Source: Parasedimentitalea psychrophila
GTDB taxonomy: Bacteria > Pseudomonadota > Alphaproteobacteria > Rhodobacterales > Rhodobacteraceae
Direction: 5' to 3'
DNA: 64,000 nt
Assembly (NCBI RefSeq): GCF_030285785.1
Contig: NZ_CP127247.1
Span: 2,751,501 to 2,815,500, forward strand
Shown: one piece after another, positions 1-64,000 of the stretch
Position numbering within the stretch: position 1 is the first letter of the stretch
Layout of the letters: each line of letters starts with the position of its first letter
Position numbers and translations under genes: made by a program
The notes under the pieces: generated by a model
What the model saw: only the letters and a program-made list of their open reading frames with translations
The model's database searches: none
Told to the model about the DNA's origin: nothing

Positions 1-2
1 GC

Positions 3-965
3 ATTGGCACCTATGGTCAGATTTTCCTGATCGGTATTCTGAACACCTTGCTGGTGTCGTTTATGGCGATCATTTTCAGCACTGTTCTTGGATTTTTTGT
101 CGGCGTTATGCGCCTGTCACACAACTGGCTGGTGGCCAAAGTCGCACTGGCCTATGTCGAGATATTCCGTAATGTTCCGCTGCTGATCCAGATTGTCTTT
201 TGGTATATTGGCGTGTTTAGCCTGCTGCCCGTGGTCAAGAAATCGCTGGATCTCTTGTTTGGCACCGGCAACCTGATCCTGAACAATCGCGGGTTTTATC
301 TGTCAACGCCGATCCCGGGAGATCTGTTCTGGATGACCTCGGTGACCTTTGTTGGCGCTGTCATTGGTGCCGTTCTTTACCGCCGCCGTGCCCGGAAAAT
401 TCAGGACTCCACTGGCCAACAGACCAAAACACTGCTGCCGTCACTGGCGGCAATTATCGGCCTGCCACTGGTGGTCTATTATCTGACCGGACAGCCCTTG
501 GCTTGGGATGTTCCGATGCTGAAGGGGTTCAATTTTGTCGGAGATACCTCGGTGCCGCCGTCGTTCCTGGCCTTGCTGGTTGCCCTTAGCATCTATCATG
601 CCGCCCATATCGCCGAGTCGGTGCGCGCCGGGATTTTATCCGTCAACCGGGGTCAGCAGGATGCCGGGATGGGTATTGGTCTGAAACCGGGCAAGGTGAT
701 GCGTTTGGTAATCATTCCGCAGGCGATGCCCGCGATTGTGCCGCCGCTCATTTCAAACTGGATGAACACGGTGAAAAACTCGTCTTTGGCGATTGCTATC
801 GGCTATCCGGATGTGGTGTCGCTGTTTATGCAAACCGCGCTGAACCAGGCCGGCTATGCGGTTGAAATGGTCGGCATGACGATGGCGTTCTATATGTTGG
901 TCAGCCTGACAATTTCGTTTTTCCTGAACATCTATAATAAACGTGTCCAGTTGGTGGAGCGCTAA
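3..965 (+). CDS. bztB: Amino-acid ABC transporter permease, 5' end cut off by window
   Basis: This is an inner-membrane permease of a polar amino-acid ABC transporter of the Aap/Bzt type (general L-amino acids, or glutamate/glutamine/aspartate/asparagine). The frame is open from base 3, so the true start lies outside the window. Hydrophobic segments fill both ends, and the EAA-like coupling loop is visible near the C-terminus (QQDAGMGIGLKPGKVMRLVI, followed by a Pro-rich helix). The long hydrophobic spacer in the middle is typical of BztB/AapQ compared with short HisM-type permeases. It is followed after two bases by the partner permease and then by the ATPase; the binding-protein gene is expected just upstream, outside the window. 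Choice between aap and bzt naming is uncertain. Confidence 0.9.
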   Translation: MGTYGQIFLIGILNTLLVSFMAIIFSTVLGFFVGVMRLSHNWLVAKVALAYVEIFRNVPLLIQIVFWYIGVFSLLPVVKKSLDLLFGTGNLILNNRGFYLSTPIPGDLFWMTSVTFVGAVIGAVLYRRRARKIQDSTGQQTKTLLPSLAAIIGLPLVVYYLTGQPLAWDVPMLKGFNFVGDTSVPPSFLALLVALSIYHAAHIAESVRAGILSVNRGQQDAGMGIGLKPGKVMRLVIIPQAMPAIVPPLISNWMNTVKNSSLAIAIGYPDVVSLFMQTALNQAGYAVEMVGMTMAFYMLVSLTISFFLNIYNKRVQLVER

Positions 966-967
966 TC

Positions 968-2296
968 ATGGCCATTGTAAACACACAAAGATCTCCCGAC
1001 CGTCCGGCGCCGATTTCAGAAACATCGGTGGTCGGTTGGCTGCAGCGCAATCTGTTCAGTTCGGTGTTCAATACGCTGCTGACCATTTTCATGCTGTTCA
1101 TCATTTATCTGGCCGTCAAAGGCATTCTGGTCTGGGGTCTGTTTGACGCCACCTTTATCGCCGAGAACCGGCGCGAATGTTATGACAAAAGCCTGACAGG
1201 GGCCTGTTGGGCGGGTGTTATCGACTGGCTGGATAACATCTTTTACGGCCGTTATCCGCGCGACCAAATCTGGCGGATAAATGCTGGTGGCCTGCTCCTG
1301 GTGCTGTGGATGCTGCCGATGTGGCTGCCGCGTGTCCGGGGCAAAGTGCTGGTCGGGGCCACGGTGGTGGTGTTCTATCCGTTCCTGGCTGGCTATATGT
1401 TCTCTGGTGGCGAAATGGGCATGCTTACGCAGATCATGGCCAGCGGCGCGATAGTGTCTTTTGCTCTCATCATGGCAAATATGCTGGTTGGGCTGTGCAA
1501 GGACATGGGGCTGAACAGCTTTGTTCTTGAGGTTTTCGGCAAATCCAAAGCGGCGGACAAAACCCAGCGTAATCTGCTGTTGGCACTGGTGGCGGCGCTG
1601 TTTGTGCCGGCCTATCTCTGGCTGTCAACCTGGGCACTTGAAGTGATCTCCTGGACCAAATGGGGCGGCTTGTTCCTGACCCTGGTGATTTCCGGTATCG
1701 GCATCGCTTCGTCGCTTCCGGGTGGGATATTGCTGGCACTGGGGCGGCGCAGTGAACTGCCGGTGGTGCGGGTGCTGTCCACCGGCTTTATCGAAGTGTT
1801 CCGGTCGGTGCCGCTGATCACCGTGTTGTTCATGGCCACCACCATGTTCCCGTTGTTCATGCCCGAAGGCTTTGTTCTGAACAAGCTGACGCAGGTGATC
1901 ATCGCGGTGATCCTGTTCAACGCCTGTTACATGGCTGAAATCGTACGGGCCGGCCTGCAAGCCATCCCCAAGGGACAGTTTGAGGGCGCGCATACCATCG
2001 GTCTTGGCTATTGGGGAACCATGGGGCTGATCATCATGCCTCAGGCGCTGAAACACATGATCCCGAACATTGTTGGCAATCTGATTGGCCTGCTGAAAGA
2101 CACCACGCTGGTGTCGATCATCGGACTGTTCGACCTGCTGGGCATGTTGCGGTCAATCTCCAAGGATGTGCCCTGGCTTGGCCTGCATAAAGAACCGCTG
2201 ATCTTTGGCGCCGTCCTGTTTTTTATCATCTGCTTCTCAATGTCCAAATACAGCCGGCATCTCGAAGTGAAACTGTCCGCTGGCGAAAAGCATTGA
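968..2296 (+). CDS. bztC: Amino-acid ABC transporter permease (second subunit)
   Basis: A 442-residue permease that pairs with the preceding one to form the membrane channel of an Aap/Bzt-type amino-acid importer. The N-terminal half carries several hydrophobic helices and a periplasmic loop with two Cys (around NRRECYDKSLTGACW), as usual for BztC/AapM. The C-terminal half is the conserved permease domain with the coupling loop GAHTIGLGYWGTMGLIIMPQ. It starts two bases after the stop of bztB and ends 16 bases before the ATPase gene, so the three form one operon. The ATG at 968 is the natural start after the upstream stop. Confidence 0.92.
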   Translation: MAIVNTQRSPDRPAPISETSVVGWLQRNLFSSVFNTLLTIFMLFIIYLAVKGILVWGLFDATFIAENRRECYDKSLTGACWAGVIDWLDNIFYGRYPRDQIWRINAGGLLLVLWMLPMWLPRVRGKVLVGATVVVFYPFLAGYMFSGGEMGMLTQIMASGAIVSFALIMANMLVGLCKDMGLNSFVLEVFGKSKAADKTQRNLLLALVAALFVPAYLWLSTWALEVISWTKWGGLFLTLVISGIGIASSLPGGILLALGRRSELPVVRVLSTGFIEVFRSVPLITVLFMATTMFPLFMPEGFVLNKLTQVIIAVILFNACYMAEIVRAGLQAIPKGQFEGAHTIGLGYWGTMGLIIMPQALKHMIPNIVGNLIGLLKDTTLVSIIGLFDLLGMLRSISKDVPWLGLHKEPLIFGAVLFFIICFSMSKYSRHLEVKLSAGEKH

Positions 2297-2312
2297 GTGA
2301 AGGAATAGATTT

Positions 2313-3089
2313 ATGAGCGACACACAAATCAACGGCCAACTGGCGTTTGCTGCCTCCTCCGAGGTGATGATCGACGTCAATAAGATGAACAAATGGTATG
2401 GCAGTTTCCATGTGTTGAAAGACATTGATCTGGTGGTACACAAAGGCGAGCGTTTTGTGATTTGCGGACCTTCGGGGTCGGGGAAATCCACCCTGATCCG
2501 CTGCATCAATGCACTGGAAGACCATCAGGAAGGCGACATCATCGTTGATGGGATCAAGCTGGGCAAAAACTTGAAGAACCTGGATCACATCCGCACCGAA
2601 GTCGGCATGGTGTTCCAGAATTTCAACCTGTTCCCGCATCTCACCATCCTTGAAAACCTGACCCTTGGTCCGATCTGGGTGCGCAAAATGCCCAAAGCCG
2701 AAGCGATTGAAACCGCAATGATGTATCTGGAGCGGGTCAAGATCCCCGAACAGGCCGACAAATACCCCGGTCAAATGTCGGGCGGTCAACAACAGCGGGT
2801 GGCGATTGCCCGCTTCCTTTGCATGAACCCAAAAATCATGCTGTTTGACGAACCAACTTCGGCGCTTGATCCAGAAATGATCAAAGAGGTGCTCGACGTG
2901 ATGGTTGAACTGGCCGAGACCGGCATGACTATGGTTGTGGTCACCCATGAGATGGGCTTTGCCAAAACCATCGCCGATGAGGTGATTTTCATGGACGAGG
3001 GCGACATCGTAGAACGCAACAAGCCAACCGTATTCTTTGATCATCCCGAACACGAACGGACGCAGAAATTCCTCAGCCAAATTCTGTAG
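2313..3089 (+). CDS. bztD: Amino-acid ABC transporter ATP-binding protein
   Basis: This is the cytoplasmic ATPase subunit that powers the Bzt/Aap importer encoded just upstream. All ABC motifs are present in a 258-residue protein: Walker [10 protein letters not shown] near residue 55, Q-loop [10 protein letters not shown], signature [13 protein letters not shown], Walker [14 protein letters not shown] and the switch His in VVTHEMGFA. The start follows the sequence gtgaaggaatag, which offers a ribosome-binding site. Its last 17 bases overlap the 3' end of a converging pseudogene, so little room remains for a terminator between them. Confidence 0.95.
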
Positions 3090-3618
3090 GGCTGAGGATC
3101 ATATTCGCCAGTTGTTCGGTATAATACGGCGCCCGCAGATAGCCGTCAGACCCGTGCCCCAGCGAATGGAACAGCTTGCGGTCATCGACCCAACTGACCT
3201 GCGGCAGATGCGAGGCCCAGGTGATTTTGTCGCTCAACGCAGGTTCCAACCCGCGCAATTGGGGCGCAGACAGGCCTTCTACCTGCCAGCCCGCCGCCAT
3301 TCGGGCATCATGGTCGTAGCGCACGGCCTGCTCGGTTTCGGCATGGGCGATACGCAACTGGCCCCGGGTCTGAAAATCCACATCAAGCCCGGAACAGTCC
3401 TCGATCTCTTTCACGAATTGTGGCCAGTCCTGCAGCGATTTCCATTCAACCTGCGCGGTCTCTGACTTGGTCAGCGTCGGCTCCAAATAGCCGGCTGCAG
3501 CCCAGCTGGCCCCCTGGCCAATAGCCGCACGCTCGACCACCGTAACGGCCTGTCCGGCGGACAACAGCCTGAAAGCTAATGAAAGCCCGATGACACCACC
3601 ACCAATATTTATTATCAC
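3073..3618 (-). pseudogene. ThiO/DadA-like FAD-dependent amine oxidase, internally deleted
   Basis: The 181-residue reading frame begins at a GTG (3618) with a dinucleotide-binding motif INIGGGVIGLSLAFRLLSAG and continues like glycine oxidase ThiO or related D-amino-acid oxidases (QGASWAAAGYLEP). After residue ~150 (WVDDRKL) it jumps directly to a C-terminal FAD-binding segment (GHGSDGYLRAPYYTEQLANM). Family members are usually 320-420 residues, so well over 100 residues of the substrate domain are missing without loss of frame. It is therefore very likely an inactive deletion derivative. It converges on bztD and diverges from the PHP gene. A functional mini-protein cannot be excluded. Confidence 0.75.
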
Positions 3619-3712
3619 TCATTCCGCCTTTGGTCATTCGGGGCTTGCATTGATTGTTTCAATTGGCACTATCGATAATGGATAATCAAAAATTATTCGT
3701 CTGGACGATGCA

Positions 3713-4687
3713 ATGCCTACCAGTTTCTTCGCCGCCCCAGGCCGTTTTTTTCGTGGAAACCTCCACGCCCATTCAACAAAATCCGATGGTGCGCTTGAGC
3801 CCGCCGAGGTGTGTCGCCGTTATCAGGCCGAAGGTTATGATTTTATCGCGATGACGGACCATTTTGTTGGATTGTTTGACTACCCGATCACCGACACCAC
3901 CAACTGTCGCAACAAAGATTTCACCACTTTGTTCGGGGCGGAACTCCACACCGGGTCAATGGAAAACGGTAATCTCTGGCATATTGTGGCGGTGGGCTTG
4001 CCGTTGGACTTCACCCCGCCGGATGCGCCGCATTTCAAGGCAATCGAAGGCTCCGAAACCGGTGCGTCGCTGGCCAAACGGGCGCGCGCTGCCGGCGCGT
4101 TTGTCGCAATTGCCCATCCGCATTGGTCGGGGATGACCCTTGGTGATGCCCTATCGATTGACGCCGCCCATGCGGTTGAAGTTTATAACTACGGCTGCAT
4201 TGTGGATAATGATCGCGGCGAGGGGTTTCTGACGCTTGAGCAATTGTTGAATACGGATCGACGCCTCAATCTGATTGCGACCGACGACTCCCACTTCAAT
4301 ACACCGGATCATTTTGGCGGTTGGGTCATGGTCAAGGCCACCGAGAACACTCCTGAGGCGTTACTTGCAGCCCTAAAAGCCGGTGATTTTTATGCCAGCA
4401 CAGGGCCGCAAATTGATGACATTCGTGTTTCTGATGACAGCGTTGAAATTGAATGCAGCGCGGCGACAACCATCATCATGATGGGGCAGGGTTCATCCAT
4501 GGCGACGTTGCATGGGACGTCAATGACAAAGGTCACGCTTTCGCGTGAGCGTTTGAAAGAATCCCCCTGGGTCCGGATTGTGGTTATTGATCGCGCCGGC
4601 AAGCGCGCCTGGTCAAACCCGATTTGGCCCGATTTGGCCCGATTTGGCCCGATTTGGCCCGATTTGGCCCGACTAGAGTTGGGCTGA
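3713..4687 (+). CDS. PHP-domain metal-dependent phosphoesterase
   Basis: The 324-residue product has the PHP metal-binding pattern: HAH at residues 18-20, TDH near 48-50, E77 and H79 in GAELHT, H135/H137 in AHPHW, and D191/D192/H194 in TDDSHF. Such proteins are metal-dependent hydrolases of phosphate or related esters; the substrate here is unknown. The frame ends in five perfect copies of a 10-bp repeat that encode the last ~20 residues (PIWPDLARFGPIWPDLARLE). Because 10 is not a multiple of three, any copy-number change would alter the C-terminus. The family-like end is probably near SNPIW, just before the repeats. It is divergent from the ThiO-like pseudogene. Confidence 0.85.
   Translation: MPTSFFAAPGRFFRGNLHAHSTKSDGALEPAEVCRRYQAEGYDFIAMTDHFVGLFDYPITDTTNCRNKDFTTLFGAELHTGSMENGNLWHIVAVGLPLDFTPPDAPHFKAIEGSETGASLAKRARAAGAFVAIAHPHWSGMTLGDALSIDAAHAVEVYNYGCIVDNDRGEGFLTLEQLLNTDRRLNLIATDDSHFNTPDHFGGWVMVKATENTPEALLAALKAGDFYASTGPQIDDIRVSDDSVEIECSAATTIIMMGQGSSMATLHGTSMTKVTLSRERLKESPWVRIVVIDRAGKRAWSNPIWPDLARFGPIWPDLARLELG
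4621..4670 (+). repeat. 5 x 10-bp perfect tandem repeat inside the PHP gene
   Basis: Five identical copies of GATTTGGCCC lie head to tail at the 3' end of the PHP phosphoesterase gene. The unit length shifts the reading frame with each gain or loss, so slippage would change the C-terminal residues and the stop codon used. Confidence 0.97.
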
Positions 4688-4944
4688 CTATACCGCGCCG
4701 GTTTTCTCAAAGCCCCATTGGGTGTTGCCGCTGTCTCGGTACTACTGGACGCAGGACGCAAGGGTGGGGGGCACGGCTGTAAGCCTGTACAAGCCTGTGG
4801 CGGCCTCTTGCTTTTTGATGTGTTTTGCCGGTAATGGACCGATAGTCGCCGGATTGAACACGTGATGAAACCTGCACTGTGTCACCTTTGGGACAGCGCA
4901 TTTGTTTGCGCCGCCGCCAGAGAGAGAAATTGTCAGGGCAGCCA

Positions 4945-5010
4945 CCCGGACCGTGCGCGATTTGTTACCGGATTGCGGGGCCACGTAAAACATACCCGCT
5001 AAAGAGGTCA
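4945..5010 (+). promoter_or_regulatory. SAM-II-type riboswitch leader of metZ
   Basis: The leader contains the ordered sequence blocks I know from SAM-II aptamers in alphaproteobacteria: GATTTG (4959-4964), CCGGATTGC (4968-4976), GGCCACGTAAAACA (4979-4992) and CCGCTAAAGAGG (4996-5007). CGTG (4952-4955) can pair with CACG (4982-4985) as the first stem, and the purine-rich 3' strand supplies the pseudoknot. SAM-II elements bind S-adenosylmethionine and repress sulfur-amino-acid genes, which fits metZ 75 bases downstream. A weak hairpin (ACCCC 5022-5026 with GGGGT 5046-5050, then a T-run) could be the expression platform as a terminator. The rest of the gap from 4688 shows no gene. Confidence 0.82.
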
Positions 5011-5084
5011 GGATGTGAAGGACCCCCTTTTCGCTTGGCCGGATTGGGGTTTTTTATTGCGCAACAGGCGCAGAAGGACATGTG

Positions 5085-6272
5085 ATGAGCGAGAGCTGGA
5101 ACAAAGCCACCAAAATGGTGCACGGTGGCACCCGCCGCAGTCAGTACAACGAGGTCAGCGAGGCGATCTTCCTGACGCAGGGGTTCGTCTATGAGACGGC
5201 TGAACAGGCCGAAGCGCGGTTCATCGAGTTAGGCCCGGACGAGTTCATTTACGCCCGCTACGGCAATCCGACTGTTGCCATGTTCGAAGACCGTATTGCC
5301 GCCCTGGAAGGCGCCGAAGATGCCTTTGCCACGGCCTCCGGCATGGCGGCGGTCAACGGGGCGCTGTGCGCGCTGCTTAAGGCCGGGGATCACGTGGTGT
5401 CAGCCAGGGCGCTGTTTGGCTCCTGCCTGTATATCCTGGAAAACATTCTGGCCGAGTTTGGCGTTGAGATCACTTTGGTGGATGGCACCGATCTGGACCA
5501 GTGGCGCGCCGCCATGCGCCCTGACACCAAGGCGGTGTTCTTTGAATCCATGTCGAACCCAACACTGGAAGTGATCGACATCGCCGCGGTGGCCGAGATC
5601 GCCCATGGTGTCGGAGCCACCGTGGTGGTCGATAATGTGTTCTCCACCCCGGTGTTCTCCAACGCCATTGCCCAGGGGGCTGATGTGGTGATCTATTCTG
5701 CCACCAAACATATCGACGGTCAGGGTCGCGCCCTTGGGGGAGTGGTGCTGGGCACCAAAGACTTCATCCGTGGCACCCTTGAGCCCTATATGAAACACAC
5801 CGGCGGATCGCTTAGCCCGTTCAACGCCTGGGTGCTGCTCAAGGGGTTGGAAACCATTACACTGCGGGTCAAGGCTCAGGCCGAAAGCGCGCTGAAAATT
5901 GCCGCCGCTTTGGAGGGCCACGTGGCATTGGCCCGCACCATCTATCCGGGGCTGCCGGGACATGCGCAGCACGCTCTGGTGCAACGCCAGTTGGGCGGCA
6001 AAGGCGGCACCGTTTTGTCGCTGGATTTGAAGCAGGGCAAAGAGGCCGCCTTCAGATTCCTCAATGCGCTGACCATCGCGGTGATCTCGAACAATCTTGG
6101 CGACGCCAAATCCATTGCCACCCACCCGGCAACCACCACCCATCAGCGGCTGCCAGAGGCTCAAAAAGAAGACTTGGGCATTACACCGGGACTGGTGCGG
6201 TTCTCGGTCGGGCTTGAGGATGCAGATGATTTGATTGCGGATTTGCTGCAGGCGCTTGAGGTTGCCCAATAA
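5085..6272 (+). CDS. metZ: O-succinylhomoserine sulfhydrylase
   Basis: A 395-residue PLP enzyme of the Cys/Met metabolism family that makes homocysteine from O-succinylhomoserine and sulfide in the cytoplasm. The PLP lysine is K208 in SATKHIDGQGR. Other family signatures are YARYGNPT near 56-63, ASGMAAV near 84-90 and the TLEVIDI strand. The RALGGVVLG and GGSLSPFNAW segments and overall length favour MetZ over cystathionine synthases/lyases. ATG 5085 follows agaaggacatgtg; a GTG one codon upstream is possible. The SAM-II-like leader upstream implies repression by SAM, and a strong terminator follows. Confidence 0.93.
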   Translation: MSESWNKATKMVHGGTRRSQYNEVSEAIFLTQGFVYETAEQAEARFIELGPDEFIYARYGNPTVAMFEDRIAALEGAEDAFATASGMAAVNGALCALLKAGDHVVSARALFGSCLYILENILAEFGVEITLVDGTDLDQWRAAMRPDTKAVFFESMSNPTLEVIDIAAVAEIAHGVGATVVVDNVFSTPVFSNAIAQGADVVIYSATKHIDGQGRALGGVVLGTKDFIRGTLEPYMKHTGGSLSPFNAWVLLKGLETITLRVKAQAESALKIAAALEGHVALARTIYPGLPGHAQHALVQRQLGGKGGTVLSLDLKQGKEAAFRFLNALTIAVISNNLGDAKSIATHPATTTHQRLPEAQKEDLGITPGLVRFSVGLEDADDLIADLLQALEVAQ

Positions 6273-6331
6273 TGACAGCGGCTTCACCTGGTCAAAAATA
6301 TCCTCGGGGGTGAATTGTCCATCAGGACAAG

Positions 6332-6354
6332 AGGGGGCAGACAGCCCCCTTTTT
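6332..6354 (+). terminator. Rho-independent terminator after metZ
   Basis: AGGGGGC (6332-6338) pairs with GCCCCCT (6344-6350) around a five-base loop and is followed by a T-run. It closes the metZ transcript and separates it from folE2. Confidence 0.88.
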
Positions 6355-6494
6355 CCCCGGCAGACCAGATGGGCGGCTGATTTGATGCCGCAGCTGCCGC
6401 AATTGACGCATCTGTTTTGTGTTTTCTTGACTAAAGGGGTACATAACACTCTAGTTGCGCCCCCGCACCTGCCGCCACGAAGGAATATGTGCTG

Positions 6495-7628
6495 ATGAAT
6501 ATCCACTCGGGTGAAACGGACAATACACCAGACCGTGACGCACCGGACCGCGACACACCAGACCGTGACGCCGCCTCTGAGGCCCTTGAGCTGTTGCGAC
6601 GCTGGGCTGCAAGCGCCACCTCCATCGAGATTGCCCAGCTGGATCCGGCAGTGGCACGGTTGCTGCCGGGGCGCGAGATGGGCAACTATCCCGACCTGTG
6701 CCGCCATTACCCTGAGGATTTCAAATCTGACGAGGCGTACCGCGCGACCTTGCCCGACCTGCAGAACGGGCCGGCCAGCCTGATCCGCGGCGCCCGGCAG
6801 CAGATCCAACATGTGGGCATCTCCAATTTCCGGTTGCCGATCCGGTTCCATACCCGCGACGGTAGTGATCTGACGTTGGAAACCTCGATCACCGGGACCG
6901 TGAGCCTGGAGGGCGAGAAAAAGGGCATCAATATGTCCCGGATCATGCGCAGCTTTTATAAGCACGCGGACAGAACATTTAGTTTTGAGGTGATGGCGGC
7001 GGCACTGGATGATTACCTGGTCGACCTCGACAGCCCGGATGCGCGCATCCAGATGCGGTTCTCGTTTCCGGCACGGGTGAGCAGTCTGCGCTCGGGTCTG
7101 TCCGGCTATCAATATTACGATATCACGCTCGAGCTGGTTGATCACGATGGCCTGCGCGAAAAGATTATCCACCTAGATTATGTCTATTCCTCCACCTGCC
7201 CCTGCTCGCTGGAGCTCAGCGAACACGCCCGCTCAACCCGAGGTCAATTGGCGACACCACATTCCCAGCGGTCGGTGGCACGGCTGTCGGTGCAGGTAAA
7301 GCCGGATGGGGACTGTCTTTGGTTTGAGGATCTCATCGACCATTGTCGCCGGGCGGTGCCAACAGAAACGCAGGTGATGGTCAAGCGCGAGGATGAACAG
7401 GCCTTTGCCGAGCTCAACGCCGCCAATCCGATTTTTGTTGAAGATGCTGCGCGACTGTTCTGCGAAGCCCTGCAAAGTGACCCGCGCATTGGCGACTTTC
7501 GAGTGCTGGCCAGCCATCAGGAAAGCCTGCACAGCCATGACGCCGTAAGTGTACTGACCAGCGGCCCCAGTTTTGTGTCCCGCAGTCTTGATCCACAGTT
7601 GTTCTCATCGCTGATCCACCGAGGTTGA
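6495..7628 (+). CDS. folE2: GTP cyclohydrolase I type 2 (FolE2)
   Basis: The metal-flexible GTP cyclohydrolase IB converts GTP to dihydroneopterin triphosphate for folate or queuosine-type pathways. Family marks include QHVGISNFRLPI near residues 105-116, KKGINMSR near 142-149, and the Cys motif STCPCSLELSEH (C235, C237) that carries the active-site Cys. The start is placed at ATG 6495 because AAGGA lies ten bases upstream; GTG 6489 would leave only four. Residues ~12-26 consist of a repeated PDRDA/PDRDT unit from a 15-bp tandem repeat, an unusual acidic N-terminal extension. No Zur-like palindrome was recognised upstream. Confidence 0.93.
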   Translation: MNIHSGETDNTPDRDAPDRDTPDRDAASEALELLRRWAASATSIEIAQLDPAVARLLPGREMGNYPDLCRHYPEDFKSDEAYRATLPDLQNGPASLIRGARQQIQHVGISNFRLPIRFHTRDGSDLTLETSITGTVSLEGEKKGINMSRIMRSFYKHADRTFSFEVMAAALDDYLVDLDSPDARIQMRFSFPARVSSLRSGLSGYQYYDITLELVDHDGLREKIIHLDYVYSSTCPCSLELSEHARSTRGQLATPHSQRSVARLSVQVKPDGDCLWFEDLIDHCRRAVPTETQVMVKREDEQAFAELNAANPIFVEDAARLFCEALQSDPRIGDFRVLASHQESLHSHDAVSVLTSGPSFVSRSLDPQLFSSLIHRG

Positions 7629-7739
7629 ATGTGGTAATGTGGAGGCTCCGGTCACTGATCTGAGCCACTGCGGCTTGTCCATATCCGCAACCCAACAACT
7701 CCCGCCCGTCACCGGTCTCCTTTCGGAAGCCCGTCTCCC

Positions 7740-7780
7740 GTTGGGCGTGGCGCCGCGCTATGCGCGGCGCCACGCCCAAC
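7740..7780. repeat. Perfect 19-bp inverted repeat with 3-nt loop
   Basis: A perfect 19-bp stem (7740-7758 with 7762-7780) closes on the loop TAT in the 309-bp gap between folE2 and trkH. There is no T-run after it, so it is not a standard terminator. Partially complementary flanks (CCCGCCC near 7703 and GGGCGGGA near 7821) could enclose it in a larger fold. The remaining part of the gap shows no gene. Confidence 0.9.
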
Positions 7781-7937
7781 CCGGCAAGGGGATCGGCATA
7801 GGCCGATGACCGATGCAAGGGGCGGGAGGTTTGCGGTGTCCAGGCCTGTGTTTGACTGCACCAATCGGGGGCGAGATCTGTCGGGAACACTCCCTTTGGC
7901 TTGACAGTGGACGGTCCGCAAGCCAAGCCTGCGCGTC

Positions 7938-9383
7938 ATGTTAGATCTTCGCCCTGTTGGATATGTCATCGGCCTGCTGGTCGCCATTTTGGGCGTGACC
8001 ATGCTGTTTCCCTTGCTGATTGACCTCAGGGACGGGCAGGGCGAATGGCCGGTCTTTCTGCAAAGTGCTGTGTTCACGGTGCTGACGGGCGGGCTGATTG
8101 CGCTGAGTTGTGCCAATGGGGTGCGCGAGGGTCTGACCATTCAGCAAACCTTTTTACTGACCACGGGGGTGTGGCTGGCATTGCCGTTGTTTGGCGCCTT
8201 GCCGTTTGTGCTGGGCGCCACCGAGTTGCGCTTTGTGGATGCTTTTTTTGAGGCGATGTCCGGTTTGACCACCACCGGCTCGACGGTTGTTGCCGGGCTG
8301 GACGATCTGCCACGGGGAATCCTGTTGTGGCGGGGCATTCTGCAGTGGCTGGGCGGCATTGGTATCATTGTTGTCGCCATGGTGTTCCTGCCGGAACTGC
8401 GGGTCGGCGGTATGCAGATTTTCCGCTCCGAAGGCTTTGACACCTTTGGCAAAATCCTACCGCGGGCGACCGAGATATCGTCACGGATTTCGGTGATCTA
8501 TGTGACCCTGACTACGATCTGTGCGCTGGCCTATGCGGCCACCGGGATGCAGGCGTTTGATGCGGTGGTGCATGCGATGACCACTGTGGCAACCGGTGGC
8601 TTTGCCAATTACGATGCCTCGTTTGCCGCCTTCTCCGATCAGACCAAATATGTTGCCGTGGTGTTCATGCTGCTGGCGGCGCTGCCCTTTGTGCGCTTTG
8701 TGCAATTGACGGCAGGCCATACCCAGCCGCTGTTGCACGACAGTCAGATCCGCAGTTTTTTTGCCACCGGCATGGTATTGGTTCTGCTGCTGACGCTCTG
8801 GAATATGAACCAAATCAGCCAGTCTGAGGTCGGGTTCCGCGAGACCCTGTTCAACACGGTGTCGCTGTTGACCGGCACCGGCTATGCCAGCGCCAATTAT
8901 ATGACATGGGGTGGGTTTCCGGTCACCGTGTTGTTCTTTACCGGGCTGATTGGAGGCTGTGCCGGCTCGACGGCCTGTTCGATCAAGATATTCAGGTATC
9001 AGTTGCTGTTTGCATCGATCAAAGCCCAGATCCAGCGTATTCGATCCCCGCATGGCGTGTTCACGCCGCGGTATGCCGGGCGGGCTGTGGGCCCGGATGT
9101 TCTCAGCTCGGTGATATCCTTCTTTGTGTTTTTCATTGTCACCATCGGAATTGTGGCCTGGGGGCTGGCCCTGACCGGGCTGGATTTCACCACCTCGGTG
9201 TCGGGCGCAGCTACGGCTGTCGCCAATATTGGTCCGGGGCTGGGCAGTATTATTGGTCCCGCCGGTAATTTCGCCGGGCTGAATGACGCTGCCAAGTGGA
9301 TTCTGATATCGGCCATGTTGATTGGCCGACTGGAGCTGATGGCAGTCTATGTTCTGTTCACTATCCGCTTTTGGAGGGCCTGA
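7938..9383 (+). CDS. trkH: Trk-type potassium uptake membrane protein
   Basis: A 481-residue integral membrane protein of the TrkH/KtrB family, which forms the K+ pathway and works with a cytoplasmic TrkA-type NAD-binding subunit not seen here. Repeated membrane-pore-membrane units are visible with filter-like segments SGLTTTGST (~109-117), MTTVATGGFANY (~214-225), LLTGTGYAS (~310-318) and AATAVANIGPGLG (~423-435). GGIGIIVVAMVFLPELRVGG is the family's conserved stretch. Start ATG 7938 gives the expected first helix. The preceding 300-bp leader is structured. Confidence 0.93.
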   Translation: MLDLRPVGYVIGLLVAILGVTMLFPLLIDLRDGQGEWPVFLQSAVFTVLTGGLIALSCANGVREGLTIQQTFLLTTGVWLALPLFGALPFVLGATELRFVDAFFEAMSGLTTTGSTVVAGLDDLPRGILLWRGILQWLGGIGIIVVAMVFLPELRVGGMQIFRSEGFDTFGKILPRATEISSRISVIYVTLTTICALAYAATGMQAFDAVVHAMTTVATGGFANYDASFAAFSDQTKYVAVVFMLLAALPFVRFVQLTAGHTQPLLHDSQIRSFFATGMVLVLLLTLWNMNQISQSEVGFRETLFNTVSLLTGTGYASANYMTWGGFPVTVLFFTGLIGGCAGSTACSIKIFRYQLLFASIKAQIQRIRSPHGVFTPRYAGRAVGPDVLSSVISFFVFFIVTIGIVAWGLALTGLDFTTSVSGAATAVANIGPGLGSIIGPAGNFAGLNDAAKWILISAMLIGRLELMAVYVLFTIRFWRA

Positions 9384-9437
9384 AATCCCCCGTATGGACG
9401 TGCGGCAGTGGTGCGTGCAAGCACGCACCCTACACAG

Positions 9438-9800
9438 CTATTTGCCGGTCATCAGGCTATTGGGGATTTCGAAACGTTCTGCCGGTGTGATGTGCACGAT
9501 GGTGGAATTGGCTAGAGTCTTCGACGCCATTGAGCCGGTGCTGTCTGTGGCGGTGACTTTGCCGTCGGTCACGTAGAGATACCGCACTTGCCCACCTGGA
9601 AGCAGCACGCGCAGGGTGACTGAGCCATCGTCCTTGGGCAGAATTTCAACCGGGCAGCTGGAGTTTGGCTGACCGTCCCTGGCGGCGCAATCAATGTGAC
9701 TAAGGGAGCGGGTGCCGTCGGTGCCAGCGATTTTGGCGCTTTCGGCAAATCCCGACAGGGGCATCAAAGCCGCACAGGCCAACAGGGCAATAAACCGCAT
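9438..9800 (-). CDS. Small exported protein of unknown function
   Basis: The 120-residue product begins with a clear signal peptide (MRFIALLACAALMPLSGFAES, likely cleaved near residue 20) and an upstream AAAGGAA ribosome site. The mature part is polar with a Cys pair (DCAARDGQPNSSC) that could form a disulfide, and beta-rich segments (GSVTLRVLLPGGQVRYLYVTDGKV). I do not recognise a family. It faces trkH convergently and is divergent from lysC, with the ~200-bp shared upstream region containing a short tandem repeat (CTTGCTCTTGCAC twice, near 9917-9944). Confidence 0.8.
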   Translation of the reverse strand: MRFIALLACAALMPLSGFAESAKIAGTDGTRSLSHIDCAARDGQPNSSCPVEILPKDDGSVTLRVLLPGGQVRYLYVTDGKVTATDSTGSMASKTLANSTIVHITPAERFEIPNSLMTGK

Positions 9801-10000
9801 GAAAATTCCTTTCAGAGATATGGTTTAGGCGGAGTTTCGCACCGGCTCACCGGGCTGTAAACCCGTCGAATGCTGGGATGGCGGCCTGCGTTGGGGACCC
9901 GAGGCACTGCGGCGGCTCTTGCTCTTGCACCTTGCTCTTGCACCATGGCTCGCTTATGACGCGGGAGATCGAAAACAGCCAGCGCCCGGAGAATGTCCCC

Positions 10001-11239
10001 ATGCCGGTACTTGTGATGAAATTCGGCGGCACCTCGGTCGCCAACCTGGACCGCATTCGCCGGGCCGCCAAGCGCGTCGGAGTCGAAGTGGCCAAGGGCT
10101 ATGATGTCATCGTCATCGTCTCGGCGATGTCCGGCAAGACCAATGAAATGGTCGGTTGGGTCGAAGAGACCTCGCCGCTGTTTGACGCCCGCGAATATGA
10201 CGCGGTGGTGTCCTCGGGGGAGGCCGTCACCGCGGGCCTGATGGCGCTGACGCTGCAGGAAATGGATGTGCCGGCGCGCAGCTGGCAGGGCTGGCAAGTG
10301 CCGTTGCAGACCACCAGCGCCCACAGTCAGGCGCGGATCGAAGAGATCGGCACCAAAAACATCAACCAGAAGTTCGGTGAGGGCATGAAGGTCGCCGTGG
10401 TCGCGGGATTTCAGGGCATTAGCCCCGAAGGCCGGATCACCACTTTGGGCCGCGGCGGATCGGATACCACGGCGGTGGCCTTTGCCGCCGCGTTCGACGC
10501 CGTGCGCTGCGACATCTATACCGATGTGGATGGGGTCTATACCACCGACCCGCGTATCTGCGACAAGGCGCGCAAACTGGACAAGATCTCCTATGAGGAG
10601 ATGCTGGAACTGGCCTCGCTGGGTGCCAAAGTGCTGCAGACCCGATCCGTCGAGCTGGCAATGCGCTTTAAGGTGAAGCTGCGTGTGTTGAGCAGTTTTG
10701 AAGAACAATGTGATGAGGCGGGCACGCTGGTCTGCGCCGAGGAGGAAATCATGGAATCCAATGCAGTGGCCGGTGTGGCCTATTCCCGCGACGAAGCAAA
10801 GCTGACCCTGTTGTCGGTTGCCGACCGTCCCGGCATTGCCGCCATCATCTTCAATTCGCTCTCCGAGGGCGGTGTCAACGTCGATATGATCGTGCAGAAC
10901 ATCTCAGAAGATGGCCGCACCGACATGACGTTCTCATGCCCGACCGATCAGGTGGCCCGGGCCGAGCAGGCGCTGTTGAAGACCAAGGGCGCGGGCGATC
11001 TGAACTACGCCGAATTGGTGGCCGACAAGGACGTTGCCAAGATTTCGGTGGTGGGTATCGGAATGCGCTCGCAATCGGGTGTTGCGGCAAAGATGTTCAA
11101 AGTGCTGTCGGATGAGGGCATCAACATCAAGGTGATCACCACCTCCGAGATCAAAATTTCCGTGCTGATTGACCGGAAATACATGGAACTTGCGGTCCAA
11201 GCATTGCATGATGCCTTTGATCTGGACAAGGTTGCCTGA
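10001..11239 (+). CDS. lysC: Aspartate kinase
   Basis: The enzyme phosphorylates aspartate in the first step toward lysine, threonine, methionine and diaminopimelate. The kinase core starts MPVLVMKFGGTSVANLDRIR and carries TLGRGGSDTTAVA and DVDGVYTTDPR; two C-terminal ACT segments (SVADRPGIAAIIFNSLSEGG and GIGMRSQSGVAAKMFKVLSD) mark feedback control by amino acids. A longer open frame extends to 9878, but ATG 10001 is chosen because protein similarity begins there and GGAGAA precedes it. The product has 412 residues, the normal size. ptsP follows after 43 bases, as is common in this family of bacteria. Confidence 0.95.
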   Translation: MPVLVMKFGGTSVANLDRIRRAAKRVGVEVAKGYDVIVIVSAMSGKTNEMVGWVEETSPLFDAREYDAVVSSGEAVTAGLMALTLQEMDVPARSWQGWQVPLQTTSAHSQARIEEIGTKNINQKFGEGMKVAVVAGFQGISPEGRITTLGRGGSDTTAVAFAAAFDAVRCDIYTDVDGVYTTDPRICDKARKLDKISYEEMLELASLGAKVLQTRSVELAMRFKVKLRVLSSFEEQCDEAGTLVCAEEEIMESNAVAGVAYSRDEAKLTLLSVADRPGIAAIIFNSLSEGGVNVDMIVQNISEDGRTDMTFSCPTDQVARAEQALLKTKGAGDLNYAELVADKDVAKISVVGIGMRSQSGVAAKMFKVLSDEGINIKVITTSEIKISVLIDRKYMELAVQALHDAFDLDKVA

Positions 11240-11282
11240 CTCTCTACGGCAACCTGACACCCGTATTGCGTGAACAGGGATT

Positions 11283-13538
11283 ATGGCGGACAGTACTGAA
11301 TCTGAAAGCCGCAAACTGCTTATGCGGCTGCGTGAGGCAATGGCTGGCGATGACGCCGGCCAGGCCCGTCTTGATAAAATCACCCATCTGATTGCCGATA
11401 GCATGGGCACCGAGGTGTGCTCGGTCTATTTGTTCCGTGACGACGAGACGCTTGAGCTCTGCGCGACCGAGGGTTTGAACACAGAATCCGTGCACCAGAC
11501 CCGGATGCGGATGGGCGAGGGGCTGGTTGGCCGGGTGGCCAAATACGGCAAGGTGGTGAACACGCCGGATGCGCCAAGCGCCAAGGGGTTCCGCTATATG
11601 CCGGAAACTGGCGAGGAGCGGTTTTCCTCGTTCCTGGGGGTTCCGGTGCAGCGGCTGGGCGAAAAGCTCGGCGTACTGGTGGTGCAGTCGCGCGAACAGC
11701 GTGAGTTCACTGCCGATGAGGTCTATGGGCTGGAAGTGGTGGCCATGGTCATCGCAGAAATGACCGAGCTGGGGGCCTTTGTCGGCGAGGGCGCGGCGCT
11801 GTCACCATTGCACCAGCAAGCGGTACTGCTGCGGGGCACCTCGGCCCAGGAAGGCTCTGCCGAGGGGCATGTCTGGCTGCACGAACCACGGGTGGTGATT
11901 ACCAATCCAATTGCCGATGATCCGCACCGCGAGTTGGAGCGTCTGAACGAGGCGGTGGACGAGCTGCGGGTGGGTGTCGACAAGATGCTGGAAATGTCGC
12001 TGGACGGCGACAAGGAACAGATGCAGGTGCTTGAGGCCTATCGCATGTTTGCCAATTCCAAGGGGTGGATGCGGCGCATGGAGGAGGATATCGCCCGTGG
12101 TCTAAGTGCCGAAGCCGCTGTTGAAAAAGAACAATCTCAGGCCCGCGCTCGTATGAGCCAGGTTCAGGATTCCTATCTGCGCGAGCGGTTGAGCGATCTG
12201 GATGATCTGTCGAACCGGCTGTTGCGGATTCTGACCGGGCAGGGGGCGACCTCCAGTGCTGACCTGCCGACCGATCCGATCCTGGTGGCGCGCAATATCG
12301 GCCCCGGCGATCTGCTGGAATATGGCCGCAGCCTGCGCGGCGTCGTGCTAGAGGAAGGCTCGGTGGGCAGCCATGCGGCGATTGTTGCGCGCGCCCTGGC
12401 TATTCCCTTGATCGTGAACGCCAAACGGATCACCACCGAGGCGCTGAATGGCGACCATATCATGGTGGATGGGGATCAGGGGCTGGTGCACCTGCGCCCG
12501 GAAGACATGGTCTCAGCGGCGTTTCGCGACAAGATGGCGATGCAGGCCAAGGCGCAGGAACGCTATTCCTCCATTCGCGACCGCCCGGCGGTGACCACAG
12601 ACGGACAAACCGTCGCGCTGATGATGAACGCCGGATTGATGGCGGATCTGCCGTCACTGGACAGCTCGGGCGCCGAGGGTGTGGGATTGTTCCGGACTGA
12701 ACTCCAATTCCTGGTGCGCAATAAAATGCCCAAGCGCACGGAATTGGCGGTGTTGTACAAGCGGGTTCTGGACGCCGGCCATGGCAAGCCGGTGGTGTTT
12801 AGGACCTTGGACATCGGCTCGGACAAGGTGTTGCCCTATATGAAGCCCACGGATGAGCCCAACCCGGCGATGGGCTGGCGGGCGATCCGAGTGGGGCTGG
12901 ACAAGCCCGGGGTGATGCGGATGCAGCTGCAGGCGCTGATGCGGGCCGCTGATGGTCGCCCGTTAACCATCATGTTCCCGTTTGTGGCACAGTTCGAAGA
13001 ATACCGGGCGGCGCGCGCCGAGGTGGAAAAGACATTGGAGCGCGAACGCCGTCTGGGTCATCGCCTGCCCGAAGCTCTGGACGTGGGGGCGATGCTGGAA
13101 ACACCGTCGCTGGCCTTTGCACCGCAAAAGTTTTTTGAAGAAGTTGGGTTCCTGTCGATTGGCGGCAATGATCTGAAGCAGTTCTTTTTTGCGGCCGACC
13201 GCGAGAACGAGCGGGTGCGCAAACGCTATGACACGCTGAATGTCAGTTTTCTGAGCCTGATCGAACGTATCGTCGAGCGCTGTGACACGAGCAACACGCC
13301 GCTGAGTTTCTGCGGCGAGGATGCGGGGCGTCCGATCGAGGCGGTCTGCCTGGCCGCCATTGGGGTCCGCACCCTGTCGATGCGACCGGCCTCAATCGGG
13401 CCGGTGAAATCCCTGTTGCTGCGGGTGGACCTGGGCGCATTGCGCAAGATCATCGCAGATGCCCGCCACCGCGGCGATCAATCGGTCCGCCCGGCCGTGA
13501 TGGACTATCTACGGGATCTTGGAGATCCCGGCTCCTGA
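11283..13538 (+). CDS. ptsP: Phosphoenolpyruvate-protein phosphotransferase, EI-Ntr
   Basis: This is Enzyme I of the nitrogen-type phosphotransferase system, transferring phosphate from PEP to NPr for regulation rather than sugar import. An N-terminal GAF domain (~20-160; GEGLVGRVAKYGKVVNTPDA) precedes the PTS N-domain, the phospho-His domain with H364 in GSHAAIVARALAIPLIV, and the TIM-barrel PEP-binding domain (GLFRTELQFL, PFVAQFEEY, LSIGGNDLKQFFFAADREN, SFCGEDAGRP). The length of 751 residues fits PtsP. Its position behind lysC suggests co-transcription. Confidence 0.95.
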   Translation: MADSTESESRKLLMRLREAMAGDDAGQARLDKITHLIADSMGTEVCSVYLFRDDETLELCATEGLNTESVHQTRMRMGEGLVGRVAKYGKVVNTPDAPSAKGFRYMPETGEERFSSFLGVPVQRLGEKLGVLVVQSREQREFTADEVYGLEVVAMVIAEMTELGAFVGEGAALSPLHQQAVLLRGTSAQEGSAEGHVWLHEPRVVITNPIADDPHRELERLNEAVDELRVGVDKMLEMSLDGDKEQMQVLEAYRMFANSKGWMRRMEEDIARGLSAEAAVEKEQSQARARMSQVQDSYLRERLSDLDDLSNRLLRILTGQGATSSADLPTDPILVARNIGPGDLLEYGRSLRGVVLEEGSVGSHAAIVARALAIPLIVNAKRITTEALNGDHIMVDGDQGLVHLRPEDMVSAAFRDKMAMQAKAQERYSSIRDRPAVTTDGQTVALMMNAGLMADLPSLDSSGAEGVGLFRTELQFLVRNKMPKRTELAVLYKRVLDAGHGKPVVFRTLDIGSDKVLPYMKPTDEPNPAMGWRAIRVGLDKPGVMRMQLQALMRAADGRPLTIMFPFVAQFEEYRAARAEVEKTLERERRLGHRLPEALDVGAMLETPSLAFAPQKFFEEVGFLSIGGNDLKQFFFAADRENERVRKRYDTLNVSFLSLIERIVERCDTSNTPLSFCGEDAGRPIEAVCLAAIGVRTLSMRPASIGPVKSLLLRVDLGALRKIIADARHRGDQSVRPAVMDYLRDLGDPGS

Positions 13539-14040
13539 GCGCTGCCGAGAGGCCGTTTTCACTGCAAATTTTCACCGCAAATCCCATCAAGGAAAGCCAG
13601 CGAAAATCGCCAATTTTGCGCCTTTTTGGCTGGGAAAATCCCAGATCTCGGCAAGACCGACTGTCATTTCTCAATTTATTTTATGTGTATCATGGATGGT
13701 ATTGGCAATTTTATTTCCCTTATGTGACATTTCCTCCGATTTCGTGATGGCGTCGATATAGTGCCGATAAGGTGCTGGATTGACGCCATCCACAAGGGGC
13801 CGACCTGCGGACACCATGAATTGAGTTGCTGATCGGGTTGTTCAATAGTTATCCACATTGACTGTGGTCAATAATTATCTGTTAGTTAAGGATTTTTCGA
13901 ATTATCCAGGGGTAAGGTTTGGACCAGTTGCCCGAGCGAGCCGAAAATGAATACCTGCGGAGGCACCTGTACATCATTGAAATGACTGAATTTAGTTAAA
14001 GTTCAATTATTTTCTGAAAGGCGGCGCCGCTGCGGGCTCC
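13539..14040. other. AT-rich gap with a DnaA-box-like site and a hairpin
   Basis: This 500-bp gap between ptsP and the TetR remnant is AT-rich compared with its neighbours. It contains a perfect TTATCCACA (13849-13857), a near match TTATCCAGG (near 13903), and an inverted repeat GATGGCGTC/GACGCCATC near 13746 and 13780. A short frame from TTG 13919 to 13999 reads LDQLPERAENEYLRRHLYII but has no convincing start. No gene is called here. Confidence 0.5.
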
Positions 14041-14537
14041 TCAGGTGGCGCCAGCAGCGGGTGCAAATGCCGAAAGCTGCAGCTCCAGCAGTCTTTTGCC
14101 ATCGCTGAGCAGGAGTGAAGGATCCCGTGTCACCAACAGGCGCAGGACCAGGCTTTGAATGATGCCAAAAATCAACGTGGCGATATCTTGTGGCGCTGTC
14201 TCGGCGCAGAGACAACCGCCGGTCTGGGCGTCTTTGACGGCGCTGGTCAGCGCCTTGAAAAACGCCGTCATGCTGGACCGGATCTGCGGCCTGCATCTCG
14301 GCCTGCATCTCGGCCTGGGTGATATTGGCGGATATCTGGTCGCTCAGGATCTGTGCCGCCGACCGCCAAATATCATCTTTGCTGGGGAAGTGCTTGTAAA
14401 TGGCCGGTTGTGTCAGCCCCAGGCGCTTGGCAATCATGCCGGTTGTCACCTGTTCAGGGCCGGCCTCAAAAGGCCAGCGCAAAGGTCGCCTGCATGATGT
14501 CAGCCCGGCGCTCCGGTGCCGATTTCCGCATCCTCAT
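14041..14537 (-). pseudogene. TetR-family regulator with two frameshifts
   Basis: Three frames together rebuild a TetR protein. The first (ATG 14537, MRMRKSAPERRADIMQATFA) stops at a TGA caused by one extra T in a TTTT run near 14467. The second carries the helix-turn-helix VTTGMIAKRLGLTQPAIYKHFPSK. The third, from about 14271 to the stop at 14041, reads MTAFFKALTSAVKDAQTGGC and continues as a ligand-domain tail. The second shift lies next to a 12-bp tandem duplication (GGCCTGCATCTC). The start overlaps the stop of the upstream membrane protein in ATGA, so the two were translationally coupled. It could be a sequencing artefact at the homopolymer, but two independent shifts argue for decay. 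Confidence 0.75.
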
Positions 14538-14944
14538 TGCTGATCTCTGGTGCCCATCAGTGCCCCCGAGATTGCCGCCCAGACGCCGATCCGCAAGGCC
14601 AGCGCGCCGAGTGTCCGCATTTCATAGGCCTGCCCGCGGATCAGCTGATAGCCAAATCCCAGGGCAATCAGGCATGTTGCCAAGGCGATGAAAATGGCCA
14701 GTTTTCTGGCCCAGCTGCGGCGCTGCCAAATGCCAATGGCAGCACTGATGTAGAGAAACCCTGCCAGAAAGTTGAACCACAGCACAAAAGGCATGTAGTT
14801 GCCTGCCGCTGCTTGCGCCTGAGGCGGGCCAAACAGCACATTTCCCCCCGACATCAGCGTCAGGACGCCAAAAACAAGCGCAAGGATCGCGACGGGTTTC
14901 CGCCAGCGGGGTGACGGGGTCAAGCGGGTCTCTGGGGCGGTCAT
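14534..14944 (-). CDS. Small four-helix membrane protein
   Basis: The 136-residue product has about four hydrophobic segments (VAILALVFGVLTLMSG, YMPFVLWFNFLAGFLYIS, LAIFIALATCLIALGFGY, LALRIGVWAAISGALM). No enzymatic motif is visible and I do not recognise a specific function. Its stop overlaps the start of the TetR remnant by four bases, so it was probably controlled by that regulator. It diverges from cutC across a 280-bp region. Confidence 0.75.
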   Translation of the reverse strand: MTAPETRLTPSPRWRKPVAILALVFGVLTLMSGGNVLFGPPQAQAAAGNYMPFVLWFNFLAGFLYISAAIGIWQRRSWARKLAIFIALATCLIALGFGYQLIRGQAYEMRTLGALALRIGVWAAISGALMGTRDQQ

Positions 14945-15223
14945 GGTGACGGGTTCTTTCTGGGGTTTGGCCGGGGCGCCAATGGGGAGCCAATGCGGGG
15001 TGCAAATTTGGTTATAGAGTTATAACTAACCCCTGTGCGGGTGTTTGCAACCCTTGACTGCCGCATGATGAGATCCCCGCCGTCGTATCACCCCGGAACG
15101 GGTCGGCAGCCCCTCCCAAATTCTCTCCCCAAATCAAATCGGTATCAAAGCCGGTTGAAGTCTGACATTGATGGTTTGCAACGGTGGACCGGTGATCTCG
15201 GACACCTCGTCAAGGAGAGCCCT

Positions 15224-15928
15224 GTGCTGGAAGTTTGCGTTGATACGATTGACGGGGTGATGGCGGCGATGCAGGGCGGTGCCGGCCGCGTGGAGCTGTG
15301 TTCCTCGCTGTCCGAAGGCGGGCTGACGCCCTCGGCGGGCCTGATGCGTGCCGCCGCAGATTTGCCGATACCCTGTTATGCGATGATCCGGCCGCGAGGG
15401 GGGTTGTTTGGGTTTTCGGAGGCCGAAGCCAGGGTCATGCTGGCCGATATTGCCATGGTTCACGAGGCCGGTCTTGCGGGCGTGGTGTTGGGGGCCCAGG
15501 CGGAGGATGGCGGTCTGAATATGCCGTTGCTGCGGCGGATGTTGGCTGCGGCCACGGGTTTGGGGACAACCCTGCACCGGGTGATCGACGTGGTGCCCGC
15601 GCCCTTGCTGGCCCTGGGTCAGGCAATCGATCTGGGCTTTGACCGGGTATTGACCTCCGGAGCTGAACCCTTTGCACAGGATGGTGCAGAGCTGATCACA
15701 CAGATGGTGACGCAGGCGGCTGGACGGATTTCGATCATGCCGGGATGTGGCTTAACGGCTGCCAATGTGGCTGCTGTTATGGCCCGCACTGGGGTGCAGG
15801 AGGTTCATGCCGCTTGCAATGTCCCAGTGCCCGGAGGGGCGGCCTTTTCGGATTTTGATCCACCGGGGGGGCGCTACCAGACGTCAGAATCGCAGGTGCG
15901 GGCGATGGTCAGTCAGATTCCGGGGTGA
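15224..15928 (+). CDS. cutC: CutC-family protein (copper homeostasis)
   Basis: A 234-residue TIM-barrel protein of the CutC family. It begins VLEVCVDTIDGVMAAMQGGA and includes RVELCSSLSEGGLTPSAGLM, CYAMIRPRGGLFGFSEAE, LHRVIDVVPAP and IMPGCGLTAANV. GTG 15224 is chosen because AAGGAG sits seven bases upstream; an open frame continues to 15035 but lacks family similarity. CutC has been linked to copper tolerance and its biochemical role is debated. It stands alone, divergent from the small membrane protein. Confidence 0.88.
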   Translation: MLEVCVDTIDGVMAAMQGGAGRVELCSSLSEGGLTPSAGLMRAAADLPIPCYAMIRPRGGLFGFSEAEARVMLADIAMVHEAGLAGVVLGAQAEDGGLNMPLLRRMLAAATGLGTTLHRVIDVVPAPLLALGQAIDLGFDRVLTSGAEPFAQDGAELITQMVTQAAGRISIMPGCGLTAANVAAVMARTGVQEVHAACNVPVPGGAAFSDFDPPGGRYQTSESQVRAMVSQIPG

Positions 15929-16046
15929 CTCAGGCACTGTGGCAGGTGGCTGTTGGACCTGTCACGGTTTGGTGTCGCCCCTTTGATGGCATATTATGCA
16001 ACAAAGATGCGGTGGACATAGCGCTGACCATTGGCCAACACAGCAA

Positions 16047-16150
16047 AACTGAGTGCCGTCGCAAGACAGCTCAATGAACAACCTCGAAAAACGCTAGGAT
16101 ATGAGACACCAGCCGAGCGTTTCAATGCATGTGTTGCGTCGACCCGTTGA
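16047..16150 (+). pseudogene. IS30-family transposase C-terminal remnant
   Basis: A short in-frame stretch reads AVARQLNEQPRKTLGYETPA and continues to a stop at 16148-16150. This is the conserved C-terminal end of IS30-type transposases (LN-RPRKTLG--TPAE). Nothing upstream in the gap from 15929 extends it, so only the tail survives. The rest of the gap to 16459 shows no gene. It marks an old insertion at the border between the core genes and the sensor/channel pair. Confidence 0.7.
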
Positions 16151-16459
16151 AACCGCCGCTGATAGTAACCTTTGCAAAGCTTAGCCGCATTTCACCCTTT
16201 TGCACGTGAACAGCCCATTGCTGACTCTCATGGACGGCACAGAGATTGGTGGCAAGAAGTCCTATGTGACTAATGCTTCATTTTAACTCGATCCACAGCT
16301 TTGTTTTAAATAAGCACTGACATCAGACAGTCTAGTTAAAGAATTTTCGATAGCCAGTTTACCCACTGGCTTGATCAGGGCTTGGAAGTCTTATTTAGGT
16401 CACACTTGACCCGTAAACTTTCGATCTTATTTCCTTGAGCAAAATTGGGTGTAAAATTT

Positions 16460-17350
16460 ATGGGGCACTCAGCAAACAGTATTTCTAACCTTGTCCGTCG
16501 AGCGACTTTTCTTGTTTTTGCAATTGCTCTGATTCTTGGATCGGCTACATTTTACTTTTTCTTCAACGCGGCGACGATGCGACATATTGAAGATGAGGCG
16601 CGCACGCTTCTGGGCCTAGCAATGGCCTCTCGTACTTATACAATCGAAAATATCACACCGCTTCTCAACCAGCTACCCGACACCGAATTTCATGCGGAAC
16701 AAGTCCCCTCATTTGCAGCACAAACGATGTTTCGCAGCTTCATTTCAGAGCAAAGTGATTACACCTATCGAGAAGCAGCGCTGAACCCCACCAATCCCAT
16801 AGATTTAGCAGACCCCTTTGAGGCCGAACTCATTGCAGAATTTCGGCGTGGCGATGATACCAGCGAAGCGAAAGGGATACGCCGCGAGGATGGGTCGGCC
16901 ATTTTCTACATTGCTCGCCCAATAACGATCACCAACAGTGCATGCCTGTCTTGCCACTCTACGCCAGACGCCGCGCCGCCCGCCATGATCGTACGTTACG
17001 GGGATAAGAACGGGTTCGGTTGGAAGCTGAACGAGACGATTGGCATCCAAATTCTAACCGTTCCGATAGACGATGAGTTTCGATCAATTTACGAACTCGT
17101 CGCGATCTTTTTTGTCATGCTTGTTTCGTTGTTCCTTGTTGTGTCCTTGATGGTGACATTACCGCTGCAACGCAACGTGATCCAGCCGCTGCGCAATTTG
17201 GCAGATGTGGCCGATCGATCAAGTTTGCGGGGCGATGACAGCCCTCTACCCAAAAGCGGCGCGGGTGAAATCCAACAACTATCGGACGCCATATCACGAC
17301 TGCGCACCAGCCTTAAAGTTTCGATGGATAATTCAGGCAAGCCCAAATGA
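16460..17350 (+). CDS. Tll0287/DUF3365-type heme-c membrane sensor with HAMP-like segment
   Basis: The 296-residue product has a first membrane helix (~13-36), a periplasmic domain with one c-type heme motif CLSCH (162-166), a second helix (~212-234) and a HAMP-like linker (~235-285, VIQPLRNLADVADRSSLRGD). The arrangement matches Tll0287-like (DUF3365) redox or ligand sensors, which normally pass signals to kinases or cyclases. Here there is no output domain; the next gene, an MscS channel, overlaps by four bases (ATGA), so the channel is the likely partner. ATG 16460 is used; TTG 16445 is possible. Gene function is inferred from domains. Confidence 0.8.
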   Translation: MGHSANSISNLVRRATFLVFAIALILGSATFYFFFNAATMRHIEDEARTLLGLAMASRTYTIENITPLLNQLPDTEFHAEQVPSFAAQTMFRSFISEQSDYTYREAALNPTNPIDLADPFEAELIAEFRRGDDTSEAKGIRREDGSAIFYIARPITITNSACLSCHSTPDAAPPAMIVRYGDKNGFGWKLNETIGIQILTVPIDDEFRSIYELVAIFFVMLVSLFLVVSLMVTLPLQRNVIQPLRNLADVADRSSLRGDDSPLPKSGAGEIQQLSDAISRLRTSLKVSMDNSGKPK

Positions 17351-18810
17351 GCCGTGTGAGCATATCGCTCGTTCTTCTATCCCTATTGGGGTGGCTTGCG
17401 TTCTGGACCATTTCCACGCTTGACCTGTTTGAACAAGTACCAGAATTCCGGCAGTTTGCCTTGGGCATGGGATTGACCGTCACTGCAATCACACTCGTTG
17501 CAGTGACGGCACGCTTCCTGCTTCAAACCGTTATGAGTGGCGCTTTCCAAGTCAAGCCGAGCGGGCTCGTTTCTGCGATTGTATATTCTGCTCTCTCGCT
17601 TATCGCCTGTTTTGCCCTCCTGAGCCGGTTCGGTGTCGACGTGGGCGCTATTCTGACGACGTCTGCCATTGTGGGCGCCGTGATTGGCCTGTCGATGCAG
17701 TCAACACTGGGTAGCATCATTGCCGGTATGTCTATGTCAGCAGAACCCTTGCTCAAGATTGGCTCTGCCATTTCATTTGAGAACAAGACGGTTTATATTG
17801 AGCAAAAGACTTGGCGCCATGTGGTTGGTCGCAGACTCGACAATATCCGTATTATCATACCGAACTCAATGTTGGCCAATATGCCAATACTTGTGCTGCC
17901 AGAAGATGGGCCGACGCGCTTTGATGTCTTTTTGCATTTACCCCCTGATGTCCCGCCACAACAGGTTACCGATCTGTTGTCGCAAGCCTTCACTGACATT
18001 GAGCATTTAGACACGACCCGTGCAGTCATGGTCACACCCATCGAGACCCAGCCGGAGTTTGATTCAATTCGGTATCGTATTCGACTGTGGGCGCGGACAT
18101 ATTCACACGTCACGATTCTTCAAGGCGAAGTGCTGCGACGCGCATGGTATGTTCTTGAGCGCGCAAATATTCGTCAGCCACGCAATAAGCTATTTGGTTC
18201 GACTAAGCAGATGCAAATCAAAGCCAGTCTCCTCGATAAAATCATCCGCACCGCGCTTCCCGACAATCTGGGCGAATACGCTATTCTAGACATTCGGCAA
18301 TATAAGTTTGCGCCGTCGGAAGTTTTGAACTTTCCTCAATCTGAACAGGGGCGGTCATTGATAATAGTTCGCGGTCAAGTGCACGAAAATGGCAATCCAT
18401 ATTTAAACCCCATCGAACACGGACGTAGTGCACGGCCTCACCTTCCCACCATGAACGTGCAAGAATTGTCTACATCTGCATCGGTGCGCAAGATAGCAGA
18501 CCGACTGGCATTGGACGTTGGGCCAGTCGCTGAACAATTGGTACGTGATGCAATGAGGTCATCCAAAGACTTGGATGACCTCCTGTTGACCTTGTCCGCG
18601 AGCATTCATGACGAAAGCCGCCGCGCAGCATTCCTCACGTCATCGAAGGGTCTGATCAAGAAAAACATGCGCCAGGGCAAATGGGCCATTTCCCATTTGT
18701 CGATCGACGCGTCAGGACGGATGTCGCCGGATCTAGAATTGAGAGCCATTACTGAAGTGCTCGCGGTAACCTTTTCAAAAGAGCTTCAGACGGAAAAAAC
18801 ACCCGAATAG
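17347..18810 (+). CDS. MscS-family mechanosensitive channel with extended C-terminus
   Basis: The 487-residue product has three to four N-terminal membrane helices and the MscS pore-lining helix and beta domain (VGAILTTSAIVGAVIGLSMQ, SIIAGMSMSAEPLLKIGSAI, IIIPNSMLANMPI). Beyond the MscS core (~300) there is an extra ~180-residue soluble region with no motif I know (STSASVRKIADRLALDVGPV and onward). It is translationally coupled to the heme-c sensor before it. The immediate downstream sequence is a phage baseplate fragment, so this operon appears lodged in a prophage scar. Gating by the sensor is a hypothesis. Confidence 0.85.
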   Translation: MSRVSISLVLLSLLGWLAFWTISTLDLFEQVPEFRQFALGMGLTVTAITLVAVTARFLLQTVMSGAFQVKPSGLVSAIVYSALSLIACFALLSRFGVDVGAILTTSAIVGAVIGLSMQSTLGSIIAGMSMSAEPLLKIGSAISFENKTVYIEQKTWRHVVGRRLDNIRIIIPNSMLANMPILVLPEDGPTRFDVFLHLPPDVPPQQVTDLLSQAFTDIEHLDTTRAVMVTPIETQPEFDSIRYRIRLWARTYSHVTILQGEVLRRAWYVLERANIRQPRNKLFGSTKQMQIKASLLDKIIRTALPDNLGEYAILDIRQYKFAPSEVLNFPQSEQGRSLIIVRGQVHENGNPYLNPIEHGRSARPHLPTMNVQELSTSASVRKIADRLALDVGPVAEQLVRDAMRSSKDLDDLLLTLSASIHDESRRAAFLTSSKGLIKKNMRQGKWAISHLSIDASGRMSPDLELRAITEVLAVTFSKELQTEKTPE

Positions 18811-19020
18811 GTGGTCGCCTATGCAACGGGTAGTAATTTGGACCAGATTGCCGTGCGGTTCGGTGTCGAGCGATTGGTTGTCGACCCGGGCGACCCAAAG
18901 GCGCTGCCGCCGGTGCCGCCTGTGCTGGAAAGTGACGAGGATTTTCGCCGCCGCATGTTGCTGGCCTTTGAGGGGCTGAGCACCGCTGGCCCTGCCGGAG
19001 CCTATATTTTCCACGCGCAT
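18811..19020 (+). pseudogene. P2-type baseplate J protein fragment
   Basis: Starting at the base after the mscS stop, the frame reads VVAYATGSNLDQIAVRFGVE and later SDEDFRRRMLLAFEGLSTAG and GAYIFHA, the middle of gpJ-like baseplate proteins. Both ends are missing. It is joined in a different frame to a tail-protein gpI-like end, indicating deletion in a decayed tail module. Confidence 0.75.
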
Positions 19021-19021
19021 A

Positions 19022-19288
19022 GTCGAGGGCAAGCCCAGCTTACTCTTTGACGGGACCGTCCACTACAACGGCGCTGAGATCCACGAAGGCGCCGATCACT
19101 GGGCTGAATACCGCATCTATCTGGACCGACCGATCACCATAGATCAGGCCGCCCAGGTGCGCGAGATCCTGGCCAATGTTGCCCCGGCGCGCTGCCATCT
19201 TAAGGGCCTGTACTTCACCCAAGCCGCCCACCGTTACAACGCCGCCATCATACGTGATGGTACCTACACTCGTGGAGTTATCCAATGA
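19022..19288 (+). pseudogene. Phage tail protein gpI-like C-terminal fragment
   Basis: The frame ending at TGA 19286-19288 reads LLFDGTVHYNGAEIHEGADH and then a region ending QAAHRYNAAIIRDGTYTRGV, which resembles the C-terminal part of gpI-type tail proteins that follow gpJ in P2-like phages. It lacks an N-terminus because it is fused to the baseplate fragment. Its stop overlaps the start of the next frame (ATGA), preserving the original gene order. Confidence 0.6.
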
Positions 19289-19533
19289 CCAACCTGCCAG
19301 AGGTCGCCGAGCGCACCGCCTGGCTGAAGGCGCAGATCGCGGCCGCCGTGGCCACTGTGATCAGCACCGGAACCGGGTTGAACGGCGGCGGTGCCATTGA
19401 CACGGGCCTGACGCCAACGGCGGATCTGGCGACCCAGGTGCAGGCCGAAGCCGGAACCGACAATGCCAGCCTGATGACGCCGCTGCGAGTGGCGCAGGCG
19501 CAAGGCCCCCCATGCAAGCAGCAGCGCCATTAA
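19285..19533 (+). pseudogene. Truncated phage tail-fibre protein
   Basis: An 82-residue frame from ATG 19285 (MTNLPEVAERTAWLKAQIAA) reaches the repeated fibre motif ASLMTPLRVAQA seen in many tail-fibre proteins and then runs into unrelated sequence and a stop. Full fibres are several hundred residues, so most of the gene is gone. It belongs to the same decayed tail module. Confidence 0.6.
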
Positions 19534-19635
19534 TCTCCATCAGGAACCATCCGGTGCCGGCACGCGCGCCAATAAGATCATGGGATATGGTCCAGCCAAT
19601 TTCAACATTCGTGCAATCGCCTGGAAGGAATGAAC

Positions 19636-20199
19636 ATGCCCCCGCAACAACATCTCCACCACCTATATGATGCGGTCACTGGTGAGTATCGCGGTGCCGT
19701 CTTTGCCACCCCTGAGCAACTCGCAGACATGAGCAATGTTGCGGAGCGCGACAGCCCGCCGCTGCCGGATCTGCAGACGTTGAAGGACAGCGCGCTGGCG
19801 GTGGTTCGCGGTATTGCCCTGGAAGTGCGCCGCGAAATCGCCGCCTCGGCCAGCCCGGAGTGCTCCCTGATCTGGGTGCTCAAAGCGGTCTGCGGTGCCG
19901 TTTGGCAGCTCAACGACGCGGCGGCAAACCCGCGCCTAGATGGGGTGAGCGCCATCGCTCAGGCCGGGTTCAAGCTGGAGACCGACATCACCGGCGAAGC
20001 CCCCGTCGCTGTCCGCGACAGCTCACTGGAAAAGGCAGGCCTGTTCTTCAATGCCCACCAGATTGTCGAGGGCATGGAGCGTCTGGCCGAAGACCGCATC
20101 CCCACCGCCACCACCCTTGCCGAGCAGGACACAGTCACCACCCAGTTGCGCGCATGGCAAACGCAGGCCCGCAGCACCATCGAAACACTATCAAGCTGA
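19636..20199 (+). CDS. Phage-associated hypothetical protein
   Basis: The 187-residue product (ATG 19636, GGAAGGA upstream) starts MPPQQHLHHLYDAVTGEYRG, a short beta-hairpin-like phrase common at the start of tail-fibre assembly proteins. It continues with a mostly helical, soluble region (TLKDSALAVVRGIALEVRRE, AWQTQARSTIETLSS). I do not recognise a specific family. Its position between a fibre fragment and a methylase fragment suggests a role in fibre assembly or a phage cargo gene. The frame is intact, but its neighbours are broken. Confidence 0.55.
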   Translation: MPPQQHLHHLYDAVTGEYRGAVFATPEQLADMSNVAERDSPPLPDLQTLKDSALAVVRGIALEVRREIAASASPECSLIWVLKAVCGAVWQLNDAAANPRLDGVSAIAQAGFKLETDITGEAPVAVRDSSLEKAGLFFNAHQIVEGMERLAEDRIPTATTLAEQDTVTTQLRAWQTQARSTIETLSS

Positions 20200-20278
20200 C
20201 CTCCTGCGCTCTCGATCAGTGGAGGTATGGGCGGCGGCAACCGCCCATAACCACGGGGGAAATCAGCAACAACACCCC

Positions 20279-20533
20279 GCCGAGCCCTTTGTCGGAATGG
20301 GGGGCATATTCCTGCGCCGCAGATCCAAGGCGCGCGCCGAGTTCATCAATGATGCAGGGCGCGATGTCACCAACCTGTTTCGCGTCCTGCAGGAGCACTA
20401 TGTCGCCTTTCTGGACCTGTTGCGCTTCCAGCTAACCACCCAAGCGAATTTTCACCGGCTGATAGAGACCGATCCCGAAACCCTCACCGATCTGCAACGT
20501 GCGGCCCGGTTCCTCCATCTTCAGCGCACAGCG
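20279..20533 (+). pseudogene. DNA adenine methylase (D12 class) fragment
   Basis: The frame reads EPFVGMGGIFLRRRSKARAE, then INDAGRDVTNLFRVLQEHYV and DLQRAARFLHLQRTA. These correspond to the motif region after the first SAM-binding segment of phage Dam-type methylases. The FxGGK start and the whole C-terminal half with the DPPY motif are absent. It ends against the converging isochorismatase-family gene, which probably replaced the rest. Confidence 0.7.
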
Positions 20534-20557
20534 AAGACGCCCACCCGACATTCTGGC

Positions 20558-21370
20558 TTAGCTGGCGTTCTGAATATTCTGAACAGCCTCTTCTGTCGTC
20601 CAGACGGCATTCGCCATGTAGCGGAAGTTGGTGAGTGCCGCGAGGTATCCGTCGCCCTCAGGTAGCATCGCTGCTGCGGTGGCGTCTTTGACCACGGCGA
20701 CCTCGAACCCGTTTTCAAGCAGTTCACGCATGTGGCTTTCGGTGCAGAGATTTGCTGACATACCCGCCAAGATTACCTGGTCAACGCGGTTCTTGCGCAA
20801 TTGCAAAGTCAGATCATTCGAGTCGTTACCGTACATTTTATGCGGCGACGTGATGATGGTCTTTCCGTCTTCGATGTACTGTTTGTACTCCGGCATCCAG
20901 TCCGCGCCCGAGCTGTCAAAGCCGTCCAGATTCAGCGGGCCTTTGCGGTCGAACATGCCAATTTTGTGCATCAATTTTTCAAGGGCACCTTCAAATTTCC
21001 AACCATGGTCGGTTGGGTAGTAGTAGTGCGGTGAAATTGCGACCGTGATGTCCCTCTGTTTGGCTGCTTTGAACAGACGTTCGATGTTTCCAACCGTTCC
21101 ATTCCTTGTTACCGACTCGCCCACCACGCCCCATGTCACGCCCTCTGGGTGAAGGAAATCTATCTGTGGATCGGTGACCACGAGAGCAGTACGTGACAGG
21201 TCAAGAACCATATCACTTGGCGGCAGGGCTGGGCTTACCGGATCCGCATAAGGATCTTCGGTGGTTTGTGCACTGACTGCGGAGGCACTCGCTGCGGTGG
21301 CTGCGAGCAGAACTCCCCCAGTCAGGGCCTGACGCCGGTTGATTGTTTTTTCATCATGATGTTCACACAT
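20558..21370 (-). CDS. Tat-exported isochorismatase-family cysteine hydrolase
   Basis: The 270-residue product starts with a twin-arginine signal (NRRQALTGGVLLAATAASAS). The mature part carries the isochorismatase-family catalytic pieces: D67 in ALVVTDPQIDFL, a Lys in TSPHKMYGND, and C209 in AGMSANLCTESHMRELLENG. Family members hydrolyse amides or vinyl ethers; the substrate is not evident. ATG 21370 is chosen because GGAGGA lies eight bases upstream, although an in-frame ATG exists at 21400. Export to the periplasm through Tat is unusual for this family. It stands between phage and IS debris. Confidence 0.85.
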   Translation of the reverse strand: MCEHHDEKTINRRQALTGGVLLAATAASASAVSAQTTEDPYADPVSPALPPSDMVLDLSRTALVVTDPQIDFLHPEGVTWGVVGESVTRNGTVGNIERLFKAAKQRDITVAISPHYYYPTDHGWKFEGALEKLMHKIGMFDRKGPLNLDGFDSSGADWMPEYKQYIEDGKTIITSPHKMYGNDSNDLTLQLRKNRVDQVILAGMSANLCTESHMRELLENGFEVAVVKDATAAAMLPEGDGYLAALTNFRYMANAVWTTEEAVQNIQNAS

Positions 21371-21594
21371 TGTGCAGTCCTCCATGGTGTTGCTAAACAA
21401 GCAACATGGTAACCAAGATGCGGCTTTGAGGCCGAAATTCGAGCCCCTTCAGCCAATAATATGAACTTGCATCCGCCAAACACTTAGGAATTGGTTATGT
21501 CTGGTTCACATATCCTTGAGGACCGGGGCGTTCTGACTGAAGTGGTCCCGCTTTTTGGACGCGTTTTCCGGCTATGAAATATGCGTCTACGTAA

Positions 21595-22270
21595 ATGCGC
21601 AGCAATCACCGAGAAGCCCGCTGTGATTGCGGGCTGGTGAAGGCCGCCCACTTCCGTTTGTGCCACAGCCGCAAACCGTTTGTGGCGGCCTATCCGGGGG
21701 AACCTCGGGCCCCTATCGGGACATTGCGGCGTAATGCCCTGTCGGGCAAAGGATGGTGCTGGATGCGTTTGGGCGAGCGGTGGCGTTTTATGGCGTGGTG
21801 CCGCGCCGGTCGGGATGTACTCGCTGAACACATTCGCCGCTTTACCCGCAATGTCAGTTACTTTGAGCCTTGGCATTATGTCCCTCTGTTGGAGCGCAAA
21901 CCTGGTGCCTTGCGTGATGGTGCGCCCTTTGTAGATTGGAAACTGCCTGAACCGATGCGCCGGATTAAAGACCATTTCATGAAGGGCAAAGGCGGTGATC
22001 GGGAGTTCGTTGATCTTGTCATGATGGCACAAGATCACGGGATCAATGTCGTGGAAGCAGCCTGCGACCTGGCTGTCGCGCAAAACACCCTACGCCTGCA
22101 TGAAATGGCGGCTTGCGCACATAATTTGCTGTCCGCGCGCAAGCCGCCAAGTCTGACCACTGCGATAAAACAACTGATCGACGCTGAGACTGTAGAACGA
22201 CAAGTGCGTTCGATCTGTCAGCTGACAGGCGATGTTTCCATCGCCGAGAGGCCATTATCAAATGCGGATT
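21595..22270 (+). pseudogene. IS21-family transposase IstA, C-terminal remnant
   Basis: The frame contains the IstA C-terminal signature YFEPWHYVPLLERKPGALRD, WKLPEPMRRIKDHF and VVEAACDLAVAQNTLRLHEM. The integrase core with its catalytic DDE residues is missing, and the first part of the frame (to about 21780) does not match and is probably shifted. The istB remnant follows directly, the order expected in IS21. The stretch 21371-21594 before it shows nothing else. Confidence 0.8.
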
Positions 22271-22795
22271 GCAAAGTTCCCCCATCGCAAAGATTTTGTC
22301 ACCTTCGATTACAGTGCCGCCGCTGTCACCCAGGCCCGGATTGATCCCTTTTGTTCTGGGCCGTTCACCCAAGACGCCCACAACCTCATTCTGATGGGCG
22401 GAACCGGTACAGACAATGCCGGGAAGATCATCCGGAAATTGACACCACTGGATTGCGTCGTCATCCCTCTCATGATTTGCTTGCAAACCATTGCCGGGCA
22501 ATAAACGGACTGGGTTATATCCCGTTTCCAAAGTCCGGCGGCGTGTTGCAATTCCACCTCATCAGCAAGCTCTACGAGAAAACCAGCGTCATCATTCCCG
22601 CCAATCTGGAGTTCGGCAAATGGGTCTCCGTCTTCGGCCCCTTTCGGCAGATTTGCTTTGCAAATTGCCTGCCGGGCAATGGATGCCAAGATGACAACCG
22701 CGCTTCTCGACAGAGTGACGCATCATTGCTCAATCATCGCGACAGGCAATACATCCTACCGGTTTACTCAGAGTAAAAAGATCCAAAAACAATAG
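22262..22795 (+). pseudogene. IS21-family helper ATPase IstB, broken in three pieces
   Basis: Three frames give pieces of IstB: MRIAKFPHRKDFVTFDYSAA to the truncated P-loop MGGTGT (22262-22410), NGLGYIPFPKSGGVLQFHLI to VSVFG (about 22502-22638), and DAKMTTALLDRVTHHCSIIA to the stop (22682-22795). Between pieces two and three, exactly 43 bases (22639-22681) are inserted. Between pieces one and two the Walker region is replaced by about 90 bases. Both foreign stretches end in a similar sequence (TTGCAAACCATTGCCGGGCA and TTGCAAATTGCCTGCCGGGC). The ATPase cannot be functional. Confidence 0.8.
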
Positions 22796-22916
22796 GCCCC
22801 AGCGCAAACAAAACCGGCAGACGAACTCGCTATTTGAGGGCAGCTCGCCTGCGGGCTTTGCCTCATACCGGGTGGGTCACTTTTGAACGCTGATTGACCG
22901 TCCGGTCCCTTATTGT

Positions 22917-22956
22917 AATGTCGCTTGTAGTGTCTGTCATAATGTCAGCTGTAGTG
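22917..22956. repeat. Paired short repeats, probable IS21 end
   Basis: AATGTCGCTTGTAGTG (22917-22932) and AATGTCAGCTGTAGTG (22941-22956) are near-identical direct repeats about 120 bases after istB. IS21-type elements have multiple repeated binding sites at their ends, so this is probably the right end of the decayed element. Confidence 0.5.
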
Positions 22957-23004
22957 CCAACACAGGTATACTACCCAACAAATCAACAGGATAAGGGCTA
23001 TCGG

Positions 23005-23057
23005 AAAGATTGGAGGCGAGTACGAGAATCGAACTCGTGTACACGGAGTTGCAATCC
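23005..23057 (-). other. Left attachment-site copy: 3' half of tRNA-Cys
   Basis: Read on the minus strand, the segment gives an anticodon arm with GCA (loop altered by one base), a T-arm ACGAG-TTCGATT-CTCGT, the 3' acceptor strand ACTCGCC, a discriminator base and CCA ending at 23011. There is no 5' half, so this is not a functional tRNA. It matches the right copy at 60071 except for one base. Confidence 0.85.
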
Positions 23058-23273
23058 AATGCCTTCTTCAATAAAAACAAAGCTGTAGGGTCAAATTCGT
23101 ATCAGGACATTGGCAGAACGCCGAGTGAACGTGATACCCGCTCTTTCGGCTCGACTAGTCACAACCTGACAAAAGAAAACACCGGGGCAGCGGCAACTGC
23201 ACCCGGCGTCAATCAAGATAAGAAAACAGCTAGTTTTCGCCGCAATAAATCCCCAAAACGCGTCAAAAGCGCC

Positions 23274-23510
23274 ATGTCATTGTATGCCAAGGACAGGCAC
23301 AAGAAGGTCGCAAAGGGGCTGGGCTTTGCCCTCACCTTGGGCACCGAGTCCGCGTGGCACGGTCTGACGGTCATTCTGATTGCCCGTCTGAGCGAAGCCG
23401 AACGCGTCTCACTGGCCTTTGTCACACTCAACAGCCTGTCAGAAAAACACGCCTACATGACGGCCTCTGCCGCCCTATTCGGCACCCTGTATGGGGAGGC
23501 CGCAGAATGA
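23274..23510 (+). CDS. Small island-end protein A, left copy
   Basis: A 78-residue protein of unknown function starting MSLYAKDRHKKVAKGLGFAL. It is rich in Ala/Leu helices (TVILIARLSEAERVSLAFVT, YMTASAALFGTLYGEAAE). A homologous gene lies at 60338 with most residues conserved, so it is under protein-level constraint. Conserved nucleotides extend ~90 bases upstream (an alternative longer frame), which could be a leader or extra coding sequence. Its stop overlaps the start of the next gene (ATGA), so the two are translated together. I do not recognise the family. Confidence 0.7.
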   Translation: MSLYAKDRHKKVAKGLGFALTLGTESAWHGLTVILIARLSEAERVSLAFVTLNSLSEKHAYMTASAALFGTLYGEAAE

Positions 23511-23755
23511 GCTCTCTCCGCCCCGTCGAAGAGCTGTTGTACCACATGCGGACAGTGGTTCGCAGCGGTAGCGATTGGGAAGCCAACTTCGCCCGATCGA
23601 TCGTGAAACATGCCAAACGGCCCGCTTGGAACCCGTCCGAGAAACAGCATCAGATCATGCAGCGCATGGTGTCCGAGATGTTCACGCATAGCGGAACTAA
23701 CACAAGCGACGACATTGACCTGATCGACAGAGGAGACCGGCACGACGCCGCCTAA
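23507..23755 (+). CDS. Small island-end protein B, left copy
   Basis: An 82-residue, highly charged helical protein starting MSSLRPVEELLYHMRTVVRS and ending with the conserved tail LIDRGDRHDAA. A homologue is at 60571. Synonymous and conservative changes dominate between the two copies, indicating a real gene. It is coupled to gene A by a four-base overlap. No DNA-binding motif is obvious; a role in element maintenance or excision is only suggested by its place next to the attachment site. Confidence 0.7.
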   Translation: MSSLRPVEELLYHMRTVVRSGSDWEANFARSIVKHAKRPAWNPSEKQHQIMQRMVSEMFTHSGTNTSDDIDLIDRGDRHDAA

Positions 23756-23761
23756 AACGCG

Positions 23762-23970
23762 TCCGTTTCGGATGGTCGGTTAACGGTGGCATTCGAGACG
23801 TAGTGGCGAACCATGGGACGGGGCAAACGCCAAGGGCAGTTCGAAAGACCGAAGCCCGCCCCCCGGCATACACAGTGTCCTTCTGTGTCGGAAAGTAGCG
23901 GTCAACTCAACCGGCGAGGACATGCGCACAGGTTGGGGCTCAAAGCGAAGGGTCGGCTCCGTTGAGCAGA
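23762..23970. repeat. 209-bp near-invariant noncoding block, left copy
   Basis: This block matches 60826-61034 at 208 of 209 positions by eye, while the two genes just before it differ at about one base in five. Open frames cross it on the minus strand, but the one difference changes an amino acid and no start or ribosome site supports coding. It may be an RNA, a recombination or transfer site, or a patch of gene conversion. Confidence 0.85.
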
Positions 23971-24104
23971 CACAAAGACAGGAAGGTAGCGACAGATGAA
24001 CAGGACGAAAGATAACTGGAAGAAACTGAGCCTGGGCTAGCGCAGTTTTCCTACCGCTGGACCTTTTGCCAAAACGCGAAGTAGAGGATCCGTCCGGTCT
24101 CAAG

Positions 24105-24147
24105 GACTTTTGGTCAGGCCTCGTCGAGATCTCCCTGACCAAAAGTC
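24105..24147. other. Perfect 14-bp hairpin downstream of arsR
   Basis: GACTTTTGGTCAGG (24105-24118) pairs exactly with CCTGACCAAAAGTC (24134-24147) around a 15-base loop. It lies at the 3' end of the minus-strand arsR gene and could end its transcript, although there is no long T-run. The neighbouring stretch 23971-24178 shows no gene. Confidence 0.7.
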
Positions 24148-24178
24148 GCAAGCTAAGGTTCGGGTGGTGCGGTGACAT

Positions 24179-24517
24179 TTAGGTTGCAGATGAACTGCGG
24201 ATGGCCGCCTGCCCAAAGACCTGTGAAATGTGATCCAGGGCATCAAGATCTGCCTTGTAAAACACCCAGTTCTTGATTTTTTTGGAGGTAACCAGCCCGG
24301 CGGCGTCGAGCATTTTCATGTGCGAGGTCACGGTCGGTTGGGTCAAGGTGGTCTTGTCTGTGATTGCTCCGACACAGACACCATCCTGAACCAGATCACC
24401 GTCTCGTTGCGGTGGGAAATGTACAGTTGGGTCCAGCAGCCAATCCATAATCTGGGCGCGCTGGGGGTTTGCCAACGCGCGGAGCGAGGGGACAATATCT
24501 GGCAGCGGCTTGTTCAT
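24179..24517 (-). CDS. ArsR-family transcriptional regulator
   Basis: A 112-residue winged-helix regulator. The N-terminal helix SLRALANPQRAQIMDWLLDP and the recognition region TLTQPTVTSHMKMLDAAGLV are typical of ArsR-type repressors, followed by the wing KKIKNWVFYKAD. The classical metal motif ELCVCDL is absent, so the inducer is probably not arsenic. It is transcribed away from the PLP-decarboxylase gene, sharing a 60-bp control region, and most likely regulates that gene and itself. Confidence 0.88.
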   Translation of the reverse strand: MNKPLPDIVPSLRALANPQRAQIMDWLLDPTVHFPPQRDGDLVQDGVCVGAITDKTTLTQPTVTSHMKMLDAAGLVTSKKIKNWVFYKADLDALDHISQVFGQAAIRSSSAT

Positions 24518-24577
24518 ATTGGCAATTCTCTATATAGACAGTTTTCGATATGAAATCACATCACGAGGGAGACTGCC
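24518..24577. promoter_or_regulatory. Shared control region with TCTATATAGA palindrome
   Basis: The 60-bp region between the divergent arsR and decarboxylase genes contains a perfect 10-bp palindrome TCTATATAGA (near 24529), flanked by ATATTG and CGATAT in dyad-like positions. It is the obvious candidate operator for the ArsR protein. GAGGGA before ATG 24578 is the ribosome site of the decarboxylase. Confidence 0.5.
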
Positions 24578-25927
24578 ATGGATGAGCTGGAAATTCTACA
24601 GGAGGCGGACCGGCGCGCTCAAGCCTATGTCGAGGGTATTGAGAACCGCCGGGTGTTTCCTGGCGCTGCTGAGTGCGCCGCGTTGTCCGGGTTCAGCGAG
24701 GATCTACCAGACATGGGAGTGCCTGCTGTGAATACAGTGAAATTGATGGATGAACTGGGCTCTCCGGCGACCGTGGCCTCAAACGGTCCGAATTACTTTG
24801 GTTTTGTCATTGGTGCCAGCCTGCCCGTGGCAGCAGCAGCGGAACGGCTTGCCCTGGCCTGGGATCAATGCGCCTCGACCCAAGATGGTAGCCCGGTTGC
24901 TGATGTCTTGGAAAAGCAGGCTGGGCGTTGGTTGTTGGATATACTTGATCTTCCGCGTGAGAGTGCCGTTGCCTTTGGAACCTCGGCCACGGCCTGTGGG
25001 CTAAGCTGTCTTGCGGCTGCGCGGGCCGCTCTGCTGGATCGCATGGGGTGGGACGTGGTGAATGACGGGCTGATGGGGGCGCCGGAAATCAAGGTGATTG
25101 TCCCGGCGTCGACCCATGTCACTGTGCGCAAGGCGCTGCAGATTTTGGGTTTTGGCTGGGCCCGTGTGCTGAAGGCACCCGTCGATGGGCAGGGGCGAAT
25201 TCTGCCGGATCAACTGCCGCCAATTGATAGCCAAACCATCCTGGTTTTGCAGGCGGGCGAGGTGAATACGGGAGAGTTTGACCTCTTTGAAGAGATCATC
25301 CCCCAAGCCAAAGCTGCCGGGGCTTGGGTGCATGTGGATGGGGCCTTTGGTCTGTGGGCGCGGGCTGCTCCTGCTTTGCGCAACCTGACCAATGGCATTG
25401 AAGGTGCAGACAGCTGGACCAGCGATGGCCATAAATGGCTCAATACGCCTTATGACGGGGCGATGGCGATCTGCCGTGATCCGCAGGCGCTGGCGCGGGT
25501 GATGAATAGCGACGCGGCGTATTCCAGTGCTTCGGCGGATGCGCAAAAGAACCTTACGCTGGAGTTCTCACGTCGGGCACGAGGCATCCCGATCTGGGCG
25601 GCGTTACGCACGCTTGGGCGAAACGGAGTCGCCGAGATGGTCGAGACCCATCATTCGCAGGCGCAGCGCATTGCTGCGGCTTTGTCAGAGGCTGGGTTCG
25701 ATGTTCTGAACCGTGTAGTTCTGAACCAGGTGCTGGTGCGCGGAGTGAACGATGTGGCGACACAGTCGATCCTAAAACAGGTACAGGACAGTGGGACATC
25801 GTGGTTCGGTGGCAGCGTCTGGCAGGATCGACCTGCATTTCGGATCAGCCTGTCATCGTTTCGTACCCAAAAGCACCATGTAGACCGGCTGATTGCGTTG
25901 ATGCAGCGTATCGGCCCGGCGGGGTAA
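24578..25927 (+). CDS. PLP-dependent group II decarboxylase-like protein
   Basis: The 449-residue protein belongs to the pyridoxal-dependent decarboxylase family (Glu/Tyr/aromatic and diaminobutyrate decarboxylases). The PLP lysine is K286 in SDGHKWLNTPYDGA; other family features are FGTSATACGLSCLAAARAAL, VHVDGAFGLWARA and the small-domain SLSSFRTQ. The substrate cannot be read from sequence. Expression is probably controlled by the divergent ArsR regulator. The gene stands alone and is followed by ~770 bp without other convincing genes. Confidence 0.85.
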   Translation: MDELEILQEADRRAQAYVEGIENRRVFPGAAECAALSGFSEDLPDMGVPAVNTVKLMDELGSPATVASNGPNYFGFVIGASLPVAAAAERLALAWDQCASTQDGSPVADVLEKQAGRWLLDILDLPRESAVAFGTSATACGLSCLAAARAALLDRMGWDVVNDGLMGAPEIKVIVPASTHVTVRKALQILGFGWARVLKAPVDGQGRILPDQLPPIDSQTILVLQAGEVNTGEFDLFEEIIPQAKAAGAWVHVDGAFGLWARAAPALRNLTNGIEGADSWTSDGHKWLNTPYDGAMAICRDPQALARVMNSDAAYSSASADAQKNLTLEFSRRARGIPIWAALRTLGRNGVAEMVETHHSQAQRIAAALSEAGFDVLNRVVLNQVLVRGVNDVATQSILKQVQDSGTSWFGGSVWQDRPAFRISLSSFRTQKHHVDRLIALMQRIGPAG

Positions 25928-26161
25928 ACCCGACAAACCGAGTGTTCCCGGCGTTACTAATACCCCTCCCCGCGACCGCCGAGTGGTACTTACCGGACCT
26001 TTACAACTCAGTGAATGCTCGGTTTGTTGTCCTTCGGACAGTGAGGCCAAACCGAACTGGCAACAACGGTGGACTATGTGACCCCGATCACTAGCCCCAC
26101 CGCTTTGGTGGGAGGGGTGGGGTAAATCGCCAACACGGGCTTTTCCGCATACCCGCTATTC

Positions 26162-26181
26162 CCTCACGCGGAGGTTTTTTT
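26162..26181 (+). terminator. Short terminator-like hairpin CCTC-ACGCG-GAGG-T7
   Basis: A four-base-pair stem with loop ACGCG is followed by seven T. A second copy at 61232 has the stem TCTC/GAGA with the same loop and T-run, so the end pair changed on both sides. GC-rich complementary tracts lie upstream (CCCCACC near 26095 and GGTGGG near 26106), so a short structured RNA could end here. Otherwise 25928-26700 holds no convincing gene. Confidence 0.5.
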
Positions 26182-26700
26182 ATTCCATGATTGACGAGAA
26201 TTCAGAAGCTAAGGCCCAAACTCACCTGTAGAGTGATCCTGTGAAGGTGCGCCACGGAAGTGTCGGTGTGCCTATTTAATATTTTCGCGTAAAAACAAAT
26301 ACTTACCTGACCCTGCGGGTCTGTATCGGGTCCAAGATCGCATCGCGCGGTTTATGGATGTTCATCTTAAGACTTTGCGCAAACATTTTTCCCGTAAACT
26401 TACCCAGTTCTTTGAAAATATCGAAGGGGAGAGCTGCGGGTTATTGCGGTCCGGATGCGGGACCCGTTGGGGATGCGCCGCGCAGCGGTGCAGCAGCCAA
26501 GCGCCTCAGCCGAAGGCAGCGGCCGCCCTAGCGACCGAGGGGCGCGGCATCAAAAACAGGGGTTGAACAGCGGCTTCAGGCCGTCCCTACCAAGCGCAGA
26601 CGGATGTAGAGGCTTGGAGTGTGGTCCTCCCGCCCATGAATGCTATGCTGTCTTTGGTCGCAATCGAATGCGGCGCACACAAACGATTAAGGCAAAGCGC

Positions 26701-26964
26701 ATGTCCCAGGTGTTACTTCTTGACGCACTCAATTTGATCAAGACAGGCAGTTTTCTACCAGGCAAAGAAATGGAGAAGGCGCATGAGATCAGTCAAAAGC
26801 ACGAGGGTGTTCCACTTTTCGATTGGGTGCATGCTCTAGTTCACCGGGCCGAAGGCGATGACGCGAATGCTGGGTACTGGTATCGGCGTGCTGGCAAGAC
26901 CGGGCATTCAGGATCAATCGAGGAAGAGTGGCAAATCATTAGAACGGAGACCGACAAGGCTTGA
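26701..26964 (+). CDS. Conserved hypothetical protein
   Basis: The 87-residue product (MSQVLLLDALNLIKTGSFLP) contains the phrase DWVHALVHRAEGDDANAGYW followed by YRRAG, which I recognise from a widespread small family of proteobacterial proteins of unknown function, probably helical and TPR-like. ATG 26701 fits the family start; a longer frame upstream is composition-biased and unlikely. It lies next to one copy of the dispersed repeat and to an IS256 remnant. Confidence 0.7.
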   Translation: MSQVLLLDALNLIKTGSFLPGKEMEKAHEISQKHEGVPLFDWVHALVHRAEGDDANAGYWYRRAGKTGHSGSIEEEWQIIRTETDKA

Positions 26965-27104
26965 GGAATATCGAGAATTACTGAGACACCACTTCGAATT
27001 TCTGCGCAGATCACCAAGGGCCGCTTCGACAGGCCGCACTGCGGCATTTGTGACTTGGCATAAAAGTCGGCAGAGGGCCGTTTGTTACCTGTCTGAGTGA
27101 GTGA

Positions 27105-27235
27105 AGTGGTCCAATTGCTGCACCATGCACATTTCGACTAGAAGGGCGGGTTCCGGACCTTCGCTGCGGTCAGCACCAACGGCAGCAATGCGCAGGTAGC
27201 GCCCTTTGCAAAGTCGTGTTCCGCGCTGCAGTTTG
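27105..27235 (+). repeat. Dispersed mosaic repeat, module A copy 1
   Basis: Contains the module-A landmarks CACCATGCACATTTCGA, AAGGGCGG, CCTTCGCTGCGGTCAGCA and CCCTTTGCAAAGTCG in the same order as the copies near 31.7 and 54.05 kb. No coding function is apparent. Confidence 0.85.
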
Positions 27236-27339
27236 GCGGACCAGGTCAACCCGCGCCGCTGGCAACATCGTACCGGTGGACCAAAGGCCAACCATGCACT
27301 AACTTTCAACTTGGACCACGCAAGTGGGGCTGCTCAATA

Positions 27340-27540
27340 TACCAGCGCAGGTTTGAGACCGATCGTTCCCAACGATGCCTCAATCCTACGTCTGGTCCGC
27401 GCGCTGATGTTGGAAAAGTACGATGAGTGGGCTGTGACACGCCGATACATGGCACTGGAAACCGTCAGACTAGAAACCGTCGCCGCCATCTGCGATAATG
27501 AAACCATGGATTCGGCGCAAGTCGCCTCCCCGTACACCGG
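27340..27540 (+). pseudogene. IS256-family transposase C-terminal remnant
   Basis: The frame reads NDASILRLVRALMLEKYDEW and AVTRRYMALETVRL, the conserved end of IS256 (mutator-type) transposases. It lies in frame with the polysaccharide-lyase-like gene, so the long open frame from 27206 is a chance fusion of remnant and gene. A matching N-terminal piece of the same family occurs at 57625. Confidence 0.75.
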
Positions 27541-27610
27541 CTCAAAACCAGGTTGGGGACCAAGATCCACCGCCCCTCGCAACGCTACCAGATCGAGAGA
27601 GGGAAACCTA

Positions 27611-30600
27611 ATGGACAATAATCTATTGCAGGCAGAGCTGGCCTTTGACGATGCACAAGGATTTGGCGCCGAAGCAGATGGCGGACGCGGCGGCGAGATC
27701 GTAAAGGTCACCACTCTCGCGGATTCTGGACCCGGGTCACTCAGATGGGCTCTGGAAGAGCTCGACGGGCCGCGGATCGTGGTCTTTGAGGTCAGCGGTC
27801 AAATCAACCTGACAGACGCCATCAAAGTCAATGGCGACGTCACTGTTGCCGGTCAAACCTCGCCCGAGGGCATTACAGTCATTGGAGCCAAACTCCGGAT
27901 CGTCGAAAGTGACGTCATCATCCGCGGTATGCAGTTTCGCCCTGGTGACGGGGAAGGTGATTCACCGGCAAACCGGGACGGATTATCGATAGGCAGCAGC
28001 GATCAATCCGTCGAGAATGTTATCATCGATAGCAACTCGTTCAGCTGGTCGATCGACGAACTTGTCACGGTTTGGTACGGATCTCGGAACATCACGATCT
28101 CCAACAACATTATGGCCGAGGCGCTGCGAAGCTCGCTCCACCCCAAGGGCGACCACTCAATGGGTCTGCTGATTGGCGATGGCAGTTCGAATGTCACAAT
28201 CGTTGGTAACCTGATCGCCCACAATGAGTTCCGGAACGCCACGGTCAAAGATGACTCCAAGCAGATCGAATTCATCAACAACCTTGTCTACAACTACGGA
28301 CTGAACGGCTTCCTCGGGCGCGACGGGACGACGGCCCACATCATTGGCAACGTCTACATCGCAGGCGAGGATTCGGCCGACCGCGCGACCATCCAACTGA
28401 AATTTCCTGAGGAAGGTACGGCCTATAACCTTGAAGACAACGTCGCGGAAGTCGATGGCCCGGCGATCTCGAAGATCTCGGACAGCTACGTGTTCACCCC
28501 GAGCAATGTCAACGTGTTGCCGTCGTCCGAAGTTTTCGACCACATCCTGGCGAATGTTGGCGCCCGCTATCCGTCGCTGACCGTGACCGATGAGCGGATC
28601 ATCCAGACGGTGATTGACGGGACCGGTCGTATTATCGACTCCCCAGATGACGTCGGCGGCTACGATTCTGTGTCCAACACCGAAGCTCCGAGTGACCGGG
28701 ATGACGATGGGATACCGGACGCCCACGAAGTAATTTCTGGCACCAATCCTGACGTGTTTGACGCACATGAGGATGCCGACGGCAACGGCGTGTCCAACAT
28801 CGAGGATTACATCAACGGGCTGATCGTTAGTGTCGATACGGCCGCGCCGGTCGTCCAGTCGTCTTCGGCGCCCGATATCGGCTCTGCTCAGGCCGGTGAG
28901 ATGAGCACCGACATCACCGTTGTCTTCTCGGACAACGTGGCCGTTGACGTGTCGACTATCGACATCGGTGACATCACCGTTACCGGGCCGGGCGGCAGCC
29001 TTGCGGTGACCGGCGTTAGTGTCGACACCAGCATCGCCGGAACCCCGCGGACGGCGACCTATACGGTGACCGCGCCAGGCGGCACGTGGGACGTTGCCGA
29101 CGATGGCAGCTATACCGTTGCGCTTCTGGACAACGAGGTACAGGACACCAGCGGCAACTCGGTGGTGGCCGATCCGTCTATGACGGCCTTCACGGTTGAT
29201 CTGACCGTGCCGCCGCCCGAACCGTTCCGGATTGAGGCCGAAACCTTCGACATTGTCAGCGGCTTCAATGTCAGGAACAACAGCTTGGCGTCCAACGATC
29301 AGTATCTGCAGGCCGGCGGCAGCGGCGAACAGCGGGCCTCGTATACCTTCACCGAAGCCGACGGTATCTACGATCTGGGCATTGGCCATTACGACGAATC
29401 CGACGGTCAGTCGCAACTGAGCGCCCTGGTAAACGGGACCACGATTGACACGTTTATCTGGAATACCGATGCCGGGTCCGCCTTTGCCGACCAGACAACT
29501 TTGGCCGAACACGCCATCACCAACGTGTCACTGTCGGCTGGCGACGTGATCGAGCTCGTCGGCTTCAAGGATGGCAGCGAGCCGCTGCGCACCGACTATA
29601 TCGACTTCACGTGGGTCAGTGGCGGCGATACGACCGCGCCTGTCGTCCAGTCGTCTTCAGCGCCGAATATCGGCTCTGCCCAGGTCGGTGAGATGAGCAC
29701 CGACATCACCGTTGTCTTCTCGGACAACGTGGCCGTTGACGTGTCGACCATCGACATCGGTGACATCACCGTGACCGGGCCGGGCGGCAGCCTTGCGGTG
29801 ACCGGCGTTAGTGTCGACACCAGCATCGCCGGAACCCCGCGGACGGCGACCTATACGGTGACCGCGCCAGGCGGCACGTGGGACGTTGCCGACGACGGCA
29901 ACTATACCGTTGCGCTTCTGGACAGCGAGGTGCAGGACACCAGCGGAAACGCGGTGGTGGCCGACCCGTCTATGACGGCCTTCTCGGTTGATCTGACCGT
30001 GCCGCCGCCCGAACCGTTCCGGATTGAGGCCGAAACCTTCGACATTGTCAGCGGCTTCAATGTCAGGAACAACAGCTTGGCGTCCAACGATCAGTATCTG
30101 CAGGCCGGCGGCAGCGGCGAGCAGCGGGCCTCGTATACCTTCACCGAAGCCGACGGTATCTACGATCTGGGCATTGGCCATTACGACGAGTCCGACGGTC
30201 AGTCGCAAATGAGCGCCCTGGTAAACGGGACCACGATTGACACGTTTATCTGGAATACGGATGCCGGGTCCGCCTTTGCCGACCAGACATCTTTGGCCGA
30301 ACACGCCATCACCAACGTCTCACTGTCGGCTGGCGACGTGATCGAGCTCGTCGGCTTCAAGGATGGCAGCGAGCCGCTGCGCACCGACTATATCGAGTTC
30401 ACATGGGTCAGTGGCGGCGATACGACCGCGCCTGTCGTCCAGTTATCTTCAGCGCCGAATATCGGCTCTGTCCAGGCCGGAGAGATGAGCACCGACATCA
30501 CCGTTGTCTTCTCGGACAACGTGGCCGTTGACGTGTCGACCATCGACATCGGTGACATCACCGTTACCGGGCCGGGCGGCAGCCTTGCGGTGACCGGCGT

Positions 30601-31216
30601 TAGTGTCGACACCAGCATCGCCGGAAGCCCGCGGACGGCGACCTATACGGTGACCGCGCCAGGCGGCACGTGGGACGTTGCCGACGACGGCAACTATACC
30701 GTTGCGCTTCTGGACAGCGAGGTGCAGGACACCAGCGGAAACGCGGTGGTGGCCGACCCGTCTATGACGGCCTTCTCGGTTGATCTGACCGTGCCGCCGC
30801 CCGAACCGTTCCGGATCGAGGCCGAAACCTTCGACATTGTCAGCGGCTTCAATGTCAAGAACAACAGCTTGGCGTCCAACGATCAGTATCTGCAGGCCGG
30901 CGGCAGCGGCGAGCAGCGGGCCTCGTATACCTTCACCGAAGCCGACAGTATCTACGATCTGGGCATTGGCCATTACGACGAGTCCGACGGTCAGTCGCAA
31001 ATGAGCGCCCTGGTAAACGGGACCACGATTGACACGTTTATCTGGAATACGGATGCCGGGTCCGCCTTTGCCGACCGGACATCTTTGGCCGAACACGCCA
31101 TCACCAACGTCTCACTGTCGGCTGGCGACGTGATCGAGCTCGTCGGCTTCAAGGATGGCAGCGAGCCGCTGCGCACCGACTATATCGAGTTCGAATTCGT
31201 AGATAGCATTTTTTAG
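27611..31216 (+). CDS. Polysaccharide lyase family 1-like protein with triplicated Ig/CBM module
   Basis: The 1201-residue product begins almost at the mature PL1 domain (AFDDAQGFGAEADGGRGGEI, LADSGPGSLRWALEE; ~10-355), a right-handed beta-helix similar to pectate lyases. A calcium-binding thrombospondin-3-like stretch follows (DRDDDGIPDAHE, DADGNGVSNIEDY; ~360-400). Three ~264-residue repeats then each combine an Ig-like domain (ITVVFSDNVAVDVSTIDIGD) with a CBM6/35-like domain (FRIEAETFDIVSGFNV). No signal peptide is visible although the protein should act outside the cell; an IS256 remnant ends just upstream, so the original 5' end may be lost. ATG 27611 has GAGAGGG upstream. Confidence 0.8.
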   Translation: MDNNLLQAELAFDDAQGFGAEADGGRGGEIVKVTTLADSGPGSLRWALEELDGPRIVVFEVSGQINLTDAIKVNGDVTVAGQTSPEGITVIGAKLRIVESDVIIRGMQFRPGDGEGDSPANRDGLSIGSSDQSVENVIIDSNSFSWSIDELVTVWYGSRNITISNNIMAEALRSSLHPKGDHSMGLLIGDGSSNVTIVGNLIAHNEFRNATVKDDSKQIEFINNLVYNYGLNGFLGRDGTTAHIIGNVYIAGEDSADRATIQLKFPEEGTAYNLEDNVAEVDGPAISKISDSYVFTPSNVNVLPSSEVFDHILANVGARYPSLTVTDERIIQTVIDGTGRIIDSPDDVGGYDSVSNTEAPSDRDDDGIPDAHEVISGTNPDVFDAHEDADGNGVSNIEDYINGLIVSVDTAAPVVQSSSAPDIGSAQAGEMSTDITVVFSDNVAVDVSTIDIGDITVTGPGGSLAVTGVSVDTSIAGTPRTATYTVTAPGGTWDVADDGSYTVALLDNEVQDTSGNSVVADPSMTAFTVDLTVPPPEPFRIEAETFDIVSGFNVRNNSLASNDQYLQAGGSGEQRASYTFTEADGIYDLGIGHYDESDGQSQLSALVNGTTIDTFIWNTDAGSAFADQTTLAEHAITNVSLSAGDVIELVGFKDGSEPLRTDYIDFTWVSGGDTTAPVVQSSSAPNIGSAQVGEMSTDITVVFSDNVAVDVSTIDIGDITVTGPGGSLAVTGVSVDTSIAGTPRTATYTVTAPGGTWDVADDGNYTVALLDSEVQDTSGNAVVADPSMTAFSVDLTVPPPEPFRIEAETFDIVSGFNVRNNSLASNDQYLQAGGSGEQRASYTFTEADGIYDLGIGHYDESDGQSQMSALVNGTTIDTFIWNTDAGSAFADQTSLAEHAITNVSLSAGDVIELVGFKDGSEPLRTDYIEFTWVSGGDTTAPVVQLSSAPNIGSVQAGEMSTDITVVFSDNVAVDVSTIDIGDITVTGPGGSLAVTGVSVDTSIAGSPRTATYTVTAPGGTWDVADDGNYTVALLDSEVQDTSGNAVVADPSMTAFSVDLTVPPPEPFRIEAETFDIVSGFNVKNNSLASNDQYLQAGGSGEQRASYTFTEADSIYDLGIGHYDESDGQSQMSALVNGTTIDTFIWNTDAGSAFADRTSLAEHAITNVSLSAGDVIELVGFKDGSEPLRTDYIEFEFVDSIF
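28835..31210 (+). repeat. Three tandem 792-bp repeats
   Basis: Units at 28835-29626, 29627-30418 and 30419-31210 have identical length and differ at only a few per cent of bases. Each encodes one Ig-like plus one CBM-like domain. Units two and three are more alike than unit one, suggesting a recent duplication. Confidence 0.95.
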
Positions 31217-31705
31217 GGATCGGATAGTGGTTTTAAGTGATCGGCTTGGGCCGCACTGTTGGCGCTCAAAGCTAGTACACGGCGCGCCGACTTCCATCGT
31301 TGTGATGGCCCTTTGAGCCGCAGGAGAAGTCCGCTTTGTCCCGCACCTCGGTTATTCGTCAGATTGCAGCGAATGACCGAAATCCCCCCTTTGTGCCGAT
31401 CTCACATCAGTCGGCACTTTCCCCGTGCCTTACCAATCCTGTCCTCGGCAGGGTGGGGGTCGCGCCCTTGGTGACCTGTCCCATGCCTTCCTTGGCAAGC
31501 CTGCGCGCTTCGTCCACGGTAGTCTTGCCATGCCGCTCGATGGACATTCGCCGGGTTTTTCCGCGTTTGGGAAATCAGCCATTCTGGGGGTCTCTGAGGG
31601 GCTCACCGTTTCGATTCTGGAAAGAACGGTCAAAACCGAATCCAGAAGTGCCCCCAGAATGAAGGGGTCGGCTTAGGGCCGTTGGCGACAGTGATGGAAG
31701 GCGGG

Positions 31706-31862
31706 TGGTCTGATTGCTGCACCATGCACATTTCGACACAAAGGGCGGACACCGGTCCTTCGCTGCGGTCAGCATCAACGGCAGCTATGCGCAGTTAGCA
31801 CCCTTTGCAAAGTCGCGGTGGAGGGGCAAGGTGGAGGCGCGCGAACGGCCCACAGCCGCCAC
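31706..31862 (+). repeat. Dispersed mosaic repeat, module A copy 2, in a 1.1-kb gene-poor stretch
   Basis: Carries GCACCATGCACATTTCGACA, CTTCGCTGCGGTCAGCATCA, CCCTTTGCAAAGTCG and GCGAACGGCCCACAGCCGCC. The surrounding stretch 31217-32303 has further degenerate repeat pieces (31360-31420) and, on the minus strand near 31430-31633, a weak integrase-N-terminus-like phrase that I do not call. No gene is supported. Confidence 0.8.
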
Positions 31863-32303
31863 TCATAACCACAGAGGTGAAGGGCCGGTTACAAGCCCAA
31901 GTTAACGGCTTGGTATCCTTCAGAGACGGGGAGAACGAGATCCAGAAGTTCAAATTCAGGATCGGACGACAGCGCAGCACTACCAATTCCATGCTATTGA
32001 AAGCGAAGACTTGACCACAGCCCATTGGATTGCGAAAGGCATTCGCTAACTCAAACGTTCGTTCTCCCAAAACCCCTTTTGCGACTTTTCACAACGCAGA
32101 ACTTGTGGGCCTCGCCAGTGGTTGTCGGAAAATCCAAAATCATCAATCTGGATCGGTGAGAGGGATCGACGCAGTCTTTTTGCGCTGCGAATTCCTCAAG
32201 GACAGGCGCACGATACTTACTCAATGGCGCAACTTTGTCTTAACCTCTCTAAGGCTCGCCGTCACTGAACACTGCTCAGCCGATTTGGTCCACGACAAGC
32301 CAG

Positions 32304-32341
32304 AACGCAGGTCCGCAGAGATCTATCTGCGGACCTGCGTT
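32304..32341 (-). terminator. 15-bp perfect hairpin ending the TRAP operon
   Basis: AACGCAGGTCCGCAG (32304-32318) pairs exactly with 32327-32341 around an 8-base loop, 25 bases beyond the stop of the minus-strand permease gene. The following T-run is short. Confidence 0.75.
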
Positions 32342-32365
32342 TACTTCAACGAGCTAGTGCTCGGA

Positions 32366-34408
32366 TTACAAAGGCTGATGGGCTACCAGCTTGCGACGCG
32401 CCAGTTGAACAAAAACAATCGGCGCAATCGCCAAGATACCTATTCCCAAGGTGGTCAAACCCGGCGCAATAAACAGGAGCGAAGCAAACGCAACCCACCA
32501 CCGCTCCCACATTTTCAGCGGTGCCAACATATAGCCGGAAAACGCCACGCCTATGCTGGCGATACCCAGCATTGCGCCAATCAGCGTCACAGTGAAGGCC
32601 CACCAAGTAAACCCATCGGCCACCAACAGCAGGGCTGGTGAATAGACAAACACAAACGGCACCAGCGCCTTGGCAATACCAAGGCGAAAGGCGGTGTTGC
32701 CGGTCTTAAACGGGTTTGATCCGGCGATTCCTGCTGCAGCATACGCCGCCAAGGCCACAGGCGGTGTGATGTCCGCCAAAACGCCATAGTAGAAGACAAA
32801 GAAGTGCGACACCAAGGGCTCCACCCCAAGTTGCGCCAGCGCCGGGGCAGCCACAGCAACTAGGATGATATAGGTCGCAGTCGTTGGGATCCCTGCCCCC
32901 ATAATGATGCAGGACACAGCAATCAGTACCAAGGAAACAAACAGCGCCCATTGCTCGATTGCAAAATAGCTGAATGGCCAGATGGCGCTGAAAAACTCGC
33001 CGATGTCGGTGGCGGTTTGCACCACGACGTAGCCCAGACGAAAGCCAACACCGGTTAGTGTTACTACTCCAACAACAACACCGACCGTGGCAGCTGCCGC
33101 GCCAACTGCCAGTGTATTCTTGGCTCCCGCTGCTAGGGCATTCCACAGATCTTTGAACGTCAGCCGGTTGATCGGGTTCAAGAACCCCACCACAACACAA
33201 GCGATGATGCCATAGACTGCGGCGTAATCCGGGGTTTTACCGGACAGTATCAAATAGACCAAAATCCCCAATGGGATGATTGACAACCAATGCTGCTTTA
33301 GAACGACAGCTGCCTTGGGCAGTTCCTCAGCACGCAAGCCGCGCAGGCCCAGCTTTTTGGCCTCAAGATGGACCATAGTGAAAATACCAAAGTAGTGCAG
33401 CATTGCCGGAAACAGCGCCGCGGCAAGCACTTCGCGAAGCGGGATCTCTAAGTATTCCACCATGATGAATGCTGCAGCGCCCAAAATGGGAGGCGTGATT
33501 TGGCCTCCAGTTGAAGCGGTCGCCTCGACCGCGCCAGCAAAATGCGCTGGATAGCCGACCTTTTTCATCGCCGGAATGGTCAACGCGCCAGTGGTTACCG
33601 TGTTGGCAATCGACGAACCCGAAATGGTGCCCATGAAGGCAGAGGAGAAGATCGCAACCTTGGCAGGCCCACCCGAATAGCGCCCGGCAATGACCATAGC
33701 CATATCGATGAATAGCTGGCCCAATCCGATCCGAGTGGCCAGCACACCAAACAGAATGAACAGGAACACGTATTTCGCCATCACACCAATAGCGACACCG
33801 TAAATGCCCTGATTGGTCATATAGAGATGGTTGATCAGTCCTAACCAGGACGAACCGCCATGCTTCAGCGCGCCTGGCATCCAAGGCCCAAACAGGGCAA
33901 AACAGATGAACAACAATGCGATGATCGGCAAGGTCGGGCCAACTGAGCGCCGGGTCGCCTCAAGTGTCAGCACCAACAGCGCAGTTCCCATCAGAATGTC
34001 AGACTGTGATGGATTGCCCACCCTGTCGGCGACAATTTCCGGCGGCAACAGCGGCAGATACAGCGCTGCGCCAACTGCCAGAACCGCAAATATCATATCG
34101 AGTATGGGCACACCCTGGACCCTGGACCAAGCTGGAGTTGCCGGGGTCAGTGTGTCCGTTTTGCGCCAGCCAAACAACAGGTAGACTAGGCCCAACACAA
34201 ACGACAGGTGAATGCCACGATGCAGCAGTTCGCGGATCAGACCAAAGCCAGAGGCGTAGAAATGATAAACCGACATCGCAACCAGCACGCACGCAATAAA
34301 CAGGGCCAGCTGCGGACCGGTTGGACGGAATGCAGTTTCCGGATCAAACTCGCGCTCGATCTCGGCTAACTGTTCGGGTGTCAGTTCAGGTATTGTGTCA
34401 GCGGCCAT
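32366..34408 (-). CDS. TRAP transporter fused permease (TAXI type)
   Basis: A 680-residue protein fusing the small (4 TM) and large (12 TM) permease subunits, the usual form in TAXI-TRAP systems. The large-domain marks include FSSAFMGTISGSSIANTVTT, GAVEATASTGGQITPPILGA and IMGAGIPTTATYIILVAVAA. It uses an ion gradient to import a substrate delivered by the binding protein encoded upstream. A terminator lies between the two genes, so the permease is probably made from partial read-through. The substrate class is unknown; TAXI systems often take small carboxylates or amino acids. Confidence 0.93.
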   Translation of the reverse strand: MAADTIPELTPEQLAEIEREFDPETAFRPTGPQLALFIACVLVAMSVYHFYASGFGLIRELLHRGIHLSFVLGLVYLLFGWRKTDTLTPATPAWSRVQGVPILDMIFAVLAVGAALYLPLLPPEIVADRVGNPSQSDILMGTALLVLTLEATRRSVGPTLPIIALLFICFALFGPWMPGALKHGGSSWLGLINHLYMTNQGIYGVAIGVMAKYVFLFILFGVLATRIGLGQLFIDMAMVIAGRYSGGPAKVAIFSSAFMGTISGSSIANTVTTGALTIPAMKKVGYPAHFAGAVEATASTGGQITPPILGAAAFIMVEYLEIPLREVLAAALFPAMLHYFGIFTMVHLEAKKLGLRGLRAEELPKAAVVLKQHWLSIIPLGILVYLILSGKTPDYAAVYGIIACVVVGFLNPINRLTFKDLWNALAAGAKNTLAVGAAAATVGVVVGVVTLTGVGFRLGYVVVQTATDIGEFFSAIWPFSYFAIEQWALFVSLVLIAVSCIIMGAGIPTTATYIILVAVAAPALAQLGVEPLVSHFFVFYYGVLADITPPVALAAYAAAGIAGSNPFKTGNTAFRLGIAKALVPFVFVYSPALLLVADGFTWWAFTVTLIGAMLGIASIGVAFSGYMLAPLKMWERWWVAFASLLFIAPGLTTLGIGILAIAPIVFVQLARRKLVAHQPL

Positions 34409-34430
34409 GAAATACGTTCCGTCTTACAAT

Positions 34431-34464
34431 GAGAAAAAGCCCGAACGCAGTTAGCGTCCGGGCT
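34431..34464 (-). terminator. Terminator between TAXI binding protein and permease
   Basis: On the minus strand AGCCCGGACGC pairs with GCGTTCGGGCT (one mismatch) around TAACT and is followed by TTTTTCTC. It would attenuate transcription after the binding-protein gene, giving more binding protein than permease. Confidence 0.85.
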
Positions 34465-34484
34465 GGATTTGATAAAGCGGCAGC

Positions 34485-35498
34485 TTACTTCAGCAGGCCA
34501 ACTTCTTTGTAGAAACGCTCGGCACCAGCGTGCAACGGAACACCAACACCATTCAGCGCGCTCTCTGCTGTGATGGTCTTACCCTTGGCGTGACCCACGT
34601 CCAGCAACTTGCGGGTTTTCTCATTCCACATGGCCTTGGTGATGTTGTAGATCAGTTCTTCGTCCTCGTTGGCCGACGTAAACCACTGGGCGCCCACTGC
34701 AACGGTGGCAGTGGTGGCAATACCTTCATAGGTACCCTCGGGGATGTCTGAGGCAGCGAAGAAGCCATACTTGCTGGTCAGAGCTTCGGCACCCGCGCCG
34801 TCGATCGGCACCAGTTTGATATCTGCAGCCGAGGCCAGCTCAACCAGTGAACCGGTCGGATAGCCGGCAACCACAAAGAACGCATCGATCTTGCCGTTGC
34901 GCAGCGCCTCAGACGCCGCGCCGCCTTTCAGCGCCTCAGCGGTAACGTCGTCAACCGACAGACCATTGGCATCCAAAATCAGATTGGCGTCGACATATGT
35001 ACCTGAGCCCGGTTCATCCAGCGAGACGCGCTTGCCCTTGAGATCAGCAACCGAGTTGATGTCGCTGTCTGCCAGTGCCACCAGGTGGATGTGCTCTTCG
35101 AACAGTGCCGCGATGGTGCGCAGATCCGTGGCTGGCTCTTTGCCTTCACGGGTGCCTGTGCCGGTATAGGCCCAATAGGCCACATCCGACTGGGCAAAAC
35201 CTGAGTTGCGAAGACCAGAAACGATGGCGTTGACGTTATCAACTGACCCACGCGAGGAAACAGCTGAGGCGATCAGGCCTTCAACACCACAGGACCCACC
35301 AGCATCGCATTCACGCGATCCGGGAGGCTTGGAAATGGCGTTGGCGATGACGCCACCAACAGGATAATAGGTATAGGCGGTGCCACCGGTACCGATGGTA
35401 AAGAACTTAAGATCCTGAGCCGAGGCAGCGGCACTTAGCCCGGCAACCAAAGCAGCACCGATTACAGCGGCTTTGATGCCTTTGAACGAAATAGTCAT
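34485..35498 (-). CDS. TAXI-family TRAP solute-binding protein
   Basis: The 337-residue periplasmic receptor begins with a signal peptide (MTISFKGIKAAVIGAALVAG to ASAQ) and continues FFTIGTGGTAYTYYPVGGVI, the hallmark of TAXI proteins, with ANAISKP and DEPGSGTYVDANLILDANGL in the expected places. ATG 35498 is selected because AGGGAGA precedes it; a longer frame to 35552 is unlikely. The upstream 320 bp hold a partial dispersed repeat near 35640-35740 and the control region of the divergent nitroreductase-like gene. Confidence 0.93.
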   Translation of the reverse strand: MTISFKGIKAAVIGAALVAGLSAAASAQDLKFFTIGTGGTAYTYYPVGGVIANAISKPPGSRECDAGGSCGVEGLIASAVSSRGSVDNVNAIVSGLRNSGFAQSDVAYWAYTGTGTREGKEPATDLRTIAALFEEHIHLVALADSDINSVADLKGKRVSLDEPGSGTYVDANLILDANGLSVDDVTAEALKGGAASEALRNGKIDAFFVVAGYPTGSLVELASAADIKLVPIDGAGAEALTSKYGFFAASDIPEGTYEGIATTATVAVGAQWFTSANEDEELIYNITKAMWNEKTRKLLDVGHAKGKTITAESALNGVGVPLHAGAERFYKEVGLLK

Positions 35499-35838
35499 AT
35501 ATGTCTCCCTAACGATTACTATCTGGCGCCTGCATTTTGTGCGTATACCCAACGCCTTCCTTGAGGTTTAAGTATCTCAACGGAGGCGACGCTATATAAA
35601 TAATCATTAGAGTGCAAACACCAACAGTGGTTTTCGATGCCGCCATGGGGCCACCTCTGTCAGGCTATGACCACTCACCTGTCGTTCGGGCATAACGCAG
35701 CGAATGTCGGCATTCCGCCCTTCCTGTCGACGCAGCCGCTGGACCTGATCATACGAACGTGGGTCTGCTTTGGGCTGTGGTTTCAATGGGTCGTCGCAAC
35801 ACTTTCCATGTTTTGATCAGCGATGTTCGATTTATTTA

Positions 35839-35897
35839 AGTTCGATATCGTACTTGATTCTAGTGCTCTGCAGGGATATCTAGTACGATATCGAACT
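35839..35897. promoter_or_regulatory. Twin inverted operator sites for the MarR regulator
   Basis: AGTTCGATATCGTAC (35839-35853) recurs as its exact reverse complement GTACGATATCGAACT (35883-35897). Each is itself a near-perfect dyad around CGATATCG. The centres are 44 bp apart, about four helical turns, just upstream of the nitroreductase-like start at 35913. They are the probable binding sites of the MarR protein encoded in the same operon. Confidence 0.8.
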
Positions 35898-35912
35898 AAT
35901 GGAAATCGTGCA

Positions 35913-37019
35913 ATGACACTTTCAAGACGAAAAATGATTGGCTTAATTGGCGGTGGCGTTGTGCTGGCAGCAACAGCGACGGCGGGTGGCTTCCTAGCAA
36001 CGCGTCGCCCAACACGCGCACTTGCCCCCTGGGCGGCGGCGGGCACCTATGACGAACCGCGGATGAAAGCACTTTCTTATGCGATCCTTGCGCCGAACCC
36101 GCACAACCGACAACCATGGGCTGCAGAACTTCTGGGCGACGATCAGCTGGTCATCCACCGTGACAAAACGCGAAATCTGCCCGAAACTGATCCGTTTGAC
36201 CGCCAGTTAACCATCGGCATGGGTTGCTTTCTGGAGCTTTTGCGAATGGCCGCCGCTGAGGATGGCTATGCATTAGAATCTGACCTATTTCCGCAAGGTG
36301 ATGACGGGCCAGTTGCCGTGATCCGATTTACTAAGGGTGGTACAAAAGATCCGTTATTTGCCCATGTCTTTGATCGCAATACCAACCGAAATGGTTACGA
36401 AGATCGGGCGGTTGAGGCGGATGCGCAGGCCAATTTAGCCGAGTCTTTCACAATCAAAAGTGATCAAGCAGACGTTGCCGCATTGCGCACCCTGACTTGG
36501 GAGGCGATGAAAATCGAGATGACGACCAACCATGTCATGGTGGAGAGCGTCGAGTTGATGCGATTTGGCAGAGCCGAGATCGAGGCAAATCCTGATGGGA
36601 TCTCGCTGGGTGGCCCGTTTCTGGAAAGCTTGATGCTGGTCGGGATGTTGCGGCGCGAAGATCAGCTTGATCCAACCAGCACCGGCTTCAAACAAGCGCT
36701 TGATATGATCCAGAAAGCAATGAACGCTACCAACGCTTATGCGGTGATAACCAGCACCGGCAACACCCGGGTTGATCAGATTAACGCGGGGCGGGATTGG
36801 ATTCGGTTGCATCTGGCCGCGACAGGGCATGGGCTAGCGATGCAACCCGTTAGTCAATCGCTTCAGGAATACCCTGAGATGGCAACGCATTACACGCAGG
36901 TACATGAAATGCTGGCAGTACCCGGAGAGACAGTTCAAATGCTTGGCCGCCTGGGATATGGTCCAGCAATCGACGCCAGCCCGCGCTGGCCATTGGAGAC
37001 ACGTATCGCACATGAATGA
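35913..37019 (+). CDS. Tat-exported nitroreductase-family (Acg-like) protein
   Basis: The 368-residue product starts with a twin-arginine signal MTLSRRKMIGLIGGGVVLAA. The mature part carries LSYAILAPNPHNRQPWAAEL near the start and AGRDWIRLHLAATGHGLAMQ toward the end, as in Acg-like members of the flavin nitroreductase fold. Activity and substrate are unknown. ATG 35913 is preferred over 35823 because the Tat motif must be N-terminal and the earlier part overlaps the operators. It overlaps the following marR gene by eight bases, giving autoregulated co-expression. Confidence 0.85.
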   Translation: MTLSRRKMIGLIGGGVVLAATATAGGFLATRRPTRALAPWAAAGTYDEPRMKALSYAILAPNPHNRQPWAAELLGDDQLVIHRDKTRNLPETDPFDRQLTIGMGCFLELLRMAAAEDGYALESDLFPQGDDGPVAVIRFTKGGTKDPLFAHVFDRNTNRNGYEDRAVEADAQANLAESFTIKSDQADVAALRTLTWEAMKIEMTTNHVMVESVELMRFGRAEIEANPDGISLGGPFLESLMLVGMLRREDQLDPTSTGFKQALDMIQKAMNATNAYAVITSTGNTRVDQINAGRDWIRLHLAATGHGLAMQPVSQSLQEYPEMATHYTQVHEMLAVPGETVQMLGRLGYGPAIDASPRWPLETRIAHE

Positions 37020-37467
37020 TGAAGATCTTGGTTCCTATTTCGCACTGATCTACGAGGTGGGGATCATCAATCAAATCGGTGCGGCGTTCCTCGAAGCTCG
37101 CCTGCCGAGCGGCCTGTTGGTGTCACATTTTGGGGTGATCAGTCACCTGATCCGGGTTCGTGATGGAGCTACACCATTGGAATTGGCTCGTGCCTTTCAA
37201 GTTGCCAAAACGACAATGACCCACACATTGGCTGGGCTTGAGAAGCATGGATTTGTTGAGATGCGGCCTAACCCAGACGACAAGCGTTCAAAACAGGTTT
37301 GGCTGACCCTCGCTGGAAAGCAATTCCGTGACGTAGCATTAGCAAAATTGGCACCACTGTTTGAGGAGCTGGGGGGACGATTTTCCTCCAAGCGGGTCGC
37401 AGCAATGCTACCTGACCTTGCCGAGTTTCGAGCCGTGATTGACCAATTGCGCGACGAGATCAAGTAG
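37012..37467 (+). CDS. MarR-family transcriptional regulator
   Basis: A 151-residue winged-helix protein with the MarR layout: helix SHFGVISHLIRVRDGATPLE, recognition helix ARAFQVAKTTMTHTLAGLEK and wing DDKRSKQVWLTLAGK. It starts inside the end of the nitroreductase-like gene. The twin CGATATCG-centred dyads at 35839-35897 are its likely targets, making this a self-contained inducible unit. MarR ligands are often phenolic or electrophilic compounds; nothing here specifies which. Confidence 0.9.
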   Translation: MNDEDLGSYFALIYEVGIINQIGAAFLEARLPSGLLVSHFGVISHLIRVRDGATPLELARAFQVAKTTMTHTLAGLEKHGFVEMRPNPDDKRSKQVWLTLAGKQFRDVALAKLAPLFEELGGRFSSKRVAAMLPDLAEFRAVIDQLRDEIK

Positions 37468-37544
37468 CAAAAATGGCCTGCGTGTTGGGCTCGCCCGGTT
37501 ATCAAACACACCTTTATCTAGATTTCGGCTGCATACCCAATACA

Positions 37545-37760
37545 TCGTTCAGCCAGCTTGCGTAAAGGTCGCAACCTGCGAATAGCCGCCGTTGATGGTG
37601 ATCGCGTCTAATGGCCGGTTCCAGCCCTTCTACGACATTCGTGTCAGGTGCAGCATGACGCGGCATATGGGGCACTAAGGGCGGATAACCGACTTTAGCT
37701 GCGATCTGCACCAAGGGCCGCTATGCTCAGGTAGCGGACTTAGCAAGGTAGCACAGGCGG
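37545..37760 (+). repeat. Dispersed mosaic repeat, module B copy 1
   Basis: Contains GATCGCGTCTAATGGCCGG, AGCCCTTCTACGACATTCGT, GTGCAGCATGACGCGGCATA and GGGGCACTAAGGGCGGAT in order. This uninterrupted copy shows the sequence that the IS110 element at 55.9 kb split. The gap 37468-38060 contains no gene. Confidence 0.85.
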
Positions 37761-38060
37761 CCCAAACTGGCCGTTCGTGGCCATTGCGGCGACGGGCCAG
37801 TTCGAGCCCTTTCTGATCATTTGTCACTTCATTCTGAAAGACATGAAAACAAACTGGCAACATCGCTGTGGCTGAGAAGCGACCGAGTCATTCCACCAAG
37901 CACCGCCGAACACCTCAAATAACCTAAAACGGGAAAGCTGTACAAAATGCGCTATACTCACCTGAGGGTTATGTACTGCAATGGCGAGGCGAAATTGACG
38001 CGGAAAATCGCTGTTTTTTGTAGCATGGTCCTGCATTGGTCATTTCGGAGGTATAGTCTC

Positions 38061-39233
38061 ATGAATAAACGATTAATATCACTTGTGACATGCGCATTGG
38101 CGATCTCACCAGGTGGTGTATCTGCCGAGATTTTGGCGATGATGAGCTATGAAAGCAAACCTGCAGAAGAGTTGAGAAGCCTGAAGCTCTCTGGCTCGGA
38201 TGAGCGGCGCGAAGGGATCGCGATTATTGATGTTGACCCCAATAGCCCCGACTTCGGCAAATGGCTCGCCGACATCCCGCTTGATGCAACAGGTGTTGCT
38301 CATCACTTGTTCTATGAACGTTCAATGTCAAAAATTTATCTGACAAGCCTGGGACAACCAGCGCTGCAAGTCATGGATATGAGCGCCTTTCCACCACGCC
38401 TTTCCACTATCGATATTCCCAATTGTGCTATGGGTGAAGATGTAATTTTCGACGATGCAAACGAGTACTGGTATTTGACCTGCATGAATTCTGGCAATGT
38501 CTGGCAGGGCCGGGTCGCCGATGACGTGATCACAGGAGAGATAAAGTTGCCCGGGACCAATCCTCACGGGCTTGCTGTTGATACCAATATCGATCGCATT
38601 CTTGTCACCAGCACAATCAAAGGGGATCTTACAGACCCCGGTGAAACAGTATCTATTGTGAAGGCCAGTACACTGGAGCTGCTCGGAGAAATTAAGGTTT
38701 CGGTCAAGCCTTCTCCTTCAGGAGAGGCACCGGTCGAGTTGCTGCGTGTCCCAGGAGACGGAGTTCCAACCTTCCTTGTCACCAATATGTTCGGAGCGAG
38801 CATATGGGCACTTTCCTGGAATGAATCCTCACAAACATTCACGGCTGACATGGCTTTTGACTTCAGTGTCTTGGACGTGGGCGTGCCTTTAGAAATCTAT
38901 TTCAACCCAGCAGGTGACAGGATGTATGCCACTACGGCCGCACCGGGGCACCTTCACATTTTCGATGTGTCGGGGGGAGTAATGGCGCCTATATTGCTGT
39001 CCACCGTTGCGACAGGGAACGGCGCCCACCATGTCGCCTTTACAAAGGACATGAAATACGGATTTGTTCAAAATTCTTTCATCAATTTACCCGAAATGCG
39101 GGACGGGTCGATCACCGTGGTTGATCTTGAAAAGTTTGAGGTGGTGGCTTCGGTCGATACTCTGAAGGATGCAGGGCTTAACCCAAATGTGATTGTTCTG
39201 CTGCCGCAATGGAACGAATTCGCCGGGCATTGA
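38061..39233 (+). CDS. Periplasmic beta-propeller (YncE-like) protein
   Basis: The 390-residue product has a signal peptide (MNKRLISLVTCALAISPGGV to SAE) and repeated propeller-like strands such as GIAIIDVDPNSPDF, KIYLTSLGQPALQVMDM, GLAVDTNIDRILVTSTIKGD, GHLHIFDVSGG and SITVVDLEKFEVVASVDT. His-containing turns (GVAHHLFY, GNGAHHVAF) could bind a metal. The function is unknown. GGAGGT lies eight bases before ATG 38061. The next two genes follow in the same direction and encode a small periplasmic protein and a membrane protein, so the three probably form one envelope system. Confidence 0.8.
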   Translation: MNKRLISLVTCALAISPGGVSAEILAMMSYESKPAEELRSLKLSGSDERREGIAIIDVDPNSPDFGKWLADIPLDATGVAHHLFYERSMSKIYLTSLGQPALQVMDMSAFPPRLSTIDIPNCAMGEDVIFDDANEYWYLTCMNSGNVWQGRVADDVITGEIKLPGTNPHGLAVDTNIDRILVTSTIKGDLTDPGETVSIVKASTLELLGEIKVSVKPSPSGEAPVELLRVPGDGVPTFLVTNMFGASIWALSWNESSQTFTADMAFDFSVLDVGVPLEIYFNPAGDRMYATTAAPGHLHIFDVSGGVMAPILLSTVATGNGAHHVAFTKDMKYGFVQNSFINLPEMRDGSITVVDLEKFEVVASVDTLKDAGLNPNVIVLLPQWNEFAGH

Positions 39234-39297
39234 TGTCAGATCATCTGTAGAGCTGTGCCGGGCGCGCTCGGCACAGCCAATATCGGAGCAGCCCCCA

Positions 39298-39693
39298 ATG
39301 GCGTATATTTTTCGTAGGGCATTTTTTGGTTTGGTCTTTTTTGCGATTGGCGGTCAAATCGAGGCCCACGAATTGGAAAGTCACGTACCCATAAAGGCTC
39401 AGACCAATGGTACGGCGATTGAGTTGGCTGTCACCGTCAACCAAGGAAAGCCCGCCGCTGTTTTGCAAATTTCAAGAGATGCCAACGTTCATCTCTCAGT
39501 GCTGGGCTCTGGTGATTACGAATTACATCTGCACGGATATGATATCACTAGCGCTGGTGACGCTGATAATCCGGCTATGTTTGTGTTTCAGGCGGTTCAC
39601 ACTGGACGGTTTCCGATTGTCATGCATGGCATCAAGGATCTCCTGGGTCGAAAGGAGAAGGCTGTCGTATATCTAGAGATACGCGGCCCATGA
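39298..39693 (+). CDS. Small exported beta-sandwich protein
   Basis: A 131-residue protein with a signal peptide (MAYIFRRAFFGLVFFAIGGQ to EAH) and a beta-rich mature part with several His (NVHLSVLGSGDYELHLHGYD, AVHTGRFPIVMHGI). The spacing resembles cupredoxin-like or copper-chaperone domains, but a full Cys/Met ligand set is not visible. The end overlaps the next gene by four bases. ATG 39298 has little ribosome-site support; an upstream frame to 39193 lacks a signal. Confidence 0.65.
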   Translation: MAYIFRRAFFGLVFFAIGGQIEAHELESHVPIKAQTNGTAIELAVTVNQGKPAAVLQISRDANVHLSVLGSGDYELHLHGYDITSAGDADNPAMFVFQAVHTGRFPIVMHGIKDLLGRKEKAVVYLEIRGP

Positions 39694-41099
39694 GAAGGCT
39701 TCTTTGCGTCATCACGCTGATTTGCATTGCCGGACCAAATGCCGGATGGGCACATGCTTTTGGTCAACGTTATGACCTGCCCTTGCCACTCGGCTTCTAT
39801 CTTGCGGGCGCAGGATTGACAGTGGCCCTTACTTTTTTGGGGTCTATACTTTTTTTAAGTGCCGAAGAAGGCATACGGCATTCAGTTAGTGTTCGTATCC
39901 CTACCCGGTTGTCCCGGATTGTAGGCCCTCTTTTTCGTACAATGGCGCTGCTCGTTCTTGCACTGATTATGGCCACAGCACTGTTTGGGCCTGTGCCCCC
40001 AACTCAGAATTTCTCAAATATTTTTGTTTGGGTCATCTGGTGGGTCGGCTTTGTATTGTTCACCGCATTGGTTATCGACCTCTGGTCGAGCCTAAACCCG
40101 TTTGCAACAATCATCGACGCCATTTTGGACTGTTTTCAGCCGCGCCAAAATCTCATTCCACCTGAATGGATTGACTGGCTCGCGGTCATCGGTTTGATCT
40201 TTTTGTCCTGGATTGAACTGGTGTCAGACTGGTCGGAGAGCCCGAGGGCCATGGCGCTCCTAATTGCTCTGTACACGCTGGGGCTTTTCTTCGGGTCCAT
40301 TTGGTTTGGTCGCAAAGCGTGGTTTCGTTCCGCCGATCCGTTGACGCAACTATTCAGCTTGCTGGGGCGGCTAGCTCCTATAAGTCTTCGAAACAACAGG
40401 CTGGAGATACGTCTCCCTACCTCCGGTCTGATCGGGCATTCTATGACTGTATCGCAATCCGTATTTGTGGTTACGCTCATCGCAATCGTTTTATTTGACG
40501 GAATTTCCGAAACTCCTATTTGGTCTGCAATTCTCCAATGGATAACAGAGTCCCATGCCTTGCGCCCTTGGTTGCTGGCCTTGCGGGAACACGGAGTGGA
40601 TCTGCTGAAATTGATCCGCAGCATTGGCTTGATCTGTACAATCCTGATCGCATGGTTGCTCTACACTTCCCTCTCATTAGCAATTTGGTGGGCCGCAGGA
40701 CGCAGCATAAGCCACACCAATATATTTACTGGCTTCGCCGCGTCATTGTTGCCCATCGCAGTTGCATATCATCTGGCTCACTACGTTTTTTTTCTGGCTT
40801 TGGCTGGGCAGTTGATTGTGCCAGCTTTAAGTGACCCATTTGATCTTGGATGGACATTGCTTGGGGACAACAGAGGAATGATCGAGGTCGGCATCATGAC
40901 CGCAGAGGATGTCTGGTGGATTTCTATCATCGCTTTGGTGACTGGCCATGCTCTATCGGTGCTTCTTGCACATATCGAAGCAGGACGATTATTCGCTTCG
41001 CGCCGACAGGCTGTGCTAAGCCAATTACCAACGATGCTTTTCATGGTCACGCTGACGTCTTTCAGCCTCTGGGTACTCTCACAGCCTGTGGTGGAGTGA
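39690..41099 (+). CDS. Polytopic membrane protein starting HAFGQRYDLP
   Basis: A 469-residue protein with a signal or first helix followed by about eleven more hydrophobic helices. The phrase AHAFGQRYDLPLPLGFYLAG is characteristic of a family sometimes labelled fenitrothion hydrolase, whose true role in most bacteria is not established. His residues within membrane segments (AYHLAHYVFFLA, TGHALSVLLAHIEAG) suggest metal or heme ligands. It is translationally coupled to the small periplasmic protein. A metal or redox function of the three-gene operon is inferred only. Confidence 0.75.
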   Translation: MRRLLCVITLICIAGPNAGWAHAFGQRYDLPLPLGFYLAGAGLTVALTFLGSILFLSAEEGIRHSVSVRIPTRLSRIVGPLFRTMALLVLALIMATALFGPVPPTQNFSNIFVWVIWWVGFVLFTALVIDLWSSLNPFATIIDAILDCFQPRQNLIPPEWIDWLAVIGLIFLSWIELVSDWSESPRAMALLIALYTLGLFFGSIWFGRKAWFRSADPLTQLFSLLGRLAPISLRNNRLEIRLPTSGLIGHSMTVSQSVFVVTLIAIVLFDGISETPIWSAILQWITESHALRPWLLALREHGVDLLKLIRSIGLICTILIAWLLYTSLSLAIWWAAGRSISHTNIFTGFAASLLPIAVAYHLAHYVFFLALAGQLIVPALSDPFDLGWTLLGDNRGMIEVGIMTAEDVWWISIIALVTGHALSVLLAHIEAGRLFASRRQAVLSQLPTMLFMVTLTSFSLWVLSQPVVE

Positions 41100-41349
41100 A
41101 AATATTACCAATTATCTAAGTAGTAGCATCCACAACGCGATATCTGGCTGCAGAAACGGCATTGTTGAGCCTACAGGGATAACCACGTCGTATCGTTTAC
41201 TTCTTCAGGCAGCCAGCAGCTAAAACCCAGGTCAGAGCCACTCGCAGCTCCAGGGACAAAAGTCCGCAAACCGCCTTCCCTCCAATTAGCCCTTTGTCAT
41301 TTTGGGCTGGAACCGGTCTTTCGCCGCATGATGGATGAAGGTCCTCTGA

Positions 41350-41505
41350 GGGCCGTTCGCTACATGTCGGCGCGTCCTGGGGGCCGACTTTGCAAAGGTC
41401 AATAACTGCGCATTGCTGCCGTTGATGCTGACTGCAGCGAAGGATCGGTGTCCGCCCTTCTAGTCGAAATGTGCATGGTGCAGCAATTGGTCCATTTCAC
41501 GCGCC
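41350..41505 (-). repeat. Dispersed mosaic repeat, module A copy 3 (reverse)
   Basis: Reverse-oriented copy with CCGACTTTGCAAAGGTCAAT, CTGCAGCGAAGGATCGG, CCGCCCTTCTAGTCGAAATG and TGCATGGTGCAGCAATTGG. It sits in a 1.4-kb stretch (41100-42515) whose only other recognisable content is an IS91-like remnant. Confidence 0.85.
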
Positions 41506-41702
41506 CATAAATGTAGCGAACGGGCCTGTGCAAACATTCGCCGGTCGACTTGGTGCTGCGGTGCAGCTTCCCTAAAGTGGTCATTCATGCGTCGCGCAGC
41601 ATTCTTGCGGCAACATCGTGAGTCGAAGTGTCAGGTGTCCACAGCTTTGGCCGCCATTGCGTTGAGCCAACTTGGCAGAAGAGGTTTTAGGGAGGCCTGG
41701 AT

Positions 41703-41909
41703 TTGGTCGTCCTGCGCGGCGTCTTTGATGAGCTTGAGGATTGTTTGATCGTCACTGGACAGCGCGAGCTTGGGCCAGGCGTCGAGATCATCCCGCTCAC
41801 GTTACGAGAGCCTTGCCCGGACTGCGGCGGACCAATGCGCATCATTGAGACCTTCCGCCGTGGCCAGAAACCCCGATGCCGTGCCCCACCAAAGGAGCAG
41901 GCCGCATGA
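41703..41909 (+). pseudogene. IS91-like transposase C-terminal remnant
   Basis: The last part of this frame, REPCPDCGGPMRIIETFRRG followed by a basic tail, matches the Cys-rich C-terminal end of IS91-type transposases (PCPCCGGRM-IIETFERG). The HUH and Tyr motifs are gone, and the first ~30 residues do not match. The following 41910-42515 holds nothing else I recognise. Confidence 0.55.
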
Positions 41910-42515
41910 TGAGATGCCCGTCAAATTGGTCAACACCGGCCCCGATCTGCGCAGCATTCCGGGCAAGCATCCTCTTGTGCCAAACTCGGAGAAACACAAC
42001 AAACCTGCCGAGGCAGGTCGTAAACGGCTCCGATACTACCGCGCCGCAAGGCTTGCAGCGCCACCGCAGATCTCCGCTGTACCCACGAAAGCCCGGTTCC
42101 ATCAGCAGCCGATCTGCGCTTTCCCCATAGGTCCCACCAAGACCCCCGCAGCTTCCTCCTTCCGAGGTTTGTCAACGCGGGCCGACACCGGCCCAGCGGC
42201 AAACTTCACGCAGAGGCCCGCATCGAAAAACCTTCAGGGAAGCAGCCCTTCGCTGTGAATGCGAACGTAAGATCCGATTTCCGCAAAGCGGTCGTTCACT
42301 CAATGATCAGTATCCAGGATCAATCAATGGTTACTCAACCAACAAACCTTCGCGTCAAGCCGGACCCCGGTGTTGGCCGCTTTAAAACCCCAGCAGGGCG
42401 AGCTTTTAGCTACAGCAGATTAAAAATAAACTGGTCGACCGTCCGCGTTGAAATTCGATGGTTGAAACAGCGGCACTAATGCAGTTACATGCACACGATC
42501 TAACCCAAGATAAAT

Positions 42516-43487
42516 ATGTGGGCTAAATTAATGAAAATCCAGTTTGTTTCTATTATTCGTGAATTCGAATTACTTGACCCTTCTCTGCATGATCAACAAA
42601 GCCTGATTTTTGACAGCTACACCCATGATCCCGAGCATGGTACTACAAAATTTTTGCGGTCAATGGATGCATCCCAAACACCTTGGATAGACAGTACTGT
42701 GGTGATGGATGACACGATCAATATCGGCAGCGGAGAGGATCCTCGAGCCTTTTATTGGAATGGCAGCCCATGTGCTAGCGCCGCGACATACAATCCCGGC
42801 CATGGATTTATCAACAAAATTTACATAAAAAATCTAGATAAGTGGTTTATTCTAATACCTCCTTCGAACATCAAGGCAGGAAAAAACTGGTCGCCATTCG
42901 TTTATAATGACGAGTTGCATTTTGTGCATCAATTTTCGCCGTTCAGGGTTCTGAAAGCTAGATTTCCATCGGATCGCGACGGGTTTATCATATTGGATAA
43001 CGTGGCCGAGCATAACGTATATGCCCCGGTTTCGCATGATGGATTCTCGGTATTCCGGGGGGGAAGCAACGGAATACAGATCGGCGATGTGATTATCGGG
43101 GTTGGCCACACCAACAAGCGAAAGAAGCGTCGGTCAAATAGCATTACCCACAGACCATTCCTATTTGTGTACAGTCCCGGAAAAAACCTGACTTATTATT
43201 CGTTCGAATATGATTTTCCAGAAAATACCAATATAGTCGATCCAACTAGTCTATATGAAAAAGACGGCACAATTTATTTAGTGACCAGTGAAACAGAATA
43301 CACTTGGGATATTGTGGGACAAAAATGCAAAACATGTTTATACACTTTAGATTTCACCGGAGGGTTTCATGAAGACGGCATTGGTTCTGGGGGCCGGCGG
43401 CTTCATTGGTGGTCACATGGTAAATCGCCTGAAATCGGAAGGTTTTTGGGTGCGTGGTGTCGATCTGTTGTATCCCGCATTCGGTGA
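42516..43487 (+). CDS. Beta-propeller glycosidase-like protein, C-terminus uncertain
   Basis: The 323-residue frame has propeller-like strands and the phrase KNWSPFVYNDELHFVHQFSP, which recalls five-bladed glycosidase or phosphorylase proteins (GH43/GH130-like). The last ~40 residues (from HEDGIGSGGRRLHWWSHGK) are read out of frame through the start of the epimerase gene, an overlap of 119 bases, so the natural stop is probably lost or a shift occurred near 43360. Low GC and biased codons differ from the neighbours. Start could be ATG 42516 or 42531. Together with the epimerase it suggests a surface-glycan cassette. Confidence 0.6.
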   Translation: MWAKLMKIQFVSIIREFELLDPSLHDQQSLIFDSYTHDPEHGTTKFLRSMDASQTPWIDSTVVMDDTINIGSGEDPRAFYWNGSPCASAATYNPGHGFINKIYIKNLDKWFILIPPSNIKAGKNWSPFVYNDELHFVHQFSPFRVLKARFPSDRDGFIILDNVAEHNVYAPVSHDGFSVFRGGSNGIQIGDVIIGVGHTNKRKKRRSNSITHRPFLFVYSPGKNLTYYSFEYDFPENTNIVDPTSLYEKDGTIYLVTSETEYTWDIVGQKCKTCLYTLDFTGGFHEDGIGSGGRRLHWWSHGKSPEIGRFLGAWCRSVVSRIR

Positions 43488-44352
43488 GACCCGCGCCGAC
43501 GAATTTGTCATTGGAGACCTGCGTGAACAGCATGTCACAAACCCGTTATTTGATCGCCAGTTCGACGAAGTATATCAATTTGCTGCGGATATGGGCGGTG
43601 CCGGTTATCTGTTCACTGGCGAAAATGATGCGGATATTATGCATAACTCCGCAATAATAAATCTCAATATCGTGAAGTGCGCTAAAGACCGAGGCGTTAA
43701 CAATGTTTTCTATTCCTCTTCAGCCTGCGTCTATCCTGAACGCAATCAGGAGGATCCAAATAATCCGATTTGCTCGGAGGATAGTGTTTATCCCGCCGAT
43801 CCCGATAGCGAATATGGCTGGGAAAAGCTGTTTTCAGAGCGCATGTATTCAAACTTCAACCGTCAGCACGGGATGAACTGCAAAGTCGCAAGATTTCATA
43901 ACATATTCGGACCTTTCGGCGCGTGGCGCGGAGGAAAAGAAAAGGCACCGGCAGCAATTTGCCGGAAAGTCGCTGAAGCAAATGATGGAACAAATATTGA
44001 GATATGGGGGGACGGTCTTCAGACACGTTCTTTTCTATATGTCGATGAGTGTATCGAGGGATCGATAAAACTGATGCGCTCCGATTTCTCCGGTCCAGTG
44101 AATGTGGGGTCGAAAGAGATGATATCCATAAACGATCTCGCAAAGATGGTTATCGAGATTTCCGGCAAGAGTTTGTCATTAAGCAACATCACTGGACCAG
44201 AAGGCGTAAGAGGGCGGACATCTGACAACCGGTTGATTTTTGAAAAACTAAACTGGCAACCTGGTGCTTCGCTAAGAACAGGCATGGAAAAAACGTATGA
44301 ATGGATCGCACGCCAAGTTGAGGCGGCGACTGCGGAACTTCCAAACAATTGA
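43369..44352 (+). CDS. NAD-dependent epimerase, GDP-mannose 3,5-epimerase-like
   Basis: A 327-residue short-chain dehydrogenase-type enzyme. The NAD motif is GAGGFIGGH (8-16), the catalytic Tyr/Lys pair is Y149/K153 in SEYGWEKL, and SSSACVYPE supplies Ser plus C120. The phrases FAADMGGAGYLF and RFHNIFGPFGAWRGGKEKAP match GDP-mannose 3,5-epimerases, which make GDP-L-galactose and GDP-L-gulose. Other sugar-nucleotide epimerases of the family remain possible. GGAGGG lies just before ATG 43369. It is followed by a repeat-filled 0.5-kb gap. Confidence 0.85.
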   Translation: MKTALVLGAGGFIGGHMVNRLKSEGFWVRGVDLLYPAFGETRADEFVIGDLREQHVTNPLFDRQFDEVYQFAADMGGAGYLFTGENDADIMHNSAIINLNIVKCAKDRGVNNVFYSSSACVYPERNQEDPNNPICSEDSVYPADPDSEYGWEKLFSERMYSNFNRQHGMNCKVARFHNIFGPFGAWRGGKEKAPAAICRKVAEANDGTNIEIWGDGLQTRSFLYVDECIEGSIKLMRSDFSGPVNVGSKEMISINDLAKMVIEISGKSLSLSNITGPEGVRGRTSDNRLIFEKLNWQPGASLRTGMEKTYEWIARQVEAATAELPNN

Positions 44353-44459
44353 TCGGACGGATCACATATGATCAAGACGGTGAGTGACGGACACATAGCG
44401 CATGAATGGCCGCCTTCAGTAAGCCGCAGTGCAGAAAGCACAATCAACGCGTAAGTCGG

Positions 44460-44680
44460 CAAAGGGCCGTTCGAGCCCTGCCTGGGCGTTGAGTGACCCG
44501 ACTTTGCAAGGTACACAACCTGCGCATTGCTGCCATTGGTGACAAACACGCCTAACGGCAGCTGTCAGCCCTTCTACGACATTCGTGCTGAGTGCAGCAT
44601 AACGCGGTATATCGAGCACAAAGGGCGGATTCCGGTCATTCGCTGCAGTCAGCTCGAACGGCTGCATGCACAGGAAACTG
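44460..44680 (+). repeat. Dispersed mosaic repeat, modules A/B copy
   Basis: Contains CCGACTTTGCAAGGTACACA, GCGCATTGCTGCCATTGG, CCTAACGGCAGC, AGCCCTTCTACGACATTCGT, GTGCAGCATAACGCGGTATA, AAAGGGCGGATTCCGG and TTCGCTGCAGTCAGCTC. The modules are joined as a mosaic. No gene is supported between 44353 and 44878. Confidence 0.8.
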
Positions 44681-44878
44681 ACTTTGAAAACTGTAAGAGC
44701 TGCCCTTCTCAGACGGTCGAGCCCCTTCCAGGATAGACTACAAAGCTGCCGTTCGGAGCTCCTGCGGGTATCTGGGATCCCTTGAGCATTTTGGCAAACT
44801 ACTCCGCCGTTGGACATCCATGATCAAACCACCGTGTTGCCTGCCTGAAGTCGCCATTTCCTGCGGAAGGGCAAAAGT

Positions 44879-45772
44879 TTAATTCAGACCAAGGTATTCC
44901 AAGAACAAGCGGATTGCCGGGGTTTCCGCTCGTGCATTTGGAAAGACGCAAACGTAGTCTTTTTTCATCGGCAGGGTGACCTTGGAAGGTGAAATCAATG
45001 AACCGGAAGCAATATCAGAGTTTACAAGAATTGAGGGTGCAAGAGCGATACCGGCTTCTTGTTTTGCAGCCGAAATTGCTAGCGATGTGTCACTGAGGAC
45101 TAACCCCGGACTGGAGAGGGCGACCCCACCGGTTCCCGCTTCGCGACGCCAGTCCATCCAGACTGGTTCGCTGGCGTAACTCGGGCCCCATTTGTTATGA
45201 ATAAGCTTGGCATCGGGAACATTAGTCAGCATTCCTTCAGGGTCGGAGTACTGCGCCCAAAACGAAGGCGCACAGATCGGAACTGCAAAGTCGGAAAACA
45301 AGGGGATTTGGCGATATCCGGGGTAGAATGCAGAACCAAATGTCAGGCGAACATCAATCGCTTCCCGCTCGAAATCGATTGGGTCTTCCTGAACACGAAT
45401 GTCAAGGGACACTCCGGTCTTATCTCTGAAGCTTAAAGCCTTTGGGAGGAACCAGAGCTCAGACAAGGCGGGGAGTACACTGACGACCAATTGGCGGGTG
45501 CGTTTGTTGCTGCGCACGATCTGGGTCGCTTCGGAAAGCTCGCCAAAGGCGCGTGCAAGTTTCGGGTACATTTCCTCTCCGGCATCGGTCAGAGAAATAC
45601 GGTTTCCTTTGCGCAAGAATAGCTTTTTGCCCAGGTGATCTTCGAGACTTTTGACCTGCAAACTGACGGCTGCAGAACTGACGCCAAGTTCATTGCCTGC
45701 CAGCACAAAACTGCCGCATCTGGCTGCAACTTCAAAGGCTCGCAATCCGTTCAGGGAAGGTAGGTTCTGCAT
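44879..45772 (-). CDS. LysR-family regulator (GcvA-like) divergent from the lyase cluster
   Basis: The 297-residue protein starts MQNLPSLNGLRAFEVAARCG with the LysR helix-turn-helix (FVLAGNELGVSSAAVSLQVK, LGKKLFLR) and an effector domain (FAVPICAPSFWAQ, GIALAPSILVNSDI). ATG 45772 is chosen because the conserved N-terminus begins there; an upstream extension to 45865 would overlap the next gene. It diverges from the oxygenase/DddP-like/lyase cluster across ~90 bp and is the probable activator of those genes, with their substrate or an intermediate as inducer. Confidence 0.92.
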   Translation of the reverse strand: MQNLPSLNGLRAFEVAARCGSFVLAGNELGVSSAAVSLQVKSLEDHLGKKLFLRKGNRISLTDAGEEMYPKLARAFGELSEATQIVRSNKRTRQLVVSVLPALSELWFLPKALSFRDKTGVSLDIRVQEDPIDFEREAIDVRLTFGSAFYPGYRQIPLFSDFAVPICAPSFWAQYSDPEGMLTNVPDAKLIHNKWGPSYASEPVWMDWRREAGTGGVALSSPGLVLSDTSLAISAAKQEAGIALAPSILVNSDIASGSLISPSKVTLPMKKDYVCVFPNARAETPAIRLFLEYLGLN

Positions 45773-45863
45773 GTATACCCTAATTTTTCTTATGATACCC
45801 AATAATTGATCTGGTTGTGATCGTCCAGCACATGCGTTCAATGGAGGCAACGGAGGATGCGAC

Positions 45864-46655
45864 ATGAACCAGTTTATTGATCTTGAAAAATACCCATTGG
45901 ACCGCCCGGAAAGCGCGGAATATGCGGAACTGGTTGAAAAGTGTCAGGCTGACCTTGCCAGTGACGGAATGTTCAACCTGCCGGGTTTTTTGAAGCCCGG
46001 TGTGGCGCAGGCCGCAGCGGATGCTGCCAAACCGGCAATGGACACTGATTCATTCAGGCATGCTCGGCGTCACAATGTCTATTTCAGAGACACAGTGCCG
46101 GGTATCACCGATGATCACCCGGCAATGAAAAAAGTTGAGACCGTGAATCACACTCTGTGCGCCGACCAGTTGGCAGGCAACCCGGTGATTGATGTCTATG
46201 AATGGGCACCTTTTGCGGCGTTTCTGGCGGCAACCAAGGGCAAGGAAAAACTATATCAGATGGCCGACAAGATGGCGTGCGTGAACGTGCAGGCTACCCG
46301 TGACGGCGAGGGTTTGAACTGGCACTTTGACCGGTCGGAATTCACTACGACGATTCTGCTTCAGGCTTCGCAAGCTGGTGGGCAGCTAGAGTTTCGCAAA
46401 GACCTGCGATCGGCGGATGATCAGAACTTTGACGGTGTTGCGGCTGTGTTGGCCGGAGAAGACCCGGAAACCAAACAGTTAATGCCCGAACCAGGTGCGC
46501 TGAATGTTTTTCGAGGTGTAAATACACCACATCGCGTGGTGCCAGTCGAAGGGCCAACCGACCGGGTGATTGCAATCTTTTCCTACTATGAACGGCCCGG
46601 TGTGGGTTTTTCAGCCGAGGAACAGCAGGGATTTTATGGGCGCTCTGTCGCCTGA
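45864..46655 (+). CDS. Fe(II)/2-oxoglutarate-dependent oxygenase-like protein
   Basis: The 263-residue product carries a complete facial triad: H154 and D156 in LNWHFDRSEFTTTILLQ and H223 in NTPHRVVPVEGPTDRVIAIF, with R234 placed to bind 2-oxoglutarate. The pattern resembles the BesD/HalD-like group, but the Asp is retained where halogenases have Gly, so hydroxylation or another oxidative reaction is expected. GGAGG precedes ATG 45864. It is first in a cluster with the DddP-like and ammonia-lyase-like genes and would act on the same small molecule. Confidence 0.8.
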   Translation: MNQFIDLEKYPLDRPESAEYAELVEKCQADLASDGMFNLPGFLKPGVAQAAADAAKPAMDTDSFRHARRHNVYFRDTVPGITDDHPAMKKVETVNHTLCADQLAGNPVIDVYEWAPFAAFLAATKGKEKLYQMADKMACVNVQATRDGEGLNWHFDRSEFTTTILLQASQAGGQLEFRKDLRSADDQNFDGVAAVLAGEDPETKQLMPEPGALNVFRGVNTPHRVVPVEGPTDRVIAIFSYYERPGVGFSAEEQQGFYGRSVA

Positions 46656-46761
46656 CGCCTTTCAATCTCCTTTCGGGTTTTTCGGACGAAGGGGTCACAC
46701 AACATTATGACGTGCTCGCCCCTTTCGGGTGGCAGCCGATTCCTCACTACAGGATGCCACA

Positions 46762-48021
46762 ATGACTCAATCCCAGAGTGTCTTCAAAGATGATCGTAAG
46801 CTGACGTATTTGAACAGCGAAGGCGCAGATAAGCCGCTGATTAGCCCCGTTCCCAGGGCGACGTTGGACAAGGCACGCGCTTACCGTTTGGGTCGCCTTC
46901 GGGAGCAAATGGTGGCGCATGATGTGGGGGGGCTTTTGCTCTATGATCCCATCAACATCCGCTATGCATTCGACAGCTCAAACATGCAGGTCTGGACCGG
47001 CCACAATCCTGTACGGTATGCTCTGATCCTCGCTGACGGACCGGCGATCTTATGGGAGTTCAAGGGCTGCGAACATTTGAATGACGGCCTGGACGGTATT
47101 GATGAAATCCGCACTGCAGTCTCGTGGATGTTCATGACTAAGGGCGATAAGGCGCCGACTGGCGTCAATATATGGGCTGACGAAATTGCTGACGTTTTAC
47201 GCCAATATGGTGGCGGAAACACGCGCCTTGCCGCGGACAAACTGGATGGCCCAGGCCTGCATTCTCTAGAAAACCGTGGTTTCACCTTTGTTGAGGGGGC
47301 CGAGCTTACGGAACGGGCCCGGTCTATCAAATCAGTGGAAGAAGTCGAACTAATGCGCTGGACTATCCGCGTCTGCGAAGCGGGGATGGCGCGGATCTAC
47401 GAACACTCTGTCCCCGGCGCTACCGAACGTGAACTCTGGGCCCATCTTCACTTTGAAAACGCCCGGTCCGGCGGCGACTGGTTGGAAACCAAGCTGTTGG
47501 CCTGCGGGTCAAACACCAACCCCTGGTACACTGAGTGCTCTGATCGCATCTGTCAGAAAGGGGAAATGATATCCTTCGACACTGACATGATCGGCCCTTA
47601 CGGCTATTGCGCCGACCTGTCGCGCAGCTGGACCTGTGGCTATACGCCGATGAACAATACGCAAAAACGGATATATTCAACGGCGCTGGAGCAAATCAAT
47701 CACAACCTGACAATCCTAAGACCGGGGATGAGCTTTGCCGAGTACAACGACAAAAGCTGGCGCATCCCGGAAAAACACGCCGATTACCGCTATTCTCTTG
47801 CGGTTCACGGGGTTGGAATGGCAGACGAATGGCCGGTAATTCCCCTGCATGTTGACTTTGACGACACCGCAACGTCGGGGCGGATCGAACCGGGCATGGT
47901 GTTATGTGTTGAAAGCCTTGTCGCCGAGCAGGGATCGGAAAGCGTTAAACTGGAAACGCAGGTTTTGATAACTGACTCCGGTTATGAACGGTTGGACAGC
48001 TTTCCATGGGAGGCCATCTGA
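46762..48021 (+). CDS. DddP-like M24-family metalloenzyme
   Basis: The 419-residue protein aligns along its length with DddP, the M24-fold dimethylsulfoniopropionate lyase of marine Rhodobacteraceae (LLYDPINIRYAFDSSNMQVW, GHNPVRYALI, GGGNTRLAADK, CGSNTNPWYTECSDRICQKG). The six metal ligands known in DddP have counterparts here: D273, D275, D285, H349, E384 and E398, with an almost constant offset of 22. It is therefore a metal enzyme of the DddP group rather than a typical Xaa-Pro peptidase. Divergence from DddP as I remember it is considerable, so the substrate may be a different sulfonium or ammonium compound. ATG 46762 is used; the frame extends to 46729. Confidence 0.82.
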   Translation: MTQSQSVFKDDRKLTYLNSEGADKPLISPVPRATLDKARAYRLGRLREQMVAHDVGGLLLYDPINIRYAFDSSNMQVWTGHNPVRYALILADGPAILWEFKGCEHLNDGLDGIDEIRTAVSWMFMTKGDKAPTGVNIWADEIADVLRQYGGGNTRLAADKLDGPGLHSLENRGFTFVEGAELTERARSIKSVEEVELMRWTIRVCEAGMARIYEHSVPGATERELWAHLHFENARSGGDWLETKLLACGSNTNPWYTECSDRICQKGEMISFDTDMIGPYGYCADLSRSWTCGYTPMNNTQKRIYSTALEQINHNLTILRPGMSFAEYNDKSWRIPEKHADYRYSLAVHGVGMADEWPVIPLHVDFDDTATSGRIEPGMVLCVESLVAEQGSESVKLETQVLITDSGYERLDSFPWEAI

Positions 48022-48066
48022 TCTGGTGGTTTTTTGCGCGTTACAATCCTGTATTGAAAGCAAGCC

Positions 48067-49566
48067 ATGGCCAAATATTCCCTCCTGCCTTCCAGCGATC
48101 CAATTGTGCTGAACGGGGTATCGCTGACCTGTGCAGACCTTGTGGGGGCGGCACAACAGAAATCAAAAGTGACGTTTACGGAAGAATCCAGGGAACGGAT
48201 TCAAAAAGGTCGCGAGGTCGTGCAAGGCATCGTGGCCAGCGGCGTCCCTGGCTATGGGATTTCCACGGGGGTCGGATCGCAGAAGGATTTCAAGGTTTCT
48301 GCAGGCGGAGTGCAGGACTATAATCGCCGGCTGGCTCGGGCACATGCGACCCATGTCGGCGGTGCGGTGCTGCCAAAAAGTCGAGTGCGGGCTGCTTTGA
48401 TCATCCTAGTCAATGAGTTTTCGCTTGGATTGTCTGGCGTTTCGGAACCGTTGGTTCAACTGCTCACTGACCAAATCAACGGCGCAATAATGCCCGAGGT
48501 GTCGTCATATGGGACGGTTGGTGCCGCCGATCTAATACCGATGTCACAGATTGCGAATTGGCTGCAAAGCACGCCGGAAGCGCAGGAACTTGGTATCCCA
48601 GGACCAAAAGAGACACTGTCTCTGATCAATACCAACGCGATCACCCTGGCCACCGGTGCCGAAGTACTGATGGAAGCGCGCGACATTCTGGAGTTGGCTA
48701 ATCTATCCGTCGCATTTTCGCTTGAGGCGTTCCGCGGTAATCTTGATTCAATTTCTGAATCAGTGAATCTTGCGCATCGGCGTCGCGGGCAGGCGCAGGT
48801 TAGCGCGGATGTGCGCCACCTTCTGCGGAACAGCAAGCTCTGGAACGTTGGCCAAGCACGGCGCATTCAGGACCCGCTGAGTTTCCGCTGCGCATCACAG
48901 ATCCAAGGTGCTCTTAGCGAGTTACTCGACCGGGCAGTTGAGATCTGGGACCAAGAGTTGAATTCCGTTACAGACAATCCGATTGTTGATACCGCTGATC
49001 AATGCGTTCGCTCTCATGGCAATATGGATTCCACGCGCATGACCTTGGCCATAGATGGGTTGCGACAGGCGTTTGCCAAAACCCTGGATATCGCTGGCGA
49101 GCGTTTACACAAGCAACAATGGACAGAATTTTCCGGACTGCCAACGGGCTTCGCTGAGGCGAATAGCCCGCTGGGTGGCGTTCAGTTCCTGAACCTTGGT
49201 CATTTGGCGGCGTCCCTCATCACATCCGCCAAGATATGGGCCGCGCCTTCGCTGCTCTTGTCTGTCGGCCAACTGGCAGACGGAGTGGAAGACACAGCAG
49301 GCCATGCGTTACATTCGGTTGCTGACTTTGAACGTATCCTTGAAGCCGCCCGCCTGATTTTATCCATTGAGATTATAGTATCGATCTGGGCTATCAACAA
49401 ACGTGACCTGCCAACGTCAACATTGGGTGAAGGTCTTCGGGGCCACGCCGCTCAAATCACCCCGTTGTTGCCAATCGGAACTGAGGGAATGGACGTGTTT
49501 TCAATCGAACCGATTGTTGAAATTCTTCGTTCCCCCAGTCAGCACTGGAATTTCACATCTAAATAA
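48067..49566 (+). CDS. Aromatic ammonia-lyase (HAL/PAL) homologue lacking the MIO triad
   Basis: The 499-residue protein has the HAL/PAL fold signatures: Y63 in GYGISTGVGS, QDPLSFRCASQIQGAL near 268-283, NSVTDNPIV near 299-307, and the C-terminal helices. At the place where HAL has GSVGASGDLAPL it reads GTVGAADLIPM (149-159), so the Ala-Ser-Gly that cyclises to the MIO electrophile is absent and one residue is missing. It cannot be an ordinary histidine ammonia-lyase. MIO-free relatives such as ergothionase eliminate trimethylamine from betaines, a plausible kind of reaction here. It is third in the LysR-controlled cluster. Confidence 0.85.
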   Translation: MAKYSLLPSSDPIVLNGVSLTCADLVGAAQQKSKVTFTEESRERIQKGREVVQGIVASGVPGYGISTGVGSQKDFKVSAGGVQDYNRRLARAHATHVGGAVLPKSRVRAALIILVNEFSLGLSGVSEPLVQLLTDQINGAIMPEVSSYGTVGAADLIPMSQIANWLQSTPEAQELGIPGPKETLSLINTNAITLATGAEVLMEARDILELANLSVAFSLEAFRGNLDSISESVNLAHRRRGQAQVSADVRHLLRNSKLWNVGQARRIQDPLSFRCASQIQGALSELLDRAVEIWDQELNSVTDNPIVDTADQCVRSHGNMDSTRMTLAIDGLRQAFAKTLDIAGERLHKQQWTEFSGLPTGFAEANSPLGGVQFLNLGHLAASLITSAKIWAAPSLLLSVGQLADGVEDTAGHALHSVADFERILEAARLILSIEIIVSIWAINKRDLPTSTLGEGLRGHAAQITPLLPIGTEGMDVFSIEPIVEILRSPSQHWNFTSK

Positions 49567-49789
49567 ATGGGCAACAATGCGACAGTTTCAAAAAGGAATC
49601 TCATCCGATAACTAATTCGATTTTCCGATACTGGTGCGGGATGACTGCCAAGCCCGAGACAGAGCAAACAACGCGGTGTGCGGAAGTGTAAGAGATGCCT
49701 GCTTTGAAGCTTAGAGGGATTGGACCGTCTGCCCGAGGCAAGGACCTAGAAACAATCTACTCCATTTTGTTTTGGGCTGTGAGCTGCCG

Positions 49790-50160
49790 TTAGACGGGTT
49801 TGTCACGAAAGTCCGTTCAAGGCCGTTCGCGACATGTCGGCGCGTCCTGGGAGCCGACTTTGCAAAGGTCAATAACTGCGCTTAGCTGCCGTTGGTGCAG
49901 ATCTCAGCGAAGGTCCGTAACCCGCCCTTAGTGACGAAATGTGCAGGGCGCAGAAATCAGGCCACTTCCTCTCCCCTCAAGGTCACTAACGGCCCTAACC
50001 GGACCTTGGCGCACAATGCGTCTAACGGCGGCTCCCAGCCCTTCTACGACATTCGTGCCGGGTGCAGCATGACGCGGCATATGGGGCACTAAGGGCGGTA
50101 AGGAGCCATTCGCTGCGGTCAACTCCAAGGGCTGCTATTAGCAGATTGAGACCTTTGTAG
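49790..50160. repeat. Dispersed mosaic repeat, modules A (reverse) and B
   Basis: A reverse module A (CGACATGTCGGCGCGTCCTG, CCGACTTTGCAAAGGTCAAT, CCGCCCTTAGTGACGAAATG) is joined to a forward module B (GCGTCTAACGGCGGCTCCC, AGCCCTTCTACGACATTCGT, GTGCAGCATGACGCGGCATA, GGGGCACTAAGGGCGG). The 0.9-kb gap 49567-50467 shows no gene besides this. Confidence 0.85.
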
Positions 50161-50467
50161 ACTGTCTCGAATGGCCCAGAGCCACCAAATAAAGAACGCG
50201 AAGTAATTTTTCACTTCGAGCCCTTTGCAGTAGCGTCATTGGCACTGATCAAGCCCCGTTTTAGGCTAGGGCACAGGCTAATTTTGGCACCATGGGAGGT
50301 GGAGATAATGGCTAGACGAGAGCCATAGCGCATCCAAAACACTAACGATTCCGACGTCGGAAATATTCACCAGCATCTGCGAGCAAAAGGCAGGTCAAGC
50401 CGGAGCCGTCGAAGAATCGATGTAGGATTGTTACAATTCGTGGTATGGTAAACGCGGAGGGCCTTTC

Positions 50468-51064
50468 ATGTTACGCGTTGGCCTATCGACCTTTGCTCTA
50501 ATTCTGATAACCGGTTTTGCTGAAGCCGGTGCGCTCTATGATGCGGCAAAGATGGGTGATCTGGGATCTGTCGAACATCTCCTCTCGGCTGGTGAGAATG
50601 TTGACGCATTAGGCCCAAACAAGGAAACGCCCCTAACTGCAGCCACGCTGCGCGGCGATGTCGAAATTGCCGAAGTTCTAATTAACCGTGGTGCCAATGT
50701 AATGGCGCGCAACACTGGCGGGTTCACACCTTTGCATGCCGCTGCCTATGCTGGAAGTGCGAAAGTCGCGGAGCTATTGCTAGCCAACGGCGCTGGTCTT
50801 GAAGACATCCGGAATGTTTCTGGCGCGACACCCTTGATCGTAGCGGCAGAGGAAAACAGGGTGGATGTTGCTCGGCTGCTGATCGCGCGCGGTGCAAATG
50901 TAAGTGTTTTGGACAGAGATGGATTTTCTGCGCTGACCGGGGCATGGTCAAAAAATCGGTTTGAGATGGTGCGATTGCTAAAGCAGAACGGCGCGATCTG
51001 CCAACCTACCGAGGTGCTGGGCACAGATGAATATTACAGGAAATGCGTTGAATATGGCAAATAG
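50468..51064 (+). CDS. Exported ankyrin-repeat protein
   Basis: A 198-residue protein with a signal peptide (MLRVGLSTFALILITGFAEA) and about four ankyrin repeats (ALYDAAKMGDLGSVEHLLSA, ETPLTAATLRGDVEIAEVLI, FTPLHAAAYAGSAKVAELLL, ATPLIVAAEENRVDVARLLI). A C-terminal Cys pair (GAICQPTEV, RKCVEYGK) may form a disulfide. Ankyrin proteins bind other proteins; in the periplasm some accompany catalases or copper proteins. The YHS-domain gene follows after 14 bases, so the two likely form an operon. Confidence 0.88.
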   Translation: MLRVGLSTFALILITGFAEAGALYDAAKMGDLGSVEHLLSAGENVDALGPNKETPLTAATLRGDVEIAEVLINRGANVMARNTGGFTPLHAAAYAGSAKVAELLLANGAGLEDIRNVSGATPLIVAAEENRVDVARLLIARGANVSVLDRDGFSALTGAWSKNRFEMVRLLKQNGAICQPTEVLGTDEYYRKCVEYGK

Positions 51065-51078
51065 CAGGAGGGTTGAAA

Positions 51079-51558
51079 ATGTACGCTTTTCTCCGATTTT
51101 GGTGCACAATGCTGGTGGTGCTCGGTGGCCCGGCTTTTGCGGCCGACCCGGTAAACACCGGCCTTTTTGGCGGGGTGGCGATAAAGGGGTATGACACGGT
51201 CGCGTACTTTTCTGAGGGCAGGGCAATGAAAGGTTTGGAAGAGTTCTCGCACAACTGGCTCGGCACGCCGTGGCATTTCGCCAATGCAAAGCATCGCGAC
51301 ATGTTTGTAGAAGAACCCGGCAAGTACGCGCCGCAATATGGCGGTTACTGTACCCTTGGTGTTGGTCTGGACGGGCACGCCGCCGAAAACATCGATCCTG
51401 AAACTTCCTGGCGGATCATCGATGACAAGCTCTATTTCGTCTACGCTGCGGAATATGTTGGTGAGCTTGATGGGCCCTCACGGGACGAATGGCTGGCAAA
51501 AGCCGAGGCCAATTGGCCTGAAGTGAAAGCGCGTGTAGAACAGGAACTGAACAACTGA
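51079..51558 (+). CDS. Exported YHS-domain protein
   Basis: The 159-residue product has a signal peptide (MYAFLRFWCTMLVVLGGPAF to AAD) and a YHS-type core: IKGYDTVAYFSEGRAMKGLE, PWHFANAKHRDMFVEEPGKY and PQYGGYCTLGVGLDG. YHS domains are often tied to metal transport or oxygenases; this exported form is common next to redox enzymes in alphaproteobacteria. GGAGGG lies six bases before ATG 51079. It converges on the adenylate cyclase gene with only seven bases between stops. Confidence 0.88.
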   Translation: MYAFLRFWCTMLVVLGGPAFAADPVNTGLFGGVAIKGYDTVAYFSEGRAMKGLEEFSHNWLGTPWHFANAKHRDMFVEEPGKYAPQYGGYCTLGVGLDGHAAENIDPETSWRIIDDKLYFVYAAEYVGELDGPSRDEWLAKAEANWPEVKARVEQELNN

Positions 51559-51565
51559 AACAGGA

Positions 51566-53773
51566 TCAGTCGACCGGCGAGAAGTGGAAGACTTTTGTCG
51601 CGTTGACGTAGGTGTACATGTACTCCCCCTCGACCAAAGGGGCGGCGTGGCGATAAATCGGACCACAGACGGTTCGACCGAGTGACAATGATTCGACACG
51701 TTCGCACAACATGTCGCCCGAAACGGTCACTTCACCCGTTGCGATGTAAGCGTTTGTACGGAATGCCAACGAACCATCTGCACCGATCTGCGTAACACCG
51801 GGGCCGATCCCTTCGACATTGCCCTGCCATATGCGCCCGAATGTAACGTGCCTGATTTCATCTGCGGTCAGGGGCTCGCGGATTCCGGCATCGAAGCCCC
51901 ATGGCCATTTTTGTAATCCACCCATGGTGAGTGCGCCAAGAAATTTCTTCAAATCTTCCGCTCTGCGGAGATGTCCAAACTTCATCCGGTATAGTTCCAC
52001 GGACATGTTTGCTTCTAGACGTTCCGCCTCTGCCGCTGCGTCGCGGGCAAGTTCTATGCGATCTGCCAATGTGTAGGCCGCAACGAGATAGGCGTAGATT
52101 TCATCGACATTCGGTGCTGCGTCGCGAGCCTGTTCGAGTATGCTGACCGCACGTTCTGGCTGGCCATTTAGCATGAAGGCTAAACTGGCGTCGAGGCGGG
52201 TTCCGTTGGGAAGGTTTGGGTTCAGCTTCTGTGCGGTTTCGATGGCCGCAACCGCGTCGGCAGGGCGGCCGCTGAAGGTATGCACAAGGTTCAGTGCAGC
52301 ATGAGCTTCCGCCTCGTTCGGCCCCAAAGCTACAGCCCGTTCAGCAGATATTAGAGCATCCTCATAGCGACCGTCGATTACCTGCAATTCTGCGAGCACA
52401 GAAAAGGTCAAGGAGAGTCCTGCGTCGATCTCCAGCGCTTTGCTAGCATGTTCATAGGCTCGCTTGCGAGCAACCGGAAAGGCCAATACATCGTCATAGT
52501 TACTACGCATGACATAAGCCTCGGTCCTTGCTGTCGCGGCAAAAGCCCGAGCAAATTCAGGGTCGAGTTCCGTCGACTTTGCGAAGAGAGCCAATGCCTC
52601 GTGTAGCTGTGGACGAAAGCCAGTCCGCGCTGCATGTTCGGCGCGTAAATAATAGTCGTAGGCTTCGAGGTTTTGAGTTGGCAGGCGTTGGAGACGCTTC
52701 TGCTCAGTCAGTGAAAGCCGGACTGACAGGGTTTCGACAATGTGGCGGATCACCTCGTCTTGCACCGCAAAAATATCAGAAGCGTTGCGGTCAATCCGGT
52801 CAGCCCAAAGGCTGTCGCCTGTTTGACTATCAATCAACTGGGCATTGATGCGGATACGATCACCGGCGCGGCGCACACTACCCTCGAGCACGTAGCGGAC
52901 GCCAAGCTTGCGCCCCACTTCACGAATGTCGACTGGTTGATCTTTCAGGGTGAACGCCGTGTTGCGGGCGATAACCAGCAGACCGGAGATCCCCGAGAGA
53001 TCCGTAATCAGGTCGTCCGTCAATCCGTCTGCGAAATAGTCGTCGTCGGCATCAGCGCTCAGGTTGTGGAATGGAAGCACCGCAAGCGAAGGCCGATCCG
53101 CGGGTGCTTGAGTCTCTTGAGGGGGTAGCGGCGAAGAGGTCGGTTGCCAAGGCTGAGACCAGAGCACAAGTCCCGCCACCATGACAGCAATCCCACCACC
53201 GCCGAACTTGAGCCACTGCATCATGGGCCATGGCGTGCGCGGCGGTTCGCCGACGGTATTCTGCATGGCTACGCGATAGACGTCGATGGGGTCGGGGATA
53301 TTCTTGACCAGATGCTCGCCCATCGCCTCGAACGGGTGATCGACCTTTCCGCGCGTATATTCGAAAACTGCGCGCGAAACACAGATGCCGCCGGGGTGTG
53401 CCAGCGACTCGAGCCGGGAGGCGACATTTACTCCGTCGCCATAAATGTCTCCCTCCTCCACGATCACGTCACCAACATTGACGCCGATGCGAAACAGAAT
53501 TCGTTGATCGGCCTGAACCTCGGTTTGGCGTTTCGCGACGCCCTCCTGAATTGCGATGGCACAGGAAACGGCATCGACCACGCTGGGAAATTCGATAAGG
53601 GCACCATCGCCCATCAGCTTAATAATGTGCCCGTTGTGACTGGCGACAGTAGGCTCGACTAAGTTATTGCGTTCAGCCCGCAACCTTATGTAGGTGTCCG
53701 CTTCGTCCTTCGCCATCAGACCGCTGTAGCCGACAACGTCAATGGTAAGAATGGCTGTGAGGCGGCGCTCCAT
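51566..53773 (-). CDS. Class III adenylate/guanylate cyclase with TolB-like and TPR regions
   Basis: A 735-residue protein. The N-terminal cyclase domain (1-170; MERRLTAILTIDVVGYSGLM, MGDGALIEFPSVVDAV, FRIGVNVGDVIVEEGDIYGD, GVNVASRLESLA) contains the two metal Asp. A membrane helix (~188-206) is followed by a FlgO/TolB-like segment (RPSLAVLPFHNLSADADDDY, GLTDDLITDLS, GVRYVLEGSVRRAGDRIRIN) and a series of TPRs (~370-560). This architecture is frequent in alphaproteobacteria; it makes cyclic nucleotide in response to signals sensed by the C-terminal part. ATG 53773 has GAGGGA upstream. Confidence 0.92.
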   Translation of the reverse strand: MERRLTAILTIDVVGYSGLMAKDEADTYIRLRAERNNLVEPTVASHNGHIIKLMGDGALIEFPSVVDAVSCAIAIQEGVAKRQTEVQADQRILFRIGVNVGDVIVEEGDIYGDGVNVASRLESLAHPGGICVSRAVFEYTRGKVDHPFEAMGEHLVKNIPDPIDVYRVAMQNTVGEPPRTPWPMMQWLKFGGGGIAVMVAGLVLWSQPWQPTSSPLPPQETQAPADRPSLAVLPFHNLSADADDDYFADGLTDDLITDLSGISGLLVIARNTAFTLKDQPVDIREVGRKLGVRYVLEGSVRRAGDRIRINAQLIDSQTGDSLWADRIDRNASDIFAVQDEVIRHIVETLSVRLSLTEQKRLQRLPTQNLEAYDYYLRAEHAARTGFRPQLHEALALFAKSTELDPEFARAFAATARTEAYVMRSNYDDVLAFPVARKRAYEHASKALEIDAGLSLTFSVLAELQVIDGRYEDALISAERAVALGPNEAEAHAALNLVHTFSGRPADAVAAIETAQKLNPNLPNGTRLDASLAFMLNGQPERAVSILEQARDAAPNVDEIYAYLVAAYTLADRIELARDAAAEAERLEANMSVELYRMKFGHLRRAEDLKKFLGALTMGGLQKWPWGFDAGIREPLTADEIRHVTFGRIWQGNVEGIGPGVTQIGADGSLAFRTNAYIATGEVTVSGDMLCERVESLSLGRTVCGPIYRHAAPLVEGEYMYTYVNATKVFHFSPVD

Positions 53774-54049
53774 TTTCCCTCGCTGATTGCGACAAAAGTT
53801 ACACTTGTCTAAAACACTACAGCAGAATTGGCTCAATTATGCGATGGCCCGTGCGCTCATTTCCTGTCGATCCTGATCATAGGTTCGGCATCATCCGATA
53901 AATCGTAGTTGCTAATCGGCGAACGAAGATTATTGGTGGACCAACCTTGAGCTTCGGCCAAAGTGCGTTGTGTTTCGCAAGCAGCCATTCGCTGCGCCGT
54001 CCACGAAAGTCGGGTATGGGCCGTTAGCAACCGTGATGGACGAGTGAAA

Positions 54050-54205
54050 GGGCCCAATTGCTGCACCATGCACATTTCGTCACTAAGGGCGGGTTCCGGA
54101 CCTTCGCTGCGGTCAACTCCAACGGCAGCAATGCGCAGTTATTGACCTTTGCAAAGTCGGCCCCCAAGACGCGCCGACATGTCGCGAACGGCCCATAGCC
54201 GCCGC
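54050..54205 (+). repeat. Dispersed mosaic repeat, module A copy
   Basis: One of the clearest copies: AATTGCTGCACCATGCACAT, TTCCGGACCTTCGCTGCGGT, GACCTTTGCAAAGTCGGCCC, ACGCGCCGACATGTCGCGAA and CGGCCCATAGCCGCC. The gap from 53774 to 54536 contains no gene. Confidence 0.9.
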
Positions 54206-54536
54206 TGGCCAGCCGATCTGGTGCCGCGCTGCAGCTTCACCAGACCTGCCATTCGTGTGCTATGCAGCATTTTTGAAAAGCGAGAGACCGACATGCGGAC
54301 ATTGCTGGCATTTGCAGACCCGGCCAATGCTCGAACAGCAATCCTCCAGAGTCGGCGGCAACCGACAAGCCGCGGCGCAGAATGAACGGCAAAAACAACC
54401 AAACCAGAGCCTACGCAATGAAACTGCCCACTTGTTTTGAAAACCCTGACGTCGAGCAGGGCTAGGCATCAGTCCAATTTAAGTTTTGCCAAAAAAGAGA
54501 AAAAGATTGATCTTGGAGCTAGGAGGCTTTTTTTCA

Positions 54537-55454
54537 ATGAACAAGAACCGATCTTCACTGCCCACCACAACCGATGAAATGGACGCCCTTTTTGCAAAGG
54601 TATTTAGGGAAGAAAGTACGAATTTGGGCATGGCCTTTCAGTCGCGCCCTACCGACATAATCATTGCTCCCTTCGCCAAATGTGGCACAACCTGGTTGCA
54701 GCAGATTGCCCACGGCTTGCGGACACGGGGCAGTATGGACTTTGAAGAGATCAGTAATGTAACGCCGTGGATCGAGCTCGCTTTCGAACTTGGCATCGAT
54801 CTGGACGCGGCTCAATTGGCCGAACCGCGGGTCTTTAAGAGCCATCTCAGTTGGCGGGATGTCCCCAAGAACGCACGCTATATTGTCTCATTCCGCGATC
54901 CATCGGATGCATTCATATCAGTCTACCGATTTTTCGAAGGCTTTATGTTTGAGCCGGGCACGATTGATATGGACACGTTCTTTCGGTGGCGCAACCCGCC
55001 TGCCGAGATGGGCGAGCGCGGATATTGGCACCACTTGGCTTCATGGTGGGAGCAGCGAGATAATCCCGATGTCCTGCTGCTGTGTTACGAAGATATGCTG
55101 GCAGACTTTCCTGGCACAGTGCGGCGTGTTGCGGCGTTCATGGACATCCCGCTTGATGACGAGCTGTTCGCCCGTGTGGTGCACCAAGCCTCGCGGCGGT
55201 TCATGTTGGAGCATAAAAGTCAGTTTGATGAGGCCCCCTTTCGGCGCCTGATTTCTCAGCGGACAGGTTTGCCTGTTGATACGGATGCCTCCAAGGTCAC
55301 GCCCGGCGCACGCGACGACCCGAAATATCATCTTGCAGCAACACACCAACAGAAGCTGGAGGAATTTTGGCAGGCGCAACTGTCCAACCGTTTCGGTCTG
55401 GAAATCTACGAAGATCTAAGGCATGCCATTCGAGCTCTACACCAAACTGGATAA
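54537..55454 (+). CDS. PAPS-dependent sulfotransferase
   Basis: A 305-residue cytosolic-type sulfotransferase that transfers sulfate from PAPS to a hydroxyl or amine. The 5'-phosphosulfate loop is PFAKCGTTWLQQI (K48), a candidate catalytic H103 lies in VFKSHLSWRD, and the 3'-phosphate site is YIVSFRDPSDAFISVYRF (R120, S128). The acceptor is unknown. AGGAGG lies 12 bases before ATG 54537; an upstream in-frame TTG at 54486 is less likely. It stands alone between repeat arrays. Confidence 0.9.
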   Translation: MNKNRSSLPTTTDEMDALFAKVFREESTNLGMAFQSRPTDIIIAPFAKCGTTWLQQIAHGLRTRGSMDFEEISNVTPWIELAFELGIDLDAAQLAEPRVFKSHLSWRDVPKNARYIVSFRDPSDAFISVYRFFEGFMFEPGTIDMDTFFRWRNPPAEMGERGYWHHLASWWEQRDNPDVLLLCYEDMLADFPGTVRRVAAFMDIPLDDELFARVVHQASRRFMLEHKSQFDEAPFRRLISQRTGLPVDTDASKVTPGARDDPKYHLAATHQQKLEEFWQAQLSNRFGLEIYEDLRHAIRALHQTG

Positions 55455-55679
55455 ACCCAACGATGGCAAGTTCTCCTAGGATACGGCCCATCGGGCGGTC
55501 TGCTTCGTGCTATGACCATGCAGATTGCGCATCCGCAGCGAATTTTCCTCCTGCGAAAGTCGGTGTCGTATTACTGGCAATTCTGCTTTAGTCTTCGAGC
55601 CGCCTTGCGGCGGTGCAGAGAATTACGCCGTTTCAGGGTTGCCTGAATGTCGGTTCCCGACGTCTCGGCATAGTTGGTT

Positions 55680-55904
55680 CGCGCTTGCGGAGAAAGTCAG
55701 CAATCCGCCCTTCCTGCTCCAGACGTCCCCCATGCTGCACCCGGCACGAATGTCGTGGAAGGGCTGGGAACAGCCATTAGACGGGTTTGGCACGAACGGC
55801 AGGTCAGGGCCGTTCACGTCCTATCAGGGCGAGCCGCGGCCAGACTTTGCAAAGGTGACTATCTGCGCATAGCCGCCGATGGTGGTGATCGCGTCTAATG
55901 GCTG
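55680..55904. repeat. Dispersed mosaic repeat, reverse B plus centre, interrupted by IS110
   Basis: A reverse module B (CCGCCCTTCCTGCTCCAGAC, CACGAATGTCGTGGAAGGGC, GCCATTAGACGGGTTTGGCA) is followed by a centre with GCCAGACTTTGCAAAGGTGA and by the beginning of a forward module B (GTGATCGCGTCTAATGGCTG). The forward module resumes at 57276 after the IS. Reverse and forward B halves are mutually complementary over ~80 bases. Confidence 0.85.
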
Positions 55905-55918
55905 CTTCTCTAATTGGG

Positions 55919-56159
55919 TGTTTGGGTCAAGCTCATTTTCCTTCTTCCTTTTGGGCCATAGTCACTCATCCGGGTCACGCTTCTCTCCGCAGTCTGGTTG
56001 ATGCCATGTTGGCACCGCTGCACGCATATGTCGGATCGGCAGTGGAGAGCCTTGCTCTCAGACGCGCTTCACGTTGCGTAGCAGACATTTTCGGCTTCTT
56101 CCACGAACCTCGTCCGGTGAGGGACGACCCCGTTAGGATTGGGTGGTTAGCGTTTTTGC
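55919..56159 (-). ncRNA. Predicted IS110/IS1111 guide (bridge/seeker) RNA region
   Basis: IS110-family transposases use a structured RNA made from the noncoding end of the element to choose target and donor. In this copy the only long noncoding segment lies downstream of the transposase, so the RNA should be encoded here on the minus strand. I did not fold it; the assignment is by position only. Confidence 0.35.
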
Positions 56160-57194
56160 TCATACCTTGCCTCCCACCTGGTCCTGACGGAATTCCGTGC
56201 CGTCTATCCACATGCGATGCAGTAGAACTGCGAGCTTGCGTGCAACCGCGACAACAGCTCTGCGGCGACCTTTTGTGCGCATCAGCCGCATACCCCAAGA
56301 TTTGGTCTGAGACCCGGCCATTGTTCGTATGAGCAAAGCGTTGGCGGCTGCGTACAACGTTGCTCGGACATCCCGGTCGCCCGCTTTTGATATACGGCCG
56401 GGATTGTCGTGCTCACCCGACTGATATCGTCTCGGCGTCAGGCCAAAATGTGCGCCAACAGTCCGTGACTTCTTGAAGCGCGTCGGATCATCGACAGCGG
56501 CTTTGAAGGTCAAAGACGCAATTGGCCCAACGCCTGGAACGGTCATCATCCGCATGCAAACTTCATCACGGCTGGCGGCCCGTTTGACCCGTCGATCCAG
56601 CTCCAGAAAATGCTGATACAAAACCACACGTGCATCCAAGAGCGGCACCAAAGCATGAGCCAGAACATCATCCATCTCGATCAAGGCCCGGACGACGCCA
56701 TCAAAACTGCCGTGCTTCACGGTCTTGGGCAGGCGAATGCCAAATATCTTCAATAACCCGCGCACCTCATTGGCCAAATCCATTGTCTTCTTCAGCAATG
56801 CCTTACGTGTGCTGAGCAAGGCACGGACACCATGGGCCTCTCGGCTCTTCATATGCACCGGGCTAAACCAGCCGGTACGCAGAACCTGGGCGATCCCGCG
56901 TGCGTCGTTCTTATCTGTCTTGTTGCGCATCGCTGACAGCGCGGCATTGACTTGCCGTGCCTCCATGCAAACGACTTCGAAGCCTTCTGCTTCCAAACCG
57001 AAGTACAGGTGTTGGCTCATGGTGCCCGCTTCAAAGCCGCTCCGTTCAATCGGATGCGGGAAGTCGGCGAGGCACTCAGCAATATCCTTGATCTCGCAAG
57101 GCAGTTCGCGCTCGAACAGCGTCGTTCCCTTACTATCAACAATGCAAAGCGCACAGGATCGTAGCGAAACGTCTAATCCGGCAAAATACTCCAT
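56160..57194 (-). CDS. IS110-family transposase
   Basis: The intact 344-residue protein has the RuvC-like DEDD start (MEYFAGLDVSLRSCALCIVD, GFEAGTMSQHLYFGLEAEGF, KTDKNDARGIAQVL) and the C-terminal transposase_20 region (VPGVGPIASLTFKAAVDDPT, GAHFGLTPRRYQSGEHDNPG), with the catalytic Ser expected in GRISKAGDRDVR. Length and motifs indicate an active enzyme. It is the only complete IS transposase in the window. Confidence 0.95.
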   Translation of the reverse strand: MEYFAGLDVSLRSCALCIVDSKGTTLFERELPCEIKDIAECLADFPHPIERSGFEAGTMSQHLYFGLEAEGFEVVCMEARQVNAALSAMRNKTDKNDARGIAQVLRTGWFSPVHMKSREAHGVRALLSTRKALLKKTMDLANEVRGLLKIFGIRLPKTVKHGSFDGVVRALIEMDDVLAHALVPLLDARVVLYQHFLELDRRVKRAASRDEVCMRMMTVPGVGPIASLTFKAAVDDPTRFKKSRTVGAHFGLTPRRYQSGEHDNPGRISKAGDRDVRATLYAAANALLIRTMAGSQTKSWGMRLMRTKGRRRAVVAVARKLAVLLHRMWIDGTEFRQDQVGGKV

Positions 57195-57275
57195 ATTCTA
57201 TCTCCCTTGTTCACAAGCCACCTTGTGATCTTATCGGGAGCTCGACCTCAGAACAGAGGGGGCCCAATTACGCAT

Positions 57276-57370
57276 GCTCCCAGCCCTTCTACGACATTCG
57301 TGCTGGGTGCAGCATGACGCGACGTCTGAAGCTGGAAGGGCGGATTTCGGACCTTCTCTGCAGGCGCGAG
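57276..57370 (+). repeat. Dispersed mosaic repeat, forward B, right of IS110
   Basis: Continues the split repeat with AGCCCTTCTACGACATTCGT, GGGTGCAGCATGACGCGA and GAAGGGCGGATTTCGGACCT. More degenerate repeat-like sequence follows to about 57540. Confidence 0.85.
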
Positions 57371-57624
57371 CCAAGAATGCGAAAACTCAGTAAGCCGACT
57401 TTCAGACAAACACGAAGCGGGGTTCTTTTCTGCGGTGCGGAAGACGGCTCTGGAGCCCATTTCGACCAATGCTTCTGCCGTAGAAATTCGTCAATAGGGT
57501 AGGACTTCGAACGTTCGCAGCGCATTGTTCGAATGGCTGCACTACGCAGGCCAACACCCATGTTGACGACGGCAAGAACGGCAACGCTTCCTCGGTGCTG
57601 GGCATTATGAGCGCCCGCACTTCA

Positions 57625-57790
57625 TGGCTATGTCAATGGCAGCATGCCCAAGCGGATCCACACGCCCGCAGGCACTGTCGCGGTACAGGTTCCCAAGATC
57701 TCCGGTCATCAGGACGCCGTCTTATTCCTGCAATCTCTTGAACGCGGTCGTTGGTCTGTGCACGTAGTGATGCCCGCGATCTGCTTGCAT
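57625..57790 (+). pseudogene. IS256-family transposase N-terminal remnant
   Basis: The frame reads LHGYVNGSMPKRIHTPAGTV, AVQVPKISGHQD and FLQSLERGRWSVHVVMPAIC, matching the N-terminal third of IS256-type transposases of the group with TPAGTV-V-VPK and QSLERGRRSVRAVM. The catalytic DDE region is missing. The C-terminal remnant at 27340 is from the same group. Confidence 0.7.
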
Positions 57791-57873
57791 GAGCGTTTGC
57801 TGTTCCAGTGGAAATACAGTTTGACTTTTGGTTTTCAGAAACATAAAACCAATCAAAGCAAAATGGTGATATT

Positions 57874-58479
57874 ATGGCCTCCTTATCCGAACTGAACGCG
57901 GCGCTCTCATGTGCATTGAATGAAGACTACTCGACAGTTGCGCAATATAGCAGAAGGCTGATTGATGCCGGGTTTCTTCCCAAGAGCAAGGGGAGGGCAA
58001 TCGCTGACGCGCGTGTTGGTGATGTCATCAAGCTCTTAGTTGCAGTGGGAGCACGGCCAAAGTTAGCAGATACGGCACGTTTTGTTGAGGAATACCTTTG
58101 CCTGACAGGGGATGGCGTTCCTGAAACAGCGCCAGAGAAATTAAGAGAAACGACGTTCGAACGTATGCTTTATACGTTGCTGATGGTGATTGCCCCGCAC
58201 GGAAAGCTGAAACCAGAAATCGAAAATCACCGCCAGCGTGAGCGCAAGCTTACTTATGAGATAAACCTGACATGGCCAGAAATCTTAGTTTACGAAAACG
58301 GACACATTGTCGAAGCTTTCAAGAACGAAGGTTTGCCCGGTCATTGGAATGGTGATCACAAGCGAACATTTACGTTTTCGGCCAATTTATTTGACGAGTT
58401 CGATGACTTTGATTTTCAGATTGAGGAGCTTTTTTGGAAGACGTTTCCAGATGAGTCAGACTGGAGCCTGATCAAATAA
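57874..58479 (+). CDS. Hypothetical protein near the integrase
   Basis: A 201-residue soluble protein (MASLSELNAALSCALNEDYS) with a helical first half that includes KGRAIADARVGDVIKLLVAV, and an acidic C-terminus (FDEFDDFDFQIEELFWKTFP). It is AT-richer than its neighbours. I do not recognise a family. The N-terminal part resembles small helix-turn-helix-like domains of phage proteins, but this is weak. Its place at the right end of the island points to a phage or element gene. Confidence 0.7.
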   Translation: MASLSELNAALSCALNEDYSTVAQYSRRLIDAGFLPKSKGRAIADARVGDVIKLLVAVGARPKLADTARFVEEYLCLTGDGVPETAPEKLRETTFERMLYTLLMVIAPHGKLKPEIENHRQRERKLTYEINLTWPEILVYENGHIVEAFKNEGLPGHWNGDHKRTFTFSANLFDEFDDFDFQIEELFWKTFPDESDWSLIK

Positions 58480-58549
58480 CACACCCAAAATGGGTGTCGA
58501 AATTGGAGCCACACCGTGAGGTGGCGTGACCTCAGCGACGTATCCAACC

Positions 58550-58591
58550 GGCCAGCGCGGGAATAAGTTTGGCGACCTACCCGCGCTGGCC
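58550..58591. other. 12-bp perfect hairpin before the integrase genes
   Basis: GGCCAGCGCGGG (58550-58561) pairs exactly with CCCGCGCTGGCC (58580-58591). A smaller hairpin ACACCC/GGGTGT (58481-58497) directly follows the stop of the preceding gene. They may end that transcript before the integrase operon. Confidence 0.7.
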
Positions 58592-58623
58592 TTCCACCCC
58601 AACTCCTGATGAAAGGAACTAAG

Positions 58624-58761
58624 ATGCTTCCTAATAACCTGCGGGACCTAAAAGAGTCACGCGGCAAGAACATTGCCGAAATGAATGCCATCGATGGCAA
58701 GGCCGCGGGGGACAGCCGCGACTTGTCGGGCGAAGAACGTATCTTTCACCCCTCAATATGA
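58624..58761 (+). CDS. 45-residue capsid-like N-terminal fragment
   Basis: The short frame MLPNNLRDLKESRGKNIAEM, ending DLSGEERIFHPSI, has AAGGAAC upstream and resembles the first coiled-coil part of HK97-type major capsid proteins (LRELREKRA--AEMRALLD-A-AE-RDLTAEE). Full capsid proteins are ~400 residues, so this is a truncated remnant or a small independent gene. The phage origin is tentative. Confidence 0.45.
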   Translation: MLPNNLRDLKESRGKNIAEMNAIDGKAAGDSRDLSGEERIFHPSI

Positions 58762-58791
58762 TCGCGTTGGACCAGCAGGAGAGCTGTAATA

Positions 58792-58983
58792 ATGGCAAAT
58801 TCTAGCCCTTTGACTATGGCCAGAAATACCGTGGTCGCTCTCCTTCGGGAGGCGCGCGAAGCTGGATGGGCCCAGGCAAAATTCGAGATCAAGCCTGACG
58901 GCAGCGTGACTGTCGATGCAGGAATGACGACCCAAGAAGGTGGTGACGATTTTCTGGCGAGTGATTTGAGGATGGGAAAATGA
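58792..58983 (+). CDS. Small protein coupled to the integrase
   Basis: A 63-residue protein (MANSSPLTMARNTVVALLRE, FEIKPDGSVTVDAGMT) with a helix followed by a beta-hairpin phrase. Genes of this kind commonly sit directly before alphaproteobacterial phage-type integrases. Its stop overlaps the integrase start by four bases (ATGA), so both are made together. A role as an excision factor is possible but not shown by motifs. Confidence 0.7.
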   Translation: MANSSPLTMARNTVVALLREAREAGWAQAKFEIKPDGSVTVDAGMTTQEGGDDFLASDLRMGK

Positions 58984-60008
58984 CCAAGAAAGGCTTGCCC
59001 AAGTACGTCTACGCTGATCGGGGCTATGTCAGGTTTATCCGCCGGTCACGGGGGCAATCGGTGATGATAAAAGAGGAATTTGGCACTCTCGAATTCTGGG
59101 ACCATTACAACCGGCTGTTGAAAGGCCGCGAGCCGATATCGTCAAAGCGCAACTTTGAAACGCTGGCGCTGAGTTACTTTGAGAGTGACGCGTACAAAAA
59201 GCTCAAGCCGCGCACCAAATCTGATTACCGGAAATACATCGAACATATCCGCAAAATCTGGGGTAGAAAAGACCCCCGGAAGATTGAGACACAGCATATC
59301 TATGAGCTGCACCGTGCCAATGCTGACCACTGGCGGCAGGCGAACTATCTGGTTCAAGTCATGGTGATCTTGATGAACCATGCCCGCTTGATCGGCTATC
59401 TCAAAAAGGAACACGGAAACCCGGCCAAAGGTATTCCGCTTTTCAAACAGAAAAGTGAGGGCTGGGAGCCTTGGCCTGATGATGTGCGGCAAGAGTTCGA
59501 GGCAGTGGCGTCGCCCCGCGCACTGCTGGTCTACGAGTTGTGCATCGGCACAGGACAGCGGATTGGCGACGTGGTGGCTATCCGTTGGGATCACATAAAA
59601 GACGGCGCCTATGACTTCACTCAGGGCAAGACTGACAAGCCCATGCGGATTCCGCTTACCGACCGGCTTAAGGCCTATTTGGGCACCGTCTCCAAAGAGG
59701 GCCTGACGATCATTACTGGCAAACATGGCTGCCCGGTGCAGTATCGGACTGTCGCCGAGGAAATGCGCAAGATCAAATCGAAGATGAAGCATCCGGACGC
59801 TGCAACATTCGTCACGCACGGGCTGCGCAAGAACGCAACCATCGAGCTTTATCAGTCAGGTTGCGACGATGAGATGGTGAAAGCCGTCACCGGGCATTCT
59901 GGCGTTGAGATGCTGAAGAAATATGGGGGAGCGATTAGGCAACGTGAACTGGCGACGCGTGCACAAGAGGCGCGAAATCGCATGGAACGGAACAAGACCA
60001 GAACGTGA
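58980..60008 (+). CDS. Tyrosine recombinase (island integrase)
   Basis: The 342-residue integrase contains the complete catalytic set: R194 in GTGQRIGDVVAIRW, H280 and R283 in FVTHGLRKNA, H306 in VTGHSGVE and Y315 in KKYGGAIR. The N-terminal part (~55-140) fits the SAM-like core-binding domain. It ends 62 bases before the tRNA-Cys half at 60071, the attachment site it should use. It is coupled to the small upstream gene. The reading frame appears intact, so integration and excision activity is plausible. Confidence 0.92.
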   Translation: MTKKGLPKYVYADRGYVRFIRRSRGQSVMIKEEFGTLEFWDHYNRLLKGREPISSKRNFETLALSYFESDAYKKLKPRTKSDYRKYIEHIRKIWGRKDPRKIETQHIYELHRANADHWRQANYLVQVMVILMNHARLIGYLKKEHGNPAKGIPLFKQKSEGWEPWPDDVRQEFEAVASPRALLVYELCIGTGQRIGDVVAIRWDHIKDGAYDFTQGKTDKPMRIPLTDRLKAYLGTVSKEGLTIITGKHGCPVQYRTVAEEMRKIKSKMKHPDAATFVTHGLRKNATIELYQSGCDDEMVKAVTGHSGVEMLKKYGGAIRQRELATRAQEARNRMERNKTRT

Positions 60009-60070
60009 AAGTTTCAACGCTTGTTTCAAAATTCAGGTAGTAGGAGTGAGGTCATGACGCAAGTCATTGA

Positions 60071-60123
60071 AAAGATTGGAGGCGAGTACGAGAATCGAAC
60101 TCGTGTACACGGATTTGCAATCC
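60071..60123 (-). other. Right attachment-site copy: 3' half of tRNA-Cys
   Basis: On the minus strand GGATTGCAAATCC forms the anticodon arm with anticodon GCA, followed by the T-arm ACGAG-TTCGATT-CTCGT, ACTCGCC and CCA. The 5' half is missing, so it is not a functional tRNA. It is the direct repeat of 23005-23057. Confidence 0.85.
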
Positions 60124-60337
60124 CTCTGACGGCTTTGAAAACAAAGCGAAAGAGTGTAAACGCACCCCTTTGGGGGGTGTTCGGAAATCAAATACTTACG
60201 ATGCACGTGTAAACGCTGAGAGGCGGAACTGCGCAAAGAAAAACACCGGGGCAGCGGCAACTGCACCCGGCGTCAATCAAGATAAGAAAACACCTAGTTT
60301 TCGCCGCAATAACATCCCAAAGCACCGCCGCAACGCA

Positions 60338-60574
60338 ATGTCTTTGTATGCCAAGGACAGCCATAAGCGGGTGGCAAAGGGGCTGGGCTTTGCCCTCACC
60401 TTGGGCACAGAGTCCGCGTGGCACGACCTTACGATAATCATGATGGCTCGCCTGACTGACGCCGAGCGTGCCTCGCTGGCCTTTGCCACTCTCAACAGCC
60501 TGTCAGAAAAACACGCCTATATGACTGCCTCCGCTGCCCTGTTCGGCACGCTGTATGGGGAGGCCTCACAGTGA
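60338..60574 (+). CDS. Small island-end protein A, right copy
   Basis: The 78-residue homologue of the gene at 23274 (MSLYAKDSHKRVAKGLGFAL; SEKHAYMTASAALFGTLYGE). Differences are mostly silent or conservative, so both copies are probably expressed proteins. As in the left copy, it starts ~215 bases after the tRNA half and overlaps the following gene by four bases (GTGA). The conserved ~80-base leader upstream can form a short GC hairpin (CCGGG/CCCGG). Function unknown. Confidence 0.7.
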   Translation: MSLYAKDSHKRVAKGLGFALTLGTESAWHDLTIIMMARLTDAERASLAFATLNSLSEKHAYMTASAALFGTLYGEASQ

Positions 60575-60819
60575 GCAAACTCCGCCCCCTTGAAGAACTT
60601 CTGTTCCACATGCGGACCATGGCCCGCAGCAGCAATGAATGGGAAGCTAAATTTGCCCGTTCGATCCTGAGACAGGCCAAACAGTCCGCTTGGTCCCCCT
60701 CTGACAAACAACAGCAGATCATGCGGCGCATGGTGTCCGAGATGTTCACACATAGCGGCGCTGACACCAGCTACGACATTGGCCTGATCGACAGGGGAGA
60801 CCGGCACGACGCCGCCTGA
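60571..60819 (+). CDS. Small island-end protein B, right copy
   Basis: The 82-residue homologue of the gene at 23507 (MSKLRPLEELLFHMRTMARS, QQIMRRMVSEMFTHSG, LIDRGDRHDAA), beginning at GTG 60571. The C-terminal half is the better conserved part. It is translationally coupled to gene A and followed within seven bases by the 209-bp invariant block. Function unknown. Confidence 0.7.
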   Translation: MSKLRPLEELLFHMRTMARSSNEWEAKFARSILRQAKQSAWSPSDKQQQIMRRMVSEMFTHSGADTSYDIGLIDRGDRHDAA

Positions 60820-60825
60820 AACAAC

Positions 60826-61034
60826 TCCGTTTCGGATGGTCGGTTAACGGTGGCATTCGAGACGTAGTGGCGAACCATGGGACGGGGCAAACGCCAAGGG
60901 CAGTTCGAAAGACCGAAGCCCGCCCCCCGGCATACACAGTGTCCTTCTGTGTCGGAAAGTAGCGGTCAACTTAACCGGCGAGGACATGCGCACAGGTTGG
61001 GGCTCAAAGCGAAGGGTCGGCTCCGTTGAGCAGA
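60826..61034. repeat. 209-bp near-invariant noncoding block, right copy
   Basis: Identical to 23762-23970 except for one C/T difference (near 60970). Its edges are sharp: sequences before TCCGTTTCGG and after GAGCAGA differ between copies. Internal landmarks are GGTTAACGGTGGCATTCGAG and CGGCATACACAGTGTCCTTC. Confidence 0.85.
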
Positions 61035-61046
61035 TCAATATCGCCC

Positions 61047-61098
61047 AGAGCATAGAGACAGCTCCAGCCAATGGCTGGGGACTGTCGTTCTATGCTCT
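61047..61098. other. Long imperfect stem-loop after the invariant block
   Basis: AGAGCATAGA, GACAG and CCAGCC pair with GGCTGG, CTGTC and TCTATGCTCT in register around the loop AAT, forming a ~50-base hairpin with small bulges. It starts 13 bases after the 209-bp block and has no counterpart after the left copy. The stretch 61035-61883 otherwise contains the small terminator at 61232 and no convincing gene. Confidence 0.75.
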
Positions 61099-61231
61099 TT
61101 GCTCCGGGTCTCACCATTGAGCAGGGGCAATGACAGATAGGTAGGGGCTGCGGAACAAGGTCTGCGCCGGTAACCTTGAGGGGGGGAGGGTCAAAAGTCC
61201 AGAATTTTGCTTGGCTCTAGACCCGTCTCCC

Positions 61232-61251
61232 TCTCACGCGGAGATTTTTTT
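61232..61251 (+). terminator. Short terminator-like hairpin TCTC-ACGCG-GAGA-T7
   Basis: Counterpart of 26162-26181 with the same loop and T-run but a stem in which the first pair has changed on both strands (C-G to T-A). It is preceded by a G-rich tract near 61182 similar in place to the one near 26106. Confidence 0.5.
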
Positions 61252-61883
61252 CTTGAGTGACGATAATTTGGCCTGTTCGGCGACGTAATGGGGCTTGCCC
61301 TGCGGTAAGAAAGCTCGATCCGAATATCGAATAATTTTGAATACTCATTAAAATCAATATGTTGAATTGCTTAAACTGATTGATCTGGCGTGTCTCTAAT
61401 GTTTTGCACTGCCCTCAAGCAACTCTGAGATGGCAATACTTTTCAAAACTCATGAGCGGTGACGTGCAATGGGACCAACTTGTGTCCCGGCGGTTTTAAG
61501 CGATGTTGGAGCAAGCAGAGCCGGGCAGTGTTGACCCGCTGAAAGAGTATTGTTTCCTCGCTGGAGTTAGCGAAGGTACCAGGCATCCTCAATCAGGTCC
61601 AAGCGGCGCGAACGGCCCAGACCGGCCATTGACGGGACATCACGTCGCCGCCGCGCAGCTTTCCCAGAACGGCCATTCGATCATCGCGCAGCATTTTTAT
61701 CAGTCGGATGACGGCAGTGTGGACCAAGCCGACATCCACCTTTTGGCGGGACTACCAGACACCTGCGTACCCAGTTTGGCTTGACGGTAATAGAAATAGG
61801 TCGCGTCCGTGATACGAGCTAATGTGTAGTGTGTAGGCTGGAATGATCAGTTGCGTGGGCAATATCAATTTGGAGATAGTACA

Positions 61884-62693
61884 TTGGAATCGAACTCATC
61901 GAATTTTTCGGCTTCCAGCGGCAGTGGCTACGAATTGCAAATGGGGCGTTTTAGTCGCTTGCTAGCACCAAAGTTCCTAGATCTCATTGAGTTTGAGGAT
62001 AGCAGCAATATTCTCGATGCCGGATGCGGTACAGGCGCACTGACATCAGAAATATTGCGCCGCACCGAAACCGCAGACATTACCGGTGTCGACATCTCTG
62101 AGGCTTATGTTGAATACGCCGCACGGCAAATTTCAGACCTACGTGTTTCGTTCGAAGTTGCTGACCTGAAGGCTCTTCCAATGCCGGATGAAACATTCGA
62201 TCATGTTGTGTCTCAACTCGCCTTAAATTTCGTTCCAAACACGAGCGTGGCGATATCCGAGATCTCGCGTACTTTGAAGGTGGGCGGCCGTCTTGCGGTA
62301 GCCATTTGGGATGTAAGAGGAGGCCTAGTGTTCAATCGCCTCTTTCTGGACACAGCTTCAATGCTGGACCCTGAGGCCAACGAACTTAGAAAAAAGAACT
62401 TCACGCGACCGCTTACGCGACCCGGCCATCTGGAAGATGCTTTGAAGTCAGCGGACTTTGCCAAAGTTCAGATCGGTGAAATCCACATCCGAACTGAATT
62501 CGCATCTTTCGAAGACTATTGGAGGCCGTTCGACGGGAAAGACGGCCCAATTCCATCCTACCTTTCGAAGAGACCCGCCGAACTGAAAAAACAGATAAAG
62601 GATGCCGTGCGAGATGCCTATCTAGATGGCGAAGCTGATGGACTTCGCTCTTATGTTGCAACAGCATGGGTAGCAACGGGGCGACGGCAATAG
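61884..62693 (+). CDS. Class I SAM-dependent methyltransferase
   Basis: The 269-residue product (TTG 61884; GGAGA seven bases upstream) has the SAM motif ILDAGCGTGALTSEILRR, ITGVDISEAYVEYAARQ as the acidic strand, and FDHVVSQLALNFVP as motif II, like UbiE/Coq5-type methyltransferases. YELQMGRFSRLLAPKFLDLI is the usual beginning of this group, so the start must lie before it; TTG 61851 is the alternative. The substrate is unknown. It lies alone between integrase-linked DNA on both sides. Confidence 0.85.
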   Translation: MESNSSNFSASSGSGYELQMGRFSRLLAPKFLDLIEFEDSSNILDAGCGTGALTSEILRRTETADITGVDISEAYVEYAARQISDLRVSFEVADLKALPMPDETFDHVVSQLALNFVPNTSVAISEISRTLKVGGRLAVAIWDVRGGLVFNRLFLDTASMLDPEANELRKKNFTRPLTRPGHLEDALKSADFAKVQIGEIHIRTEFASFEDYWRPFDGKDGPIPSYLSKRPAELKKQIKDAVRDAYLDGEADGLRSYVATAWVATGRRQ

Positions 62694-62774
62694 CGAACTT
62701 CATAGTCTGCTTTGGGCTCGGAGTCGCCTTGCGGCGGCGCAGAACAAGAACCGGTTTCGAGGTCACCTGAATGT

Positions 62775-62865
62775 CGGCTGCCGACATGGTGTCTTGAATG
62801 GCTCGCGTCTGCAACGAAAGTCCGGAATCCGCCCTTCTAGTTGAAATGTGCATGGTGCGGCATTA
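62775..62865 (-). repeat. Dispersed mosaic repeat, module A (reverse)
   Basis: Contains CCGCCCTTCTAGTTGAAATG and TGCATGGTGCGGCATTAG, the reverse of module A. It fills the space between the methyltransferase and the second integrase (62694-62949). Confidence 0.8.
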
Positions 62866-62949
62866 GTCTCAAATGAAGCACAGTCCAGTAGTTCGCTGCA
62901 GTGTACATGAAAGTCCTGAGCGGGCCGACCGTGAAATCGGCCCAACTTG

Positions 62950-63582
62950 CTAGATTTCAACTGCTTCAGATATTGCCAGAGCGTCTTCCAGCTCAACACC
63001 GAGGTATCTGACTGTGCTGTCCATCTTTGTGTGGCCAAGCAAAAGCTGAACCGCACGTAGGTTGCCGGTCTTCTTGTAGATTTGCGAAACCTTGGTTCGG
63101 CGCATCGAATGCGTTCCGTAACCGCTTGGCTCAAGCCCTATGGATTTGACCCATTCACGAACCAGCCGCGCATATTGGCGTGTCGAGATATGCAAGCGTT
63201 CGTGGAACCGCCCCAGCCACAAATATTCGGACCCTGTCATCAAGGGTTCGTCCATCCAGCGTAGGAGCGATTTGCGCGTACCCTCTGTTACTTCAAATCG
63301 AACTGGCTTTTGGGTTTTACTCTGGATGACCGACGCGCGTTCCTTGACTTGTCCAGCCGCAAATACGTCAGCGACTTTCAGGCAAACCAGGTCACATCCT
63401 CGAAGTTTGCTGTCGATGGCCAGGTTGAAGAGCGCAAGGTCACGATGATTGTCCGCGATCTCCAGGCGTACGTGGATCGCCCAGACGTGTTTCGGCAGAA
63501 GCGGCTGCTTTTGTCCAACAATGCGCCCCCTATTCCATGCCGGGCGGCAGGAACGAATGGCAGGTAAGTTTGGTATTTGCAT
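62950..63582 (-). CDS. Second tyrosine recombinase, short type
   Basis: A 210-residue recombinase (MQIPNLPAIRSCRPAWNRGR) without a separate N-terminal arm domain. The catalytic set is complete: R61 in DSKLRGCDLV, H158 and R161 in GTHSMRRTK, H184 in LLGHTKMDST and Y193 in VRYLGVE. It belongs to a short integrase group frequent in Rhodobacteraceae, clearly different from the 342-residue enzyme at 58980. ATG 63582 follows GGATAGGAGAAACC; a longer frame to 63636 is less likely. Its attachment site is not identifiable here. Confidence 0.85.
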   Translation of the reverse strand: MQIPNLPAIRSCRPAWNRGRIVGQKQPLLPKHVWAIHVRLEIADNHRDLALFNLAIDSKLRGCDLVCLKVADVFAAGQVKERASVIQSKTQKPVRFEVTEGTRKSLLRWMDEPLMTGSEYLWLGRFHERLHISTRQYARLVREWVKSIGLEPSGYGTHSMRRTKVSQIYKKTGNLRAVQLLLGHTKMDSTVRYLGVELEDALAISEAVEI

Positions 63583-63699
63583 GATGGTTTCTCCTATCCA
63601 CCACACCCATCCGCATCGACAACCCGATGTTGACACAGCAGTCTACCACGTGCCGGAGGGAGGCGCAGAGTAAGCTCGGGGCGAGCCCAAAACCGGATA

Positions 63700-63900
63700 C
63701 TGCACCATACACTTTTCGACGAGAAGGGCGGAGAGTCGACCTTCGCTGCGGTATGCTCCAGCGGCAGCTATGCGCAGATTGCGACCTTTGCAAATTCTGG
63801 CCGCGGCTCGCCCTGATAGGACGCGAACGGCCCACTGCGGACCTTCGATCAAGCCGCAGCTAATGGCAGCAGGGAGCCCACTTTGACCAATGCTGCGTTC
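63700..63900 (+). repeat. Dispersed mosaic repeat at the right end
   Basis: Module A landmarks are present: CTGCACCATACACTTTTCGA, GAAGGGCGG, CGACCTTCGCTGCGGTATGC, GCGCAGATTGCGACCTTTGC and GGACGCGAACGGCCCAC, followed by a segment near 63875 also seen near 57455 (GGAGCCCA-TT-GACCAATGCT). Nothing else is seen to the end of the window. Confidence 0.8.
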
Positions 63901-64000
63901 TTCATGAACGGCAGCTAACTCACGAGACGGCCAAACAGCTAGAGTTCGTGTGCCCACAACATTTCTCTCATTGCCGCCCTACAGCCAGCTCGCATAGTCT

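Follow-up and report, generated by a model that had tools for sequence, protein, structure and literature searches.

Which compound could be acted upon by a 2OG-Fe(II) oxygenase, a DddP-like M24 protein and an ammonia-lyase homologue that has lost the residues of its own electrophile? The question is raised by a locus within a 64,000-nucleotide stretch of the Parasedimentitalea psychrophila genome (the window), in which the list of open reading frames and profile searches identify these three genes together with a LysR regulator, all four at the places given by an earlier reading made from the letters alone (the sequence-only reading). The GcvA-like regulator lies on the minus strand (44879–45772; Pfam HTH_1 and LysR_substrate) and scores 221.8 bits against the NCBIfam GcvA model, below its cut-off of 288. 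Its longest open reading frame spans 44879–45865; because homologues from the same genus are 297 aa long and begin at an internal methionine of this frame, translation likely starts near 45772, about 90 bp before the oxygenase. The divergent promoter region between the two genes (45773–45863, unstranded) contains the block TTCTTATG approximately 70 bp before the oxygenase start: Eight of the 14 upstream regions in the alignment share it, four of these eight belonging to the window genus, and it is possibly a LysR site. Within the window, neither a transporter nor an MttB-like gene was found directly beside the trio.

The lyase homologue (48067–49566, plus strand) matches the profile of the MIO ammonia-lyase family (Pfam Lyase_aromatic, 295.5 bits), and its best PDB match is the Treponema denticola ergothionase 6s7j (E 1.4e-42). 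As previously proposed, it lacks the Ala-Ser-Gly triad required for MIO: In the alignment its loop reads GTVGA-ADL versus GSVGASGDL, and the deletion of one residue removes the triad. Moreover, Leu271 occupies the position of the catalytic Tyr280 of MIO enzymes (P. putida HAL numbering), so that two features of MIO chemistry are missing rather than one. Among 56 aligned lyase locus rows, which include overlapping fetches of one gene, nine have GASGDL and all nine have a tyrosine at the Tyr280 position, while the other 47 lack the motif and have leucine or isoleucine there. The sole Ala-Ser-Gly of the window lyase (residues 57–59) is located just before Tyr63, off the aligned MIO position, and we read it as a chance occurrence. 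Further active site positions are kept, Tyr63, His93, Asn188, Arg274, and Glu408 aligning with Tyr53, His83, Asn195, Arg283, and Glu414 of HAL. The solved ergothionase has the same loop deletion and the same change at the Tyr280 position, and it shares with the window lyase the HAL fold as judged by sequence, the DPLSFRCA motif, and the retained Tyr, His, Arg, and Glu positions; however, the two proteins are 28% identical, differ in residues around Asn195 and Phe329, are drawn at separate places in the tree, and occur in different gene contexts. The predicted structure of the lyase is weak (seven sequences; mean pLDDT 48.2, pTM 0.56), and a Foldseek search with it ranked ergothionase (E 1.8e-12) ahead of HAL, with TM 0.45 and rmsd 16, which, for a model of this quality, tells the family and nothing about the pocket.

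A tertiary amine can leave without the help of an MIO electrophile, and this would explain why MIO has been lost. We lean towards a catabolic operon under LysR control that serves to break down an imported betaine-type amino-acid derivative and whose MIO-free lyase expels a tertiary amine, and consider this somewhat probable. From the observed gene content, conserved residues, recurrence, and neighbourhood we infer the substrate class, the order of the steps, and each reaction as follows: The substrate would be an N-methylated (quaternary ammonium) amino-acid derivative that is taken up by the cell. In the lyase, Tyr63 would act as the base that takes the proton beside the onium-bearing carbon, Arg274 would grip the substrate carboxylate, and the tertiary amine would be expelled without MIO. 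The oxygenase would hydroxylate or oxidatively demethylate the substrate or the product, and the M24 protein would serve as a DddP-like elimination enzyme or as a hydrolase, acting on the same compound or on the next intermediate.

A more specific reading would make the lyase a trimethylamine-lyase that converts hercynine (or ergothioneine) to urocanate (or thiourocanate). Ergothionase being the best solved relative speaks for it, and so does the genomic setting of a sister clade: At two loci from two families (L039 and L041), a complete hut operon ends with a lyase of this clade (46% and 48% identity), which immediately follows HutU and has an ordinary MIO HutH alongside; from this context, these lyases are predicted to be hercynine trimethylamine-lyases. 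At a further locus (L116), an oxygenase–M24 pair adjoins a hut operon in convergent orientation. A related known system is the catabolism of ergothioneine sulfonate (Yan, Huang, Zhang 2022; via PMC13405746), which, judging by title and citing context, proceeds through a trimethylamine-lyase. In the window genome, however, no HutH was found, the genome search returning a single lyase match, and urocanase is represented solely by a fragment in a broken region, whereas each of 14 other genomes tested has at least one full-length urocanase match; hercynine and ergothioneine, both listed for assay in the sequence-only reading, are thus less likely substrates of the window copy. The active site neighbourhood likewise differs in the alignment: The window lyase has RCA and LINTN, the lyases linked to hut genes have RNV or RDA as well as LINCN or MINCN. 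Finally, the tree (20 of 59 rows left out as repeats or partial frames) draws ergothionase outside the window clade, on a long branch (2.06) whose fork is open. Taken together, we regard this assignment as rather improbable for the window lyase; ergothionase as a name for the family was rejected as unsupported by the tree.

The M24 protein (46762–48021, plus strand) was taken to start at the ATG at 46762, the list of open reading frames giving a GTG at 46729. Its best PDB matches are the DddP structures 4rzy and 4b28, with about 41% identity. In the alignment, whose DddP-like rows include repeats of the same gene, it retains all six DddP metal ligands, as had been noted before, and also Tyr366 and Asp377 (roles in DddP as described in PMC4108388). 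This shared fold family and complete set of catalytic residues could point to a sulfonium (DMSP-type) pathway with the M24 protein as DMSP lyase. Yet the protein reaches 400 bits against the NCBIfam DddP equivalog, under the cut-off of 600, and belongs to a clade of its own that is tied to the oxygenase: Members of this clade are 35–41% identical to 4rzy, whereas many genomes of the same family contain a separate DddP-type group with 66–82% identity. In addition, plasmid neighbours of M24 relatives are betaine genes and not DMSP genes. A sulfonium pathway with the M24 protein as DMSP lyase thus appears highly unlikely.

The oxygenase (45864–46655, plus strand) belongs to the HalD-like fold family (Pfam HalD, 39.8 bits, cut-off 26) and has the facial triad His154-x-Asp156/His223 as well as Arg234; this HDHR pattern, comprising the HxD...H triad and the 2OG-binding arginine, is found in 85 of 85 aligned rows. 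Its best PDB match is HalB (E 0.0053). In contrast to halogenases of the HalB/HalD/BesD type, which have HxG, and to the aligned HalB itself, the window protein has HxD (HFD), which assigns it by motif to the hydroxylase type and led us to reject a BesD/HalB-type halogenase role. Its predicted structure (mean pLDDT 35.8 from five sequences) was discarded. Relatives of the HalD/BesD type use free amino acids as substrates, and M24 is a hydrolase family, with relatives of the window protein annotated as Xaa-Pro peptidases. An amide or peptide-like substrate could hence be envisaged, with the M24 protein as a creatinase/prolidase-like hydrolase, the oxygenase hydroxylating an amino acid, and the lyase taking the released product. 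An SBP_bac_5 oligopeptide-type ABC transporter next to oxygenase and lyase at two loci (L006, L007) would fit such a scheme, but the same transporter type accompanies a carnitine-oxygenase-like Rieske gene at two others (L131, L134). The retention of Tyr366 and Asp377 in the M24 protein and the absence from the lyase of the MIO expected for primary amines also argue against it, and we find this alternative doubtful.

Is the trio itself the functional unit? The gene neighbourhood survey recovered it in the window genome, G296, G297, G298, and G086, as well as in G009, where the gene order differs and the lyase is read in two frames; besides the window genome, three congeneric genomes and two other genera thus have it. 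Across genera, the lyase is associated with the M24 clade (5/6 versus 12/284; Fisher 2e-6, and 3e-5 minus the window genome), and so is the oxygenase (Fisher 8e-14, and 6e-13 minus the window genome). Other combinations occur as well: LysR–oxygenase–M24 without the lyase at 10 loci, an arrangement commoner than the trio, oxygenase–lyase without M24 at L006 and L007, and oxygenase–Rieske at L131, L134, and L148 (4 of 36 surveyed loci, L119, L130, L135, and L144, were excluded as no oxygenase was called). The gene group is therefore a modular set and the trio is not its unit. The recurrence of the trio stands, and the completeness and catabolic role that the sequence-only reading saw in it are what we infer. 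A search of open-licence papers found no account of the trio; one may exist elsewhere.

Because relatives of all three enzymes lie beside betaine genes in some genomes, an onium or betaine-type substrate, already considered reasonable in the earlier reading, is our best guess. Locus L040 encodes DMGDH-like, MttB-like, lyase (37%), and Rieske proteins on a single strand; a Mesorhizobium plasmid carries MttB-like, Ldh, oxygenase, Rieske, and solute-binding protein genes in series; and in R. johnstonii an MIO-free lyase adjoins a glycine betaine binding protein. M24 relatives are found beside Rieske and reductase genes in Rhizobium; those of Pseudomonas MPC6 have genes for BCCT transporters, a Rieske protein, and an aldehyde dehydrogenase as neighbours, and those of Terrarubrum sarcosine oxidase, betaine-homocysteine methyltransferase, and MttB-like genes. 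Rieske oxygenases of the betaine type (carnitine monooxygenase CntA being the nearest solved structure for that of L134) replace the lyase or the M24 protein in other genomes, next to the same type of oxygenase or M24 protein, whereas no Rieske gene adjoins the window trio. Several findings speak against this reading, as does the lack of a transporter or MttB-like gene beside the trio in the window. A probed betaine-type gene (MttB-like, Rieske, DMGDH-like, FMN oxidoreductase, DAO, or SBP5) was present at only 9 of 32 oxygenase loci of the family, some of these genes being generic. MttB-like genes, which are common in these genomes, occur at four loci versus 1.0 expected (P 0.02), and two in-frame stops interrupt one of these four copies. 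In the window genome, no type III glutamine-synthetase/GmaS-like match exceeds the cut-off (best 239.4 versus 469.6 bits), which gives no indication of an N-methylglutamate route for methylamines.

The betaine reading can be extended to an unreported route, which we deem possible although less than probable: The 2OG hydroxylase would prime a (hetero)aromatic betaine for an MIO-free lyase of a new lineage, the M24 protein would break a C–N instead of a C–S onium bond, and the sister clade would be the hercynine trimethylamine-lyase of hut operons. If this is right, many proteins annotated as “histidine ammonia-lyase” or “Xaa-Pro peptidase” would belong to betaine catabolism in marine and plant-associated Alphaproteobacteria, some of it releasing tertiary amines. 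Two misnamed families would thereby obtain testable reactions, that of the hut-operon lyases being hercynine to urocanate and trimethylamine.

Two features of the surroundings were dropped as clues: FolE2, TrkH, and cystathionine-synthase-like neighbours (L111–L115, L127, L138), considered as a hint to the substrate, were put down to shared synteny, and the flanking repeats, considered as a mark of cassette mobility, belong to a widespread repeat. Individual M24 copies vary, which also counts against the betaine operon, that of G086 having an asparagine in place of the ligand Asp307 and that of G036 being broken.

A divergent LysR gene and three plus-strand genes occupy positions 44879-49566, the latter encoding a 2OG-Fe(II) oxygenase (45864-46655), an M24 protein (46762-48021) and a homologue of aromatic amino-acid lyases (48067-49566), with gaps of 106 bp between the first two and 45 bp between the last two. 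The LysR start is likely near 45772 rather than 45865, because homologues of the same genus begin there. When 14 upstream regions were aligned, eight carried the block TTCTTATG about 70 bp ahead of the oxygenase start, four of the eight from this genus.

The closest solved relative of the lyase in a sequence search of the structure database is the MIO-free ergothionase (E 1.4e-42), followed by HALs. It shares with ergothionase an MIO loop shortened by one residue and Leu at the catalytic Tyr280 position (HAL numbering), which bears out the sequence-only reading of an MIO-less enzyme; the only Ala-Ser-Gly of the protein (residues 57-59) lies outside the MIO position. The alignment also retains the Tyr base, the Arg that binds the carboxylate, and the Glu. 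Among 56 aligned lyase locus rows, which include overlapping fetches of single genes, nine carry the MIO triad, all with Tyr280; the other 47 lack the triad, and all have Leu or Ile at this position. A 39-row tree places the lyases of the trio and of oxygenase-lyase loci in one clade (100/100) inside a 15-row clade (100/100). This larger clade is separate from the MIO enzymes, another MIO-free group and ergothionase, whose branch is long and whose position is unsure. The MIO-free homologues, many of them annotated as hutH, thus make up a broad set with the window lyase as one lineage within it.

The M24 protein retains in alignment all six DddP metal ligands, as had been claimed from the sequence, together with Tyr366 and Asp377, which one report proposes as the catalytic residues of DddP (PMC4108388). 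Its clade carries the motif HGVGMADEWP or close variants, whereas the DddP group has HGVGLCDEWP; exceptions among the copies are G086, with Asn at ligand Asp307, and G036, whose reading frame is lost. Assignment of the window protein to DddP by the curated model was rejected at 400 bits against a cut-off of 600. In the oxygenase, the HxD-H triad and the Arg are found in all 85 aligned rows, which makes the enzyme hydroxylase-type within the HalD-like group.

The trio recurs in other genomes: it is contiguous in G296, G297, G298 and G086 as in the window, and G009 has the order oxygenase, lyase (in two frames), M24. Two loci (L006, L007) hold oxygenase and lyase without M24 and with an SBP_bac_5-type ABC transporter upstream, L004 has an M24-lyase pair where its contig ends, and the M24 match ahead of the lyase in L002 covers just the final 60 residues. 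The lyase is present in five of eight genomes of the genus, including the window genome, and matches at 1e-60 in only 3 of 398 genomes of the phylum sample, the window genome included. In family samples of one genome per genus, 6 of 295 have it at E < 1e-80, 35 of 290 have the oxygenase at 50% identity or above, and 17 of 290 have a member of the M24 clade. With the two samples (295 and 290 genomes) taken to be a single one, Fisher tests gave 2e-6 for lyase and M24 (3e-5 without the window genome), the M24 clade being present in five of six lyase genomes, 1e-4 for lyase and oxygenase (7e-4) and 8e-14 for oxygenase and M24 (6e-13). Two of the five genomes with both lyase and M24, G270 and G141, carry the lyase a long way from the oxygenase-M24 pair. 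LysR adjoins 17 of 32 oxygenase loci, M24 lies within two genes of 13, and both hold for 10.

Alongside the observed residues, gene order and recurrence of the trio, we propose a mechanism in which the substrate would be an onium compound: the oxygenase would hydroxylate, the M24 protein would perform a C-N elimination or hydrolysis, Tyr63 of the lyase would take a proton, and a tertiary amine would leave without MIO. A search of the open-licence literature found no description of the lyase lineage, the M24 clade or their pairing with a 2OG oxygenase; the betaine catabolic operon as a kind of system is already known.

A connection to histidine degradation is seen in two families (L039:7954-11086, L041:7501-10631), where a sister-clade MIO-free lyase ends a complete hut operon directly 3' of HutU and beside an ordinary HutH; on the simplest reading, these lyases are predicted to be hercynine trimethylamine-lyases supplying urocanase. 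A homology search of the window genome gave no HutH match, and its urocanase is a decayed fragment only (L048:9103-9798, contig C1 near 1.52 Mb); all 14 other genomes tested, seven of this genus, have a full-length urocanase match. The intact trio without a hut route suggests that the substrate is a different one or that the amine alone is used; against the latter stands the lack of a GmaS-like match above cut-off in the window genome.

The neighbours of relatives point to betaines. L040 encodes on a single strand a dimethylglycine-dehydrogenase-like protein, an MttB-like protein, a lyase (37%) and a Rieske protein; L131 and L134 combine oxygenase, a Rieske protein closest to carnitine monooxygenase and an ABC transporter, L131 additionally with MttB-like and FMN oxidoreductase genes, and L141 and L142 hold LysR, M24, MttB-like, FMN oxidoreductase and solute-binding protein genes. 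Eleven plasmid stretches were examined, three of them without annotated features; a Mesorhizobium plasmid carries LysR, MttB-like, Ldh, oxygenase, Rieske and solute-binding protein genes. Two Rhizobium strains share an identical layout of LysR, Rieske, reductase and M24, adjoining 4-hydroxyproline epimerase and a glycine betaine/proline transporter. M24 is further accompanied by BCCT transporters, Rieske and aldehyde dehydrogenase in Pseudomonas (52%), by Rieske and reductase in Paraburkholderia (49%), and by sarcosine oxidase, betaine-homocysteine methyltransferase and MttB-like genes in Terrarubrum. Two MIO-free lyase loci have such neighbours too: flavin oxidoreductases in Sinorhizobium, and hutC and a glycine betaine binding protein in R. 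johnstonii, where the flanked 'hutH' of strain 3841 pRL12 (L152:8989-10494) has no MIO triad and is probably misannotated. In L042:8983-12196, a UbiD-type decarboxylase gene comes after that of an MIO-free lyase (44%), a hint that fits an unsaturated, arylacrylate-type acid as lyase product. Against the betaine reading counts that the probed betaine-type genes, some of them generic, occur in only 9 of 32 family oxygenase loci, and none adjoins the trio in the window. MttB-like genes were found at four oxygenase loci against 1.0 expected (P 0.02), one of the four with two in-frame stops; this enrichment is weak because such genes number 283 in 40 genomes.

The intergenic gaps of the window hold many copies of a repeat family, among them at 44420-44700 and 49820-50135; nearly all of its 45 matches in the genome lie on contig 1, in the stretch from 2.24 to 4.47 Mb. 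The ORF at 56160-57194 resembles, by eye, an IS110-type transposase.
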